Part shown: piece by piece, positions 1 through 59,652 of the stretch | How the letters are laid out: the number at the start of each line of letters is the position of its first letter | Numbering within the stretch: the first letter of the stretch is position 1 | Position numbers and translations under genes: made by a program | Source: an uncultured Bacteroidota bacterium | GTDB lineage: Bacteria; Bacteroidota; Bacteroidia; Chitinophagales; Saprospiraceae | Reading direction: 5' to 3' | Length of the DNA stretch: 59,652 nucleotides | Assembly (NCBI GenBank): GCA_937861115.1 | Contig: CALMBD010000307.1 | Span: 1-59,652, forward strand | The notes under the pieces: generated by a model | The model's database searches: none | Told to the model about the DNA's origin: nothing | Seen by the model: the letters and a program-made list of their open reading frames with translations, nothing else

Positions 1-3000
1 GGTTGGCCATTCATTTCAACATGAAATGCCCCGGCATTCGGGTTCGGGTAGAGACTGAAATATTCCAGCCACTCCGGTGTTTCTGTGCCCACAGTTGTGA
101 TCACAATCATTTGCTGAAGGGTATTTGCGCCGCAGTTGTTGACGGCGGTCAGTTCCACGGTGTACGTACCCGGTGCGGCATATACATGCGTGGGGTTTGC
201 TTCACTACTGCTACTCGCATCGCCAAAATTCCATTGATAGGCTGTGGCGTTTTGCGACTGGTTATTGAAGGTGACAGCGCCCTGATTTATCACAAACCCA
301 AAAGCCGTTACGGGTACGTTCTGAACAATTATCGGGTTCGACGTAGTAATCGTATCGGAGCCATATTGGTTCGTGACGATGAGCGTTGCAGTATAGGAAC
401 CCGGAGTCGAATAGGTAACTGTCGGGTTCTGTTGTGTCGAGTTGCCCGGGACGCCTCCGGGGAATTCCCACTTCCAGTCCGTCGGATTTCCGGCAGATTG
501 ATCCGTATAGGTCACCGTGAACGGCGCACAGCCGCTGTTCTCGCTTACGCCAATGGCGGCAATGGGTGCACTTCCGGCAATTGTAACAGTCGTCGTAATC
601 TGGTCTGTACCGCAAGCATTTGTGGCAGTCAGCGACACGACATACATGCCGGTGGCACTATAGGTATAAGTCGGGTTTGCCAGATTGCTGGTTCCGCCGT
701 CGCCAAAATCCCAGAAATAGCTGGTGGCATTCTGTGAGGTATTCGTCAGCACAACCGACAAGCCGGCGGTCTGGACTGTGAATCCCGCATCCGGAATACC
801 GTTAGCGGTTATCATCATGGTGGTGGTATCACTTCCCGCTGCGTTCGAGGCGATCAGGGTGACCTGGTATGTTCCCGGTGTGTCCCATGTTGCGGAAGGG
901 TTTTCCAGGTTTGAGGCGCCCGGCTGGGCGCCTGCAAAGGTCCAGTTGAATGTGGTGGCATTCGGGCTGGACTGGTTGGAAAACTGCACGGCAAAGGGAG
1001 TGCATCCGGCAGTGTTGTTTACTGTAAATGCGGCATTCGGAGCCGTTACAATCGTGACAGTCTGGGTAAAGGTCGTAGAGCCGCAGTTGTTGATTGCCGT
1101 AAGCGTCACTGTGTAAGTGCCATCCTCCAGATAAGTGTGCCCGGGATTTTGCATCGAACTCGTACTACCGTCGCCAAACGCCCAATTGTAGGTCATGGCA
1201 TTGACGCTACCGTTGGTAAAGGAAGCAGTCGCGCCGTTGACAGTCGAACTGAAAGATGCGGAAGGAGGCGCCAAAACGGTAATGAATCCTTGTTGGGTAT
1301 AGGTGCTGCTGCCACCGGGGGAAGTGGCCACGAGCGTCACGTCGTAGGTGCCGGGTGTGTTATATACAACCGTTGGGTTCTGTTGCGTCGAACTTGAGGG
1401 CGTTCCGCCTGGAAAACTCCAGGCCCAGGAGGTGGTGTTGCCCGACGACAGATCCTGAAAATTCACCGTCAATGCTGCACAACCGGTCGTGGTATTAGCC
1501 GTAAAGCCGGCTGTCGGCTCTGTGATGATGATGACATTCTGGGTAAAGGTCGTTGAGCCGCAAGGGTTTGTGGCAGTCAGGGTAACGGTATAGGTGCCAT
1601 CTCCTGCGTAGGTATGGGTTGGGTTGGCAAGGTTGCTGGTACCGCCGTCACCAAATGCCCAGGAGTAGGATACCGCATTTTGTGAAGTATTCGTGAAGGT
1701 GGCCGTAGACCCGTTTACACTGCTGGTAAAGGCTGGGCTCGGTGCAGGGTTGACCGTAATGTAGTTGGTCTGTGTCGCCGTATTGGAACCTGCCGCATTG
1801 CTTGCTGTGAGGGTTACGGAATAGGTGCCGGGGGTGTTGTACACCACGACAGGGTTCTGCACCGTGGCGCTTGATGGACTGCCGCCCGGGAACTGCCAGT
1901 TCCATGCTGTAGCGTTCAGCGATGAACTGTTGGTGAATTGTACCGTCAGGGGACCGCAGCCACTCGTGGGAGAAGCCGTAAACCCTGCCGTCGGCGGGGT
2001 TACAATGGTCACCGTCTGGGTAGCGGTCGTATTGCCACAAGGATTCGTTGCCGTCAGTACAACCGTGTACACACCATCGGTGGTATAGGTATGGGTGGGG
2101 TTGGCCAGATTGCTGGTACCGCCGTCGCCAAATGTCCAGGAGTAGGATACTGCGTTTTGCGAGGTATTGGTAAAGGTGGCGTTCAGCCCGTTGACGCTAT
2201 TCGTAAACCCTGCAACAGGAACGGTATTGACCGTGATGTAATTGGTCTGTGACGCCGTATTCGAACCTGCTGCATTGCTCACCGTGAGCGTCACGGAATA
2301 GGTCCCGGGCGTATTGTACACGACGACAGGATTCTGCACGGCAGAACTTGACGGACTGCCGCCCGGAAACTGCCAGTTCCATGCGGTTGCATTCAGCGAC
2401 GAACTGTTGGTGAATTGTACCGTCAGGGGGCCGCAGCCACTTGTGGGGGAAGCCGAGAACCCTGCCGTCGGCGGGGTTACGATGGTCACTGTCTGTGTGG
2501 CCGTAGAGGTGCCACATGGGTTGGAAGCAGTTAACACTACTGTATACACGCCATCGGTGGCATAAGTATGGGTCGGGCTGGCCAGATTGCTGGTACCGCC
2601 GTCGCCAAATGTCCAGGAATAGGATACTGCGTTTTGCGAAGTATTGGTAAAAGTGGCGTTTACTCCGTTGACACTATTCGTAAACCCGGCAACGGGTACC
2701 GTATTGACTGTGATATAGTTGGTCTGGGTGAGCGTGTTGGAACCTGCCGCATTGCTCACTGTAAGGGTCACGGAATAGGTGCCCGGCGTGTTGTACACAA
2801 CCGAGGGATTCTGTGCGGTAGAACTGGAAGGTGTGCCTCCGGCAAACTGCCAGTTGTAGGCGGTTGGGTTTCCGGAAGACTGGTTGGTAAACTGAACCGT
2901 GAGTGGACCGCAACCGCTTGTCGGCGAAGCGGTAAAGGCTGCCGCCGGCGGAGCGTTTACAGTAACGGTCTGAGATACCGTAACACTGCCGCAGTCGTTG

Positions 3001-5108
3001 GTAGCCGTGAGCATTACGGTGTAGGTGCCGCCTGTTGTATAGGTATGTACAGGATTGGCGTCTGTGCTCGTCATGCCATCGCCAAAGTTCCACAAATAGG
3101 AAGTCGCGTTCTGCGATGTGTTGGTAAAGGTAACCACCTGTCCGTTGATCGCGGAAATGAAGTTGGAAACCGGATTGGCCTGAACAATGATATAATTGGA
3201 CTTGATCACCGTACTCGACCCCGAGGGGTTTATGGCAGTCAGGGTAACGGAATAAGCACCGGGGTTCTGATAAATGACGGTCGGGTTTTGCAGGCCGGAA
3301 GCTACGGGCGAGCCACCGGGAAACTGCCAGACATAGCTGACTGCGTTCGGGGAGGACTCATTGACAAAATGAACGGACATCGGGGCGCATCCGGTAGTCG
3401 GATTGGCGCTGAACTCGGCGACCGGCGCGGTGTTGACAGGGATCGTTTTCATCGCCATGCCGCAACCGTTGGTGACAGTGAGCTTTACAATGTATAATCC
3501 CGGGTCAATGTAAGTGTAGGAGGGATTTTGTTCGTCGCTGATACCGCCGTCGCCAAACTCCCAAAGATAGGAATCGGCGTTCGCGGAGAGATTGTTGAAG
3601 TTGACGGTTAACCCATCAACCGTGAAGGAGAAATTGGCAACCGGAGTGCCCAGCACAGTGACCTGCTTGGTTGTCGATACCGGACCGCCATTTCCGTTAA
3701 GGGTAAGCGTTACATTATAGGTACCCGGATTGTTCCATGTCACAACCGGATTGGTCTGGTTGGACGTGGAGGGAATTCCGTTCTGGAAGGTCCACGACCT
3801 GCCGGTTATGTTGCCTGAAGACTGGTCGCTCATTTGCACGGGTGCTCCCTGGCATGCAGGGCTGGGATTCCAGTCAAAATCAGCAACAAGCGGCGGCGGC
3901 GGCGGGCCGCAGGGCGACAGGCATCCACTGTTTATCTTGGTCGTGATATAACTGCTGATGACATTGATCGAGTTGGCACTCCAGGTCATGCTGCCCACGT
4001 TTACAGGGCTCATGATGAAATTAGTGTTCTGTGGATCGTGCGGGCAGTTGAAATTGTGCCCTATTTCATGTGAGGTCAGCGAGCGCAGAGAGTTGGCGCT
4101 GGCAGTATAATCCTGCAGGCAATGGTACTTGTTCGTGTTGCATACGCCGTTGATGTAGGCGATGCCGATGACGTTTCCGGAAAAATTCCGGTTGGTCCAC
4201 AACTCGGCAATATCGAAAGGTACGCCAAAGTTGCCGGCATTGCCCCAGGTCCGGAAGCTCCCCAGCAGGGTGCCCGGATCAAGCGAAGCGCTCCAGGGAT
4301 CGGCGCCGACAACAACAAACTGAGTGACAATCGTAAATTCAATATCGTGGTTGAAATTGCCGGTGTAGTCGCCCTGAACATCGTTGAGGACGGCAATATT
4401 GTGGTTTTCAACTGCAGTTACCGACCCGTATTTATTAAACATGGAGTTGTCGGAAGCAATAGCTATTTCAATCTGGTAGCACGCCAACAGCGATTTGGAG
4501 GCATCGTCGTCGCCGGAGGTTTCGTAAGATTCTATCCATTTGTCGGCTTTTTCCTGTTCTTCTTCTGCACCACAAATATGGTCCGTATCCGGTTTTACGG
4601 CCTCGCGCTCATACACCACAAAAAGATCATGCGCGGCACCCGGCTCGTAGTACGACAAGGGTTCAATATAATACCGGCCGCCTTCGGCATCGATAAAGCC
4701 GTAAATAAAATTATCATCGACAGTGAGGCGCACCTTGCCGCCGCCCTGAGACTCATAGCCCTTAAAGGCTTTGTTTTCCGTGGGATAGGTTGTTTGCAGT
4801 CCTTGCGGTGTGAGCACTTGCAAGGTATAACCCGAACCGGTTATCTCGCTCGGCGTCAGTTGTAACTTCCACTGGTGGCTGCCTAGCAGGAGTTCCTGTT
4901 CGCTGAAAGTTGGGTTGTTTTTGATGGCGACATCCAGCGCCGCCACATCGATTTGGTATATTTCACAGTGTTTGAACTGTGTCTGCAGGACATCGGAAGT
5001 GATTTTGGCCGGCGTACCTGTGAATGTCTGGGCCCAAAGCACGGAGTCCGGGAAAAGGATACCTGAAAGCAATAAGAGGCCAAATAGCAGACGTAAACGC
5101 TGAATCAT
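1..5108 (-). CDS. Giant secreted metzincin metalloprotease with 16 PKD domains and T9SS sorting domain (3' end off window)
   Basis: The reading frame is open from the ATG at 5108 to the left edge, giving at least 1702 residues; the C-terminus lies outside the window. Residues 1-26 are a signal peptide ending near LWAQ. Residues about 205-400 form a reprolysin/M12B-like protease domain. Its zinc motif HEIGHNFNCPHD starts at residue 347, with a Met-turn (FIMSP) shortly after. A Cys and poly-Pro linker follows, then 16 PKD domains alternating between a WxFPGG type and a WxFGDGG type. The last visible residues, near 1685, contain YPNPNAG, the start of a T9SS type A sorting domain, so only about 60-80 residues are missing. 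I infer a cell-surface or secreted protease exported by T9SS. The substrate is unknown. The third zinc-motif position that is usually Gly is Asn here. A divergent outer-membrane protein gene starts at 5480. Confidence 0.9.
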   Translation of the reverse strand, partial: MIQRLRLLFGLLLLSGILFPDSVLWAQTFTGTPAKITSDVLQTQFKHCEIYQIDVAALDVAIKNNPTFSEQELLLGSHQWKLQLTPSEITGSGYTLQVLTPQGLQTTYPTENKAFKGYESQGGGKVRLTVDDNFIYGFIDAEGGRYYIEPLSYYEPGAAHDLFVVYEREAVKPDTDHICGAEEEQEKADKWIESYETSGDDDASKSLLACYQIEIAIASDNSMFNKYGSVTAVENHNIAVLNDVQGDYTGNFNHDIEFTIVTQFVVVGADPWSASLDPGTLLGSFRTWGNAGNFGVPFDIAELWTNRNFSGNVIGIAYINGVCNTNKYHCLQDYTASANSLRSLTSHEIGHNFNCPHDPQNTNFIMSPVNVGSMTWSANSINVISSYITTKINSGCLSPCGPPPPPLVADFDWNPSPACQGAPVQMSDQSSGNITGRSWTFQNGIPSTSNQTNPVVTWNNPGTYNVTLTLNGNGGPVSTTKQVTVLGTPVANFSFTVDGLTVNFNNLSANADSYLWEFGDGGISDEQNPSYTYIDPGLYIVKLTVTNGCGMAMKTIPVNTAPVAEFSANPTTGCAPMSVHFVNESSPNAVSYVWQFPGGSPVASGLQNPTVIYQNPGAYSVTLTAINPSGSSTVIKSNYIIVQANPVSNFISAINGQVVTFTNTSQNATSYLWNFGDGMTSTDANPVHTYTTGGTYTVMLTATNDCGSVTVSQTVTVNAPPAAAFTASPTSGCGPLTVQFTNQSSGNPTAYNWQFAGGTPSSSTAQNPSVVYNTPGTYSVTLTVSNAAGSNTLTQTNYITVNTVPVAGFTNSVNGVNATFTNTSQNAVSYSWTFGDGGTSNLASPTHTYATDGVYTVVLTASNPCGTSTATQTVTIVTPPTAGFSASPTSGCGPLTVQFTNSSSLNATAWNWQFPGGSPSSSAVQNPVVVYNTPGTYSVTLTVSNAAGSNTASQTNYITVNTVPVAGFTNSVNGLNATFTNTSQNAVSYSWTFGDGGTSNLANPTHTYTTDGVYTVVLTATNPCGNTTATQTVTIVTPPTAGFTASPTSGCGPLTVQFTNSSSLNATAWNWQFPGGSPSSATVQNPVVVYNTPGTYSVTLTASNAAGSNTATQTNYITVNPAPSPAFTSSVNGSTATFTNTSQNAVSYSWAFGDGGTSNLANPTHTYAGDGTYTVTLTATNPCGSTTFTQNVIIITEPTAGFTANTTTGCAALTVNFQDLSSGNTTSWAWSFPGGTPSSSTQQNPTVVYNTPGTYDVTLVATSPGGSSTYTQQGFITVLAPPSASFSSTVNGATASFTNGSVNAMTYNWAFGDGSTSSMQNPGHTYLEDGTYTVTLTAINNCGSTTFTQTVTIVTAPNAAFTVNNTAGCTPFAVQFSNQSSPNATTFNWTFAGAQPGASNLENPSATWDTPGTYQVTLIASNAAGSDTTTMMITANGIPDAGFTVQTAGLSVVLTNTSQNATSYFWDFGDGGTSNLANPTYTYSATGMYVVSLTATNACGTDQITTTVTIAGSAPIAAIGVSENSGCAPFTVTYTDQSAGNPTDWKWEFPGGVPGNSTQQNPTVTYSTPGSYTATLIVTNQYGSDTITTSNPIIVQNVPVTAFGFVINQGAVTFNNQSQNATAYQWNFGDASSSSEANPTHVYAAPGTYTVELTAVNNCGANTLQQMIVITTVGTETPEWLEYFSLYPNPNAGAFHVEMNGQ
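115..3893 (-). repeat. Tandem array of 16 PKD domains in 8 alternating pairs (477-bp unit)
   Basis: On the plus strand the FGDG-encoding string CGCCA recurs at 221, 701, 1172, 1649, 2126, 2603, 3080 and 3551. Four consecutive spacings are exactly 477 bp (159 codons); the others are 471 or 480. Between these lie the FPGG-type domains, for example near 460, 1404, 1878, 2360, 2838 and 3318. The repeat is therefore a pair of PKD domains rather than a single one. The units around 1741-2217 and 2218-2694 are nearly identical in DNA, pointing to recent duplication or gene conversion. Confidence 0.9.
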
Positions 5109-5153
5109 GGTCAGAATTTGTTTGACGAAGTAGTTTGAAAATAGTTCAATAAC

Positions 5154-5179
5154 AAAAAATAATTGCCCCTGAAGGGCAA
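5154..5179 (-). terminator. Hairpin plus U-run in the leader of the giant protease gene
   Basis: Read on the minus strand, TTGCCC and GGGCAA (5163-5179) form a 6-bp stem with a 5-base loop, followed by a T-rich run. It lies about 45-70 bases upstream of the start codon at 5108. It looks like a weak intrinsic terminator inside the 5' leader, which could attenuate the gene or block transcription entering from the right. The rest of the 5109-5479 gap holds the promoter of the next gene and otherwise nothing I recognise. Confidence 0.3.
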
Positions 5180-5430
5180 ATTGTTCACTATTGGTGTTTA
5201 AGTGGCCTGGAGAGGAATCTGTAATCGATGCCGGGACGGCTGAGGGAAGTGTTGTTTTTCGGAGGCGAATGTAGGGCGCATACCGCTATTTCTTTTCACG
5301 CTAAATGAAAAAATGCCCGTTTGGTCAAAAACAAGACGTAATTTTTCTGTGCAAAAAATTGCAGCCGGCAAAACAGCCCAATCATGACAATCTACGTTTA
5401 CGGATAAACCCGAAAAATGTTCCGCTTTTA

Positions 5431-5438
5431 TACCTTTG
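5431..5438 (+). promoter_or_regulatory. Bacteroidota -7 box TACCTTTG
   Basis: An exact TAnnTTTG match 41 bases upstream of the ATG at 5480. No clear -33 TTTG is visible at the usual distance. Confidence 0.5.
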
Positions 5439-5479
5439 CCCGCACCTGAACAAGTATTCCTCACCTCAACATTTTTAAC

Positions 5480-6058
5480 ATGAAATATTTTCAATGCCTG
5501 CCAGCCATCGCACTGGTGTTTTTCATGCTGCTTTCCGGAAAAACAGCCGCACAGGAAGAACGCGACAACGACTCCGATTTCAGGTCGCGCCTGTGGTACG
5601 GCGGCAATATCGGCCTGAACTTTTACGGTTTTAATGGCGGCAATGTTTTCCAGATCGGTCTGGCGCCAATGGTCGGTTATAAAATTGTCGAGCCGCTGTC
5701 GGTGGGCCCGCGTGTATCCCTGTTTTTCGCTTCGGTAAAGCAACCCGGGTTCAAGGCGGTCGGGGTTTTTGACGTAGATGCCGGCATGTTTATGCGCCTG
5801 CGTGCTTTCAGAGGCCTGTTCCTCCAGGGCGAAGTGTCGTATGAGTGGTTCCAGGAGCCTGTTTTTTATACCAACGGGACAACAGAAAAAGTAGCTTCCA
5901 CACGAACCAATCCGCGAATCGGCGCAGGCTGGAACTGGAGTGAAGGGCGCGGCGCCGGCACCGAAATCGGCATATTCTACAATACAGCCATTGCTAATGA
6001 CATCAACACCTTCCAAAATCCCTGGGAATACCGCTTTGGTTTTACCTGGAATTTCTGA
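5480..6058 (+). CDS. Small outer-membrane beta-barrel protein, function unknown
   Basis: 192 residues. An N-terminal signal peptide of about 24 residues ends near KTAAQ. The rest alternates short polar and hydrophobic segments rich in Gly and aromatics, and the protein ends in FTWNF with a terminal Phe. These are features of small Bacteroidota outer-membrane barrels (OMP_b-brl type). Its own promoter box lies just upstream, and it ends 47 bases before the aldolase gene on the same strand. Nothing identifies a ligand or partner. The family assignment rests on composition and termini only. Confidence 0.7.
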   Translation: MKYFQCLPAIALVFFMLLSGKTAAQEERDNDSDFRSRLWYGGNIGLNFYGFNGGNVFQIGLAPMVGYKIVEPLSVGPRVSLFFASVKQPGFKAVGVFDVDAGMFMRLRAFRGLFLQGEVSYEWFQEPVFYTNGTTEKVASTRTNPRIGAGWNWSEGRGAGTEIGIFYNTAIANDINTFQNPWEYRFGFTWNF

Positions 6059-6105
6059 AAATCATACCAATATCTTTTCTCTAACCAATCCACCACCACA
6101 TTCTT

Positions 6106-7164
6106 ATGGCTAATCAAAAAATACTCGACCTGCTGGGCGACAAGGCGGGATATTACCTCGACCACGTTTGTCACACGATTGACAAGAAATCGCTGCACGC
6201 GCCATCCCGCGATCATGTAACAGACATCTGGTTGCAGAGCAACCGCAATCCACAGACGCTCCGCAGCATCCAGCAAATACTCGGCACTGGTCGACTGGCC
6301 AATACGGGCTATGTGAGCATCCTGCCCGTCGATCAGGGGATTGAGCACTCTGCCGGGGCATCTTTTGCACCCAACCCCATCTTTTTCGATCCGGAAAACA
6401 TCGTCAAACTTGCTGTCGAGGGCGGATGCAACGCCGTTGCAAGCACCTATGGCGTGCTGGGCAGTGTGGCGCGGAAGTATGCGCACCGCATCCCGTTTGT
6501 GGTGAAAATCAACCACAATGAGTTCCTGTCTTACCCGAACAAGTTCGACCAGATCATGTTCGGTACTATAAAGAATGCCTGGGAAATGGGCGCCGTCGCG
6601 GTTGGAGCCACCATTTACTTCGGCTCGGAAGAAAGCGGCCGGCAGATCATCGAAGTCAGCAAGGCCTTCGACATGGCGCATGAACTCGGCATGGCCACTA
6701 TCCTGTGGTGTTATCTGCGCAACAGCGGCTTTAAAAAAGACGGTGTGGACTACCACACCAGCGCCGACCTGACCGGACAGGCCAATCACCTCGGCGTAAC
6801 CATTCAGGCCGATATCATCAAGCAAAAATTGCCGACCAATAACGGCGGATACAACGCACTTCAGTTTGGCAAAACACACCCAAAGGTGTATTCCGAACTG
6901 ACGACCGACCATCCGATCGACCTTTGTCGCTACCAGGTAGCCAATTGTTACATGGGCCGCGTCGGACTGATCAATTCGGGCGGGGAGTCGAAAGGCGCTA
7001 CGGATTTGCAGGAGGCGGTTATTACTGCCGTTGTGAACAAGAGAGCCGGCGGCATGGGCCTTATTTCCGGCAGAAAAGCCTTCCAGAAGCCAGTGAAGGA
7101 GGGCGTCACCCTGTTGAACGCTATCCAGGATGTTTACCTGGACAGGTCAATCAAACTGGCATAA
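6106..7164 (+). CDS. fbaB: Class I fructose-bisphosphate aldolase (FbaB/DhnA type)
   Basis: 352 residues, the normal length for the family. It cleaves fructose-1,6-bisphosphate to dihydroxyacetone phosphate and glyceraldehyde-3-phosphate, in glycolysis and gluconeogenesis, in the cytoplasm. The family signatures LPVDQGIEH (around 73-81), VVKINHNE (around 132-139) and [10 protein letters not shown] are present. Lys239 in ADIIK is the expected Schiff-base lysine, matching the position in E. coli FbaB. The C-terminal phosphate-binding region NSGGESKG is present near 300. The gene is followed after 14 bases by argS, so the two may be co-transcribed. Confidence 0.95.
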
Positions 7165-7178
7165 AATTACACCTACTA

Positions 7179-9032
7179 ATGTCTGACATCATAACCACAA
7201 TACAAAGCGCTGTCACACAGGCAGTTGAACAACTATACGGCGAAAAAACCGACCCCGCTGCTGTCCAGGTGAACACTACCCCACCCGATTTTACCGGTGA
7301 TTACTCTGTGGTCGTCTTTCCTTTCGTCAAAATAGCCAAAAAATCGCCCGACGCGGTAGCTTCGGAGATCGGCGCTTTTTTGCACCGCGAAGTTGCCGAA
7401 GTTGCCGGCTTCAATGTCGTCAAAGGTTTTGTCAACCTTGAAATTGCCGATACCTACTGGCAGCATTTTCTGGCTTCCGTAGCTGCCAACCCGACATACG
7501 GGCGCAAACCGCGCAACGGCCAAAAGGTTATGGTGGAATATTCGTCCCCGAATACCAACAAACCGCTTCACCTCGGACACATCCGCAATATCCTGCTCGG
7601 CTGGTCCTGTGCACAGATACTGGATGCAGCGGGATATGATGTGGTAAAGGCACAGATCATCAACGACCGGGGCGTAGCCATCTGTAAAAGCATGTTGTCG
7701 TGGAAAAAATACGGTGCAGGCAAAACGCCCGAAAACAGCGGCATCAAAGGAGACCACCTCGTGGGCGATTTTTACGTGCTTTTTGAGCAGAAAACCAAAG
7801 AAGAATACGACGCCTGGCAACAAAGTAGTGAAGCGTCGGCCATTTTTGAAAACCGCGGTAAAAAGGAACAAACAGAAAAGGAGTTTTTCAAGGACTATAA
7901 AAACAAGTGGTTCAACGAACACTCTGTACTGGGCGCCGAGGTTCGCGAAATGCTCCTGAAATGGGAGGCGCATGATCCGGATACCGTTGCATTGTGGAAG
8001 CAGATGAACGGCTGGGTGTACCAGGGTTTTGATCGTACCTATTCCGACCTTGGGGTGTCGTTCGACAAACTGTATTATGAGAGCGATACCTACCTGCTCG
8101 GCAAGGATATTGTGGAAGACGGCCTGTCAAAAGGAGTTTTTTTCAAAAAAGACGACGGCTCCGTCTGGATTGATCTGACCGATGCCGGATACGACCAGAA
8201 AATAGTGTTGCGCGCCGACGGGACGTCTGTTTATATCACCCAGGATCTTGGTACCGCCCGGATGCGTTATCATGACTTTGGCTGCGACCGATTTGTTTAC
8301 GTCGTTGCCGACGAGCAGAACTACCACTTCCAGGTTTTATTTGAAATTCTTAAGCGGCTGGGCGAGCCTTATGCAGCAGGCCTGCACCACCTTTCCTATG
8401 GCCTGGTGGAATTGCCCACCGGCCGGATGAAAACCCGCGAGGGCACCGTCGTCGATGCCGATGACCTGATTGAGGAGTTGATCCGGATCGCACGCGAGCA
8501 GGCGCAGGAACGCGGAGAAACCGAGGGTATTTCACCGGAAGAGAAAGAATCCAATCTGCGCAAGATCGGCATGGGAGCGCTCAAGTTCTTTATTATAAAG
8601 GTGCACCCGAAGAAGAGAATGATCTTTAATCCGGAGGAATCGGTGGACCTTCAGGGCCAGACCGGGCCTTATATTCAGTATTCCTATGTCCGGATCAACG
8701 GGTTGATGCAGCGGGTAGAAAAGGAAAATATTGATCTGTCGGCAGCCGTCGGTTATGAGGGCATTCAGCCTCAGGAACGCGATTTGCTCGCTGCACTGCA
8801 TGAGTATCCGGCAGTCCTGATGCAGGCCGCTTCTGCCTACGACCCTTCACTTGTCGCCAATTACTGCTATGACCTGGCCAAAAAGTTCCACCGATTCTGG
8901 CACGACCTGTCGGTGTTCAATGCCGACACAGCGGCTGCAAAAGCATTCAGGCTTACCCTGAGCAAGGCAGTCGGGCAGGTGTTGAAGTCGGGGATGCAAT
9001 TGTTGGGCGTAGAAATGCCCAACAGGATGTAG
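7179..9032 (+). CDS. argS: Arginyl-tRNA synthetase
   Basis: 617 residues. It charges tRNA-Arg with arginine. The N-terminal additional domain covers about 1-110. The class I signature appears as SSPNTNKPLHLGHIRN, with HLGH as the HIGH motif. The KMSK-equivalent is GRMKTREGT, the form usual in Bacteroidota ArgS. The C-terminal DALR anticodon-binding domain covers about 490-617. I chose the ATG at 7179 because the same frame upstream overlaps fbaB and encodes nothing ArgS-like. It ends 3 bases before the convergent gene at 9036. Confidence 0.96.
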   Translation: MSDIITTIQSAVTQAVEQLYGEKTDPAAVQVNTTPPDFTGDYSVVVFPFVKIAKKSPDAVASEIGAFLHREVAEVAGFNVVKGFVNLEIADTYWQHFLASVAANPTYGRKPRNGQKVMVEYSSPNTNKPLHLGHIRNILLGWSCAQILDAAGYDVVKAQIINDRGVAICKSMLSWKKYGAGKTPENSGIKGDHLVGDFYVLFEQKTKEEYDAWQQSSEASAIFENRGKKEQTEKEFFKDYKNKWFNEHSVLGAEVREMLLKWEAHDPDTVALWKQMNGWVYQGFDRTYSDLGVSFDKLYYESDTYLLGKDIVEDGLSKGVFFKKDDGSVWIDLTDAGYDQKIVLRADGTSVYITQDLGTARMRYHDFGCDRFVYVVADEQNYHFQVLFEILKRLGEPYAAGLHHLSYGLVELPTGRMKTREGTVVDADDLIEELIRIAREQAQERGETEGISPEEKESNLRKIGMGALKFFIIKVHPKKRMIFNPEESVDLQGQTGPYIQYSYVRINGLMQRVEKENIDLSAAVGYEGIQPQERDLLAALHEYPAVLMQAASAYDPSLVANYCYDLAKKFHRFWHDLSVFNADTAAAKAFRLTLSKAVGQVLKSGMQLLGVEMPNRM

Positions 9033-9035
9033 CCG

Positions 9036-9512
9036 TCAAAAGAAAAACCGCATTCCCAGTCCTCCGCCCCCATCAAAATCGGTACCTGGAAGAATGGTCA
9101 GCCGTGGGGTGACCTGAAGGAAAATATCGAACCGCGAGAATTCGTAGTTCAGTCCGAAGTTGCCGCTAAAGCCGACGACCACTTCGTTGTCATTGTTGTC
9201 TTTCTTGCGATTGTGGTCTCTGAAACCGACAAAAGCGCCGGGGCCATAGTAGAAGTTAAACGCTTCGGTGGTTGCCAGACGCTTGAACCATAGTCCATGC
9301 ACATTGACAAAAAAGAAGTCGTGGTCGTCGTCGCCCAGGTCCCAGGCAAAGAGGATATCGGTGTGCATGGCGCCCGGGCCGTTGCGAAAGTGCAGGTTCA
9401 GGCCGGTGGGGTCGCCCACCTGAAAGCCAATGCCCACGTTCTGGGCAAATAAATCATTGTTTATGAGCCCGTTGAGGAGCAGTACAATGCCAATAGGAAG
9501 CAAAAATCGCAT
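9036..9512 (-). CDS. Small outer-membrane beta-barrel protein, function unknown
   Basis: 158 residues from the ATG at 9512. I preferred this start to a longer reading because it begins a clear signal peptide (MRFLLPIGIVLLLNG, ending near LFAQ) and sits 24 bases below a TAATTTTG promoter box. The mature part is Gly and aromatic rich with repeated amphipathic strands, contains an Asp/His-rich loop (GDDDHDFFF), and ends GMRFFF with a terminal Phe. I infer a small outer-membrane barrel. It converges on argS with almost no spacing. Confidence 0.7.
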   Translation of the reverse strand: MRFLLPIGIVLLLNGLINNDLFAQNVGIGFQVGDPTGLNLHFRNGPGAMHTDILFAWDLGDDDHDFFFVNVHGLWFKRLATTEAFNFYYGPGAFVGFRDHNRKKDNNDNEVVVGFSGNFGLNYEFSRFDIFLQVTPRLTILPGTDFDGGGGLGMRFFF

Positions 9513-9535
9513 TTTGAGAGTATTTTGTTTGGTTG

Positions 9536-9543
9536 CAAAATTA
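9536..9543 (-). promoter_or_regulatory. Bacteroidota -7 box TAATTTTG
   Basis: An exact TAnnTTTG match on the minus strand, 24 bases upstream of the start at 9512. It supports that start over a longer one. Confidence 0.5.
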
Positions 9544-9577
9544 CAGAACCTGTAGTTGCCGTTCGAAACTTTAATGA

Positions 9578-9612
9578 TTTGAACGGCGTTTCCTTTAAAC
9601 TGCTTTTCTTTG
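9578..9612 (+). promoter_or_regulatory. Possible glnS promoter
   Basis: TTTG at 9578-9581, then 23 bases, then TTTCTTTG at 9605-9612. The second box differs from TAnnTTTG at one position. It lies 25 bases before the glnS start. Confidence 0.35.
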
Positions 9613-9637
9613 CAGCCCATTTCACGGACCCTTATTT

Positions 9638-11326
9638 ATGAGTACAGATAAGTCAACGGCCACTCCCGAATCGCTGAATTTTATTGAAGAAATTGTAGAA
9701 GCCGATCTCGCATCCGGAAAGCACCGGCATATACTGACCCGCTTTCCTCCCGAGCCGAATGGCTACCTGCATATTGGCCATGCCAAAAGCATTTGCCTGA
9801 ATTTCGGGCTCGCCCAGAAGTACGGGGGCAAAACCAACCTTCGGTTCGACGACACGAATCCGGTAACCGAGGAGACCGAATACGTAGACAGCATTCTCGA
9901 CGATGTGCGCTGGCTCGGGTTTGAGCCGGCCAATATTTTTTATGCATCCGATTACTTCGATCAGCTGTATGCCTGGGCAATCCAACTGATCCGCGACGGG
10001 AAAGCGTACGTGGACTTTTCCAGTCCGGCAACAATCGCCGACATGAAGGGAACGCCGACAGAGCCGGGTACCGACAGCCCGTATCGCAATACTTCCCCGG
10101 AGGAAAATCTTACCCTTTTTGAAAAGATGAAGGCCGGAGCATTTCCCGACGGGCATTGTGTGCTGCGCGCCAGGATCGACATGGCCTCCCCTAACATGCA
10201 CATGCGCGACCCGATCCTTTACCGTATCAAGCATGCGCACCACCACCGTACCGGTGATAAATGGAATATTTACCCGATGTACGACTGGGCGCATGGTCAG
10301 AGCGATTGCATCGAGGGGATTACCCACAGTATTTGCACCCTTGAATTCATTCCGCACCGCGAATTGTACAACTGGTTGATCGAACAACTGAACATACCGG
10401 CTCCTGTGCCGCATCAATATGAATTTGCACGCCTCAACCTGACCTACACGGTCATGAGTAAACGCAAACTCCTGCAACTCGTCCGGGAAAACCATGTGAG
10501 GGGCTGGGACGACCCCCGCATGCCGACAATATCGGCCTACCGGCGCAAAGGCTACACCCCGGAAAGCATCCGCAATTTTGCACAACGCATAGGCGTAGCC
10601 AAACGGGAGAACCTGATTGAGTTGTCGCTGCTGGAATTTTTTATCCGGGAAGACCTTAATAAAAAGGCCCAGCGCCGCTTTGCAGTACTCGATCCCCTCA
10701 AGGTGGTGATTACCAATTACCCCGAAGATCAGGTGGAATGGCTGGAGACGGATAATAATCCCGAAGACGAGCACGCCGGTAAACGACAACTGGCCTTTAG
10801 CCGCGAGTTGTATATCGAACGCGACGACTTCATGGAAAATCCGCCGCCCAAATACTTCAGGCTATCGCCGGGGTCCATGGTGCGGTTGAAGTCGGCATTC
10901 ATAATCAAATGCGATTCCGTTGTCAAGGATGATTCCGGCAATATTACGGCATTGCATTGCACCTATTTCCCGGAAAGCCGTTCTGGGCAGGACACTTCAG
11001 GACTCAAGACGCAGGGTGTAATCCATTGGCTTTCTGCATCGAATGCCAAACAAGCGGAAGTAAGACTATACGATCGCCTGTTTCGGGTAGAAGATCCTGC
11101 TGCCGAGGAGGATTTCAAACAAACCATCAACCCCGATTCGCTTCATATTGTCGAAAATGCAATGATCGAACCGGCATTGGCAGAAGTCAGTACCGGTGAG
11201 ACATTCCAGTTTACCCGCCTGGGCTACTTTTGTGTCGACCCGGACAGTACGCCGGAACGGATCGTGTTCAACCGAACGGTTACCTTAAAGGATACGTGGG
11301 CCAAGGAAAAAACAAAATCTGTTTAG
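9638..11326 (+). CDS. glnS: Glutaminyl-tRNA synthetase
   Basis: 562 residues, the normal size for bacterial GlnS. The class I HIGH motif is in [15 protein letters not shown] (around 38-52) and the KMSKR-equivalent is VMSKRKL (around 272). The amino-acid-site motif RFDDTNP (around 70) and the GlnRS-type C-terminal beta-barrel anticodon domain are present. GlnS rather than GltX is supported by the R-I-D-M discriminator segment and the long eukaryotic-like C-terminal barrel. Having glnS suggests direct tRNA-Gln charging in this organism. It stands alone and is followed by a 215-base gap. Confidence 0.95.
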
Positions 11327-11377
11327 CCGTTAAGTTGCGTTATCCAGCCGCTAAAACATGCTTTTCACGGTGTAAAA

Positions 11378-11407
11378 TTGATTTGTATATCAGCTTCAAT
11401 AACTTTG
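11378..11407 (+). promoter_or_regulatory. Bacteroidota promoter, TTG-N19-TAACTTTG
   Basis: TTG at 11378-11380 and TAACTTTG at 11400-11407 are separated by 19 bases, the expected -33/-7 spacing. It would give a leader of about 130 bases for the secreted protein at 11542. A second weaker box, TACCTTTA (11503-11510), lies closer to the start. Confidence 0.55.
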
Positions 11408-11541
11408 CGAAAAGCGTTTACAGTATGCCCGTTTTCCTCGGGTAAAATGGATAAAATTCGTCATTAGGCCTTTTTTTCACCAGGGCTTATCCTCTCAGGT
11501 TCTACCTTTATCGTTTCATAATAAAACAAAATTTCTAAGCA

Positions 11542-13374
11542 ATGAAACACATTCTTACTAAAATTCTTGCCGTGTGCGCTTTCATTCTTGTAGTAGCGGG
11601 AGTGCAGGCTCAGGAATTCTACTCTGAAAAATTCAACAACCCGGGTTTGCCGGCCGGCTGGTCGACGGCCGACCCATCGCCCAATAACGTGCTTTGGGAA
11701 CGGTGTACCGATACCGTAGGCAACTGCCACGCCAATCTCGGCTACCCTGCTTTTGCCGGTACCGACCGCGGCAATGGCTTCGTGCTTGTCGATTCCGACG
11801 GCGCAGGCGATCTTGCATCGCCGCACATTTCCCAATTGACAACTTCGGCAATTAATTGCTCCGGAAAATCGCAGGTATTTGCCGTATTCGATACCTATAT
11901 CGGTGTTTTCGACTACGATGCCGATCAGAATGCCGTCCTCCGCGTGAGCACCAACGGAACAGACTGGACAACCTATGAGCTGTTCCAGGGTGTTACCGGC
12001 GCTACACCGAATGACCGCTTTTCCGACAACCCGCTTATTGCAGGCGTTGACATCTCCGCTGTAGCAGCCAACCAGGCTACGGTTTACCTGCAGTGGCAGT
12101 GGACCGGCGACTACGAGTACTGGTGGATACTTGACAATGTTCGCCTGACGACGGAAGATCCGTCTCCGAAGCATAACCTGTCTATCGGCGACTTCTTCTA
12201 CCCCGTTTCAAGCTATGCCACGCCCGCTTCGCAACTGGGAGATGACATTTTCGCATTCGAAGTAAATGTCAGCAATAAAGGCAGCCAGGCGCAAACAGGC
12301 GTAAAGGCTTATGCCTATGTATTTGAAGCCGACGCCACCACTGGAGCGCTTACCAGTGTCATTTTTGTAGACAGTGTAGAAGTGGGCGCACTTGACGCCG
12401 GCGTTCTGGACAGCGCGATTGCTTTCCCTAATTCGTTTGCGCCGGTACTGCCGCAGGGGCTGTATGCAGTTGCCTATGAAATTGTGTCCGATTCTGTTGA
12501 CCAGCGTCCGAACGACAACTTTGAGGGCGACTATTTTGAGGCGACTGACCTGTATTTTGCCAAAGAAAACGGCCCACAGGTGGGTTATGTGCCCAGCGAC
12601 GGCGGCGATTGGGCCGTAGGCAACTACTACCGCATGGGCTCCTCTACGATTGAGCAGTTCAAGGCAATCGGCGCAGAATTCGCTTTTGCTGTCAATGCAC
12701 CGCTTACGGCCGACCAGGTTCAGGCAGAAGTTACGCTGTACAAGATTAACGAAGATGTGGATGAGAACTTTGACAACTTTGAACCGAACGGATCAAGCAT
12801 GAACATTATTGGTCTGAGTTCTTATTCGGCAACGCCGGGAACGGAATCCTACGACCTGCAGGCCGTCGAGATCACCGATATCCTTTCCGCAGAACCTGGT
12901 GTGCTGCTCGAGCCGGGTGGTCGTTATATCCTTGCTGTAGGATATGCCGGCGACTTTGCTGAAGTATTCCATGCGTTTAACGAAGATATCACCGCATTCT
13001 TCCCTTCTACCTTCGTGTACGTGGGTGCAGAATGGAACCCTGCAGGATTTGTGGGCCGTCCCAATGCTGTCGTTCGTATGTACCTCGACCTGGTATCGAA
13101 AACCGACGACACGCCGCTGCCCGAATCGGCCCTGCAGGTTTCGCCGAATCCCGCTACCGACATCGTCAACCTGAAAATTCAATTTGACGAGCCGACCGAT
13201 GCAACCATCACGATTGCAGACATCAGCGGCCGTGTGGTTACTTACCAGGACCGCCAGGGCTTGTTGAACGATAACATCACGTACAATGTGAACAGTTACG
13301 CGCCGGGCACCTACCTGGCCCGTATCGCGACGAAAAAAGGCACCAGAACGCTGAAGTTCGTTGTACAGCGCTAA
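11542..13374 (+). CDS. T9SS-exported protein with choice-of-anchor-J/MAM-like domain
   Basis: 610 residues. The signal peptide runs to about residue 22 (VQAQ). Residues about 25-205 resemble the choice-of-anchor J/cleaved-adhesin fold: FYSEKFNN...LPAGW at the start, VLRVSTNGTDWTTY in the middle and YEYWWILDNVRL at the end. Residues about 210-525 are a region of beta-rich segments without recognised motifs. Residues about 528-610 form a T9SS type A sorting domain (VSPNPATD, GRVV, YLARIATKKG, KFVVQR). The protein is probably secreted or attached to the cell surface. A strong terminator follows at 13399. Its role (adhesion or matrix) is inference only. Confidence 0.88.
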   Translation: MKHILTKILAVCAFILVVAGVQAQEFYSEKFNNPGLPAGWSTADPSPNNVLWERCTDTVGNCHANLGYPAFAGTDRGNGFVLVDSDGAGDLASPHISQLTTSAINCSGKSQVFAVFDTYIGVFDYDADQNAVLRVSTNGTDWTTYELFQGVTGATPNDRFSDNPLIAGVDISAVAANQATVYLQWQWTGDYEYWWILDNVRLTTEDPSPKHNLSIGDFFYPVSSYATPASQLGDDIFAFEVNVSNKGSQAQTGVKAYAYVFEADATTGALTSVIFVDSVEVGALDAGVLDSAIAFPNSFAPVLPQGLYAVAYEIVSDSVDQRPNDNFEGDYFEATDLYFAKENGPQVGYVPSDGGDWAVGNYYRMGSSTIEQFKAIGAEFAFAVNAPLTADQVQAEVTLYKINEDVDENFDNFEPNGSSMNIIGLSSYSATPGTESYDLQAVEITDILSAEPGVLLEPGGRYILAVGYAGDFAEVFHAFNEDITAFFPSTFVYVGAEWNPAGFVGRPNAVVRMYLDLVSKTDDTPLPESALQVSPNPATDIVNLKIQFDEPTDATITIADISGRVVTYQDRQGLLNDNITYNVNSYAPGTYLARIATKKGTRTLKFVVQR

Positions 13375-13398
13375 TATACCGAAGCGCTGAAAAGGCAG

Positions 13399-13433
13399 CC
13401 CGGATTCCTCAACTGAAGGAATCCGGGTTTTTT
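13399..13433 (+). terminator. Intrinsic terminator after the T9SS protein, shared with lpxB
   Basis: CCCGGATTCC (13399-13408) and GGAATCCGGG (13418-13427) form a perfect 10-bp stem with a 9-base loop, followed by six T. On the opposite strand the same stem lies just after the lpxB stop and is followed by a short T-run, so it may act in both directions. Confidence 0.85.
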
Positions 13434-14517
13434 ATTGCGCCAGAATGGCCTCGGCCGCCTTGCCTGAAGCCCCGCCTTCGCCCAGCAGGCGCCGCAATTC
13501 CTCATATCCCTTCCTGATTTCGTCTGCTTTGTCCGGCTCCAGAATCGCTGCCATTGCCGCGCTGAGGTTTTCCCTGTTCAGTTCCTGCTGAATCAATTCC
13601 CGGACGAGCGGGCGATCCAGGATCAGGTTGACCAGCGATATATACTTTACGTTCACGAGGCGGCGCGCAATGAAATACGAGACAGGATTTCCGGCATAAC
13701 AAACGACCTGCGGCACATCGAGCAAGGCTGTTTCAAGCGTCGAAGTACCGGATTTCACCATTGCAGCCCGGGCCTGTCGGAGCAGGTCGTAGGTCTTTCC
13801 CCGGACGAGGGATACCTGAGGGTAATGTTGGAGAAATGGCCCGAAAAATTCGGCAGGTAATGAAGCGGCGGCGGCAATAACAAATTTGTATCCGGGAAAA
13901 TCAACCGAACTTTCCAGCATGACAGGGAGTATGCGCTGTATCTCCTGCTTCCGGCTGCCCGGCAGCAATACGATGGTGTCTTTGTCCTGCCGGACCGGCT
14001 CCTGATCTGTATTTGGAAGGATAGCATCCAGCAGGGGGTGGCCGACGAATTCGGCTGCCACGCCATATTGTTTGAAAAATGCCTGTTCAAACGGGAGAAT
14101 GACCAGCATTTTGTCCACATCGCGGCGAATGTCGCGTACGCGGGAGGTGTGCCAGGCCCAAATCTGGGGAGAGATATAATAGATGACTTTGAACCCTTGT
14201 TGTTTTGCCCACCTGGCCACGCGCAGGTTGAAGCCGGGATAGTCGATCAAGACCACCGCATCAGGTTGAAATTCAAGAATATCCTGTTTGCAAAAGCGCA
14301 GATTACCCAGTATGGTGCGCAGGTTTTTGAGCACCTCCCAGAAGCCCATGAAGGCAAGGTCCCGGTAATGCCGGACCAGGTGCCCACCCGCAGCCTGCAT
14401 CAGGTCGCCACCCCAGACACGGCAAACCAGTTCGGGCGAACGCGCTTTCAGAGCCTTGATCAGATTGGCGCCATGCAGGTCGCCCGATGCCTCGCCGGCT
14501 ATAATGTAAAGTTTCAT
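13432..14517 (-). CDS. lpxB: Lipid-A-disaccharide synthase
   Basis: 361 residues from the ATG at 14517, where the family N-terminus MKLYIIAGEASGDLHG begins; a longer upstream reading adds only low-complexity sequence. It joins UDP-diacylglucosamine and lipid X to make the lipid A disaccharide at the inner membrane. Typical LpxB segments are visible: GEASGDLHGA, RVWGGDLMQAAGG, FMGFWEVL, LIDYPGFNLR, YYISPQIWAW, LPGSRKQEI and VKSGTSTLE. It lies about 100 bases downstream of the Omp28-like gene on the same strand. LpxB confirms that the organism builds an outer membrane with lipid A. Confidence 0.95.
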   Translation of the reverse strand: MKLYIIAGEASGDLHGANLIKALKARSPELVCRVWGGDLMQAAGGHLVRHYRDLAFMGFWEVLKNLRTILGNLRFCKQDILEFQPDAVVLIDYPGFNLRVARWAKQQGFKVIYYISPQIWAWHTSRVRDIRRDVDKMLVILPFEQAFFKQYGVAAEFVGHPLLDAILPNTDQEPVRQDKDTIVLLPGSRKQEIQRILPVMLESSVDFPGYKFVIAAAASLPAEFFGPFLQHYPQVSLVRGKTYDLLRQARAAMVKSGTSTLETALLDVPQVVCYAGNPVSYFIARRLVNVKYISLVNLILDRPLVRELIQQELNRENLSAAMAAILEPDKADEIRKGYEELRRLLGEGGASGKAAEAILAQ

Positions 14518-14588
14518 AATAGCGGCAAAGGACGCGTTTTCGGCAGGAAAAGAAAAGCGGCAGCCGCACATGGCGACTACCACTTTTC

Positions 14589-14616
14589 AAAAAAAGTTAA
14601 GAGAACCGGAAGGTTC
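14589..14616 (-). terminator. Possible terminator after the Omp28-like gene
   Basis: On the minus strand GAACC-TTCC-GGTTC (14603-14616) forms a 5-bp stem. Seven T follow after a short spacer (14589-14595). The stem is short and the T-run is displaced, so this is a weak candidate. Confidence 0.35.
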
Positions 14617-14619
14617 GAA

Positions 14620-16575
14620 TTAACGGGAGATAACGAAGGTCTGGGCAACCGTCTGGCCACCGGCCGTAACGGAAAGCACATAAGCGCCGGTAGCCATGTC
14701 GCCTACACGGAACGGCAGGCGCTGTTCACCGGAGATATTGGAGTAGTTGCGCTCGACAACAACTTTACCCATTGCGTCTACGATGCGGACCATAACGTCG
14801 CTCGTTTCTGTGAGATTGAGTTTGATCGTTGCTTCGTCAACCACAGGGTTCGGGAACATTTTAACCGACACAGCGCTGTTGGCATCTTTCACACCGGTAA
14901 AGATGTTCGGAATAGACGTTGCTTCTGCGTTGAGTATTTCGCCGCCAGCATTGTTGATCAGCATGGTAACGGCGTGCATTTGCGTTACGTCGTAAGCATT
15001 GGGAACGGTATAAGTAGTCTGGTAAGAGAATACCGTGCCGGCAGGATTTGTAGCCGGGGCGCTGTTAGCAGCACCGTTGAAACTGCCAACGATAGCGCGT
15101 GCAACGTGGTTGTACACCATTTGTGATGCCGGAACCGTTGTAGGCAGGTTTTCATAACCACCCATTGGGCCATTGCCGCCACCGGAGTAGGCGTTCTTTT
15201 GACCCCAGGTAGAGGCAGTACCCGTTACATCATCTTCCGTAAATGCTACGGCTACACGGAAGTCGCCGTTCATCTCTTCGAGGAATTTGAAGTAGCTGGT
15301 AACCGTGGCAGTACGGGTCGTAGCATCCCAGTCAACATTCTGGTTGATGGCAACTACAGGCTCCTGCGACATGCGGTCGATGAAGTAGTCTTCGAACTCG
15401 AGCGGGTCAACATCACCGTAGGCGCGGTCGATCAGGCCGCTGGGATAACCGCCAACTGCTGCAGATACAGGTCCGTCATAGGCAGCTACTACCATCGGGT
15501 CCGCATTGTGTACAGCGATACCGATAAAGTTGTCGTAGTTCTCCGTCAGGAAGTCCATCATAACAGCGCCGCGGGGGCACCACTGGCACCAGGTGCCGGT
15601 AGCCTCTTCACCGATAACCTTGCGGCCGGCAACAGGCGTAACGCCTTCAACGCCGGCATTGGCAACATTGTCAGAAGGATCATTGTCGTCGCCTGCGCCA
15701 TTGATATTTCCAATGGTGATCTGGACGTCATTTACACCCTGGGCAACGGTATAGGGCAGTTCGAAGTCGTAGCTTTCGTCGAACGGCATGTCAACCGTTA
15801 CTGTCTCCGTCGTAGTGGTCGTGCCATTGGAAACAACGATGTCAAAGGAAGTGACATTTACGAAGCCGGGGTTGTTTACCGTGCCGGTAAGGTACATCTC
15901 GCCGCCCGTCCAGAACTTGGCATACTCAAAGTATGTCGGAACTGCGTCGATGTAGCGGCTGAGGCCTACAGCAGCAACGTTTGTTTTCACAACATCGTCC
16001 GGAATAACCAGTTTGACATTGTCGATTGCCGCACCGTAGAGCCATCCGCCGTTATCGGAGTACTTCAGTGCGAACAGGACGTTAGCCATGCCGGCATAGT
16101 CGGTCACTTCGAAGCCGGAAGGATTGACCCAGAAAGAACGGCCTTTGATGGCTTTGAGCGGTATCCAGTTGGCGCCGCCGTCCGTGGAAGCAAAGCCGTC
16201 AAGATTTTCAATGACTCCCTGGTAGGACAGTTTAGCAAAAAACAGGTCGTAGATCAGGAAAAGTTTCTCGCCGGCCTGGGCAGTCAGATCGAACGGAGGC
16301 AGAATAACGAGATCGTTCAGTTTGTTGCAGTTACACTTGTCGTCGTTGGTTCCGAGAATATTGCCGGAACCGTTGTTCGGGATCGGAAAAGAGGTGGAAG
16401 AAAGTGCAGTGTTTGTACCAACTTTCCAGCCGCCATCCGTAGCAGCAGTTTGTTGTGTCCAGCCGGCCGGAAGTGTTGTTCCGGACTCGAAATCTTCAGA
16501 CCAAATAACTGTTTGTGCGTTGAGCGCCGTGGCAAATACAACCATGGCAACAGCAAAAAGTAGTTTTTTCAACAT
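14620..16575 (-). CDS. T9SS-exported protein with Omp28-like thioredoxin domain
   Basis: 651 residues. The signal peptide ends near residue 20 (LNAQ). Residues about 25-192 are a choice-of-anchor-J-like domain (FESGTTLPAGW at the start, AAIDNVKLV at the end). A beta-rich linker follows. Residues about 318-480 resemble the Omp28 family: EEATGTWCQWCPRGAVMMDFL carries a CxxC pair (C330, C333) in a thioredoxin-like context. Residues about 570-651 form a T9SS type A sorting domain (MFPNPVVDEATI, GAYVLSV). A second close Cys pair, C81 and C83 (CNC), is in the N-terminal domain. I infer an extracellular thiol-redox or binding protein. A TAGATTTG box lies 39 bases upstream. Confidence 0.85.
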   Translation of the reverse strand: MLKKLLFAVAMVVFATALNAQTVIWSEDFESGTTLPAGWTQQTAATDGGWKVGTNTALSSTSFPIPNNGSGNILGTNDDKCNCNKLNDLVILPPFDLTAQAGEKLFLIYDLFFAKLSYQGVIENLDGFASTDGGANWIPLKAIKGRSFWVNPSGFEVTDYAGMANVLFALKYSDNGGWLYGAAIDNVKLVIPDDVVKTNVAAVGLSRYIDAVPTYFEYAKFWTGGEMYLTGTVNNPGFVNVTSFDIVVSNGTTTTTETVTVDMPFDESYDFELPYTVAQGVNDVQITIGNINGAGDDNDPSDNVANAGVEGVTPVAGRKVIGEEATGTWCQWCPRGAVMMDFLTENYDNFIGIAVHNADPMVVAAYDGPVSAAVGGYPSGLIDRAYGDVDPLEFEDYFIDRMSQEPVVAINQNVDWDATTRTATVTSYFKFLEEMNGDFRVAVAFTEDDVTGTASTWGQKNAYSGGGNGPMGGYENLPTTVPASQMVYNHVARAIVGSFNGAANSAPATNPAGTVFSYQTTYTVPNAYDVTQMHAVTMLINNAGGEILNAEATSIPNIFTGVKDANSAVSVKMFPNPVVDEATIKLNLTETSDVMVRIVDAMGKVVVERNYSNISGEQRLPFRVGDMATGAYVLSVTAGGQTVAQTFVISR

Positions 16576-16613
16576 AAGGCAGTAATTTAATTGAAATTTT
16601 GAATTGATGGGTG

Positions 16614-16621
16614 CAAATCTA
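16614..16621 (-). promoter_or_regulatory. Bacteroidota -7 box TAGATTTG
   Basis: An exact TAnnTTTG match on the minus strand, 39 bases upstream of the start at 16575. Confidence 0.5.
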
Positions 16622-16749
16622 CCTATACCCTTGAGTTCTTTAGAATTTTTAGATAAAAATATCTTGAATGGATAAGAATAGCATCTTTGCTGGTTTGCTG
16701 TAAAAAATTTGCATGGAACTTACAGTGCCCTGATTTGTTTGTAGGGCAG

Positions 16750-16757
16750 TATTTTTG
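16750..16757 (+). promoter_or_regulatory. Bacteroidota -7 box TATTTTTG before mutS2
   Basis: An exact TAnnTTTG match. Transcription would start near 16764, which rules out the longest possible mutS2 reading (from 16687) and favours a start at 16768 or 16786. Confidence 0.45.
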
Positions 16758-16785
16758 CCGCACACATATGTTTTACCGAACGCCC

Positions 16786-19179
16786 ATGCACTTCGAGCCG
16801 AAAGACGTTTTCCGAAAACTGGAATTTGACAAGATAACAGACCTGCTTGTAAAGGAGGCACTTACCCCAATGGCAGCGGAGTTGCTGGGGCAATTGTCTC
16901 CAAATACTGATTTTGCCGGCATCCAACGCGAATTGAAAGAGACCAGGGAGTTCAAATTAATCCTGGAAAAAAACGACCGGCTGCCGCTCGCGTCCTTCCC
17001 CGACATCCGGCACGACCTGAAAATGCTCGAAAAGGAAGGCTATACGCTTCAGGCTGAATCATTTCAGGGTATACTGCTTATCCTGACTATCTCGCGCGAT
17101 ATTTTCCGCTTTTTTGCCGCCGGACCCAAGAAGGAAATTTACCTCAACCTCTATGAGCTGGTGCGTCCGCTTTCTCTGGATGAAGGCCTGATCAAGGCCA
17201 TCATGGCGGTGTTTGATGAAAAGGGTGATATCCGGCCCGATGCATCGCCCGAACTGATGCGGATACGCCGCGAAACCCAGCAAAAAATCAGGGAACTGGA
17301 TACCCGGTTCCGGCAGATCATTCAGGAGTACCGCGCTAAAGGCTGGTTGTCAGATACCCCGGAGAGTTTCCGGAACCACCGGCGTGTGCTTTCCGTACCT
17401 GCCGAACACAAGCGCAAGATCAAGGGAATCATTCACGACGAGTCGGACACCGGTCGCACCGCATTTATTGAGCCTGAAGCGGTAACGGAGATCAATAACG
17501 ATCTGTTCGATCTGGAACAGGAGGAACGCAGGGAAATATTCCGCATACTGCGCAACCTGAGCGATACCATCAGGCCTTATGCCGCGCTGATCGGCGATTA
17601 TGTTGAAATGCTGATCCGCTTTGACTTTATTCAAGCCAAAGCACGTCTGGCCCTTTCCATGCGTGCCAATATGCCGTTGCTGCAAGAGAAGCCAGTCATC
17701 AGCATAAAAAAAGGCTATCACCCCCTTTTATATCTCAAGAACAAGCCACTGGGCCGGAAAACGGTCCCCTTCGAACTGAAACTGGATGCCGAAAACCACA
17801 TGCTTATCCTTTCCGGGCCGAATGCCGGCGGCAAGTCTGTCGCCATGAAATCGGTCGGCCTGTTGCAACTGATGGTACAATGCGGTTTACTCATCCCGGT
17901 ACATGAATTGAGTGAATTCGGGGTGTTCCGGCAGGTATTCGCCGATATAGGCGACCAGCAGAGCCTCGACGACGACCTGTCGACTTATTCCTCCCGGCTA
18001 CAGAATGCCCGATTGTTTATTCAAAAGGCCACTCCCCAGACACTGGTGCTGATCGACGAGATGGGCAGCGGTACCGATCCCAAGCCGGGAGGCGCCATCG
18101 CAGAAGCCATACTCAGGCAGTTGCACCGCAAAGGGGTGTATGCCGTGATTACAACTCACTACTCCAATCTTAAGGTGTTCGCATTCCGCAATCCGGGCAT
18201 TTTGAATGCCAATATGTATTTCGACAAGGATACGCTTTCCCCGACTTACGAACTGAAGGTGGGTCGCCCGGGCAGCAGTTATGCTTTTGAAATTGCGGAA
18301 AAAAGCGGGCTGCCCAAAGACATCATCGGCTATGCGCGCAACCGGACCGGCCCCGAAACGGCAGTTGACGACATCCTTATAGAATTGCAGCGAGAAAAAC
18401 AGGAACTGGAAGAAAAACTGCTATCGGTCACCGAAAAGGAGCAATCCCTGGAAAGGTTGATCAAAACCTATGATTCCATGCACCAGGACCTGGATGTCCG
18501 GCGCAAACGCCTCAAACTCGATCAAAAAGAGTTCGAATTGAGGCAGAGCGCCAACACCAGCCGGGAGGTCGATAAACTGATCCGGCAACTCAAGGAGGAA
18601 AAAAATATCGAACGCGCCAAGGAGGTATCCGCCAAACTCAAAGTGGAGCGCAGTGAAAAAGCCCGTCAGGTCGATGAGGTAAACGCAGAAGTCGTTCGGC
18701 TTGAAGAACAAAACGCACCTCAGGCATCCGGCCGGCCCCTGGCAGCAGGCGACTACGCCCGGCTGCGTTCAGGGGGAGCCACCGGGCGTATCGACGAAAT
18801 CAAGGGTCAAAAAGCCATGCTGACGATGGGCGGCCTTCGCATTACCGTGCCACTCAGGGACCTGTTGCCTGCGGCTGAGCCGATCAGGCAGACTGCCCAT
18901 GTCACCGCAACAGACCTCCAGTACGTCGCAGGTTTCGATGCCAAGATTGACCTGCGCGGCATGAGCAAGGATGAAGCCATGCGAGTCCTGGAGAAGTTTG
19001 TGGATAACGCGCTGCTGTCCAATGCTTCAAGCCTGCGTATCCTGCATGGAAAAGGCGACGGTATCCTGCGCAAGGTCGTGCGACAGAAACTCCGGGAATA
19101 CGGCGGCAATATCTCCAATGTTTTTCACCCGGAGCAGGACGGCGGAGGCGAAGGCGTAACGATAGTAGAGTTGATGTAA
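16786..19179 (+). CDS. mutS2: MutS2 family ATPase/endonuclease
   Basis: 797 residues from the ATG at 16786 (MHFEPKDVF), the usual MutS2 N-terminus; 16768 is an alternative. The core MutS helical region is about 1-330. The ABC-type ATPase domain has Walker A GPNAGGKS (344-351), then STYSSRL and the Walker B region VLIDEMGSGTDP. A long coiled coil follows (about 530-640). The C-terminal Smr domain (about 720-797) has DLRG and HGKGDGILR. MutS2 proteins act in suppression of homologous recombination or in ribosome rescue, not mismatch repair. The gene ends 2 bases before the convergent VOC gene. Confidence 0.95.
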   Translation: MHFEPKDVFRKLEFDKITDLLVKEALTPMAAELLGQLSPNTDFAGIQRELKETREFKLILEKNDRLPLASFPDIRHDLKMLEKEGYTLQAESFQGILLILTISRDIFRFFAAGPKKEIYLNLYELVRPLSLDEGLIKAIMAVFDEKGDIRPDASPELMRIRRETQQKIRELDTRFRQIIQEYRAKGWLSDTPESFRNHRRVLSVPAEHKRKIKGIIHDESDTGRTAFIEPEAVTEINNDLFDLEQEERREIFRILRNLSDTIRPYAALIGDYVEMLIRFDFIQAKARLALSMRANMPLLQEKPVISIKKGYHPLLYLKNKPLGRKTVPFELKLDAENHMLILSGPNAGGKSVAMKSVGLLQLMVQCGLLIPVHELSEFGVFRQVFADIGDQQSLDDDLSTYSSRLQNARLFIQKATPQTLVLIDEMGSGTDPKPGGAIAEAILRQLHRKGVYAVITTHYSNLKVFAFRNPGILNANMYFDKDTLSPTYELKVGRPGSSYAFEIAEKSGLPKDIIGYARNRTGPETAVDDILIELQREKQELEEKLLSVTEKEQSLERLIKTYDSMHQDLDVRRKRLKLDQKEFELRQSANTSREVDKLIRQLKEEKNIERAKEVSAKLKVERSEKARQVDEVNAEVVRLEEQNAPQASGRPLAAGDYARLRSGGATGRIDEIKGQKAMLTMGGLRITVPLRDLLPAAEPIRQTAHVTATDLQYVAGFDAKIDLRGMSKDEAMRVLEKFVDNALLSNASSLRILHGKGDGILRKVVRQKLREYGGNISNVFHPEQDGGGEGVTIVELM

Positions 19180-19181
19180 CC

Positions 19182-19553
19182 CTACTTTGGCTGTTCCCAG
19201 AGTTCAATTTTATTCCCCTCCGGGTCGAGCAGCCAGGCGAATTTTCCGAATTCTTCCTTTAGCGGCTCGCCGATCAAAGGCACGCCCTCTGTGCGCAATG
19301 CAGCGACCAGCGCGTCCAGATCGTCTACCCTGAAGTTGATCATAAACGGGGACTCGGACGGATCGAAATAATCGGTGCCGGATTTAAAGAAACTCAGGAC
19401 CGAATAGGCCTCGGGGTGCGGATCGTCGCTGAAGTTGAACTGCGCTCCCCAGGTTTCTACGTTTACGCCCAAATGTTTGGCATACCAGTTTCTGGTATTT
19501 TCACAGTCGCGACATTTTAGAAAAATGCCGCCGATGCCGATAACACGTTTCAT
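19182..19553 (-). CDS. VOC (glyoxalase/bleomycin resistance) family protein
   Basis: 123 residues, a single VOC domain of two beta-alpha-beta-beta-beta modules. Family landmarks are the start GIGGIFLKCRDCENTRNWYAKHLG, the mid-domain segment INFRVDDLDALV and the C-terminal WLLDPEGNKIELWE, whose Glu is the usual metal ligand position. Close relatives are often annotated as glyoxalases, but the substrate cannot be told from sequence. It is transcribed toward mutS2, and its own TACTTTTG box lies 31 bases upstream. Confidence 0.88.
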   Translation of the reverse strand: MKRVIGIGGIFLKCRDCENTRNWYAKHLGVNVETWGAQFNFSDDPHPEAYSVLSFFKSGTDYFDPSESPFMINFRVDDLDALVAALRTEGVPLIGEPLKEEFGKFAWLLDPEGNKIELWEQPK

Positions 19554-19583
19554 ACCTTATTTTTTGTTTGATTTTTGTTCGCC

Positions 19584-19591
19584 CAAAAGTA
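19584..19591 (-). promoter_or_regulatory. Bacteroidota -7 box TACTTTTG
   Basis: An exact TAnnTTTG match on the minus strand, 31 bases upstream of the VOC gene start at 19553. Confidence 0.45.
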
Positions 19592-19690
19592 ATTAATTAA
19601 TCAAAAAAAACATTTTGTTTATTGGTGAATTTACTTTTTTCGGCCGCGTTAACAATTTCAAAAGCCTGTCAGGCCCAAAACCAACTTTTC

Positions 19691-19698
19691 TATCTTTG
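19691..19698 (+). promoter_or_regulatory. Bacteroidota -7 box TATCTTTG
   Basis: An exact TAnnTTTG match only 10 bases before the ATG at 19709. If used, the transcript would have a leader of a few bases or be nearly leaderless. Confidence 0.4.
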
Positions 19699-19708
19699 CC
19701 CGGCCTCT

Positions 19709-20257
19709 ATGGAGAAAACGCTTGAACAATTCCGCTTGGTCGCCGGCAGATGCCGCGATCTTTTCCTGAAAAAGACCGCCGACTACGGTACGGCCTGGCG
19801 GATACTTCGTCCGGCCAGTATCACCGACCAGTTGTATATCAAGGCCCTGCGTATCCGGAGCATAGAAGAAAAAGGTGTGCAGAAAGTGGCTGACAGCGTG
19901 GAATCGGAATTTATCGGGCTCGTAAACTACAGCGTGCTCGCACTGATCCAGCTGGAGTTGCCGGAGGATGCCCCCCTTGACCTCGATACCGGCCGTGTCG
20001 CCGAACTTTTCGATCAGCATCTTGAGGAAAACCTGCGACTGCTGCAATCCAAAAACCACGATTACGGCGAAGCCTGGCGCCTGATGCGCGTCAGTAGCAT
20101 GACGGATCTGATTCTTCAAAAGCTGCTGCGCATCAAACAAATAGAAGACAACGCCGGCCAAACACTGGTCTCGGAAGGTCTGGAGGCCAATTTCCGCGAC
20201 ATCATCAACTACGCCGTCTTCGCCCTGATCAGGCTTGGCGAATCGAACACTGAATAA
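19709..20257 (+). CDS. Tandem DUF1599 domain protein
   Basis: 182 residues from the ATG at 19709; a longer reading upstream would cross the promoter box. Two homologous halves are visible: CRDLFLKKTADYGTAWRILRPASITDQL...IKALRIRSIEEK (about 13-56) and LRLLQSKNHDYGEAWRLMRVSSMTDLI...KLLRIKQIEDN (about 106-150). Both share K-DYG-AWR-R--S-TD, the DUF1599 (PF07659) signature. Function is not established; the domain has been linked to nucleotide-related enzymes by comparative genomics. The neighbour 63 bases downstream is a DoxX/thioredoxin membrane protein. From memory, this pairing recurs in Bacteroidota, suggesting shared work. Confidence 0.85.
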   Translation: MEKTLEQFRLVAGRCRDLFLKKTADYGTAWRILRPASITDQLYIKALRIRSIEEKGVQKVADSVESEFIGLVNYSVLALIQLELPEDAPLDLDTGRVAELFDQHLEENLRLLQSKNHDYGEAWRLMRVSSMTDLILQKLLRIKQIEDNAGQTLVSEGLEANFRDIINYAVFALIRLGESNTE

Positions 20258-20320
20258 CCGACAATACCGAAGTTTTTACTTATCCCTGCTCAATCAACAA
20301 CAAAGAACAATAACCAGCAC

Positions 20321-21838
20321 ATGACGTCTCTTCCTACACTTATTATTTCCTTCGCAATTATCGGTGCTGTGCTTACAGCATGGACCGTATGGGCCAAAAA
20401 GCACAATAATGTATTCTGGACCTTTTTGCAGCACTTCTGCGGGGTCTGGTTTGTTTTTTCAGGGCTGGTAAAAGCCGTAGACCCTATCGGAACAGCCTAC
20501 AAAATGGAAGATTACTTTGTTGCCTTTGAGCAGACATTTTCCGGGCTGAACAATATGTTTGCAGGGTTGGCACCTCTGTTTCCCTGGCTGGCCAAATCGA
20601 GCGAGGGGTTTTCGATCTTCATGATTGTGCTTGAGATTGCCCTCGGTGTGATGCTGATGGTGGGATACCACCGTAAGTGGACCAGCTGGCTCTTTTTCCT
20701 GATCGTCTTTTTCTTCACGATCCTTACCGGCTTCACTTATCTCACCGGCTTTGTGCCCTCGGAGGCCAATTTTTTTGATTTTGCCAAATGGGGGCCTTAT
20801 GTCAAAACCCAGATGCGCGTAACTGATTGCGGTTGCTTCGGGGATTTTATCAAACTTGACCCGAAGATATCTTTTTTCAAGGACCTGGGTCTGATGGTTC
20901 CTGCCTTGCTCTTTCTGGTTCGCTCCCGCAACATGCATCAGTTGTGGACATCCCGCACCCGTAACATTATTGTCGGCACAGCCACAGTATTATCGCTGAT
21001 CTGTTGTATACGGAATACCTATTGGGGGCTTCCCATGGTCGATTTCCGGCCTTTCAAGGTGGGCTCCAATGTCCGCGAGCGCAAGGCGCTAGAATCCGAG
21101 GCAAAGGTGGATATTCTCGGCTGGGTACTTCGAAACGACAGCCTGAACCAGACCGTTACCTATATGGAGCCCAAGCCCAACGGCTATACCTACGCCAAGG
21201 AATATCCCAAAAACCTGGGTTGGAAGGTAGAAGACCAGATACAGACGGACCTTTACGTCGAACAGAACGGCCAAAAAGTGCCTGTGACAAAAACCAAGGT
21301 CAGCGAATTCGCCGTGGAAGACGGCGAAAACGGCGAGATCACCGATGATCTTCTGGCGGAGCCGGGCTACAGCCTGATGATCATCGCGTACAAACTCAAA
21401 GGGCACCAGCAAATGGAAACAGTCGTTACCCAGGACACTGTATGGGCAACCGACACCATAGTGGTGCGCAAGGATTCCATCCGCCTGCAACGGAGGGTGG
21501 CTTCTGTCGACTCCAGAAGCGAAGAACGCCAGGTGTTTATTCCGGATGCCGACTATGCGGAAAAGTTCAGCAAGGAGATCAACCCGCTTGCAGAAGCGGC
21601 CATGAAGGCAGGCTGGAAAGTATATGCTATCACGACATACGGCGATGCGGAACCGGCTGTTGATCTGGCCAAACGCACCGGGGCAACATATCCTTTCTAC
21701 AGAGCGGACGACAAACTATTGAAAACCATCATACGCGCCAACCCGGGAGTTGTGGTATGGAAGGATGGCACTGTGGTTGATATGTACCACCACAGGGATA
21801 TTCCGACCTTTGAAGCATTGGGCGGAAAATGGAAATAA
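20321..21838 (+). CDS. DoxX-like membrane protein with C-terminal thioredoxin-like region (BT_3928 family)
   Basis: 505 residues. Membrane segments lie at about 7-24, 35-50, 97-115, 122-142, 185-198 and 215-230. Between the fourth and fifth is a DCGCFGDF motif (C170, C172), like the Cys pair in DoxX/MauE redox proteins. Residues about 240-505 are a large soluble region ending in a thioredoxin-like fold (VYAITTYGDAEPAVDLA, NPGVVVWKDGTVVDMYHHRDIP) that lacks a CxxC. I infer a membrane thiol-redox or quinone-linked protein. It is probably co-transcribed with the DUF1599 gene upstream. Confidence 0.8.
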   Translation: MTSLPTLIISFAIIGAVLTAWTVWAKKHNNVFWTFLQHFCGVWFVFSGLVKAVDPIGTAYKMEDYFVAFEQTFSGLNNMFAGLAPLFPWLAKSSEGFSIFMIVLEIALGVMLMVGYHRKWTSWLFFLIVFFFTILTGFTYLTGFVPSEANFFDFAKWGPYVKTQMRVTDCGCFGDFIKLDPKISFFKDLGLMVPALLFLVRSRNMHQLWTSRTRNIIVGTATVLSLICCIRNTYWGLPMVDFRPFKVGSNVRERKALESEAKVDILGWVLRNDSLNQTVTYMEPKPNGYTYAKEYPKNLGWKVEDQIQTDLYVEQNGQKVPVTKTKVSEFAVEDGENGEITDDLLAEPGYSLMIIAYKLKGHQQMETVVTQDTVWATDTIVVRKDSIRLQRRVASVDSRSEERQVFIPDADYAEKFSKEINPLAEAAMKAGWKVYAITTYGDAEPAVDLAKRTGATYPFYRADDKLLKTIIRANPGVVVWKDGTVVDMYHHRDIPTFEALGGKWK

Positions 21839-21896
21839 CACCCCATTTTGATACACCCGCATTCAGGAAGTATTTAATTCCTTTGATAAAAAACTA

Positions 21897-23912
21897 ATGG
21901 CCAAAAAAGCACCCTTTCCCGGGAAAAAATCCTCCGTACAGGCAGGCTCGTCGACCAAAACGGCTGCGCGGGTACCGGTATCCTTCGAACGTATCCCGGA
22001 GTTTTTTCTGCAAAGGGGCCTGATTGCCCTGCTTTTGTTTGCACTGGCGTTTTCGGTCTACCTGAACACCCTGCATCACGGTTTTACGCTTGATGATGAG
22101 GCCGTCATCACCGGAAATACCTATACCAAGGCAGGCGTAAAGGGTATTGCAGACATCTTTTCCCACGATTCCTTCCAGGGGTTTCTGCATTCCGAATCAG
22201 AAAACAGTGTCGTTGCCGGGGGGCGATACCGCCCGCTTTCCGTCGCCATGTTTGCCGTTGTATGGCAACTTTTTGGCGAAAACCCGTTTGCTTTTCACCT
22301 GCTCACGGTATTGTTGTACACCTTAACCTGCCTCGTCCTGTATCAGACCTTATGGTTGCTTTTCAAGGAGCGGCTGGGTGCGCAATACAGTGCGATCCTC
22401 ACCTTTTTTACCGCCCTGATCTTTTTGCTGCACCCTGTTCACACTGAAGTGGTGGCGAATGTGAAGGGTTGCGACGAGATTTTATCCCTGCTGTTCAGTT
22501 TACTGAGCCTTTACTGTGTGCTGCGTCTGATTGATACCCAAAAAGCAATCTGGCAGGCAGTGGCCGGTGCCTGCTTCTTTGCGGCCTGCCTTTCCAAGGA
22601 GAATGCCGCAACATTTCTGTTGATTATTCCGCTTGCCGTATACTATTTCAGGAACCCCGGCAACGAGACCCTGAAAAGCAGTGCCCGAAGGCTCGCCGGA
22701 CTTATGACACCCTTGCTGGTTGCCTTCGCGATATTTTTTGTCATTCGCGGCGTGGTGATCAACTGGCAATACGGCGACGGCGCATCGCTGAGCCTTATGA
22801 ACAATCCTTTTGTAAAGGCATCGGGTAACAAATGGGTGCCCTTCAGTCTGGGAGAGAAAATGGCAACTATTTTTTACACCCTTGGACTTTATGTAAAACT
22901 GCTGTTTTTTCCCCACCCGCTTACCCACGACTATTATCCCCGTCATATAGGGATCATGACGTTCTCCAAAATGGGATCGATGTTTAGCCTGGTGCTCTAC
23001 ATCGTTCTGGCAATTATGGCGGCAAGCGGATTTCAAAAGCGGAACCTTTTGTCTTTCGGCATCCTGTTCTTCCTCATTGCATTGAGCATTGTTTCCAATA
23101 TATTCTTTCCGGTCGGCACCAATATGAGCGAACGGTTCCTGTTTATGCCGTCGGTCGGCTTTTCAATTGTAGCAGGTTACTTGCTGGTCCGGCTGGTTCA
23201 ACGCGAAGCAACATGGAAAGGTCTTACTATACCGCTTGCGGTGCTTGGTATCGTCAGCATGCTGTTCATGTTCAAAACGACCATGCGCAATCGCGATTGG
23301 GTATCCAACGATGTGCTGTTCTTTAAAGACGTGGAGGTCAGCCAAAACAGCGCAAAAATACTCACCTCCTGTGGCGCGTCGCTATATAGCCGGTCTTTGA
23401 ATATTTCGGATGCAGGACAACGTCGCGATATGGTCGGTCAGGCCATTTCCTATTTCAACAAGGCCATAAACGTATATCCCAACCATGTTCCGGCCATTTT
23501 CTACCGGGGGCTTTGTTATGAATATTTACAGAACCACGAGGAGGCGGTCCGCAACTATGCTGCCGTGACAAGGATCAGTCCGAATTATCCGGTTCGGGTC
23601 AACCTGGCCAGGGCGCTGAAGGAAAGCGCCAAACAATACCTGTCGCAAAACAGCCGGGAAACGGCACTTGAGTTTCTGACCCAGTCGTGGGAGGAAAACA
23701 ACAAAGATGCGGAGACGGCCTGGTTGCTCGGACAAACTGCCCTGGAGGGCAAACGCCCAGATCAGGCTGCCACCTGGCTGGAAAGGGCCATCGCGCTGGA
23801 CCCGGCCGATGCCCGTTATCTGAATGCACTGAGTACGGCATATCGCGAACTGGGTGACATACCCAAATCCGAAATGTTCAGGCAAAAAGCACTTGATGCC
23901 TCCGGAAAGTGA
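21897..23912 (+). CDS. TMTC-like multi-spanning membrane protein with TPR repeats
   Basis: 671 residues. After a basic N-terminus, about 10-12 membrane segments fill residues 35-445. The first external loop has FTLDDEAVITGN, the acidic pair expected of GT-C glycosyltransferases. The block VYLNTLHHGFTLDDE, RPLS and HPVHTEVVANVKGCDEIL closely follows the TMTC/O-mannosyltransferase-like pattern. Residues about 490-671 carry TPR units (AISYFNKAINVYPNH, EEAVRNYAAVTRISPN, PDQAATWLERAIALDPAD). It is likely a lipid-phosphate-sugar dependent protein glycosyltransferase of the inner membrane. It converges on the LytTR gene. Confidence 0.82.
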   Translation: MAKKAPFPGKKSSVQAGSSTKTAARVPVSFERIPEFFLQRGLIALLLFALAFSVYLNTLHHGFTLDDEAVITGNTYTKAGVKGIADIFSHDSFQGFLHSESENSVVAGGRYRPLSVAMFAVVWQLFGENPFAFHLLTVLLYTLTCLVLYQTLWLLFKERLGAQYSAILTFFTALIFLLHPVHTEVVANVKGCDEILSLLFSLLSLYCVLRLIDTQKAIWQAVAGACFFAACLSKENAATFLLIIPLAVYYFRNPGNETLKSSARRLAGLMTPLLVAFAIFFVIRGVVINWQYGDGASLSLMNNPFVKASGNKWVPFSLGEKMATIFYTLGLYVKLLFFPHPLTHDYYPRHIGIMTFSKMGSMFSLVLYIVLAIMAASGFQKRNLLSFGILFFLIALSIVSNIFFPVGTNMSERFLFMPSVGFSIVAGYLLVRLVQREATWKGLTIPLAVLGIVSMLFMFKTTMRNRDWVSNDVLFFKDVEVSQNSAKILTSCGASLYSRSLNISDAGQRRDMVGQAISYFNKAINVYPNHVPAIFYRGLCYEYLQNHEEAVRNYAAVTRISPNYPVRVNLARALKESAKQYLSQNSRETALEFLTQSWEENNKDAETAWLLGQTALEGKRPDQAATWLERAIALDPADARYLNALSTAYRELGDIPKSEMFRQKALDASGK

Positions 23913-23927
23913 AAATATTGCGGAAAA

Positions 23928-24653
23928 TCAGAGCCGGTTTTTATCGATCATTTCCAACAGGTCGTCTCTGTAGTTTTTTCCGATGGGAAGAAGCTTGGGC
24001 TTGTCTTTTTCCTGTACTTCAACCATATTCCCCTCAATGGCGGTGATCTTGTCCATCGCCACGATATAAGAGCGATGTATCCGCTTGAAGCGGCCGTTGG
24101 GCAGGCGATCCTCCAGACTTTTCATGGTTTGCAGGGTGATTACCCTGCCGTGCATGAGCCGGATGATGACATAGTCTTTCAGTCCTTCAATATAGATGAT
24201 GTCGTCGAAATTGACTTTGACGAGTTTTTTGTCGGCTTTTACAAAAAAGAACTCCTGATCCTCGGCGGCATGACCGGGCGCGCCGTCCCGATGCGTCATT
24301 TCCGCATGTTCCACGGCTTTGTTGACGGCCTTGACAAACCGCTCCAGAGAGATCGGTTTGAGCAGGTAGTCGAGCGCGTTCAGGTCAAAGCCCTGGATGG
24401 CATAATTGGGATATGCGGTAGTGAAGACGACCATTGGAGGCTTCGAAAGCGTTTTGACGAAATCTATGCCCGTCAGTTGAGGCATTTGAATGTCCAGAAA
24501 CATCAGGTCAATATCGTTGGATTTCAGCGCGTCATTGGCTTCCAGTGCATTGCTGCAGCGTTTTACGAGTTGCAGTTCGGTCATCTGTCCGATGTATGTT
24601 TCGAGTACATCAAGGGCCAGTGGTTCGTCGTCTACGATGAGGACTTTTAACAT
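23928..24653 (-). CDS. LytTR-family response regulator
   Basis: 241 residues. The receiver domain (about 1-120) has the acidic pocket VDDE (8-10), phosphoacceptor Asp54 (LDIQMP), FTTAY and the conserved LKPIS lysine. The LytTR DNA-binding domain (about 140-241) has the typical VNFDDIIYIEGLKDYVII, MKSLEDRLP and FKRIHRSYIVA segments. It pairs with the LytS-like kinase 111 bases upstream on the same strand. Together they form a two-component system with unknown signal and targets. Confidence 0.95.
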   Translation of the reverse strand: MLKVLIVDDEPLALDVLETYIGQMTELQLVKRCSNALEANDALKSNDIDLMFLDIQMPQLTGIDFVKTLSKPPMVVFTTAYPNYAIQGFDLNALDYLLKPISLERFVKAVNKAVEHAEMTHRDGAPGHAAEDQEFFFVKADKKLVKVNFDDIIYIEGLKDYVIIRLMHGRVITLQTMKSLEDRLPNGRFKRIHRSYIVAMDKITAIEGNMVEVQEKDKPKLLPIGKNYRDDLLEMIDKNRL

Positions 24654-24764
24654 GGTGGAAGGGTTTCAGTTTTGTATCAGGTCAAATAGTATAGATGGAC
24701 TAAGGTAGGATGTCCTGTGAGAAAAGGCAAAGGATTTTTACCCCGAATATTCAGAATTTGAAAT

Positions 24765-25814
24765 TTAGGTCATTCGGAGGTGCAGGGTCACCGCATAACG
24801 GTGGGGTTCATCCTGTACGGTAAGGGTGTGGTTTTCGGGATACAGCAACTCCAGTCGCTGGCGCACATTCGTCAGGCCTATTCCCCCACTGCGCGGGTGA
24901 TTCTGGCGGGGGATGCGTTCCACCTTGCTGTTTTCAATAAAAAATTCCATGTCTTCACCCGAGACACTCAGCCGCAAACGCACAAATCCGCCGCCTTGTA
25001 CATGGTGGTTGAGCCCGTGCTTAAAACTGTTTTCCAGGAACGGCACGAAGAGCAGGGGGGCCACCATTTGTTCGCTGATATGGCCGTGTGTGGTGAACCG
25101 GATATCTGCTTCTTTCGGCTGGCGCAGGCGCTCAAGGTCAAGATAATTGTGAATATACTGGATTTCCTTGCTGAGCAGCACCCGCCGCTCGTTGCACTCG
25201 TAGAGCATATAACGCATGATCTCCGAGAGTTTAAGGACGATATCCGGCGCCTTGTCGCTTTTCTTGAGCGTCAGGGCGTACAGGTTGTTCAAAGTATTGA
25301 ATAAAAAGTGCGGGTTGATCTGGCTTTTCAGAAAGCGCAGTTCGGATTGCATGGTTTGGGTGAGCAGGGTTTGTTTTTCTGTCTGGTAGCGCCACCAGTC
25401 CATGATAACACGGAGCACGGTAGCGAGGATGACGACAAACAGGTTGCCCAGAAACACCCAGAGTTGCGATCCCACCAGTTTTGCCTGGTAAACGGGTTCG
25501 TTGTAAAATTTGAGGTAGAAAAAAAGTACTTCAATTGGCGTAACGATGGCACAGGCGCCCAGAACCAGCCCGAAATAAACAAACGCGTGCCGGGCAAGGT
25601 AATTGGGGATCAGGTAAAACAGGTTGAGGTAGACAAGAAAGGCATAGAAAAACAACTGGATCAGTTCGTTGGACAAAGCAAACCACATATCCATGCCTTT
25701 TTCATGGTCAGTCCACAGCATCAGGCCGAACAGGGCCACCCAGAACAATCCGTGGTACACGGGGCGCCTGTTTATAAAACGGTAAATATTGTCGAGTACG
25801 CGCCTGGTCTTCAT
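24765..25814 (-). CDS. LytS-like sensor histidine kinase
   Basis: 349 residues from the ATG at 25814 (MKTRRVLDNIYRF); a longer reading adds an unlikely segment. Four membrane helices lie within about 22-135. The His_kinase domain (PF06580) has LKSQINPHFLFNTLNNLYAL with the phosphoacceptor His169, then the NLE..R block. The ATPase domain has the N-box (PFLENSFKHGLNHH) and a G-box (RSGGIGLTNVRQRL). There is no periplasmic sensor domain of note, so sensing is probably within the membrane. Its partner is the downstream LytTR regulator. Confidence 0.95.
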   Translation of the reverse strand: MKTRRVLDNIYRFINRRPVYHGLFWVALFGLMLWTDHEKGMDMWFALSNELIQLFFYAFLVYLNLFYLIPNYLARHAFVYFGLVLGACAIVTPIEVLFFYLKFYNEPVYQAKLVGSQLWVFLGNLFVVILATVLRVIMDWWRYQTEKQTLLTQTMQSELRFLKSQINPHFLFNTLNNLYALTLKKSDKAPDIVLKLSEIMRYMLYECNERRVLLSKEIQYIHNYLDLERLRQPKEADIRFTTHGHISEQMVAPLLFVPFLENSFKHGLNHHVQGGGFVRLRLSVSGEDMEFFIENSKVERIPRQNHPRSGGIGLTNVRQRLELLYPENHTLTVQDEPHRYAVTLHLRMT

Positions 25815-25939
25815 GCGTTTATTGTCATCTGTACATATTGCAGGTCCTGCGGCCCAAAGCAACAGCAAATGAACCGCACCTTGGCCGGTTTGGTGCATCT
25901 TTTTAGATTAAACCCCGGCCAGCAAGGATAAAGCGCTTG

Positions 25940-25971
25940 TTTGCAGTCTGCCAACTTTCCCCTTACCTTTG
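25940..25971 (+). promoter_or_regulatory. Full Bacteroidota promoter TTTG-N20-TACCTTTG
   Basis: TTTG at 25940-25943 and TACCTTTG at 25964-25971 are separated by 20 bases, matching the -33/-7 consensus. It would drive the PTPS-folE pair starting at 26002. It is the best complete promoter in the window. Confidence 0.65.
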
Positions 25972-26001
25972 CAGCCGCAAAAGACAAAGAAGGGATTATC
26001 A

Positions 26002-26418
26002 ATGGTTTATATTACCCGAATCGAACGATTCAACGCCGCCCACAAACTGTGGGTGGACAGCTGGACCCCGGAGCAAAATCTTGAGGTTTTTGGCAAATGT
26101 TCCAATAAAAACTGGCACGGTCACAACTACACCCTGCACGTAACGGTCAAAGGACACCCCGACCCTTTGACAGGGTTCATCATCGATGTTAAAAAACTCA
26201 GCCTGATCATCAAAGACCAGGTGACGGATCATCTTGACCACAGTAATCTGAACCTGGACGTGGATTTTATTCCAAAGGGCATGCAACCAACAACCGAGAA
26301 CCTTGTTATGCTCATCTGGCAACGCCTGGATAAAGCCCTGGAGGCATACCCCTGCAACCTCCACGCTATCAAATTATGGGAAACAGAAACGATCTATGCG
26401 GAGTACTACGGCGAATGA
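26002..26418 (+). CDS. 6-pyruvoyl-tetrahydropterin synthase / QueD family enzyme
   Basis: 138 residues from the ATG at 26002. It acts on 7,8-dihydroneopterin triphosphate, the product of FolE, whose gene follows after 78 bases. The zinc ligands are His14 (FNAAHKLW), His39 and His41 (NWHGHNY), with the catalytic Cys33 in GKCSNKNWHGHNY. This Cys motif looks closer to eukaryote-type PTPS than to short QueD forms, but the product (carboxytetrahydropterin for queuosine, or pyruvoyl-tetrahydropterin) cannot be decided here. The C-terminal WETETIYAEYYGE fits the family. Confidence 0.9.
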   Translation: MVYITRIERFNAAHKLWVDSWTPEQNLEVFGKCSNKNWHGHNYTLHVTVKGHPDPLTGFIIDVKKLSLIIKDQVTDHLDHSNLNLDVDFIPKGMQPTTENLVMLIWQRLDKALEAYPCNLHAIKLWETETIYAEYYGE

Positions 26419-26496
26419 TCGTTGACTTTCCGAAGTATTGATCGTCGGTGGCCACTGCTTTTCGCTTCCTGAAAGCATCAGTATGGCCATCCAAAA

Positions 26497-27105
26497 ATGA
26501 ACGAAGCAATGGCTTACAAAAAGACCGATCACTACGACGAAGGTCTGACCGACCGCCTTAAATCTACATTTCAGCATATCCTGGCCAGCCTGGGTGAAGA
26601 CACCTCCCGGGAAGGCATAGCCAAGACGCCGGAGCGGGCCGCCAAGGCGATGCAGTTTCTTACCCAGGGCTACAAACAGGACGCCGCGGCTATCTTGCGT
26701 TCGGCAATGTTCCGCGAGGATTACAGCGAAATGGTCCTGGTCAAAGATATCGAAGTGTATTCCCTTTGCGAGCATCACATGTTGCCCTTCTTTGGAAAGG
26801 CGCATATCGCCTATATTCCAAACGGCCACATCGTCGGTCTGAGCAAAATCCCGCGTGTGGTCGATGTATATGCACGACGCCTGCAGGTGCAGGAGCGGTT
26901 AACGCTCGAAATTCGCGACATCATTTACGAAACGCTGCAACCGCTAGGTGTGGCAGTCGTGATTGAAGCGCGGCACATGTGTATGATGATGCGCGGTGTA
27001 CAGAAGCAGAACAGTGTCACCACTACATCCGCTTTTGTCGGCGAATTCATCAAATCGGAAACAAGGGGGGAGTTTTTGCGGCTGATTGGCGCCAAACTCC
27101 ATTAA
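26497..27105 (+). CDS. folE: GTP cyclohydrolase I
   Basis: 202 residues. It converts GTP to 7,8-dihydroneopterin triphosphate and formate, the first step of folate and pterin synthesis. The zinc ligands are visible: Cys91 and His94 in [19 protein letters not shown] and Cys162 in [14 protein letters not shown]. The substrate segment [23 protein letters not shown] is intact. An internal Met5 could also be the start. It is probably in one transcript with the PTPS gene, making a two-step pterin unit. Confidence 0.96.
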
Positions 27106-27166
27106 CAGGCGCAATATTTTGAATTCTTGACGGAAATCAGGTTCTTCGCACAGCTTTTTCCGTTTC

Positions 27167-28612
27167 GTGCGAACTACTCTTCAACTTTTTCCTTTCCTGC
27201 TCTGTGCTGTGGCCATGATCTGGTCGGTGCAAAACGATCCTTTTTTTTGGGACTGTGTTCAGCTCGGATCCAAGCACGCGCATCATTTTTACCTGAACGA
27301 GCTACACTGGACGCCCCTGCCGCCGGAAATTGACAGCGGGCATCCGCCTGTTTTCGGCTGGTATCTGGCATTCGTTTGGAGCGTTTTTGGAAAAACACTG
27401 CCGGCCAGCCACTGGGCTATGCTCCCGTTCATTTTACTGAATACAGGGTTTTTGTTCCGGCTTGGGCGGCTGCTTGGAGGCATCCGGTTTGGGTATTGGC
27501 TGGTGCCGTTGGTATTGCTTGATCCGGTTATGGCGGGACAGCATGTCAACGTTGGTCCCGATACCGTTTTGGTTACTTTTTTCCTGATGGCAACGCTGGG
27601 GATACTGGAACAGCGAAGAATATGGCTCCTTCTGAGCGTGTTCGGTCTTTGTGCGATCAGCATGCGCGGGATGATGACAGCCGGCGCATTATTCCTCTGG
27701 CAAATACTCGTTTCAGGGAAATCATGGGCCGCCTGGCTGAAGCAAAAAGACGTTGCAGCAGTGTTTTCAGCGCTCTTACGTCTGTCGGTCCCTTTTTTGC
27801 CCGGATTTCTGTTTGCCGGCTGGTTTTTGTGGTGGCACTGGAGGGCAACCGGCTGGATCGGGTACCACCCCGGGTCGCCCTGGGCGCCTACCTTTGAAAA
27901 GGCTGATACAGGCCAATTGCTTCGCAATATCCTGATCGTCGGCTGGCGATGGCTTGATTTCGGACGCGTGTTTGTATGGTTGGTATTGGCCGGATTGATC
28001 GGGAAAGCAGCATGGTCCAAACAAAATCTGTTAAAGGATGATATCGTTTTCAGGAATCTCCTGTTGCTGTTGCTTTGTCTGTTGCTCTTCCTTACTCCTT
28101 CCTCCATCCTGTTGAAAAATGTGTCGGCGCACCGGTATGTATTGCCCGGCTTTCTGGCGCTCAGTTTTATGACTTTCCGGGTTCTGGCTACCGCTTTGAA
28201 CAGCACCCGCAACCGCACCGCTATCACTGTTTTTCTGGTTATCGCAATCGCGCTTGGCAACTGCTGGATTTATCCGCGCGGCATTGCGATGGGCTGGGAT
28301 GCCACACTGGCACACCTGCCTTACCACAGCCTTAGAAACGAAGCCCTGGAATATCTGGATCGGGAAAACATTGATTTTCAAACCGTAGGGTCTGCCTTTC
28401 CCAATCTCAATACCGGAGAGAACCTGCTGCTGAACGGCGACGAGCGCCGTTTCGCAGACAAGGACTACGCTACAAACCGGTTTGTGTTTGCCTCCAATGT
28501 CTTTAATGATTTTTCGGAGACAGACTATGCCATTTTAAACAAAGACTGGGTCCTGATGAAACGACTCGAAAAGACGGGGGTGTGGATCGAAATTTACAGG
28601 CGTAAGGATTGA
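27167..28612 (+). CDS. Multi-spanning membrane protein, GT-C/ArnT-PMT-like glycosyltransferase
   Basis: 481 residues from a GTG at 27167. About 11 hydrophobic segments span the protein. The first external loop contains FWDCVQLGSKHAHHFY, and the following DSGHPPVFGWYLAFVWSVFGK matches the H-P-P...W-x-x-L...FG block of PMT_2/ArnT-like GT-C enzymes. A C-terminal soluble part of about 90 residues follows the last membrane span near residue 385. The donor is probably a polyprenyl-phosphate sugar; the acceptor is unknown. No other polysaccharide genes are adjacent. Confidence 0.7.
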   Translation: MRTTLQLFPFLLCAVAMIWSVQNDPFFWDCVQLGSKHAHHFYLNELHWTPLPPEIDSGHPPVFGWYLAFVWSVFGKTLPASHWAMLPFILLNTGFLFRLGRLLGGIRFGYWLVPLVLLDPVMAGQHVNVGPDTVLVTFFLMATLGILEQRRIWLLLSVFGLCAISMRGMMTAGALFLWQILVSGKSWAAWLKQKDVAAVFSALLRLSVPFLPGFLFAGWFLWWHWRATGWIGYHPGSPWAPTFEKADTGQLLRNILIVGWRWLDFGRVFVWLVLAGLIGKAAWSKQNLLKDDIVFRNLLLLLLCLLLFLTPSSILLKNVSAHRYVLPGFLALSFMTFRVLATALNSTRNRTAITVFLVIAIALGNCWIYPRGIAMGWDATLAHLPYHSLRNEALEYLDRENIDFQTVGSAFPNLNTGENLLLNGDERRFADKDYATNRFVFASNVFNDFSETDYAILNKDWVLMKRLEKTGVWIEIYRRKD

Positions 28613-28651
28613 CCTAAGTGCCTGAAAATTGTTATAAAGAGAAAACTAATC

Positions 28652-29572
28652 ATGAAATATTCCATCCTCTATTCGATCTTGACGGTTATGTTAACCCTTT
28701 GGGGTTCTTGCACTGGTGTAACTGTAAACCCTGAAGCAGAGACACAGCGACCGGCGCCGGCGCTTGTTTCGGCGCCACTTGTGCAGGGGTTTAAGGATTA
28801 CTGGTACCAGGGCAAGGCAGAACTCAGTACCTATAATGTTGAACAGGAGCGCTATGGCGAAATACGCAGTGCAGAACAGGTAAATATCTTCGTGACAGAG
28901 GATTTTTCGGCGTCGAAACAGGTCAAACTGGATGACCCGGTTAAAGCAGGATCAGACCGGGTGCCGGTATTAAAGCTCAACGCGCTTCGCCGCTTCCACA
29001 CAGGGATATACGACTACACGCTGATGGAATCTGTTTTTTCTCCCGTTAATGGAAAACCATCCCTGAAAGCAACCTACAGCGTGATCGACTGGTGTGGCCA
29101 GGTGTTCAGTCAGTTCAACCATCGCGAAAACGGCTATCGGGCAAGACTCTTCTCCTATTTTGAAAGCGAGGGCGACACGGATGTTCGCCTGGAGCAGGCC
29201 ATGCTTGAAGATGAACTGTGGACGCGGCTGCGGATAAACCCCGCCACCCTTCCGACCGGAAAGGTTACCTTGATTCCTTCACCCTTTTTCTTTCGTTTCC
29301 GGCATATCCCCTATCAGACATACCCTGCTGAGGTGAGTATAAAGGCGGCGGGAAATGAAAGTGAGCTTCGGGTGACTTACTCAACCCTTCCGCGCAGCCT
29401 GTCCATACGGTATGAAACGGCGTTTCCGCACCGGATACTCGGATGGGAAGAACTGGACAACGGACATGTATTGAGCAAAGGCGTTCTAAAATCGAGCATT
29501 ATGACCGATTATTGGTCGCGTCATGATAATGCTTCAGAAAACCTTCGCGATTCGTTAAAGTTGGTGTTTTGA
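28652..29572 (+). CDS. Predicted lipoprotein, unknown function
   Basis: 306 residues. The N-terminus MKYSILYSILTVMLTLWGSC ends in a plausible relaxed lipobox with Cys20. The mature part has no Cys pair or catalytic motif I recognise. It is mostly beta-like, with segments such as FKDYWYQGKAELSTYNVEQERYG that begin many Bacteroidota surface lipoproteins of unknown role. It follows the GT-C gene by 39 bases on the same strand and may share its transcript. I do not recognise the family with certainty. Confidence 0.7.
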   Translation: MKYSILYSILTVMLTLWGSCTGVTVNPEAETQRPAPALVSAPLVQGFKDYWYQGKAELSTYNVEQERYGEIRSAEQVNIFVTEDFSASKQVKLDDPVKAGSDRVPVLKLNALRRFHTGIYDYTLMESVFSPVNGKPSLKATYSVIDWCGQVFSQFNHRENGYRARLFSYFESEGDTDVRLEQAMLEDELWTRLRINPATLPTGKVTLIPSPFFFRFRHIPYQTYPAEVSIKAAGNESELRVTYSTLPRSLSIRYETAFPHRILGWEELDNGHVLSKGVLKSSIMTDYWSRHDNASENLRDSLKLVF

Positions 29573-29742
29573 AACCGTTAATTTTGTCTTCCGAAAAATA
29601 TTTGGACAGTATAGGGCTTTTAGCCCCTAATGTTTGGGTAATATATCACAATGGCGATGCATCTTTTTTTTCCATGCCGGAAAAAATCTAAATTGCCGCG
29701 CCAACGTTCAATACGCTTAATCGTCTAAGCCCTATTCAGTTT

Positions 29743-32700
29743 ATGCAAATTATTGTCCGTACTCTGCTCCCCATCTTAACCGCCTTCACTTTTTGCATCT
29801 CTCTCGGGGCGCAGGACTGTTCAAAGGCAGTAGTAGAAAACAAAAAAATCTCCGGAATCCAAATTGCCCGTTCATCGTCGCTCACCATTGTCGTGCGGGG
29901 AAGTTACAACTACGCTATCGAATTCTTCACAGATGAAAAAGGCATATTTGCCAGAATGACCTCGGTCGGTGGTATTGAGTTTAATCAGGACGACCAGGTA
30001 GTTTTTGTAGATGCCGGCGGTCGCGAGCAGGCATACAAATTTATCGGTATGGATGAAGTGGTGCCGGCTGCCGTCCCAACGCACCGGAACAACCTCCGGC
30101 TCGACCTCGATGCCCTGGAGTGGCTGTCGGGCGCTACCATCAGCGGCGTTAACTTTATCAATTTCGTCGACCGGCAGAAATACAAGTTCACGATCAACCC
30201 TAACCGCCAGTCCGAGTTCAAAACACTGGCCAGTTGTTTCAATGCCCTGATCGAGCGCGATGCGGTAAAGGATACACCCGGGGCAGCCGTTACGCTTCCC
30301 GGCAAATCAAACGAAGCCACCGGCACAAAAGGCGCCAAGCCTGCCGGAGGATCTAATAAAAATGCCGGAAGCGGGGGCGCCGTAAGCGACAACGAAGTAA
30401 CCAACCTGCGTGCCGAACTGGAAAAAACAAAAGACAACCTGCGCAAGGAAATCCAGGCCGAAAAGGAACGGGCCGATGCTATCAAAGCACAGCTCCAACA
30501 GGAAGTAGCGGCTGCCCGCGATGCTGCAAACCAGAAAAAACTGGAATATGCGAATGAAGTACTCGAAGCGCGCAAGAGCAGTCTCGCAGAAATAGAAAAA
30601 GCCAAGGCAGATGCCCAGGCTATTATATCACAAAACCGATCCAAAGCCGACTCTGCCGTTTCCAAAATAACGCTGAGCGTGGACGAGGCTCGTCGGCAAG
30701 CCGGAGAGGAGATTCAGAAGGCCAGATTGGCTTCGGCTGAAGAGGTGAAAAAGGCGCGTGAAAATGCGGCACAGGAAATATCCAATATCAAGGAACGGCT
30801 CGATCAGGCAAAACTGCAGTACAGCGACGAGATCGCCACGGCACGCTCCAATGCCGATGAGGAACTCAAGCGGATTCGCGATGAAAATGCGCGTGTTGTT
30901 GCCGAAGCCCGGGAGCGCGCCAAGATGGAGCAGAACAAAACCACGGAAGACGTGGTCTCTACCAAAAAATCGGCGGCTGATCAAATCCTCAAGGCCCGTG
31001 AAGATGCTGCCAACGAGATTGCCAATATTCGCGAGAACTCGGTAATGGAAAAGCAGCGACTGGCTACAGAACTCGCGGAAAGCCGCCGAAAGGCTGCCGA
31101 GGAAAGGGCATTGGTTCAACAAAACAGCACTTCGGAAATCGCCGAAATACGCGAAAATGTGGCCAAACAGAGAGAAGCCAGCGCGTTGGAGGTAGCAGAA
31201 TCGAAGAAGCGTGCTGCCGAAGAGATCGAACGCACCCGCAATGAAGTAGTCGATCAGCAGGAAAAGGCAAAAGCGGAAAAAGCGGAGATCGCCAAACAAG
31301 TGGTTGAGAGCAAGCAAAAAGCCGCCCAAACCGTCCAGCAGGTGCAGGAAGAAGCAACGAAAGCCATTGCCGATGTACAGGCGCGCGCCAAGGGCCAACG
31401 CGATTCTATTGCTGCGCAGGTTTTGGTTTCCCGGAAAAAGGCTGAAGAAGAAATTGCCCGAATTCAGGAGGAGCTCGCCAAATCCATCGCTGCTGCCAAA
31501 GAGCAGGAAGCCAAAATCAAGCAACAAAGCGCCGAGGAGGTGCTGGCAGCCCGCGAACGCAGCCAGCAGGAGGTCATCAGAGCCCAGGAAGAAGCGCGTT
31601 CCAAGGTGCTGGATGCCAACTCCAAGGCGGATGTCGCCCAGAAACTATATGCCGATGAGGTGGCAAACTCCAAAATGACAGCCGACGAGCGCATCAAACA
31701 AATACAGGCCGAGGCAGCCAATGCCGTACTGGAAGCCAAGAAAAAGCAACAGGAAACCGTAAGTGCCAGTTCACAGGAGGTCGTCGCTTCAAGGGAAAAA
31801 GCCGCCGCCGAAATAGCGGCTGCCCGCGAAAATGCGGCGAAAGAGGTCGCTGCTGCACGCGAGGCGCAGGTGCGTGCGCAACAGGAGAGCGCCAATGCCG
31901 TAGCGGAAGCCAAAAGACAAAGCTCCCAGGCTATCCTGAGTATCAAAACAGCAGAGGCAGATAGCGTGCGCATCGCGCGGGAAGCCAGTTCGCGAGAAAG
32001 GCAACGGCTCGCCAACGATGTCGCCGCCGCGCGCGAAAAAGCAGCATCGGAAATTGCTGCGGCCAATCAGCAGGCCGCCAACGATGTGAAGGCTGCACGC
32101 GAAAACGCCGCCCGGGAAAAACAGCTCAGCGCCGAAACCGTGGGCAAGGCCAAGCAGGATGCCGCAGACCAGGTTGCTTCTGCCCGCGAAAATGCCGCAA
32201 AGGAAGTAGCGGCCGCCAAACAACAGGCTATTGAAGCGATTTCACTGGCCAAGAAAGAAGCCGACGATAAAAAAGCAGGGTTTGCGAAGGACGTTGCCGA
32301 CGCCCAGGAACGCGCCCGAAAGGAAATTACCGATACCCGCGCTCAAGCCGCTACGGAGGTGGCCAATGCCCGACGTGAAGCAGAAGAAAAACGTCGTCAA
32401 TACGCCGAAGAGACCGCTGACGCACGCAAAAAAGCGGCAGAAGAGGTTGGGCTGGCCCAAAAAGAAGCGGCCGAGGCCGTTCAGAAGGCCCGGCAGGAAT
32501 CGGCTGCAAACATAGCTCAAACCCGGGAAAACGAATCCAAGGCCCTTTCTGACCTGAAGGCTCAGGTTGCGGCCGAAGTGGCCAAAGTGAAAAGCGATGC
32601 CGCTCAGGTTGTTGCAGGTGAAAACAAGAAAGCAGAAGACGCCAGACAAATGCAAGCCGTCGAGGCGCAAAAACTTGCCCAATTAAGGGAGGAGGTGAAA

Positions 32701-32763
32701 AAAGTCGAAGAAGACCTGAAAAAACTCAAGGAGGAGGCCGAAAAAGTAAAGAAGAAGGACTGA
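29743..32763 (+). CDS. Secreted 1006-residue coiled-coil protein with 40-residue (11+11+18) superrepeats
   Basis: Residues 1-23 are a signal peptide (ISLGAQ then DC). Residues about 24-170 are a small globular domain with beta-like segments and Cys pairing potential (C26, C158 region). A Gly/Ser/Lys linker follows (about 175-215). From about 216 to the end the protein is Ala/Glu/Lys/Arg rich helix. Residues 327-893 parse into blocks of 11, 11 and 18 residues: the 11-mers resemble ARENAAKEVAA and the 18-mers resemble ARREAEEKRRQYAEETAD. Fourteen units occur, all 40 residues except 487-522 (36) and 803-853 (51). A heptad-like Lys/Glu tail closes the protein. No function is known to me. A structural rod, a periplasm-spanning spacer or an LEA-like protectant are possible. 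Confidence 0.9.
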   Translation: MQIIVRTLLPILTAFTFCISLGAQDCSKAVVENKKISGIQIARSSSLTIVVRGSYNYAIEFFTDEKGIFARMTSVGGIEFNQDDQVVFVDAGGREQAYKFIGMDEVVPAAVPTHRNNLRLDLDALEWLSGATISGVNFINFVDRQKYKFTINPNRQSEFKTLASCFNALIERDAVKDTPGAAVTLPGKSNEATGTKGAKPAGGSNKNAGSGGAVSDNEVTNLRAELEKTKDNLRKEIQAEKERADAIKAQLQQEVAAARDAANQKKLEYANEVLEARKSSLAEIEKAKADAQAIISQNRSKADSAVSKITLSVDEARRQAGEEIQKARLASAEEVKKARENAAQEISNIKERLDQAKLQYSDEIATARSNADEELKRIRDENARVVAEARERAKMEQNKTTEDVVSTKKSAADQILKAREDAANEIANIRENSVMEKQRLATELAESRRKAAEERALVQQNSTSEIAEIRENVAKQREASALEVAESKKRAAEEIERTRNEVVDQQEKAKAEKAEIAKQVVESKQKAAQTVQQVQEEATKAIADVQARAKGQRDSIAAQVLVSRKKAEEEIARIQEELAKSIAAAKEQEAKIKQQSAEEVLAARERSQQEVIRAQEEARSKVLDANSKADVAQKLYADEVANSKMTADERIKQIQAEAANAVLEAKKKQQETVSASSQEVVASREKAAAEIAAARENAAKEVAAAREAQVRAQQESANAVAEAKRQSSQAILSIKTAEADSVRIAREASSRERQRLANDVAAAREKAASEIAAANQQAANDVKAARENAAREKQLSAETVGKAKQDAADQVASARENAAKEVAAAKQQAIEAISLAKKEADDKKAGFAKDVADAQERARKEITDTRAQAATEVANARREAEEKRRQYAEETADARKKAAEEVGLAQKEAAEAVQKARQESAANIAQTRENESKALSDLKAQVAAEVAKVKSDAAQVVAGENKKAEDARQMQAVEAQKLAQLREEVKKVEEDLKKLKEEAEKVKKKD
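30721..32421 (+). repeat. 120-bp coding superrepeat array (14 units of 40 residues)
   Basis: Codons for residues 327-893 fall into units of 11+11+18 residues. I checked unit starts in the DNA at 30721, 31309, 31789 and 32422, and all are in register with the model. The DNA copies are diverged, so selection on the protein pattern, not recent duplication, seems to keep the period. Confidence 0.85.
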
Positions 32764-32781
32764 CTCCGGTCTGTTTACAAT

Positions 32782-33333
32782 CTAAGGCATTTTTTCCAGT
32801 ATGATGGATAATGCCTCCGGTATGGAGATATCCTGTTCGATTCTGATCGCCGGGCAAGGGAGCGCCGACAACCAGCGGAGCTCGCTTGCCCGGCTTCTTA
32901 TATTGCCGTCAGCCGTATCATAGGCGGCAGCCCATTGCATAAATTTTTCAAAAACAACATGCAGGTCGCCGCCGGGGGCAATCTGCGCAGCGCCATAGCG
33001 ATCTGTCTCCCGCTGCCGGATACGCTCCAGCCTGGTTTCGACAGGCAACCAGGCATAAACCACCAGGTCAAAATCGGTGATAAACGTATCCCCCCAGCCG
33101 CATAATGCACCGGAAAGCACCCACTTGTCTGTCTGATTCAAATCATTTTGCAACAGGGTGCGCCGGTGCTCTGTGTTGCGTTTGCGCCGGTATGGCAGCG
33201 CATCGTTGGTAAACCAGTAATAATCATCCGTATCAAAATGGGTAAAGCCCAGGCGTTCTGCCAGGGCTTTACCTAAAGTTGTGACGCCGGAACCCGGCGC
33301 ACCGAGAATATGGATGTGTTTCCAGGGCTGCAT
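32782..33333 (-). CDS. P-loop kinase-like protein (adenylate/shikimate kinase superfamily)
   Basis: 183 residues. The N-terminus has HILGAPGSGVTTLGKALAERLG, a Walker A loop in which the invariant Lys is replaced by Val. Other elements of the small-molecule kinase fold are FDTDDYYW (about 33-40), the lid-like RLERIRQRETDRYG with Arg residues (about 103-116), and a C-terminal IEQDISIPEALSIIL helix. Proteins with GSG(T/V)TTLG are known as AAA-like ATPases of unknown substrate. The gene starts 6 bases after htrA on the same strand, so it is probably co-transcribed. Substrate unknown. Confidence 0.75.
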   Translation of the reverse strand: MQPWKHIHILGAPGSGVTTLGKALAERLGFTHFDTDDYYWFTNDALPYRRKRNTEHRRTLLQNDLNQTDKWVLSGALCGWGDTFITDFDLVVYAWLPVETRLERIRQRETDRYGAAQIAPGGDLHVVFEKFMQWAAAYDTADGNIRSRASELRWLSALPCPAIRIEQDISIPEALSIILEKMP

Positions 33334-33339
33334 GTCGAT

Positions 33340-34773
33340 CTATTCGCCCTTTCTGAAGCGATAGGAGTACAGGTCCGGTTCACCGTCGTAGTATCCGTCC
33401 AGCACAAGGCTGTTGTACGCGTTTTTGATGGCATCTATCGCCTCTGCTGCAGAAGAAACACGGTTGCCGTTTACACTGGAAATCACGAATCCCGGCTGCA
33501 TATTGGTATTGTAAATGATACTTCCCCGTCGGACGCTGGTTACAAGGGCGCCCTGTATCCGCATTTTTTTCTCCTCGTCTTCCGACAGGTCGCGCAATTC
33601 CATCCCGAGGTTGTTTTCCAGTTCATCACCGCGTACCCGGGCAATTGCTATCGAGTTGTTGATATCTTTCAGGGTGATCCTGATCCGCGATTTTTTACCG
33701 GAACGCCAATACTCGATGTACACCTTTTCGCCGGGACGCAGTCGCCCGATGTACTCCTGCAATTCTGAAAGCCTTTTGATTCGTGTGTTGTTGAGCCCGA
33801 TGATGACATCTCCAACTTTCAGTCCGGCATCTTCTGCTGCGCCTTTGAGCATGATCCGGTTGATATATACGCCTTCTGCATTTGGCAGCCCGATTTCCCT
33901 GGCCGTTTCGCTGTCCAGGTCCTGTATACTCACCCCCAGGTAGGCGCGTTGCACCTGACCGTATTCGCGCAGGTCGCGGATGACCTTTTGCACGAGGTTG
34001 GAAGGCACAGCAAAGGAATAGCCCTCGTAACTGCCTGATTCAGTGATGATCGCCGTATTGATGCCGATCAACTCACCTGCGGTGTTGACCAGTGCCCCGC
34101 CGCTGTTGCCGGGATTGACGGCTGCATCGGTCTGGATAAAGGATTCAATGCTTGCCCCGCCGCCCAAGATATTGATATTCCGGCCTTTGGCGCTGATGAT
34201 GCCGGCTGTGACGGTACTCTCCAGGTTAAACGGATTCCCTACGGCAAGTACCCACTCGCCGATACGTACGGAGTCGCTGTTCCCGAAAACAATGAAAGGC
34301 AGGTTGGCTTCATCAATTTTAAGCAGGGTAATATCCGTGGAAGGGTCTGATCCGATCACTTTGGCCTTGTACTCACGTTTGTCTGCGAGCGTAACCTTGA
34401 TGTCGGTGCTGCGTTCCACCACGTGGTGGTTGGTCACAATATAACCGTCGGGCGTCATAATTACGCCGGATCCGGAGGAACCGGTGATGGTGCCGCCGCC
34501 CCAGATACCGCTACCCGATTCCTGCAAAGCGCGGATGTTGACAACCGCAGGCGTCACAATTTCGGCCGACTCAATAAAGTTTGTCGGTGCAGAGGATTGA
34601 AAGGAGTTGGTAGACCGGGCATTGAACAATTTATCGACCAAACCGGTATACCGAACCTCTCCTTCTTCGTTTTCCCAAACGACACGATTGGAGTGTGCAA
34701 TCCTGCTGTAAACAAAAACAGACAACAGTGAGCTCGTACATGAGACGAGTAGAATCAACAGATAATTTTTCAT
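33340..34773 (-). CDS. HtrA/DegP-type serine protease with two PDZ domains
   Basis: 477 residues. An N-terminal hydrophobic segment (about 3-22) is a signal peptide or membrane anchor. The trypsin-like domain has the complete triad: His117 (TNHHVV), Asp147 (STDITLLK) and Ser224 (GNSGGAL). PDZ1 covers about 278-370 (YLGVSI, AAEDAGLKVGDVIIGLNN) and PDZ2 about 380-470 (SIIYNTNMQPGFVISSVNG). It acts in envelope protein quality control. A small P-loop gene follows immediately, and dapF is divergent. I saw no clear promoter box in the 182-base gap upstream. Confidence 0.95.
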   Translation of the reverse strand: MKNYLLILLVSCTSSLLSVFVYSRIAHSNRVVWENEEGEVRYTGLVDKLFNARSTNSFQSSAPTNFIESAEIVTPAVVNIRALQESGSGIWGGGTITGSSGSGVIMTPDGYIVTNHHVVERSTDIKVTLADKREYKAKVIGSDPSTDITLLKIDEANLPFIVFGNSDSVRIGEWVLAVGNPFNLESTVTAGIISAKGRNINILGGGASIESFIQTDAAVNPGNSGGALVNTAGELIGINTAIITESGSYEGYSFAVPSNLVQKVIRDLREYGQVQRAYLGVSIQDLDSETAREIGLPNAEGVYINRIMLKGAAEDAGLKVGDVIIGLNNTRIKRLSELQEYIGRLRPGEKVYIEYWRSGKKSRIRITLKDINNSIAIARVRGDELENNLGMELRDLSEDEEKKMRIQGALVTSVRRGSIIYNTNMQPGFVISSVNGNRVSSAAEAIDAIKNAYNSLVLDGYYDGEPDLYSYRFRKGE

Positions 34774-34955
34774 TGAGTGAAACCGGTTATTTTCGTGGGT
34801 AAACAGGTGTTAACGAAAACGCAGTCTGTCCGATTTTAGTTTGAAAAGACAAAATCTCTGCCGAAAAGTTGGAAACAAAAGTCGTAAGCCATTCGTTTGC
34901 ATCCAAAATTAATATAGCCGACAATCAATTTTAAAGGATCGCAAGCAAAAATCAC

Positions 34956-35816
34956 ATGGAATTCTGGAAATATCAAGGCGCAGGCAACGACTTCATCATG
35001 GTCGACCAGCGAAGTCAGCAGTGGCTCAGACGGGAACACACGGAACAAATTGCCGCACTTTGCGACCGGCGTTTTGGCATCGGCGCCGATGGGCTGATCC
35101 TGCTGGAGCAACATGCCGACTTCGATTTCGAGATGATCTATTTCAATGCAGACGGCCGGGAAAGCACCATGTGCGGCAACGGAGGGCGATGTATTGCCGC
35201 ATTTGCATTCGACAGGGGTATTCTTCGGGACAGCAACCACTACCATTTTCTGGCGATAGACGGACCGCATGAAGCATTTGTCTTGCACCCGGATGTACCG
35301 GGCCAACAGAATCTTGCCGACAAGGGATTTTATCATGTAGTCCTGAAAATGCAGGACGTCGGCAATATTCAACAGGAAGATGCCGTGTTTATCCTCAATA
35401 CCGGTTCTCCGCACTACGTGCGCTTTGTAGATGACACAGCACATTTGGACATGCGCCATGAAGGCCGGTCTGTGCGGTACTCAGATCGTTTTAAGAAAGA
35501 AGGCATCAATGTTAACTTTGTTGCGATCCTGCCCGGAGGAAGGTTGAAAATCAGAACGTACGAGCGCGGTGTGGAAGATGAAACGCTGGCTTGCGGCACA
35601 GGCGTAACGGCTGCAGCACTGGCTTATGCTGTTTTCAATGATGTGGAATGCCCTGATGGCGGCGTTTCCGTGGAAGCGCTGGGCGGCGACCTGAGGGTGA
35701 GTTACAAACCCGGCGCCCGTACGGGCGAATTCACAGATATCTGGTTAAAAGGTCCCGCAAAACGGGTATTTTCGGGAAATATTGATCCGGCTCAGCCACT
35801 CACCTTGCGCTTCTAA
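34956..35816 (+). CDS. dapF: Diaminopimelate epimerase
   Basis: 286 residues, normal length. It interconverts LL- and meso-diaminopimelate for lysine and peptidoglycan synthesis. Both catalytic cysteines are present: Cys73 in STMCGNGGRC and Cys213 in TLACGTGVTAAA. The N-terminal GAGNDFIMVD and the NTGSPHYVRFVDD segment are typical. It is divergent from htrA and is followed after 32 bases by a gene for an unknown secreted protein, with which it may share a transcript. Confidence 0.96.
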   Translation: MEFWKYQGAGNDFIMVDQRSQQWLRREHTEQIAALCDRRFGIGADGLILLEQHADFDFEMIYFNADGRESTMCGNGGRCIAAFAFDRGILRDSNHYHFLAIDGPHEAFVLHPDVPGQQNLADKGFYHVVLKMQDVGNIQQEDAVFILNTGSPHYVRFVDDTAHLDMRHEGRSVRYSDRFKKEGINVNFVAILPGGRLKIRTYERGVEDETLACGTGVTAAALAYAVFNDVECPDGGVSVEALGGDLRVSYKPGARTGEFTDIWLKGPAKRVFSGNIDPAQPLTLRF

Positions 35817-35848
35817 CATACATATTTATCCAAACAAACACGACATAG

Positions 35849-37042
35849 ATGGTCAGGTTTACATTCTCCTCTTTGTTTTTTCTTGTTGCTTTTTCTCTGT
35901 TCGCTCAACCGGATATACCGGCGGGGGTAAATGAGAAAGTCACCGAAGCACGGGCTTCGCTCCTCGCCGCCTTCCTGAACAACGACCAGGCAGAGGCCGC
36001 CGTCTGGCAGGATTCACTCATGCTTCTGGAAGACAGCATGCATGTCGGTCTGGTTTGGGACGAGCGGTGGCTGCTCTATTACTGGGAAGGTACGTATGGC
36101 AATCTGTTCGATGAAATCGTGCGATTCGACGAGATGGAACGACTCGCCCTGGGCAACAAAAAAATGCCTGCGCCCGACAGTCTGTTCACCTGGCTCGATC
36201 GCGTTTTGTACGAGCAGCGCTTCAACCTGTACGAGCATATCAGCCGCGGTTTTTTGTCTGAAGAAGAAAAGCAGTTTGCCCTGATCGAACTGGATTATTT
36301 GCTCCGGCTGAACCAGGTGGAAAAAACCACCGGCGAATGGAACAAGCGCCTGGATGCATTTGTGCACCTCCATCCCGATTCCCGCTTTAACCCGTACATC
36401 CGCTCGAATTTGTACACGGAAGGTACGTCCACACCCGTTCAGGTGAGAAGAGATCGGGGCTTTACCCTCGATGTGCTGTTTGCCAGCGGCCGCTGGCAGG
36501 GAGAGGAACTGGAAAGAACCCTCGGCTCGCCGTATGGATTCGAGGTCGGGCTTGCCTACTGGGTAAAGCGCTGGAATCTTGGACTGCGGTGTACGTTCGG
36601 TTGGCAAAAGTTATCGCAACCGATCTTTCAGGATGGTTTCGAGTGGCCCAAATACGACCCGAGCGTATTGATCGTCCCCACGCTGGAAGTGGGTTACGAT
36701 ATATTCAACAACCGAAGTTTCAGACTATTTCCTTCGGCTTGTGCAGGTTTCAGTATCCTCAAGCCACCCGGTACCGACGAACAGGAGGACAACCCGCAGC
36801 CGGACTATTACTCCGATTTCTTTTTTGCCCGTGGTTTTCTGGGCGCCGCCTGTACAGCCGATGTAAAACTTAAATATTTCGACGGTTACGACCTGGCAGG
36901 ACAGACAGACAACTCTTATATCAGTGCCCGCATACGTGTTGGATACAACTGGCTGAACTGGGACAATGAAAATCCGCAGTTGCTGGGCAATATGTTTTAT
37001 TTTGCTGTCGGAATAAACCTATTCAGCCATACCATTAAGTAA
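35849..37042 (+). CDS. Secreted protein with C-terminal barrel-like region, unknown function
   Basis: 397 residues. A signal peptide ends near residue 20 (FSLFAQ). Residues about 25-190 are mainly helical and charged (EARASLLAAFLNNDQAEAA, LDYLLRLNQVEK). Residues about 200-397 are rich in aromatic strands (ALFASGRW-like, VGLAYWVKRWNLGLRCTFGW, ISARIRVGYNWLNW, FYFAVGINLF), suggesting an outer-membrane barrel. So a helical periplasmic part may precede a barrel. I do not recognise the family. It sits between dapF and a NAPRTase-like gene, 22 bases before the latter. Confidence 0.65.
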   Translation: MVRFTFSSLFFLVAFSLFAQPDIPAGVNEKVTEARASLLAAFLNNDQAEAAVWQDSLMLLEDSMHVGLVWDERWLLYYWEGTYGNLFDEIVRFDEMERLALGNKKMPAPDSLFTWLDRVLYEQRFNLYEHISRGFLSEEEKQFALIELDYLLRLNQVEKTTGEWNKRLDAFVHLHPDSRFNPYIRSNLYTEGTSTPVQVRRDRGFTLDVLFASGRWQGEELERTLGSPYGFEVGLAYWVKRWNLGLRCTFGWQKLSQPIFQDGFEWPKYDPSVLIVPTLEVGYDIFNNRSFRLFPSACAGFSILKPPGTDEQEDNPQPDYYSDFFFARGFLGAACTADVKLKYFDGYDLAGQTDNSYISARIRVGYNWLNWDNENPQLLGNMFYFAVGINLFSHTIK

Positions 37043-37064
37043 GCCGTTCAGAACATCTCAGGAT

Positions 37065-38024
37065 ATGCCCGATACTTCATTTTCCACAGCGCCTTTCGAC
37101 TGGCTTTCCGACCTGGGCCCGGCGTTCGCCGCCCAGGAATCCTGGATGAATGGCAGTTACGACAACCAGGTCATGTTCCACCTGGTATACAAACCGGAAG
37201 GACCCTTTGCCATAGCCTGTGGCGCCGGGCTGCTTGCCGAGCATGTGCGACGTTTCCGGTTCTCGTTTGACGTAATCAGCCACTTGGGACACATCACCGA
37301 TGCACGCGGGCGGTCTGTTTTCCAGGAAAGTTACCTGAACCATTTGCAGCGTTTGCGGCTGAGGGTGCAGGTGAATGTCGCTCCGGAAGGTATGCTACTG
37401 CTGCCCGGCGAGCCGCTGATGATCGTGCAGGGTCCGCTGGGCCAGATACAATTGCTGCAAAGTGCCTTTAATCGCCTGGTATGGGAATCGTCGCACTGGG
37501 CGACGATGGCAGCCTCCAGCCGCTGGAAAGCGGGAAAATGGAAAGAAGAAGACACCCCGGCCGCACCGGCCTATCCATTTAATCCGGGTGGCTGGAAGAT
37601 ACGAGCATCCTACATAGGCGGCGCTTCAGCGGACGAGATACTGAGCAATGTGGGGAAAAACATGCGGGAGCCGTTCAAAGGAGAAGGCCTGGTCCGGATC
37701 GAACAGGCCCCGGGGGAACCCCTGGTCCAGATTCGCCGGCTTTTTAAGAGCAATAAACCCCTGGGCGATGTCTGGTTGACCCAGGCACATGAAGAGGTGG
37801 CCAGTGTAAGCAGAACAAAGGCGACTTTCCGGGATAGCGTGACCGGCAAGCCGCTTGAAGTGCAGATGACCCGTTTTCAGAATATCTACCAGCCGGTACT
37901 GGTCAAAGGACATCCGGTGCTGGCACCGCCACGCCTGGGTTACCTTCGTCAGCGTATGTTGAAACAAACAGAGGCTTTTCACCACGAAGATTTAAAGACT
38001 TACCCGCACGGCTGGTATATGTAG
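37065..38024 (+). CDS. NAPRTase-like protein apparently lacking the central catalytic region
   Basis: 319 residues. The N-terminal part follows nicotinate phosphoribosyltransferase: MFHLVYKPEGPFAIACGAGLLAEHVRRF, then APEGMLLLPGEPLMIVQGPLGQIQLLQSAFNRLV. The C-terminal part also follows it: VQIRRLFKSNKPLGDVWLTQAHEEV and YLRQRMLKQTEAFHHE. Full enzymes are about 400-490 residues; the middle, with the phosphoribosyl/base pocket and catalytic His, seems missing between about residues 165 and 200 (WKAGKWKEEDTPAAPAYPF). The frame is intact, so this is not a recent pseudogene. It may be a regulatory or repurposed relative. It converges on the photolyase gene. Confidence 0.55.
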   Translation: MPDTSFSTAPFDWLSDLGPAFAAQESWMNGSYDNQVMFHLVYKPEGPFAIACGAGLLAEHVRRFRFSFDVISHLGHITDARGRSVFQESYLNHLQRLRLRVQVNVAPEGMLLLPGEPLMIVQGPLGQIQLLQSAFNRLVWESSHWATMAASSRWKAGKWKEEDTPAAPAYPFNPGGWKIRASYIGGASADEILSNVGKNMREPFKGEGLVRIEQAPGEPLVQIRRLFKSNKPLGDVWLTQAHEEVASVSRTKATFRDSVTGKPLEVQMTRFQNIYQPVLVKGHPVLAPPRLGYLRQRMLKQTEAFHHEDLKTYPHGWYM

Positions 38025-38031
38025 CGCAGAC

Positions 38032-39381
38032 TCATTCGGATGAAGCACCCAGTGCTTTTTTATATACGTCCAGACAGCGCTCGCGTGCAAATCGGTGGTC
38101 GACAATTGGCGCCGGATAAGCCGGCGTTCCGAACTCGGGCACCCATTTCCGGATGTATTTGTATTCTGGATCAAATTTTTTGGTTTGTTCTGCCGGGTTG
38201 AATATCCGGAAATACGGCGCTGCATCGGTGCCGCAACCTGCGGCCCATTGCCAGCCGCCGGAATTGCTGGCCAGGTCGAAATCGAGCAGTTTTTGGGCAA
38301 AATATGCCTCACCGAGACGCCAGTCGATCAGCAGGTGCTTGGTCAGGAAACTGGCGACAATCATGCGCACCCGGTTGTGCATATAACCCGTGGCGTTCAA
38401 TTCCCGCATACCGGCATCCACAATGGGGTATCCCGTGCGGCCTTTGCACCACTTGTCAAAATCATCGGGCGCTTGTCGCCATTTAATCCGGTCGTAGGCC
38501 GGTTTGAAGGCGCGGTCTGCCACATGGGGAAAATGGGCCAATATCTGGCTGTAGAAATCCCGCCAGATCAATTCGTTGAGATAAGTGGCGTTCAGGGATT
38601 GGGCATGGCGGGCCTTCTCCCGAATGCTGATGGTACCGAAGCGAAAATGAACGCCGAGACGGGAGGTGCCCTCGACAGCAGGGAAATTGCGTGTTTTGTC
38701 GTAGTTCTTTATCAGGCCCCGGGTCACGGTCGTGGAGGGAAAGGGAATACCTGCCGGTTCAAAACCCATATTTTCCAGTGAAGGCAAGGATAATGGAGAG
38801 GTTTTGAAAAAGTTGGAAAAGTGCCTGGCACTGGGATAGGATTTCAGGTAAAAAGAGGTTGACCCGTTTTCGTCGGGAGGTGTTTTTTTCGAGTCCAGTT
38901 TTTCGAGCCATCGCCTGCTGTAGGGGGTAAAAACCGTGTAGGGCGTTCCATCGCTTTTCAGCACCTCGTCTTTTTCAAAGATCACGTGATCCTTGAAGGT
39001 GTGGAACGGGATGTTTTTCGCTTTGAGTAGTTCATGTATGGCCGTATCCCGTTCTGTTGCATACGGCTCGTAGTCGCGGTTGGTATACACCGAAGCGACG
39101 TTGAATTCCTGCAGGATATCCGGCCATACCTCTTCCGGTTTACCATACCGCACCAACAGAGATGCGCCCATCTCTTCCAGTTGCCGTTTCATCTCGCTGA
39201 TATTCTGATGGATAAATTCGACACGGGGATCTTTTTTGACTACCAGGTCGTCGAGGATATTCCGGTCGAAAATAAAAACCGGAAGCACAGGATGCGGGCC
39301 TCTCAGCGCGTGGTACAGCCCGGCATTGTCGTTGAGACGCAGGTCGCGGCGGTGCCAGAAAACAGAAACAGGTGTGGACAT
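38032..39381 (-). CDS. Deoxyribodipyrimidine photolyase (class I cryptochrome/photolyase)
   Basis: 449 residues from the ATG at 39381 (MSTPVSVFWHRRDLRLNDNAGL). The N-terminal alpha/beta antenna domain covers about 1-130. The FAD-binding helical domain has LIWRDFYSQILAHFP, NATGYMHNRVRMIVASFLTKHLLIDWR and SNSGGWQWAAGCGTDAAPYFRIFNP. It uses light to split UV-induced pyrimidine dimers. The longer upstream reading is unlikely because it adds only a short linker. Minus-strand neighbours upstream are a DUF721 gene and hemF. Confidence 0.94.
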   Translation of the reverse strand: MSTPVSVFWHRRDLRLNDNAGLYHALRGPHPVLPVFIFDRNILDDLVVKKDPRVEFIHQNISEMKRQLEEMGASLLVRYGKPEEVWPDILQEFNVASVYTNRDYEPYATERDTAIHELLKAKNIPFHTFKDHVIFEKDEVLKSDGTPYTVFTPYSRRWLEKLDSKKTPPDENGSTSFYLKSYPSARHFSNFFKTSPLSLPSLENMGFEPAGIPFPSTTVTRGLIKNYDKTRNFPAVEGTSRLGVHFRFGTISIREKARHAQSLNATYLNELIWRDFYSQILAHFPHVADRAFKPAYDRIKWRQAPDDFDKWCKGRTGYPIVDAGMRELNATGYMHNRVRMIVASFLTKHLLIDWRLGEAYFAQKLLDFDLASNSGGWQWAAGCGTDAAPYFRIFNPAEQTKKFDPEYKYIRKWVPEFGTPAYPAPIVDHRFARERCLDVYKKALGASSE

Positions 39382-39439
39382 GGGTGGCTGGATTGTTCCG
39401 CCGGGAAACACATGCCGGGCAAAAAAGGTTGCCGGATGC

Positions 39440-39730
39440 TCAGCGGATCACCACTTCCTTGATGTATGCCTCTCCCATTTCGTCGTTGATCAGGCTGATG
39501 ATCTTGTCTTTGGAATAGGAAAGTTCGTGTTTCAGCGGGGCCGAAAGGATGGTGAGATACAACACGTTTTTGCGGACGGCCACGTTGGAAGTATAGGTCG
39601 AGATGGTTTTCCCCATCAATTTTTCCCACAGCATTTTTACCCTTGTTTCGTCAAGGTGCGGCTTCAACTTAAACTCCTTCAACATGTCCTGCATGGCGTC
39701 ATGCAGGTTATTGTCGTTTTTCTTTCTCAT
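39440..39730 (-). CDS. DUF721 (DciA-like) domain protein
   Basis: 96 residues from the ATG at 39730 (MRKKNDNNLHDAMQDMLKE). The pattern MLWEKLMGKTISTYTSNVAVRKNVLYLTILSAPLKHELSYSKDKIISLIND matches the DUF721 fold: a Trp near the start, a beta pair, then the L-x-H-E-L block. DUF721 includes DciA, a loader or regulator of the replicative helicase DnaB, in many bacteria. Whether this short Bacteroidota form does so is inference. It lies 58 bases before photolyase on the same strand. Confidence 0.85.
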   Translation of the reverse strand: MRKKNDNNLHDAMQDMLKEFKLKPHLDETRVKMLWEKLMGKTISTYTSNVAVRKNVLYLTILSAPLKHELSYSKDKIISLINDEMGEAYIKEVVIR

Positions 39731-39801
39731 CGTCCCGGCTGTTTGTAGAGGTGACTGGCGCTGCTTCGGCAAATATAAGACTCCCGTTCAATATCCGTCT
39801 A

Positions 39802-40692
39802 CTAAACCCAACTCACTCCCTTTCGCAGCCAGCCAAGCGTATCCGCTTCGGGGCTTTCGGGTTCGGGCTGGAAATTGTAGGCCCAATGCGCCACCGGGGG
39901 CATGCTCATCAGGATGGACTCCACGCGGCCGTTGGTTTCCAGTCCGAATTTAGTGCCCCGGTCCCAAACGAGGTTAAATTCCACATAGCGGCCGCGGCGC
40001 AACATCTGCCAGCGTTTTTCCGGCTCGCCCCAGGGGCGGTCGGCGGCGCGGCGCAGCAGTTCTGTGTACACCGGCGCAAAGGTTTGTCCTACCGCCAATA
40101 CAAAATCAAACAGATTTTCCTGGGAAAGGCCTGTTTTTTCATCCAAATAGTCAAAAAAGATGCCGCCGATGCCCCTGGTTTCATTGCGGTGTCGCAGAAA
40201 AAAATAATCGTCGGCCTGCTGCTTGAAGTCGGGATAAAAACGCGCGTCGAACCTGTCGCAGACAGACTTCAATTGCTCGTGAAAAAAACGCGCGTCTTCC
40301 GGAACCACATAATGCGGCGTCAGATCGATGCCGCCTCCAAACCACCAGCGACCGTTACCGGTCTCGAAATACCGGACATTCATGTGGATGATCGGAGCCA
40401 TCGGCGAATGCGGGTGCAACACGATCGAAACCCCCGTGGCGAAAAAGTCGGTTGGAGGTAATTGCATATTTCGGGCAACCATTTCCGGCAGCGGGCCGTG
40501 TACGGCGCTGAACATGACGCCTCCTTTCTCCACGATTTTTCCTTCCAGCACCCGGCTCCGCCCTCCCCCACCCTCCGGGCGTATCCAGTTGTCTTCCAGA
40601 AACTTGCCTGCCCCGTCGGCGGCTTCGAGTTGGCGACAGATGTCATCTTGCAGGGCTTGAAACTGTGCTGATATGTATTCTTTGGCGTGCAT
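39802..40692 (-). CDS. hemF: Oxygen-dependent coproporphyrinogen III oxidase
   Basis: 296 residues, normal size. It oxidatively decarboxylates coproporphyrinogen III to protoporphyrinogen IX in heme synthesis and needs O2, fitting an aerobic organism. Signature blocks include GGGGRSRVLEGKIVEKGGV, SIVLHPHSPMAPIIHMNVRYFE, WWFGGGIDLTPHYV, FFDYLDE and YVEFNLVWDRGTKFGLETNGRVESILMSMPP. It is divergent from the nucleoside phosphorylase gene. Upstream on its strand is GACCTTTG (40720-40727), one base off the -7 consensus. Confidence 0.97.
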   Translation of the reverse strand: MHAKEYISAQFQALQDDICRQLEAADGAGKFLEDNWIRPEGGGGRSRVLEGKIVEKGGVMFSAVHGPLPEMVARNMQLPPTDFFATGVSIVLHPHSPMAPIIHMNVRYFETGNGRWWFGGGIDLTPHYVVPEDARFFHEQLKSVCDRFDARFYPDFKQQADDYFFLRHRNETRGIGGIFFDYLDEKTGLSQENLFDFVLAVGQTFAPVYTELLRRAADRPWGEPEKRWQMLRRGRYVEFNLVWDRGTKFGLETNGRVESILMSMPPVAHWAYNFQPEPESPEADTLGWLRKGVSWV

Positions 40693-40695
40693 GAC

Positions 40696-40703
40696 TACTT
40701 TTG
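40696..40703 (+). promoter_or_regulatory. Bacteroidota -7 box TACTTTTG
   Basis: An exact TAnnTTTG match 80 bases before the nucleoside phosphorylase start at 40784. No well-spaced -33 element is visible, so it is tentative. Confidence 0.35.
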
Positions 40704-40783
40704 TTCATTCAACGGAAAGCAAAGGTCTTTTTCCTTTTTAATTACGGCGAATAAAACTGTAAAGGAAATTTTAACTGAGTAAC

Positions 40784-41659
40784 ATGAAACTAGCATCATC
40801 CGAATTGATTCTGAATCCCGATGGAAGCATCTACCACCTGAACCTGCATCCGGAGCAGGTCGCCCCGATCATTATTACCGTCGGCGACCCTGACAGGGTA
40901 CCCAGGGTGAGCCGTTATTTTGACAAAGTGGAACACCGGGTTCAAAAGCGCGAATTCGTGACGCATACCGGCTGGCTGGGCAAACGGCGTCTGAGCGTTG
41001 TATCTACGGGCATAGGCGCAGACAATGTAGATATCGTCATGAATGAAATGGACGCGCTGTTCAACATTGATCTGGTTACCCGGCAAGTCAGAAACCCACC
41101 CCGGCAACTCACCTTTGTTCGCATCGGTACTTCCGGCGGCATACAGCCAGATATCGGAGCGGATGACCTCCTGGTTTCTTCGGCAGCATTCGGGCTGGAC
41201 GGACTGCTGCGCTTTTATGATTTCCCTGAATTGTGGGAGAATGAATGGGTCGACGCGTTCCATAAGGCAATGGAAGTCTCGGGCGAGTGGCCGAGCCTGC
41301 CTTATTTCGCCCATGCGGATCAGGGTTTCGTACAGGCCTGTACCAAAAACTTTGTAAGGGGAATCACTGCAACCAATTCGGGATTTTACGGTCCGCAGGG
41401 GCGACAATTGCGGGCAGGCATCAGTCGCCCGGGACTGATCGGCGCCCTGCAACAATTTGAATTCCGGGGCAAACAAATAACCAATCTGGAGATGGAAACG
41501 GCTGCGATTTACGGTTTGGCCCAACTGTTGGGGCACCGCGCCATATCGTTCAACGCCATACTGGCCAATCGGGCAAACGGAACATTCAGCGTCGACCCTC
41601 ATAAAACGGAGCAACACCTGATTGAGCAGGTGCTGGAAAATATTTTGACATTCAATTAA
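40784..41659 (+). CDS. Nucleoside phosphorylase, uridine phosphorylase-like
   Basis: 291 residues. Phosphorylases of this PNP_UDP_1 family split a nucleoside with phosphate into base and ribose-1-phosphate. Landmarks are IIITVGDPDRVPRVSRYFD (about 30-48), STGIGADNVDIVMNEM (about 74-89), RIGTSGGIQPDIGADDLLV (about 112-130) and ITNLEMETAAIYGLAQLLGHR (about 229-249), the purine/pyrimidine-site Met-Glu motif. The overall arrangement is closest to uridine phosphorylases, but the base specificity is not proven. The gene stands alone with a short gap to the next unknown gene. Confidence 0.9.
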   Translation: MKLASSELILNPDGSIYHLNLHPEQVAPIIITVGDPDRVPRVSRYFDKVEHRVQKREFVTHTGWLGKRRLSVVSTGIGADNVDIVMNEMDALFNIDLVTRQVRNPPRQLTFVRIGTSGGIQPDIGADDLLVSSAAFGLDGLLRFYDFPELWENEWVDAFHKAMEVSGEWPSLPYFAHADQGFVQACTKNFVRGITATNSGFYGPQGRQLRAGISRPGLIGALQQFEFRGKQITNLEMETAAIYGLAQLLGHRAISFNAILANRANGTFSVDPHKTEQHLIEQVLENILTFN

Positions 41660-41708
41660 ACCAAAGGCCCTATTTTCACCGGTAAATCAAGTTTACTTTA
41701 AATCTAAA

Positions 41709-42152
41709 ATGCTGATTATGAAAACGCTTTTTTTCTCTTTCAGGCCCGGCACCCTTTTTCTCACCCTGGGGCTTCTGTTCTTCTCGGTTTCCACGACCAT
41801 GCAGTCCTGTGCGGCCACTTTCGATCAGGTTGGCCTGGATAATATTACCAATCTCGGCGGCAGGCTCACCGACCTGATGGCCAAGGCAAAGGAACCCTAT
41901 GGCAAACATGCCGATGCCGTTGGCAAGTTGATGACAGAACTGGGTCAGGCAGCCGACCACGCCGCCACACAGAAAAAGAACATGGAGATCGCCAACTCAT
42001 GGAATATCTTGAAAAACGATCTGGCCATGCCGTTTTTTGATCGCTGGAAAGAAAAAGGCGTCCTGGGCAACGATTATATCAAGGAAGCAGTAGGTCAGGT
42101 TGGAAAAAGCATCGATGCGATTAAAAAAGCGGAACTGGCGAAGAAGAAGTAA
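41709..42152 (+). CDS. Small predicted lipoprotein, helical, unknown function
   Basis: 147 residues; Met4 (41718) is an alternative start. A long hydrophobic N-terminus (about 5-30) ends in TTMQSC with Cys34 as a possible lipidation site, although the lipobox is atypical. The mature part is amphipathic helix (LTDLMAKAKEPYGKHADAVGKLMTE, YIKEAVGQVGKSIDAIKKAELAKKK). I do not recognise the family. It is 76 bases upstream of another small helical gene on the same strand, and the pair ends at a strong terminator. Confidence 0.65.
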   Translation: MLIMKTLFFSFRPGTLFLTLGLLFFSVSTTMQSCAATFDQVGLDNITNLGGRLTDLMAKAKEPYGKHADAVGKLMTELGQAADHAATQKKNMEIANSWNILKNDLAMPFFDRWKEKGVLGNDYIKEAVGQVGKSIDAIKKAELAKKK

Positions 42153-42228
42153 TTGCCGGAATGGATTTTGATTGCTACCCATTTATGCCGGATGACGGAT
42201 CTTTTCACATTCAAAAAATTACAATACC

Positions 42229-42564
42229 ATGCCAGATAAGAAAAGCAATATAAAAACCGCACTCGACGGCCTGGACGATCAGGTAGTGGACATCGTCGGC
42301 AATTACGTAAAGCGCCGTCGCCAGCACTATGAAGAGGCGGCAAAAGCGCTTCATGCCAACCTCAAGGAAGACGCTGCCCGGTATGCCATCATGCTGGCCG
42401 ACCAGCAAATAACCCGGGAAGATTTTGACATGCTGATGAAAGGGCGTTTGGCTCAACTGAAAATCGAACTGCTCTCCGAGATGTCTATTTCCAAGACCAA
42501 ATTTGAAGGTATCGCGGGTGATGTTTTAAAACTGACCGTTAATACGCTGTTGGTTGCTATTTGA
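42229..42564 (+). CDS. Small cytoplasmic helical protein, unknown function
   Basis: 111 residues with no signal peptide. It is almost all helix: LDGLDDQVVDIVGNYVKRRRQHYEEAAKALHANLKE, then AARYAIMLADQQITREDFDMLMKGRLAQLKIELL, then a short hydrophobic end (LKLTVNTLLVAI). No motif identifies it. It follows the small lipoprotein gene, and a strong terminator starts 22 bases after its stop. The two may act together, but nothing shows how. Confidence 0.65.
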   Translation: MPDKKSNIKTALDGLDDQVVDIVGNYVKRRRQHYEEAAKALHANLKEDAARYAIMLADQQITREDFDMLMKGRLAQLKIELLSEMSISKTKFEGIAGDVLKLTVNTLLVAI

Positions 42565-42585
42565 ACCTTCTGCAGCCATTGGATT

Positions 42586-42624
42586 CGAACAGCCCTGCGA
42601 TTTGCCGGGCTGTTCGTGTTTTTT
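42586..42624 (+). terminator. Intrinsic terminator after the two small unknown genes
   Basis: CGAACAGCCC (42586-42595) and GGGCTGTTCG (42607-42616) form a perfect 10-bp stem with an 11-base loop, followed by TGTTTTTT. It separates the small helical gene from the moxR operon. The remaining bases to 42779 hold nothing I recognise. Confidence 0.85.
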
Positions 42625-42779
42625 CATGTGGTTTCTACTCTCCGCCGTTTTCAGCAAGCCCTGTCGGAAGTCGGGTCCAGCGGAGATTCAACCATGTCAC
42701 CCCGAAACCCCGTTCCCACATACTCATTTCCCCAATCCGCCGTTATGTTCCTTTTACACCACACCTTCGCCTGAAATCC

Positions 42780-43775
42780 ATGCAACAAAAAATGGATATG
42801 GAGGCGCTCGACCAGTTTATCCGGTCTGAAAGCGCTTTCCTTGAAAAACTCAACGCCGTAACCGCCAAAGTCATCGTGGGCCAGGGCGCCATGCTCAACC
42901 GCCTGCTGGTCGGATTACTGACCAAGGGACACATCCTGCTGGAAGGCATGCCGGGACTTGCCAAAACGCTGGCTATCAAAACGCTGGCTGATGCGGTGGA
43001 CGCCAAATTCAGCCGCATACAGTTTACGCCGGACCTGCTGCCTGCCGATGTCGTCGGGACAACCATTTACAACCCCTCGCTGTCGCAATTTACCGTCCGG
43101 CAAGGTCCGATCTTTGCCAATTTCGTTTTGGCAGATGAAATAAACCGTGCACCGGCAAAGGTCCAGAGCGCGCTGCTGGAGGCCATGCAGGAGCGACAGG
43201 TGACCATCGGCACCCAGACTTTTCCGCTGGAGGAGCCATTCCTCGTACTGGCTACCCAGAACCCAATCGAGCAGGAAGGCACCTATCCCCTGCCGGAAGC
43301 GCAGGCCGACCGTTTTTTGCTGAAGGTCAAAATCGGGTATCCTTCTCTCGAGGAAGAAAGAAGCATCATACGGCGCAACCTTAATGACGAAACGCCCGAA
43401 ATAACCAAAGTTCTGAGCGTCGATACACTGCTGAAGGCCAGGCAAGCGGTGAAGAAAATCTACCTGGACGAGAAGATCGAACAATACATCCTCGAGATCG
43501 TATTCGCCACCCGCTATCCCGCCCAGTACGGGATGGAAAACCTGGCGCCGCTGATCAATTACGGCGCCTCGCCCAGGGCAAGTATCGCATTGTCCAAGGC
43601 CGCGCGCGCCATGGCGTTTATCAACCGTCGCGGGTACGTTACCCCCGATGATGTTCGGGCGATATGCCCCGATGTGCTCCGCCACCGCATCGGACTTACA
43701 TTCGAAGCTGAAGCCGAGAATATCAGCCAGGAAGATATTATCGAAAAGATACTGGCTACCATCGTGATCCCTTAA
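42780..43775 (+). CDS. MoxR-family AAA+ ATPase
   Basis: 331 residues from the ATG at 42780 (MQQKMDMEALDQF); the longer upstream reading runs back through the terminator and is unlikely. Walker A is GMPGLAKT (56-63), Walker B is VLADE (116-120), followed by INRAPAKVQSALLEAMQE and the sensor segment VLATQNPIEQEGTYPLPEAQ. MoxR proteins act as chaperone-like activators of VWA-domain proteins. It is the first gene of the Bat operon, followed after 31 bases by DUF58. Confidence 0.95.
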   Translation: MQQKMDMEALDQFIRSESAFLEKLNAVTAKVIVGQGAMLNRLLVGLLTKGHILLEGMPGLAKTLAIKTLADAVDAKFSRIQFTPDLLPADVVGTTIYNPSLSQFTVRQGPIFANFVLADEINRAPAKVQSALLEAMQERQVTIGTQTFPLEEPFLVLATQNPIEQEGTYPLPEAQADRFLLKVKIGYPSLEEERSIIRRNLNDETPEITKVLSVDTLLKARQAVKKIYLDEKIEQYILEIVFATRYPAQYGMENLAPLINYGASPRASIALSKAARAMAFINRRGYVTPDDVRAICPDVLRHRIGLTFEAEAENISQEDIIEKILATIVIP

Positions 43776-43806
43776 TCGTTTTTCAAACCGGCATTCGAAT
43801 CTCAAT

Positions 43807-44691
43807 ATGGATACTGCTGAACTGCTGAAAAAAGTGCGCCGCATCGAAATCAAGACACGCGGACTGAGCAGCCACCTGTTTTCAGGCGGTTACCACAGCG
43901 CCTTTAAAGGCAGAGGGATGTCGTTCAGCGAAGTGCGACTGTATTATCCGGGCGACGATGTGCGGGCTATCGATTGGAATGTGACGGCCCGCACGGGAGA
44001 GCCGTTTATCAAGGTATTCGATGAAGAAAGGGAAAACACGGTCATGCTGCTCGTCGATGTCAGCGGCTCGGCGGTGTTTGGCAGCCACAACCAGTTCAAA
44101 GCGGAATACCTGACGGAATTGTGCGCCGTACTGGCGTTCTCCGCCATTGCCAACAATGACAAGGTCGGGGTGATGTTGTTTTCAGACCGGATCGAACTGT
44201 ATATACCGCCGAAAAAGGGCAAGCAACACATCCTGCGCATCATTCGGGAAGTATTGAACATCAAACCTGTCGGTAAAAAAACCGAGTTGGGCGATGCGCT
44301 TCGGTATATCCACAACGGCCTGAAAAAACGCTGCGTTTGTTTCGTTTTATCCGACTTCCTCGCGGAGGGTTATGAAGAAGCGCTGCGCGTACTGGCCAGG
44401 CAGCACGATTGCGTCGGCATCCATTGCTGGGACCCCCTGGAGCGGGATCTGCCCGATGTGGGGGTGCTGCGTGTTGCCGATGCAGAATCGGGTGAACAAA
44501 TATGGGTAGACACCACCAGCAACCAACTCCGGCGGCAATACTGGTATTCCTTTGAATCACATACCGCCGCGACACAGGCCCTGTTCCGGCGTGCCGGCGC
44601 CGATTTTTTGAGCATCGGCACCCATCAACCCTACATACACGCATTGTTACAATTCTTTGCCCGGCGATCAAGGATCGTTTCACACGGGTAG
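43807..44691 (+). CDS. DUF58 domain protein of the Bat operon
   Basis: 294 residues, cytoplasmic, with no membrane segment. The family signature is GGYHSAFKGRGMSFSEVRLYYPGDDVRAIDWNVTAR (about 28-63). A VWA-like fold follows: LVDVSGSAVFG resembles a MIDAS-type D-x-S-G-S (about 82-91). It is the standard second gene of moxR operons and is thought to work with MoxR and the BatA/B proteins. The next gene starts 9 bases later. Confidence 0.92.
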   Translation: MDTAELLKKVRRIEIKTRGLSSHLFSGGYHSAFKGRGMSFSEVRLYYPGDDVRAIDWNVTARTGEPFIKVFDEERENTVMLLVDVSGSAVFGSHNQFKAEYLTELCAVLAFSAIANNDKVGVMLFSDRIELYIPPKKGKQHILRIIREVLNIKPVGKKTELGDALRYIHNGLKKRCVCFVLSDFLAEGYEEALRVLARQHDCVGIHCWDPLERDLPDVGVLRVADAESGEQIWVDTTSNQLRRQYWYSFESHTAATQALFRRAGADFLSIGTHQPYIHALLQFFARRSRIVSHG

Positions 44692-44700
44692 TTTTTCAGC

Positions 44701-45696
44701 ATGAAAAAAAGTATCCGGCAACATAAAAGCAGCAAAACACATGGTTCGTTGTACAAACGACTGGTCTTTGGACTGCTTTTTTTTATGGCAAACCTGGCGG
44801 TCTCGACTGCACAGGCGTCAGCCATTGTTGCCCTGCGTCCTGACCGTATCGAAGCCGGCGATACCACGATGTTGTGGGTCATGGTATCGGGGGTGCAGGC
44901 AGCGCCTGGCCAGGTTGATTTCGGCGCCTGGGCAGGCATCATACCGCTTAACAACGTCATGTCGCGATCTGACAAGTGGCGGCGTGTCAACCAGCAATGG
45001 GTTCGCCAGTATGCCCTGATCGTTTTCGACAGCAGTACGCTGGAGTTGCCGGCGTTGACCGTGCGGCTTGCCATCGGTGACCCGCTGAAGACGAATTCGC
45101 TGCGCCTGACCGTCCGCAACCCGCCCGGCGGGTTTGACTTGTCGGACATGGAGACCATACGCGACATACACCGGGAACCGCCAAACTGGACCGACAACTG
45201 GCCCTACGGCGTGGTGATCCTGATTTTGTTGTTCCTGTTGTTTCTTGTCCTTCGCCGGATGGCCAAACGCCCCAAACATACGCCCGCAGTTTTACCGGCA
45301 CCTTCTGCAGCACCGGCGCCATCGCCTTATGAACATGCGTTGAAGGAACTGGACGAACTAAAACGCACAAAAGCGTGGCAGCATGGACCCGTCAAGGAAT
45401 ATTACGCCAAACTGAGTCTGGTCCTGCGGGAATACCTGGAACACCGGTTTCACATTCCGGCACTGGAATCGACCACCGGCGAAACAGGACAATTGCTGCA
45501 AACGGTTTCATTTCCAGCCGACCTGATTCCGCAGGCCTTGCAGGTTCTGGCCATGACCGATCTGGTAAAATATGCCCAATCCCAACCGACCGAACACGCA
45601 CACGAAAAGGCAATTGCAGACCTCCGACAACTGGTCGTCAAAAGCCATAATACCGCACAGGCAACGCCTGAAACCAGTCAAAACACCCGTACCTGA
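44701..45696 (+). CDS. Membrane protein of the Bat operon (between DUF58 and BatA)
   Basis: 331 residues. The N-terminal hydrophobic segment (about 20-40, GLLFFMANLAVSTAQA) is a signal peptide or anchor. A periplasmic beta-rich part spans about 41-165, then a membrane helix at about 174-195 (YGVVILILLFLLFLVL) and a cytoplasmic helical tail (EHALKELDELKRTKAW...LREYLEHRF). This layout recurs in Bacteroidota at this operon position. A role with BatA is inferred. Its stop is followed one base later by the GTG of batA. Confidence 0.8.
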   Translation: MKKSIRQHKSSKTHGSLYKRLVFGLLFFMANLAVSTAQASAIVALRPDRIEAGDTTMLWVMVSGVQAAPGQVDFGAWAGIIPLNNVMSRSDKWRRVNQQWVRQYALIVFDSSTLELPALTVRLAIGDPLKTNSLRLTVRNPPGGFDLSDMETIRDIHREPPNWTDNWPYGVVILILLFLLFLVLRRMAKRPKHTPAVLPAPSAAPAPSPYEHALKELDELKRTKAWQHGPVKEYYAKLSLVLREYLEHRFHIPALESTTGETGQLLQTVSFPADLIPQALQVLAMTDLVKYAQSQPTEHAHEKAIADLRQLVVKSHNTAQATPETSQNTRT

Positions 45697-45697
45697 A

Positions 45698-46699
45698 GTG
45701 CTGAACAACTTTGCATTTGCCGAGCCGCTCTGGCTTTTTTTGCTTCTTCTGTTGCCGTTTTTCATGTACTGGTACAGAAAGGAAGCCCGGAAGCGGCATG
45801 TCAGTCTGCAAGTGTCGAGGCTTGCAGCCATGAAAGGGGTGAAGACCTGGGTAGTGTACGCCCGCAACTGGATACAGGTGCTGCGCTGGATGGCTATGGC
45901 GCTGATTATCATTGCGTTGGCACGGCCGCAGCGCTTGTGGCACGAACAAAAAATTGAAGCCGACGCCATCGACATTATGCTGGTCATGGATATTTCAGCC
46001 AGTATGCTCACGCGGGATTTTCTACCCGACAGGCTTTCAGTGGCCAAGGAAATGGCCGTTTCTTTTGTAAGCCGCAGGCCATACGACCGACTTGGTCTGG
46101 TCGTTTTCTCCGGCGGTGCTTTTACGCAGTGCCCGCTGACCAACGACAGGCGGGTGTTGCAGGCTTTTATCAATAATATACAGACAGGGCGGCTGCCCGA
46201 CGGAACCGCCATCGGCATGGGGCTGGCTACAGCAGTCCAGCACCTGAAAGACAGTCCTTCCAAAAGCAAGGTAGTGCTGCTGATCACCGATGGGGAAAAC
46301 AACACCGGGACACTTGGCCCGCTGACCGCTGCCGCCATTGCCCGGGCATTGGGTGTCCGGGTATACACCATCGGCATCGGTACGGAAGGCCTGGTCGAAT
46401 CGCCCGTACGCCAGTTTGCCAACGGCACATATCAGTTTGCCTTTCGCCCCATGTCGTTCGATACAAAACTGCTGGAAGAAATTGCTCTACGCACCCAGGG
46501 GAAGTTTTACCGGGCGCGATCGGCTGAAGGCTTAAAAAACATATACACGGAAATAGAAAGTCTGGAAAAGACTAAGGTCGTCACTACTGCCTTGCGACGC
46601 ACGACCGACCTGTTTTTTTGGTTACTCAATGCGGCATTTTGTCTCCTCATCCTGGAGTTGTTGTTGCGTTGGGGGCCACTACGTGTAATAACGGTATAA
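45698..46699 (+). CDS. batA: BatA-like VWA-domain membrane protein
   Basis: 333 residues from the GTG at 45698, one base after the previous stop; a longer reading would overlap that gene by more than 120 bases. Two N-terminal membrane helices lie at about 10-26 and 60-76. The VWA domain has an intact MIDAS: Asp98, Ser100, Ser102 (MDISASM), then the TDGENN Asp. A C-terminal membrane helix lies at about 307-325. Bat proteins are linked to aerotolerance in Bacteroides fragilis. Gap to batB is 12 bases. Confidence 0.9.
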   Translation: MLNNFAFAEPLWLFLLLLLPFFMYWYRKEARKRHVSLQVSRLAAMKGVKTWVVYARNWIQVLRWMAMALIIIALARPQRLWHEQKIEADAIDIMLVMDISASMLTRDFLPDRLSVAKEMAVSFVSRRPYDRLGLVVFSGGAFTQCPLTNDRRVLQAFINNIQTGRLPDGTAIGMGLATAVQHLKDSPSKSKVVLLITDGENNTGTLGPLTAAAIARALGVRVYTIGIGTEGLVESPVRQFANGTYQFAFRPMSFDTKLLEEIALRTQGKFYRARSAEGLKNIYTEIESLEKTKVVTTALRRTTDLFFWLLNAAFCLLILELLLRWGPLRVITV

Positions 46700-46711
46700 A
46701 ACAGCCATGAA

Positions 46712-47719
46712 ATGCTGAACGGTATTGAATTTGACAGTCCGGACCTGCTCCACCTTTTATGGGCGCTTGCGCTTCAGGCCCTGCTGTTGCTGGCGTACTG
46801 GAACTGGCGGAAAAGGACCCTGCGTCGTCTGGGCTCGCCGGCGTTGGAAAAGCGCCTGCTTCAGGGCTTCTCCGGCAGGCGCTTTTGGCTAAAAAATGTG
46901 TTGTTTGCCAGTGGTCTGGCTTTAATTGCTTTGGCCATAGCCAACCCGATCAAAGCCGTACAGGTTAAAGGAGAGGTGCAAAACAGCGCAGACATCCTGA
47001 TCGCCCTGGACATTTCAAATAGCATGCTGGCAAAAGATGTTTCACCAAGCCGGCTGGACCAGGCAAAACAGTTCATTCAAAAACTGGTGGAATCGCTTGA
47101 CGGAGAACGTATCGGGCTGATCTTCTTTGCCGGAGATGCCTATCCGCAAATGCCGCTCTCCAACGATTATGAAGCCCTGCTCATGTTTGTACGCAATGCA
47201 CAGCCGGATAACATCACCGACCAGGGCACCAATATCGCATCGGCCATAGAACTTGCCGACAGGGTGTTTGAATCCGGCGGAGAAGCCGGGCGCGCGCTGG
47301 TCCTCATCAGCGACGGCGAGAACCACGAGGAAAACGCCATTCCGCTGGTGCGGGCACTCCGGAAAGAAGGCGTCCAGGTGTTCACCGTCGGCGTGGGTAC
47401 CGCCGGTGGCGCTGTAATCCCGGAAAACGGCAGAAATTACCGGCGTGATTTCACCGGAAAAACAGTCCGCACAAGTGCCAATGAGGCCCTGATGAACGCA
47501 CTGGCACAGGCCGGCGGGGGTACGGCGAGTAACCTCAGGGAAGCATCGCAAGCCTTGCTGACCATAAAAACTGCAGTAAGCCGCCTGCCCAGGGCTACTG
47601 TTGAGGCCCGTGCTTACACAGGTTATGTTTCATATTTTCAATGGCTGCTGGTCGCTGCCTTGTTGCTGCTCACAACGGAGCAACTGTTGTGGTGGAAAGG
47701 CCGGGAGCGCTCGAGTTAA
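46712..47719 (+). CDS. batB: BatB-like VWA-domain membrane protein
   Basis: 335 residues, paralogous to BatA. Membrane helices lie at about 14-30, 62-78 and 306-322. The MIDAS is Asp100, Ser102, Ser104 (LDISNSM), with SDGENHEENA later as the acidic metal ligand region. The operon order and 12-base gaps on both sides indicate a single transcript. Heterodimer-like action with BatA is known for the family and inferred here. Confidence 0.9.
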   Translation: MLNGIEFDSPDLLHLLWALALQALLLLAYWNWRKRTLRRLGSPALEKRLLQGFSGRRFWLKNVLFASGLALIALAIANPIKAVQVKGEVQNSADILIALDISNSMLAKDVSPSRLDQAKQFIQKLVESLDGERIGLIFFAGDAYPQMPLSNDYEALLMFVRNAQPDNITDQGTNIASAIELADRVFESGGEAGRALVLISDGENHEENAIPLVRALRKEGVQVFTVGVGTAGGAVIPENGRNYRRDFTGKTVRTSANEALMNALAQAGGGTASNLREASQALLTIKTAVSRLPRATVEARAYTGYVSYFQWLLVAALLLLTTEQLLWWKGRERSS

Positions 47720-47731
47720 ACCTGACAGGAC

Positions 47732-48400
47732 ATGGATCAAACCACTTCAAGATACTTCTCTTTGTTATTTTTCCTGTGTTGTGCATTGAAAGGATACACA
47801 CAGACAGAGCATCATATTTTGCGGGAAGGAGAGTCTTATTACGAGAAAGGAGCGTATGAGAAGGCTGAAAAGGCCTACCGCAAAGCCGAAAGCGGTGTCG
47901 GATTGTACAACGCGGGCAACGCCGCCTACCAGCAGGGCAATCTGGCGGCAGCGGCAACGCTGTTCAAGGAGGCTGCGGCTCAAAGTACTACCTATACTGC
48001 CAGGGCCGATGCGTTGTACAATCTGGGCAATGCCCTGCTCCGTCAGAACAAACTGCCTGAAGCCATTGAGGCTTACGAACGCAGCCTGCGCCTGTCCGCA
48101 AACCGCTCTGACGCCAAAAAAAACCTGCAGATTGCCAAACGGCTGATGCAACCGCCCCCACCCCAGCCACCTCCACCCAAAAATCCACCGCCGCCGCCAC
48201 CCAGCCCCATCCCAAGGCAACAATACCTGGACAAGGCACAAGACAAGCAGGAAAAGGAGGTCCCACCGGCCAGCCTTCCACCGGAAACAGCACGGCGTAT
48301 GCTCCAGCAGGCCATCTTGCCTGAAGAGCAGAAAAATGCACAGGCTTACCGCGAGCGCTCTCCCGCCACGCGACCTTCCAGGGTCAAAAAAGATTGGTAG
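47732..48400 (+). CDS. batC: BatC-like TPR protein
   Basis: 222 residues. A signal peptide ends near residue 24 (KGYTQT). TPR units follow (EGESYYEKGAYEKAEKAYRKAE, GNAAYQQGNLAAAATLFKEAA, YNLGNALLRQNKLPEAIEAYERSLRL). Then comes a Pro-rich segment of about 25 residues (about 140-165) and a short charged tail. It is the last gene of the operon here: the batD and batE genes seen in other Bacteroidota do not follow. The Pro-rich segment may be a flexible periplasmic linker. Confidence 0.85.
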   Translation: MDQTTSRYFSLLFFLCCALKGYTQTEHHILREGESYYEKGAYEKAEKAYRKAESGVGLYNAGNAAYQQGNLAAAATLFKEAAAQSTTYTARADALYNLGNALLRQNKLPEAIEAYERSLRLSANRSDAKKNLQIAKRLMQPPPPQPPPPKNPPPPPPSPIPRQQYLDKAQDKQEKEVPPASLPPETARRMLQQAILPEEQKNAQAYRERSPATRPSRVKKDW

Positions 48401-48438
48401 TTGTTTCGGGCAACTGTCATTTTGTCATCTGCACTGCT

Positions 48439-48446
48439 TAACTTTG
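48439..48446 (+). promoter_or_regulatory. Bacteroidota -7 box TAACTTTG before miaB
   Basis: An exact TAnnTTTG match 53 bases before the miaB start. A TTTG lies at 48421-48424 but the 14-base gap is shorter than usual. Confidence 0.45.
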
Positions 48447-48499
48447 CGCCCGCGTAACTTCAAACGCTGTTTGGAGAAACCAGCCAAGCTGCAACAAAT

Positions 48500-49933
48500 A
48501 TGTACGACAATAACCCAACACTGGAAGGCATCAAGGCCATAGACGAGTCGAAGCAGGGAAGTGTCCTGTTCAAAGAGCACTGGCAGGATGCCCACGTGCC
48601 CGGAGGAAAGAAATTCTATATTGAAAGTTACGGCTGCCAGATGAATTTCAGCGATTCCGAGATTGTGGCCAGTATCCTGAACGAAGTGGGCTATACCCCT
48701 ACCCGCGACGTAGAGGAAAGCGACCTGATCCTGATCAATACCTGTTCTATCAGGGAAAAGGCTGAAGATACCGTGCGCAAGCGGTTGCGATTTTTTGAAA
48801 GCATCAAACAACGGCGACCGGGTACGGTGGTCGGCGTCCTGGGATGCATGGCCGAGCGTCTGAAAAAGAAATTTCTTGAAGAGGAAAAACTCGTGGATTT
48901 AGTGGTTGGTCCGGACGCCTATCGCGATTTGCCCAACCTGATCGGCGGTGCGGAAGATGGCCAGCGCATGGTAAACGTGCTGCTCAGCCGCGAGGAGACT
49001 TACGCCGATATAAGCCCTGTCAGGCTGGAAAGCAACGGCATCACGGCGTTCATCAGCATCATGCGCGGTTGCGACAACATGTGTTCGTTCTGCGTGGTGC
49101 CTTTCACCCGTGGGCGCGAGCGCTCCCGCGACCCGTTCAGCATTGTTGCCGAAGCGAACAGCCTGTTTGAAAACGGCTACCGGGAAGTGACCCTGCTGGG
49201 GCAAAACGTGGACTCCTACAAATGGGAAAACCCGGAAACAGGCGAGAAGGTCAATTTCGCCGGGCTTTTGGAAATGACGGCTCAGGTGCATCCGGATTTG
49301 CGTGTCCGTTTCAGCACCAGTCACCCGAAAGACATGACCGACGATGTGCTGTACACCATGGCGCGCTACGACAACATCTGCAAGTATATTCACCTGCCGG
49401 TGCAATCGGGCAACAGCAGGGTACTCGAAATGATGAACCGCACGTACGACCGCCCCTGGTACGAGCAGCGCATAGAGGCCATCCGCAGAATACTGCCCGA
49501 TGCGGCAGTGTCGAGCGATATCATCACAGGTTTTTGCTCCGAAACCGAGGCAGAACATCAGGACACGCTTAGCATGGTGGAATGGGCAGGCTACTCGATG
49601 TCGTATATGTTTTATTATTCAGAGCGGCCGGGCACACTTGCCGCGCGCAAATACGCGGACGATATTCCCGAGGATGTCAAAAAGCGCCGCCTCAACGAGG
49701 TTATCCGGCTTCAAAATGCCGTATCGTTGCGACACAACCAGGCAGATATTGGGAAAACCTTCAGGGTGCTGATCGAAGGTGATTCCAGAAAGTCGGACAA
49801 AGACTTTTGCGGCCGGACAAGCCAGAACAAAATGACGGTGTTCCCCAAAAAGGAAGGCCTGAAACCCGGGGATTACGTCATGGTACGGGTGAAAGATGCG
49901 ACGAGCGCGACATTATTGGGAGATATCGTTTAA
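48500..49933 (+). CDS. miaB: tRNA-2-methylthio-N6-dimethylallyladenosine synthase
   Basis: 477 residues. It adds a methylthio group to i6A37 of tRNA with radical SAM chemistry. The N-terminal UPF0004 domain has its cluster cysteines in [19 protein letters not shown] and LGCMAER. The radical SAM motif is [27 protein letters not shown] domain closes the protein (about 410-477). In many Bacteroidota miaB precedes a sigma-54 activator gene, as here with one small gene between. It starts a new transcription unit after batC. Confidence 0.96.
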
Positions 49934-49961
49934 GGCGAATTATTTAAACCAGTTGTACACA

Positions 49962-50483
49962 ATGACATTGAATGTCAGATTCTGTTTTGCAGTTTTGTTT
50001 CTGACTTTGGTCTGTCGGATGCCTTGTTCTGCACAGACATATACCCGGGATAGTGCGGTTGTCAAGGAACTCTGCGCCCAAATGGAGCGATATAAAAACG
50101 CCTGGTTGCAAGACGATGTGGAAACCGCCATCGCCATGACGCATCCTGAAATGATAGAGAAAATGGGCGGCGAAAACTTGATGCGTCAATCATTTGTCAA
50201 TGGAAAGGAACTCAGGGCAGCGTATAAAATGCAAAATGCCGGGATGGATTTTACCCTTCCGGACTCCTTACTCGTCTCGGTACAAACTTATCAGACCGCG
50301 TTTCCGGTTGAATTATCTGTGAAATTCGAGGATGAATCCGTGACAAAGGAGAAAAGGCTTATGATTGCATTATGTGATATCCCGACCTCAAAATGGTATT
50401 TTCTGGGTATCCCGCCAAAGGATGCCGTCCGCATAAAACCTACACTCCAGTTTGTTGACTCCCAATTAATTATACCGGAATAA
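49962..50483 (+). CDS. Small secreted protein, unknown function
   Basis: 173 residues from the ATG at 49962, 28 bases after miaB; a longer reading would overlap miaB. A signal peptide ends near residue 25 (PCSAQ). The mature part starts with a helix (DSAVVKELCAQMERYKNAWLQDDVETAIAMTHPEMIEKMGG), which resembles NTF2/SnoaL-like or DUF3887-type small domains, and then has beta strands. The identity is uncertain. It ends 8 bases before the sigma-54 activator. Confidence 0.65.
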   Translation: MTLNVRFCFAVLFLTLVCRMPCSAQTYTRDSAVVKELCAQMERYKNAWLQDDVETAIAMTHPEMIEKMGGENLMRQSFVNGKELRAAYKMQNAGMDFTLPDSLLVSVQTYQTAFPVELSVKFEDESVTKEKRLMIALCDIPTSKWYFLGIPPKDAVRIKPTLQFVDSQLIIPE

Positions 50484-50491
50484 CAAAAAAC

Positions 50492-51769
50492 GTGGCTAAC
50501 AACCTCCAATCCATAAAACAGCGCTTCGGTATCGTCGGCACTTCACACCTGCTCGATGCTGCGCTCGAAACGGCCACCCGCGTTGCGCCGACAGACCTCA
50601 CTGTGCTCATCACGGGAGAGAGCGGTGTCGGCAAGGAAGTTTTTTCCAAGATCATCCACAGCCTCAGCAGCAGGAAACACAACGAATTTATCGCGGTAAA
50701 CTGCGGCGCCATTCCGGAGGGCACCATCAACTCGGAATTGTTCGGGCATGAAAAAGGCTCCTTTACCGGTGCAGTGAATGACCGGAAGGGGTATTTCGAG
50801 ACGGTGAATGGCGGCACTATTTTTCTGGACGAGATTGCCGAGATGCCGCTCGACACACAATCATACCTGCTCCGGATGCTCGAATCGGGCGAATTCATTC
50901 GCGTGGGTTCGTCCAAGGTTCAAAAGACCGATGTGCGCGTCATAGCCGCTACCAACGTTGCACTGGAAGAGCGCGTCCGCAAAGGCACATTCCGCGAAGA
51001 CCTCTACTACAGGCTCAGTACCGTGCCCATACGTGTGCCTGCGTTGAAAGACCGCCGGGAAGACATCAATGTGTTGTTCCGGAAATTTGCATACGATTTT
51101 GCCGAAAAATACCGCATGCAACCGATCCGCCTTGATGAAAGAGCCGAACAGGTATTGGAGAGCTACCGCTGGCCCGGAAACATCCGCGAGTTGAAAAACA
51201 TGGCCGAACAGCTGTCGGTATTGTCGGAGGAGCGGCTGATCACTTCAGAAGAATTGTTGCGGACCATGCCGCAACTGCTCAACCGCAACCTGCCGGTTGT
51301 TTCCGACCGCAACGGGTCGGGCAGTAAAGGCGGCGGCGATTTTCAGGAGCGTGAAATCCTGTACAAGGTGCTGTTCGATATGAAAAACGACTTGAACGAA
51401 CTCAAGTCGATGTTCTATGAACTGGTAAAAAGCAATAACCTCCGCATGCCCGACCTCGGCGCGGTGCGTCAGTTGCAATCCACCTTCCAGCCACTGTATC
51501 CTGAGGCTGATACGGAGGTTCAGGACGATGATCTGTACCAGGATCAAAAGCGGGAAGGCTCAAAGCCCATTATTATCGAACCGGGCAAGGTGTCCATAGG
51601 TTACGACAAAAGCGAAGCCGAGGACGCGCCGCTTGCCATGGACGAGATAGAAAAAGAGGCTATCAGAAGAGCCCTGAAAAAATACAACGGCCGACGCAAA
51701 GAAGCCGCTGAAGAGCTCCGTATCAGCGAGCGCACCCTTTACCGGAAAATAAAGCAGTACGACCTTTGA
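50492..51769 (+). CDS. Sigma-54-dependent transcriptional activator without sensory domain
   Basis: 425 residues from a GTG at 50492. The AAA+ domain starts almost at once: Walker A GESGVGKE (42-49), GSFTGA loop (89-94) that contacts sigma-54, Walker B GGTIFLDE (107-114) and RWPGNIRELKN. A linker of about 120 residues follows (about 270-380), then a Fis-type helix-turn-helix (IRRALKKYNGRRKEAAEELRISERTLYRKIKQY). No receiver or PAS domain precedes the AAA+ part, so control must come from elsewhere, or the protein is constitutively active. Confidence 0.93.
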   Translation: MANNLQSIKQRFGIVGTSHLLDAALETATRVAPTDLTVLITGESGVGKEVFSKIIHSLSSRKHNEFIAVNCGAIPEGTINSELFGHEKGSFTGAVNDRKGYFETVNGGTIFLDEIAEMPLDTQSYLLRMLESGEFIRVGSSKVQKTDVRVIAATNVALEERVRKGTFREDLYYRLSTVPIRVPALKDRREDINVLFRKFAYDFAEKYRMQPIRLDERAEQVLESYRWPGNIRELKNMAEQLSVLSEERLITSEELLRTMPQLLNRNLPVVSDRNGSGSKGGGDFQEREILYKVLFDMKNDLNELKSMFYELVKSNNLRMPDLGAVRQLQSTFQPLYPEADTEVQDDDLYQDQKREGSKPIIIEPGKVSIGYDKSEAEDAPLAMDEIEKEAIRRALKKYNGRRKEAAEELRISERTLYRKIKQYDL

Positions 51770-51900
51770 CAGGACCGGTATTAGCAAACGGTGTTAACAA
51801 TTACAAAAATCTCCGGGCGGCATACCGCATCTGCTGATATTTGTGCGTCAATACGATCGCACGCACCTGATCTGGAATGATTCACAAAAACAATCCATTA

Positions 51901-53349
51901 ATGAAACGTTTGCTCACGCTCTCCCTCCTCGTATTTATTTCGTTTTCAACACTTCTTGCCGACGGCGGGGGGTATAAGATCCGGGTAAAACTGGAGAACT
52001 ATGCGGAAAAAGAACTCACCCTGGGGTTCCATTACGGCGATAAACAATACGTAAAAGACACAACATCCATTGGCGCCGACGGCTGGTTCACCTTTGAGGC
52101 CGACACCCTCCTGCCTTGCGGCGTTTACCTGCTCGTCCTGAAACCCGACAATTCGTTCGTTCAGGTATTGATGCCGGAGAACGACCAGGAGTTCACGCTG
52201 ATTACCGATGCCAAGGATGCCGTAGAGAAAATGAAAGTCAAAGGCTCGGAAGAAAACGAGATATTTTACGAGTACCTGCGTTTCCTGAACAAATTACGTC
52301 CGGAAGCCGATACCCTCCGCGCGCGCCAGAGTCGACTGAAGGGCATGCCGGCCGATTCTGCCGCTATTGTGGCGAAATTGGCAGACCTGGATAAAGACGT
52401 TCGAAAGTACCAGAGTGATCTCATCAGCAAACACGGCAGTTCGCTCTGTGCCAAAGTGGTGCGGGCATCGCTGGAGCCGGAACCGCCGGAGTTTCCGGGC
52501 GAGACAAAAGAGGCCAACCGGAAAAAATACTTCTGGTATAAAGACCACTTCTTTGACAATATCGATGTTTCCGATCCCTGCATGCTGCGCAGCCCGGTAC
52601 TGCATCAGAAGATCGACTACTTTGTCACCAAGTTCACACCGCAACACCCTGACAGTGTGAATCTTGCGATTGACATCGTGATCGATAAAATGAAAAACAG
52701 CCCGGAAAACTATAAATACTATCTCATCCATTTCCTGAACTTCTACGCCAAAACCAATCTGGTGGGTTTCGACGCCTGCTATGTGCATATTGCCAAAAAG
52801 TATTACTGTTCCGGACTGGCAACGTGGACCAAAAAGGAAGATGTTGAAAAAATATGCGACAACGCCAATCGACTGGAGCCTATCCTGATCGGAAAAATTG
52901 CCCCCAATATCACTGTGATGGACCGCAACGACCAGCCGCACAGCCTTTGGGATATAGATGCCGACTATACTGTCCTGTTCTTCTGGGCGCCCGATTGCGG
53001 CCATTGCAAGAAAGCAGCGCCATTCATGGTTGAGTTTGCCAAAAAATTCAAAGACAGGGGCGTCAAGGTGTTTGCCGTTTGTACCGCCGTTACCGACAAA
53101 GGTCCGGACTGCTGGAAAGGCGTGGAGGAAAAAGGGTTCGACGACAACCTGTTCCTCAACTACTACGATCCCTACATCAGAAGCCGGTACAAAACGCTTT
53201 ACGACGTTCAGACCACACCGCAGGTCTTTATCCTGGACCGCAAGCACGAAATACTTTCCAAGCGAATCAGCGCCGAACAACTTTCCGAGGTTATGGAGAT
53301 GGTGATGAAATTCCAGGAAGACAAGAAAAAGCAACAGGGCGGCAAATAG
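51901..53349 (+). CDS. TlpA-like thioredoxin-domain protein with DUF4369/DUF5106-type N-terminal part
   Basis: 482 residues from the ATG at 51901, which begins the signal peptide MKRLLTLSLLVFISFSTLLA. The N-terminal beta-rich part (about 25-115) resembles DUF4369 and the helical middle (about 125-335) resembles DUF5106. The thioredoxin domain (about 340-480) has FFWAPDCGHCKKAAP with redox Cys366 and Cys369 and the cis-Pro region TTPQVFILD. It acts in periplasmic thiol redox. The ABC permease gene converges on it. Domain names for the N-terminal parts are from memory. Confidence 0.88.
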   Translation: MKRLLTLSLLVFISFSTLLADGGGYKIRVKLENYAEKELTLGFHYGDKQYVKDTTSIGADGWFTFEADTLLPCGVYLLVLKPDNSFVQVLMPENDQEFTLITDAKDAVEKMKVKGSEENEIFYEYLRFLNKLRPEADTLRARQSRLKGMPADSAAIVAKLADLDKDVRKYQSDLISKHGSSLCAKVVRASLEPEPPEFPGETKEANRKKYFWYKDHFFDNIDVSDPCMLRSPVLHQKIDYFVTKFTPQHPDSVNLAIDIVIDKMKNSPENYKYYLIHFLNFYAKTNLVGFDACYVHIAKKYYCSGLATWTKKEDVEKICDNANRLEPILIGKIAPNITVMDRNDQPHSLWDIDADYTVLFFWAPDCGHCKKAAPFMVEFAKKFKDRGVKVFAVCTAVTDKGPDCWKGVEEKGFDDNLFLNYYDPYIRSRYKTLYDVQTTPQVFILDRKHEILSKRISAEQLSEVMEMVMKFQEDKKKQQGGK

Positions 53350-53358
53350 CCCTGGTAA

Positions 53359-54417
53359 TCAGCCGATCCGCACGCGTGGATCGAGCCAGGCGTACAACAG
53401 GTCGGATACCAGATTGACCGCAATAAAAACGGCTGAGGTGAATAATACGCAGCCGAGGACAACCGGTATATCAAAATTGAGGAGCGCTGTGACGGTAGTG
53501 GCGCCCAGCCCCTTGAAGTTGAATACGTTTTCGACAAAAAATGCGCCGGTCAGCAAGGCTGCAAACCAACCCGACACCGCCGACACAATGGGGTTAAGCG
53601 CGTTGCGAAGAGCGTGTCTGACGATTACTGCACGAGAGGACAGGCCTTTCGCTGTTGCAGTGCGCACATAGTCTTGCGAAAGCACATCCAGCATGGCACT
53701 CCGGGTAAGTTGGGTAATCAGGGCAACCGGGCGCAGACCCAGGGCTAAAGATGGCAGGATCAGGTTGCTCCAGCGCATCTGCCATTCGCCAAAATCATCC
53801 AGCACAAACAGGCTGCCCTGTATATCCAGCCCCGTCCAGTCGCCCAGGGCATATCCGAATACCAGTGCCAGCAGCATGGCAGCCACATAAGAAGGCAGCG
53901 AGTAACCGAATACGGAAATCACCGAGATCAGTTGGTCCCATACCGAATGTGGCCGCAAGGAAGCCAGTATGCCCAAAGCGATACCGATTAATACGGCTAA
54001 TAACAGGGCGGTACCGGCAAGCAGTGCCGTGGGCGGGATAGCCTCGCCAAGCATTTCGACAACCGGTCGGCCCGTCTGAAACGATTCCCGCAGGTAGGGC
54101 AATTTGAGTACCAGGTCGCTGTGTTCACTCATATGGAACAGTGAGACAAACCGGTATTTACGACGGATTTCAGCAGTGGCCGGCAACAGGGATACAGGGG
54201 ATACATCGGCCAGATAATGACCCAGTTGGATATAAAGCGGCTGGTCGAGTCCCAATTCGGCCGTTTTGGCCTTTACGGTGGCGACGTCGCTGCGTTGCCC
54301 GAAGGTAAGCTGGGCAGGATCTACCGGGGCAAGAAAAATAATGCTCGAGATGGCTACTACGACGAGTGCCATTACCAGTAACCCGTAGGCCAATCGCCGC
54401 AGGATATAGGCCAGCAT
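53359..54417 (-). CDS. ABC transporter permease, DppB/OppB family
   Basis: 352 residues. The N-terminus MLAYILRRLAYGLLVMALVVVAISSIIFL is the family's first membrane helix; five more follow, at about 130-155, 165-190, 220-245, 275-295 and 315-340. The EAA-type loop is YVRTATAKGLSSRAVIVRHALRNALNPIV (about 249-277), the site that binds the ATPase. It transports peptides or nickel in this family; the substrate is unknown. No partner permease, ATPase or binding protein is in the window. It starts 2 bases after selD, so it is co-transcribed with it. Confidence 0.93.
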   Translation of the reverse strand: MLAYILRRLAYGLLVMALVVVAISSIIFLAPVDPAQLTFGQRSDVATVKAKTAELGLDQPLYIQLGHYLADVSPVSLLPATAEIRRKYRFVSLFHMSEHSDLVLKLPYLRESFQTGRPVVEMLGEAIPPTALLAGTALLLAVLIGIALGILASLRPHSVWDQLISVISVFGYSLPSYVAAMLLALVFGYALGDWTGLDIQGSLFVLDDFGEWQMRWSNLILPSLALGLRPVALITQLTRSAMLDVLSQDYVRTATAKGLSSRAVIVRHALRNALNPIVSAVSGWFAALLTGAFFVENVFNFKGLGATTVTALLNFDIPVVLGCVLFTSAVFIAVNLVSDLLYAWLDPRVRIG

Positions 54418-54419
54418 CT

Positions 54420-55472
54420 TTATACAACGGTTATCAGGACGTCCTGTTTTTCAATAAAAAAGCCGAACGGTTCGAGGTCAAAACCTTCCCCGGCAGCTTC
54501 CTTGCGAAACGACTCCTCCATCCCGGGCTCAACGGCCACCAGCAGACCGCCGCTTGTTTGGGGATCGGCGAGTATGTTGCGTTTGTAATCGTCGGCGCCC
54601 GCAATTTTATGCCCGTAACTGTCCCAGTTGCGCAGGGTACCGCCGGGCACACATTTCCGTTCCAGATAATAGTCCAGGATGGCGCGATCGATCGTTGGCA
54701 CCTTTTCAAAATGCACTACGGCGCTGGCGTCGCTTGCCTCGCACATTTCAGACAAATGCCCCAGCAGTCCAAACCCGGTAACATCTGTCATGGCCTTTAC
54801 ATAGTCCAACCGGCCAAACCGCATGCCCGCTTTATTAAGCGTCTTCATGCTATCAGGAGCAATTGCGGCGTGTTCCGGTTGCAACACGTCTTTTTTCTGG
54901 GCGGTCGTCAGGATGCCCACCCCCAGCGGTTTGGTCAGGAATAGCTGGCACCCTGGGGTTGCGCCGCCGTTTTTCTTCAGGTTGTTGATGGCCAATCTGC
55001 CCGTGACAGCCAGTCCGAAAATCGGCTCCGGACTATCGATACTGTGGCCGCCTGCCAGTGGAATGCCTGCATCACTGCAGGCCTTGCGGGCGCCTTCTAT
55101 CACCTGGTTGGCCACCTCGGGAGGCAAAACATTTACAGGCCATCCCAAAATCGCAATGGCGACCAGCGGCGTGCCGCCCATCGCATAAACATCGCTGATC
55201 GCGTTGACCGATGCAATGCGACCGAAGTCTTCAGCGTCGTCGACGATCGGCATGAAAAAATCCGTGGTGCTCACCACAGCCGTGCCATCACCCAGATCAA
55301 ACACGGCCGCATCGTCCCGCTCTTCGTTCCCAACCAGCAATTGAGGATATGACCGGTGCGCAAATCCCGACTTAAGGATATGATCCAGCACTTTAGGCGC
55401 AATTTTACACCCGCAGCCGGCGCCGTGAGAGTATTGGGTGAGTTTGAAGGTAGTCATTGCGTCATTCGTCAT
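54420..55472 (-). CDS. selD: Selenide, water dikinase
   Basis: 350 residues; Met6 (55457) is an alternative start. It makes selenophosphate from selenide and ATP for selenocysteine or 2-selenouridine. The N-terminal motif [11 protein letters not shown] has Cys20 at the catalytic position (Sec in some homologs) and Lys23. Further signatures are [45 protein letters not shown] and [10 protein letters not shown]. It lies 10 bases after the TonB receptor gene and 2 bases before the permease, all on the minus strand. selA, selB or mnmH are not in the window. Confidence 0.95.
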
Positions 55473-55482
55473 GGCGGATGGA

Positions 55483-57765
55483 TCAGAACTGGAAGGTCAT
55501 GCTGAGGCTTGGCAGAATAGGCAACTGGTTAACGCGCGAATACCGGACCCGATCGAAATAAAAGATATTGGGCCGGTCGTATACGTTGGTACAGGACGCC
55601 GTGACCTCCAGATTGGTGTATTTGGAGAATTTGAAGGTGCGCTTGGCAGACAAGTCAAGACGGTGGTAGTACGGCAGTCGGCCGCTGTTCCGTTTTTCGG
55701 AATATATTATGCCCAGGTCGCCATTGCCGCCATACACATCGGTGTTAAGTCCGTCGTTGAAGTTGTAGTTGGTGTAGAAACCCTGGGTAAGCGTGAACGG
55801 AAAGCCGGAGCCAAAGTTCCAGCGGACGCCCAATTCCCATTCGCTGTTTTTACCCACCTGATAGGTACCTACCAGGTTGAGGTTGTGTCGGCGATCGAAG
55901 ACAGGCGGGTAGTCCTGCTGACCGTCGAAGCGATTTACAAAACCCAGGGAATACGAGCCCCAGAGATAGGCGCGCCTGGCTTCGATTTTTATGGAGACGT
56001 CAACCCCGTAAGCATTTCCGGTTTCAGTGGTAAAGTCGGGGTCTTGTGGCTGCTGTTTATCGCGGTTCAATGCAATCAGCTGGGTGAATTTTTTATAGTA
56101 ACCTTCAATATTCAGGTCAAAATTCCGCGTCACATCTATTTCAAAGCCTGCCACACCGTGGATGGATTTCTGCAACCGGCTGTCGGCTTTTTCAGTTTTT
56201 GAATTGAGCTTGTAAATCGTCTCTTCCGGACCGGAAAGAAATCCTACGAACAGGTTAACCACGTCGCGCTCATTGATGGTCGACAGCAGGTTCTGGGAGT
56301 ACAGGCCGCCCGCAGCTTTGAAGCGCAAAGCATTGGTTATATTGTATTTGAGGCCGAGACGAGGCTCGGGAGCCGTTTCACTCAGGCTTTGATAGTACTG
56401 TAACCTGAATCCTGGCTCAATAACCAGATTTCCGATTTTGCGTTTCCAGCGCAAATAAACACTGATCTCCGTTGTGTTTTCTTTCTGGCCGGTCGGTACG
56501 CCAAGATAGTTTTCAAACACAAAGGTTGTTCTGAAGCCGGTCAGTTCTATACCGTATTTCAATTCATTGTTCCGGCCGAAATTGGTAAAATTCAGTCCGC
56601 CGAAAAAACCCGAAATGCCGCTGGTACGAGGCTGCCGGTCGGCCTCTTCAATGCGGGAATCATATTTGGAGTAGGTAAACGTACCGCCTACAATCGTGTT
56701 GGAGTTGGTGGGGATCAGCGTAAAATCCATACCGCCGCCGCCGCTTTTCCAGCTGAAATCAGTGATCGGGAATCTCACTCCGTCGTCGTAATTGAAACCG
56801 AAGAAGTTCAGTTTGCTTCCGTTTCCGGTGAGCAGTGAAACTTTTCCGTAGTAATCGCGGTAGTCGAACGGAATACCGATAGAATCGTTAACATGACTGT
56901 ATAAAATCTCGTCAAACTTGTTGATCAGCGCGTGTTTGCCCGTAAGCACGAACGAAATGCTGCTGCCGCCATCTTTTTTAATGGGCACGATAGGGCCTTC
57001 GATCAGTGCCTTCGCCTGGAACGGACTTGCCGACAGCATGCCGGCGAAGCGTTTGCGGTTGCCTTCACGGGTCTTGACATCTACAATAGCCGAAATACGT
57101 CCGCCGTAATCCGAATTGAAACCTCCGGTAAGCACATCCACGTTGCGGATCAGTTCTGTCTCGAAAACGGAGAAAAAGCCGATGCTGTGGAAGGGGTTGT
57201 AAATGGTCATTCCGTCGAGCAGTATCCTGTTTTGCACCGGTGAACCGCCCCGGATGTACAATTGACCGCCCTGATCACCCGTAAAAATAACACCCGGTAG
57301 TACCGTGAGGTATTGGGCGATATCCGCCTGTCCGCCCGCCGAAGGCAAAGAGCGAATTTGTTTGGGCGTAACAGAGAGTTTGGATACCTGAACATCATTC
57401 CTTGCCTGTTCCTTTTTGCCGCTGATGACAATCTCCTCGAGGTTCTGTCCGCTTTCGGTCAGGTATATATTTTGATATAAAATCTCGTTTTTCACGACTT
57501 CAAGTCGCATCGAAAAAGCATCATAGCCCGTGAGCGAGACGTTCAGGGTGTAGCTCCCTACCGGGACTTCGGAGATGGAAAAGAAGCCGTTGACGTCTGA
57601 AATGGCGCCCATACCGGCGCCTTCCAAAACCACAGTTGCAAAACCGACCGGCTGTGTCGTTTCTTTGTCGAAAATATTGCCACGCACTGTCCCTTTGCCC
57701 GCAGTCTGGGCAATTAGCAAAGCAGGGAATAGCAAAAACACGATTGTACGGAGAAAATCTTTCAT
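55483..57765 (-). CDS. TonB-dependent receptor
   Basis: 760 residues. The signal peptide ends near residue 19 (LLIAQ). A carboxypeptidase-regulatory-like domain covers about 25-110 ([25 protein letters not shown]). The plug covers about 130-235 ([39 protein letters not shown]). The rest is a 22-strand-type barrel ending SMTFQF with a terminal Phe. There is no SusD partner next to it, so it is not a typical polysaccharide-locus receptor. A TATCTTTG box lies 24 bases upstream. The downstream genes selD and the OppB-type permease follow closely. Confidence 0.95.
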
Positions 57766-57788
57766 TGAAAATATTTGTTTGGCGGCGG

Positions 57789-57796
57789 CAAAGATA
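57789..57796 (-). promoter_or_regulatory. Bacteroidota -7 box TATCTTTG
   Basis: An exact TAnnTTTG match on the minus strand, 24 bases upstream of the TonB receptor start; it would drive the receptor, selD and permease genes. Confidence 0.5.
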
Positions 57797-57868
57797 GCTT
57801 TCCGTTAAGAATTCATCGGGTTTGAAAAAGATTATGCTTGACAAACTGTACTATTCAATCAAATAATC

Positions 57869-59074
57869 GTGATAAAATACGATATCATCGTTTCCGGAGC
57901 CGGGATTGTGGGGCTCGCTACGGCTATGTACCTGCAGCGCGGGTCGCCCGGACTGCGTATTGCCGTAGTGGAAAAAGAACCGGAGGTGGCAGCGCATCAA
58001 AGCAGCCACAACAGCGGCGTAATCCACAGCGGAATTTACTACAAACCTGGAAGCCTGCGCGCCCTGAATTGCAAACGCGGATACGATCTGATGATCGCGT
58101 TTTGCACCCAATATGGCATTCCTTTCGATATATGCGGCAAAATAATCGTCGCCACGGAAGCGCAGGAGCGCAGCAGGCTCCATGCCATCTACCAGCGGGG
58201 TGTTGAAAATGGCCTGATCGGACTGAAAAAGATCGGTCGTGATGAAGCCCGCGACATGGAACCCTGTGTAGACGCCCTTGAGGCAGTCTGGGTGCCCCAG
58301 GCAGGGATTGTGGATTACGGGACTGTGGCGCAGCAATATGCTGAACTGATCCGGGCAAACGGCGGCGATATACTAACTGGCCTGAGGGTAATGAGCCTCA
58401 CCATGAGCGGCGGATCTGTGGTGGTTCAAACGGACGGACAGGAATTGCAGGGCGACATCTTCATCAACTGCTCGGGACTTTATTCCGACAAGGTGGCACA
58501 GATGACCGGCGAACGCCCCGATCTGCAGATACTGCCATTTCGCGGGGAGTACTACGAAATTATCCCTGAACGGCAGTATCTCGTCCGAAATCTCATTTAT
58601 CCGGTGCCCAATCCCAATTTCCCGTTTCTGGGTGTGCATTTTACCCGGATGATCGGAGGCGGAATAGAAGCCGGCCCCAATGCCGTACTTGCTTTTCGAA
58701 GGGAGGGCTACTCGCGCTGGGATGTGCATCCCGGTGAGCTGGCTGAAACGATTACCTTTCCGGGATTCCGCAAGATTGTGGCAAAATACTGGCGCGACGG
58801 CTGGGCCGAAATGAAACGGTCATACAGTAAAAGGCATTTTGTTGCCGCCTTGCAGCGGCTTGTGCCCGATATTCGCCCGGAAGATGTCGAACCGGGGCGC
58901 TCGGGTGTTCGCGCCATGGCATGCGACCGCGCAGGAAACCTGCTCGACGATTTTCTTATCCTTGAACGACCGCACATTATTAATGTCTGCAATGCCCCCA
59001 GTCCTGCCGCTACCGCTTCCCTGGCTATCGGCGAGGCCATTGCAGCGAAAGCGCTAAAACAACTGAACCGGTAA
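57869..59074 (+). CDS. lhgO: L-2-hydroxyglutarate oxidase
   Basis: 401 residues from a GTG at 57869. It oxidises L-2-hydroxyglutarate to 2-oxoglutarate with FAD. The N-terminal Rossmann motif is VSGAGIVGLATAMYL with the Glu of VVEKE ending the second strand. The LhgO signatures SSHNSGVIHSGIYYKPGSLRA, PFRGEYYEI, YPVPNPNFPFLGVHFTRMIGG and GPNAVLAF are present. It is followed after 3 bases by the deacetylase gene, so both may be co-transcribed, although no shared pathway is evident. Confidence 0.94.
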   Translation: MIKYDIIVSGAGIVGLATAMYLQRGSPGLRIAVVEKEPEVAAHQSSHNSGVIHSGIYYKPGSLRALNCKRGYDLMIAFCTQYGIPFDICGKIIVATEAQERSRLHAIYQRGVENGLIGLKKIGRDEARDMEPCVDALEAVWVPQAGIVDYGTVAQQYAELIRANGGDILTGLRVMSLTMSGGSVVVQTDGQELQGDIFINCSGLYSDKVAQMTGERPDLQILPFRGEYYEIIPERQYLVRNLIYPVPNPNFPFLGVHFTRMIGGGIEAGPNAVLAFRREGYSRWDVHPGELAETITFPGFRKIVAKYWRDGWAEMKRSYSKRHFVAALQRLVPDIRPEDVEPGRSGVRAMACDRAGNLLDDFLILERPHIINVCNAPSPAATASLAIGEAIAAKALKQLNR

Positions 59075-59077
59075 ACC

Positions 59078-59652
59078 ATGCTCCGCATTTATACGCAGCC
59101 GACCTATTCAGCGGAAAAAAACTACGCGTTTTTTGTTCTGTTGGGCGAATTGCTGGGCATATCCTATGAGGTGATGCCCGATCCGGCCGCAGAACACTAC
59201 CGGATCGTATTGCCCGACGGCGCTGCGTTGATTGTGGAAGATCATTTTTTCGGCAAACTGGCCGATGGCGAGTACCTCCTGAAAGAAAACATTCCGGATC
59301 GTGCGCTTGCGCTACCCCACCCTTTTGAGACGGCTGAAACGGTTACAGGTATCTACGGAAGGACGCATTGGGCCGCAGCCGACCGAACCATGACTTGCGG
59401 AATAGACCTTTTTGCATCGGCTTTTTTTATGCTGAGCCGTTGGGAGGAGTATGTATTGCCCGATCGCGATGAACACGGGCGCTTTCCCGCAGAACGGTCG
59501 CTGGCCTTTCGGGCCGGCTTTCTGGATCGGCCCGTGGTGAACGAATATGCGGCGCTGCTGTACCAAATACTCTTGCGTCTCGGCTGGAACCAGCCCGGGA
59601 AAAATGCTACTTTCAATATACACCTGTCGCACGACGTGGATCACCCATTGTT
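59078..59652 (+). CDS. Polysaccharide deacetylase family protein, N-terminal part (runs off window)
   Basis: 191 residues are visible from the ATG at 59078; the rest lies beyond the right edge. The N-terminal part (MLRIYTQPTYSAEKNYAFFVLLGELLG, GIDLFASAFFMLSRWEEY) matches the domain that precedes the NodB-type deacetylase domain in Bacteroidota surface-polysaccharide enzymes (DUF7033). The last residues, FNIHLSHDVDHP, start the deacetylase domain with its metal-binding Asp pair. Substrate unknown. Confidence 0.8.
   Translation, partial: MLRIYTQPTYSAEKNYAFFVLLGELLGISYEVMPDPAAEHYRIVLPDGAALIVEDHFFGKLADGEYLLKENIPDRALALPHPFETAETVTGIYGRTHWAAADRTMTCGIDLFASAFFMLSRWEEYVLPDRDEHGRFPAERSLAFRAGFLDRPVVNEYAALLYQILLRLGWNQPGKNATFNIHLSHDVDHPL

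Follow-up and report, generated by a model that had tools for sequence, protein, structure and literature searches.

Several described systems provide a background for the locus analysed here. The arms of SMC proteins are antiparallel coiled coils; Omp-alpha of Thermotoga and other periplasmic spacers are extracytoplasmic coiled-coil rods with a small end domain, which are equipped with SLH and membrane-anchor segments and are not as long as the rod described below; subunit H of the V-type ATP synthase is a cytoplasmic protein with a hendecad helix; and LEA group 3 proteins have an 11-residue periodicity. Similar in design are Scy and FilP, which are cytoplasmic and whose 51-residue superrepeat, said to have been described by Walshaw in 2010, reportedly combines hendecads with one heptad (4 × 11 + 7). 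In one account (PMC9858780), Scy and FilP are presented as long coils, rich in alanine, that have extended runs of hendecads and a DivIVA-like N-terminal motif, and alanine-rich hendecad cores are described for dimeric FilP and Scy.

The protein considered here is encoded in a 59,652-nucleotide stretch of DNA, hereafter the window, which corresponds to contig CALMBD010000307.1 of an uncultured member of the Saprospiraceae (GCA_937861115.1). Its rod resembles Scy and FilP in being alanine-rich and hendecad-dominated, with a period of 3.635, and the protein differs from them in its signal-like start, its beta head, its 40-residue unit (3 × 11 + 7), its occurrence in the Bacteroidota and the lack of a match to the Pfam DivIVA-like N-terminal domain (E up to 0.1). 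The SLH and membrane-anchor segments by which Omp-alpha is generally described were likewise not found in it. Neither the whole protein nor the head matched any Pfam or NCBIfam model above its curated cut-off; the whole protein matched no Pfam family at E values up to 0.1, hence no LEA or DivIVA-type family, and its profile matched no PDB entry at E values up to 0.001. A weak NCBIfam match of residues 271–355 to V-type ATP synthase subunit H (19.5 bits), a model only 103 positions long, falls far below the cut-off of 107. An incomplete search of the literature for a 40-residue-repeat coiled coil, for a Saprospiraceae coiled coil (with or without periplasm) and for a Bacteroidetes hendecad returned nothing. 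The family therefore seems to be undescribed in the libraries searched, as the initial annotation had proposed for its whole class of protein; the principle is not new, since an 11-11-18 order amounts to three hendecads and a heptad, and hendecads with a periodic heptad are already known; the rods of Scy and FilP are likewise long hendecad coils rich in alanine (PMC9858780).

Gene layout and the N-terminal head

The gene (29743..32763, + strand, as are all features of the rod protein given below) was taken from the list of open reading frames and encodes a protein of 1006 amino acids, whose head-plus-rod architecture is common to 27 full-length close relatives, that of the window included. Residues 1–23 (29743..29811) form a presumed signal peptide, in which ISLGA precedes Gln-Asp-Cys, and hydrophobic N-termini are found in most of the relatives. 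A globular beta head (residues 24–176; 29812..30270) follows, for which AlphaFold2, run on residues 22–180 with 31 sequences, predicted a beta-rich domain (pLDDT 87.7, pTM 0.84). The combination of a signal-like N-terminus and a separate globular head, as first annotated, is thus upheld, the former by eye and the latter by a confident prediction. Cys26 (29818..29820) and Cys165 (30235..30237) are invariant in the 32-row alignment A3 and presumably form a disulfide with each other, which would suit an oxidised, exported head domain. The head is joined to the rod by a variable linker (residues 177–217; 30271..30393) with low conservation, many indels and a pLDDT of 33–36 in the blocks covering residues 191–220.

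By eye, no usual lipobox precedes Cys26, where the window sequence reads Gly-Ala-Gln-Asp; in the 24 other rows, Asn, Asp, Gln, Gly, Thr, Lys or Ser stands directly before the cysteine, in most cases with a Gln ahead of it. A C-terminal sorting domain of the T9SS type is also lacking, as the last part of the chain is a charged coil of the heptad type and no sorting-domain model was matched in Pfam or NCBIfam, and no outer-membrane anchor was seen in the rod protein. A cytoplasmic or membrane-tethered filament of the Scy/FilP kind, with the N-terminal hydrophobic stretch as its anchor, would have the same kind of alanine-rich hendecad rod (PMC9858780), but the signal-peptide-like end with the invariant cysteine pair behind it, together with the lack of a DivIVA-type family match (Pfam, E up to 0.1), makes this reading very improbable.

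The 40-residue unit and the geometry of the rod

A regular superrepeat of two 11-mers and one 18-mer had been parsed by hand in residues 327–893, which correspond exactly to bases 30721–32421, and the analysis confirmed it. Autocorrelation of residues 218–1006 gave its highest value among lags 1–139 at lag 40, with an identity of 0.242 compared with about 0.115 in shuffled sequences (z 12.6 with 60 shuffles, z 11.1 with 500), and scoring with BLOSUM62 gave z 14.3 at lag 40 and z 14.4 at lag 11. Amphipathicity alone was rejected as the source of this signal: in shuffles that preserved the 3.636-residue amphipathic phase, lag 40 retained z values of 6.5–8.2 and lag 80 of 5.0–6.5, indicating that the repeat is more than amphipathicity. 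In the DNA, the predicted lag of 120 and its double, 240, rank as the top two (z 8.9 and 9.3, respectively), although Tandem Repeats Finder reported no 120-base array, the units having diverged. Recent tandem duplication was not supported as the origin of the repeat, since no such array was found and the identity of third bases, at the 181 lag-40 sites that share an amino acid, is 0.31 compared with 0.40 expected.

The register of the units was examined with a profile of the seven regular units in residues 523–802 (31309..32148), which score z 4.7–7.8 when each is left out of the profile. This profile recovered the four regular units of residues 327–486 (30721..31200), starting at 327, 367, 407 and 447 and unseen by it, exactly in the annotated register with z 6.3–7.4, against a null that preserves composition and not amphipathicity and under which off-register maxima of z 3–5 are also present. 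The two units that had been singled out as irregular, namely, a 36-residue unit at 487–522 (31201..31308) and a 51-residue unit at 803–853 (40 + 11; 32149..32301), scored z 3.5 and z 4.1, respectively, the latter rising to 5.6 when started at 814. The repeat signal extends beyond the annotated limits in both directions. Downstream, the last repeat-like stretch (residues 854–945; 32302..32577) has unit scores of z 5.0, 4.7 and 5.5 at 854, 894 and 905, two of which lie beyond residue 893; upstream, the N-terminal rod (residues 218–326; 30394..30720), which has a period of 3.625–3.645, shows maxima at 236, 276 and 316 (z 4.3–5.1) that are 40 residues apart and 11 residues off the later register. 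Positions 8, 19 and 37 of the unit are the most hydrophobic, with spacings of 11, 18 and 11, which upholds the 11 + 11 + 18 order; each unit thus combines three hendecads with a single heptad, or 40 residues per 11 turns.

Across residues 218–940 the hydrophobic seam has a period of 3.635 (power 70.9) with a phase wander of about 60 degrees, so that the value of 3.636 (40/11) predicted from the unit was closely matched over 720 residues. At a helix rise of 0.1485 nm per residue, 788 residues correspond to about 117 nm, in agreement with the length of at least 85 nm first proposed. Given that the period of the seam approximates 40/11, a nearly straight, almost unsupercoiled rod of this length is expected. 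The length-variable C-terminal stretch with its terminal coil (residues 946–1006; 32578..32760) contains indels among close relatives, and residues 960–1004 have a period of 3.47, that is, a left-handed coil of the heptad type. In a full-length AlphaFold2 monomer of modest quality (mean pLDDT 71.3, pTM 0.28), residues 218–1005 are helical except for four breaks, located at or beside low-confidence stretches (396–402, 460–472, 672–677 and 874–879). Unit positions 1, 7 and 23 (in residues 327–486 also 12) are charged, adjoin the core and are highly conserved, and the outer positions 17, 21, 28, 32, 35 and 39 are mostly the least conserved; conserved charges near the core and variable outer positions would suit a parallel oligomeric coil. 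A charge-driven axial stagger for lateral assembly was considered and set aside: in the charge analysis the prominent lags span just a few residues, the best long staggers reaching z 3–5, and none of these was convincing.

Conservation, distribution and gene neighbourhood

The window protein was compared with 31 close relatives (32 proteins in total, 27 full length), of which 24 were placed in the genus of the window and the other seven are L031, L041, L042, L045, L051, L058 and L059; head identity to the window is 59–92% in the 30 relatives of alignment A1. Among the 27 full-length proteins there is no indel across window residues 209–943, and in successive bins of 40 residues, as far as residue 937, the mean identity to the window is 61–79%. 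Lag 40 is significant in all 27 (z 8.4–13.6), leading all other lags in 20; among 23 proteins from other genera it is likewise present in every case (z 4.3–18.7) and ranks first in 15, which shows that the 40-residue pattern is old and has been kept across genera. Up to about residue 937, internal rod indels in these 23 proteins are confined to two sites, one around residue 510 (21 of 23) and one around residue 847 (5 of 23, each with 29 additional residues), and these coincide with the two irregular units. The net sizes at the two sites (+22, +11, +4, −7 and +29) are all near whole turns of 3.636 residues. Rod identity is 0.19–0.38 in the four most distantly related proteins, close to the level of about 0.24 for matches between units, so that their register is not certain.

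Over 46 proteins the conservation of the rod (0.684) is about that of the head (0.671), and in 23 of 23 proteins from other genera the rod, over its first half, resembles the window more closely than the head does, although in one case by just 0.30 to 0.29 and with rod identity inflated by the narrow composition of the rod. Rod dN/dS (Nei–Gojobori) is 0.011–0.067 for the 9 of 12 pairs whose dS is finite, though saturated in several, and 0.011–0.039 in the four pairs with dS up to 1.2; for the head it is 0.012–0.034 in the 8 of 12 pairs in which it is finite. By these estimates the rod is under strong purifying selection. SMC proteins from 16 genomes of the genus served as a control: their arms, which like the rod are long coils of conserved length with no indels in the genus, have a mean identity of 69% to the window's genome. 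Conservation of the rod is thus not unique, and the case for exceptional conservation per se is weakened. A functional long coil of fixed length shows such conservation; what is distinctive here is that rod and head are conserved to the same degree, unlike in SMC, where the ATPase heads (90–92%) are far more conserved than the arms.

These results bear on the suggestion that the protein has no fixed partner and acts as a lone single alpha-helix or as a protectant of the LEA kind. The rod is very rich in Ala, Glu, Lys, Arg and Gln (Ala at 181 of 789 positions in residues 218–1006), and its 11-residue periodicity recalls that of LEA group 3. Against this stand the nearly one-phase seam over 720 residues (power 71), the strong purifying selection, the absence of internal rod indels in close relatives and the absence of any LEA family from the Pfam scan (E up to 0.1). 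Since the rod is register-locked, strongly conserved and unmatched by LEA families, the protectant role put forward in the initial annotation was not supported, and it is the least probable of the readings weighed here.

A sequence search with the head gave matches in 34 of 37 genomes of the genus, the window's own included, one of them with merely 24% identity at a contig end, and a single match within the own genome. In overlapping genome samples, head profiles matched 35 of 298 genomes (19 of 140 genera) for the order and 150 of 298 (66 of 112 genera) for the family, 148 being without a match, and one profile matched 5 of 395 for the class, four of these five belonging to the same family and the fifth lacking the rod. 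Among the 150 family match rows, 128 lie in stop-to-stop frames of 850–1100 amino acids (mean 1013, sd 37), with 21 shorter and one longer. The taxonomy labels of the 31 relatives are mostly Saprospiraceae/Saprospirales, the rest being Bacteroidota/Bacteroidetes, Chitinophagales, Lewinellaceae and one Thermoanaerobaculia; the locus so labelled (L042) has the rod gene together with several neighbours found in the window and is probably a misbinned contig.

One member, of 967 amino acids, has lag 40 as its top lag and a period of 3.635 in 3 of 3 complete copies read (L179–L181), in a genus that we take to be Saprospira. Abundant 7.5 nm bundle fibres are described in the envelope of S. grandis, and in Flavobacterium johnsoniae a multirail structure lies under the outer membrane with GldJ associated (PMC9870892). 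The rod protein could accordingly be a component of such fibres (multirail) under the outer membrane of gliding Bacteroidota, but this is improbable: F. johnsoniae has similar GldJ-bearing rails (PMC9870892), yet the head was found in so few genomes of the class. As its one occurrence outside the family in the class sample lacks the rod, the rod protein is, as judged from its distribution, unlikely to be a shared rail component. Of the 298 family genomes, 280 have GldJ-like matches (2 exceeding the curated cut-off) and 150 have the head, so no tight link was seen, and the comparison says little about a connection with gliding.

The neighbours of the rod gene change between genera, and no conserved neighbour or partner gene was identified. 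An upstream gene of 306 amino acids (28652..29572, +), with a possible lipoprotein start by eye, has a match next to the rod gene at 13 of 31 loci; among these are L053 and L057, at which the remaining neighbours are different or were not detected. In the loci from other genera (L062 and L094–L116, with genes named by eye from their sequences), pyrR-like and pyrB-like genes, each at 11 of 24 loci, often lie ahead of the rod gene, and a secreted thioredoxin-like gene follows it in 8 of 24. The raw CAI of the rod gene, 0.623, ranks third among the 37 genes of the window; after correction for amino-acid content its synonymous codon use ranks 22nd, an average position that lends no support to high expression and gives no sign of an abundant structural protein.

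Proposed role of the rod and recurrence of the head

We infer, with a probability of roughly 0.55, that the protein is a Sec-exported, homo-oligomeric structural rod of the envelope or surface of Saprospiraceae. The repeat, the period, the predicted helix and head, the conservation and the taxonomic spread come directly from computation and speak for this reading; export, the disulfide, oligomer state, straightness, location, partner and function are inferred. In such a protein, the C-terminal heptad zipper would start assembly, and the chains would associate in parallel as a homo-oligomer, the alanine-rich core making a dimer the most likely form. The 40-residue unit would hold this core on one face nearly without supercoiling, yielding a near-straight rod of about 117 nm, and the N-terminal beta head, closed by its disulfide, would hold a partner in the envelope or at the surface. 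As the rod is far too long to cross the periplasm, it would run along the envelope or stand out from the surface, acting as a strut of fixed length or as the subunit of a filament. The estimate is kept near one half by the lack of an anchor, a partner and a conserved neighbour, by the average codon use and by the absence of a clear stagger. A more specific version, an exo-cytoskeleton of the Saprospiraceae in which a rod of fixed length (about 117 nm), sequence-specific and nearly straight and built on a new superrepeat of three hendecads and a heptad, would follow the outer membrane, serve as a strut or as the subunit of a filament and impose a defined spacing, is speculative and, on balance, unlikely.

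The chief rival is an extracellular fibre or stalk, anchored at the surface by one end and binding a substrate or a neighbouring cell through its head or tail. The signal-like start, the length of the rod and the variable linker between head and rod would all fit such a stalk, as would the occurrence of the head on its own and in tandem, in the manner of binding modules (see below). It is nevertheless doubtful, as none of the T9SS-type C-terminal domain, the lipobox or the outer-membrane anchor was seen, and the low dN/dS of the head shows that it is not diversifying as many adhesins do.

For the structural rod, the interest lies in a natural coiled coil that keeps a period close to that of the undistorted alpha-helix (40/11) over more than 700 residues and is conserved family-wide, and on which coiled-coil theory and design could test their treatment of straight rods. 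It also draws attention to a secreted structural element of environmental Bacteroidota that seems to be undescribed; as about half of the sampled genomes of the family carry it, deleting the gene in a cultured member could reveal what it does.

When the 32 heads were compared singly with Pfam, the best E value was 0.011, for one member; the best fold match in the PDB had an E value of only 0.036, and the best sequence-profile match one of 0.12. The best fold match of the head (residues 22–180, 29806..30282) was to a viral protein of 149 amino acids in BFVD (A0A1B0WMU9; E 2e-5, TM 0.54, 14% identity). Head-like sequences also occur in other contexts. A secreted-looking protein of 1766 amino acids in G749 (L171:3855-9155, −) contains four head-like matches preceding TPR repeats and a CHAT domain (E 4e-62), and G313 encodes a similar two-head TPR protein that is incomplete in the stretch read; the head is thus a reusable module, probably for binding. 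A secreted-looking protein of 171 amino acids (L173:3192-3707, −) consists of the head only, in a genome that also has a match of full-length size. Finally, a protein from another family (L062:7894-10500, +) has a related head followed by an 18-residue repeat with a period of 3.60, compared with 40 residues and 3.635 in the window, which suggests a similar head on a different straight helix.
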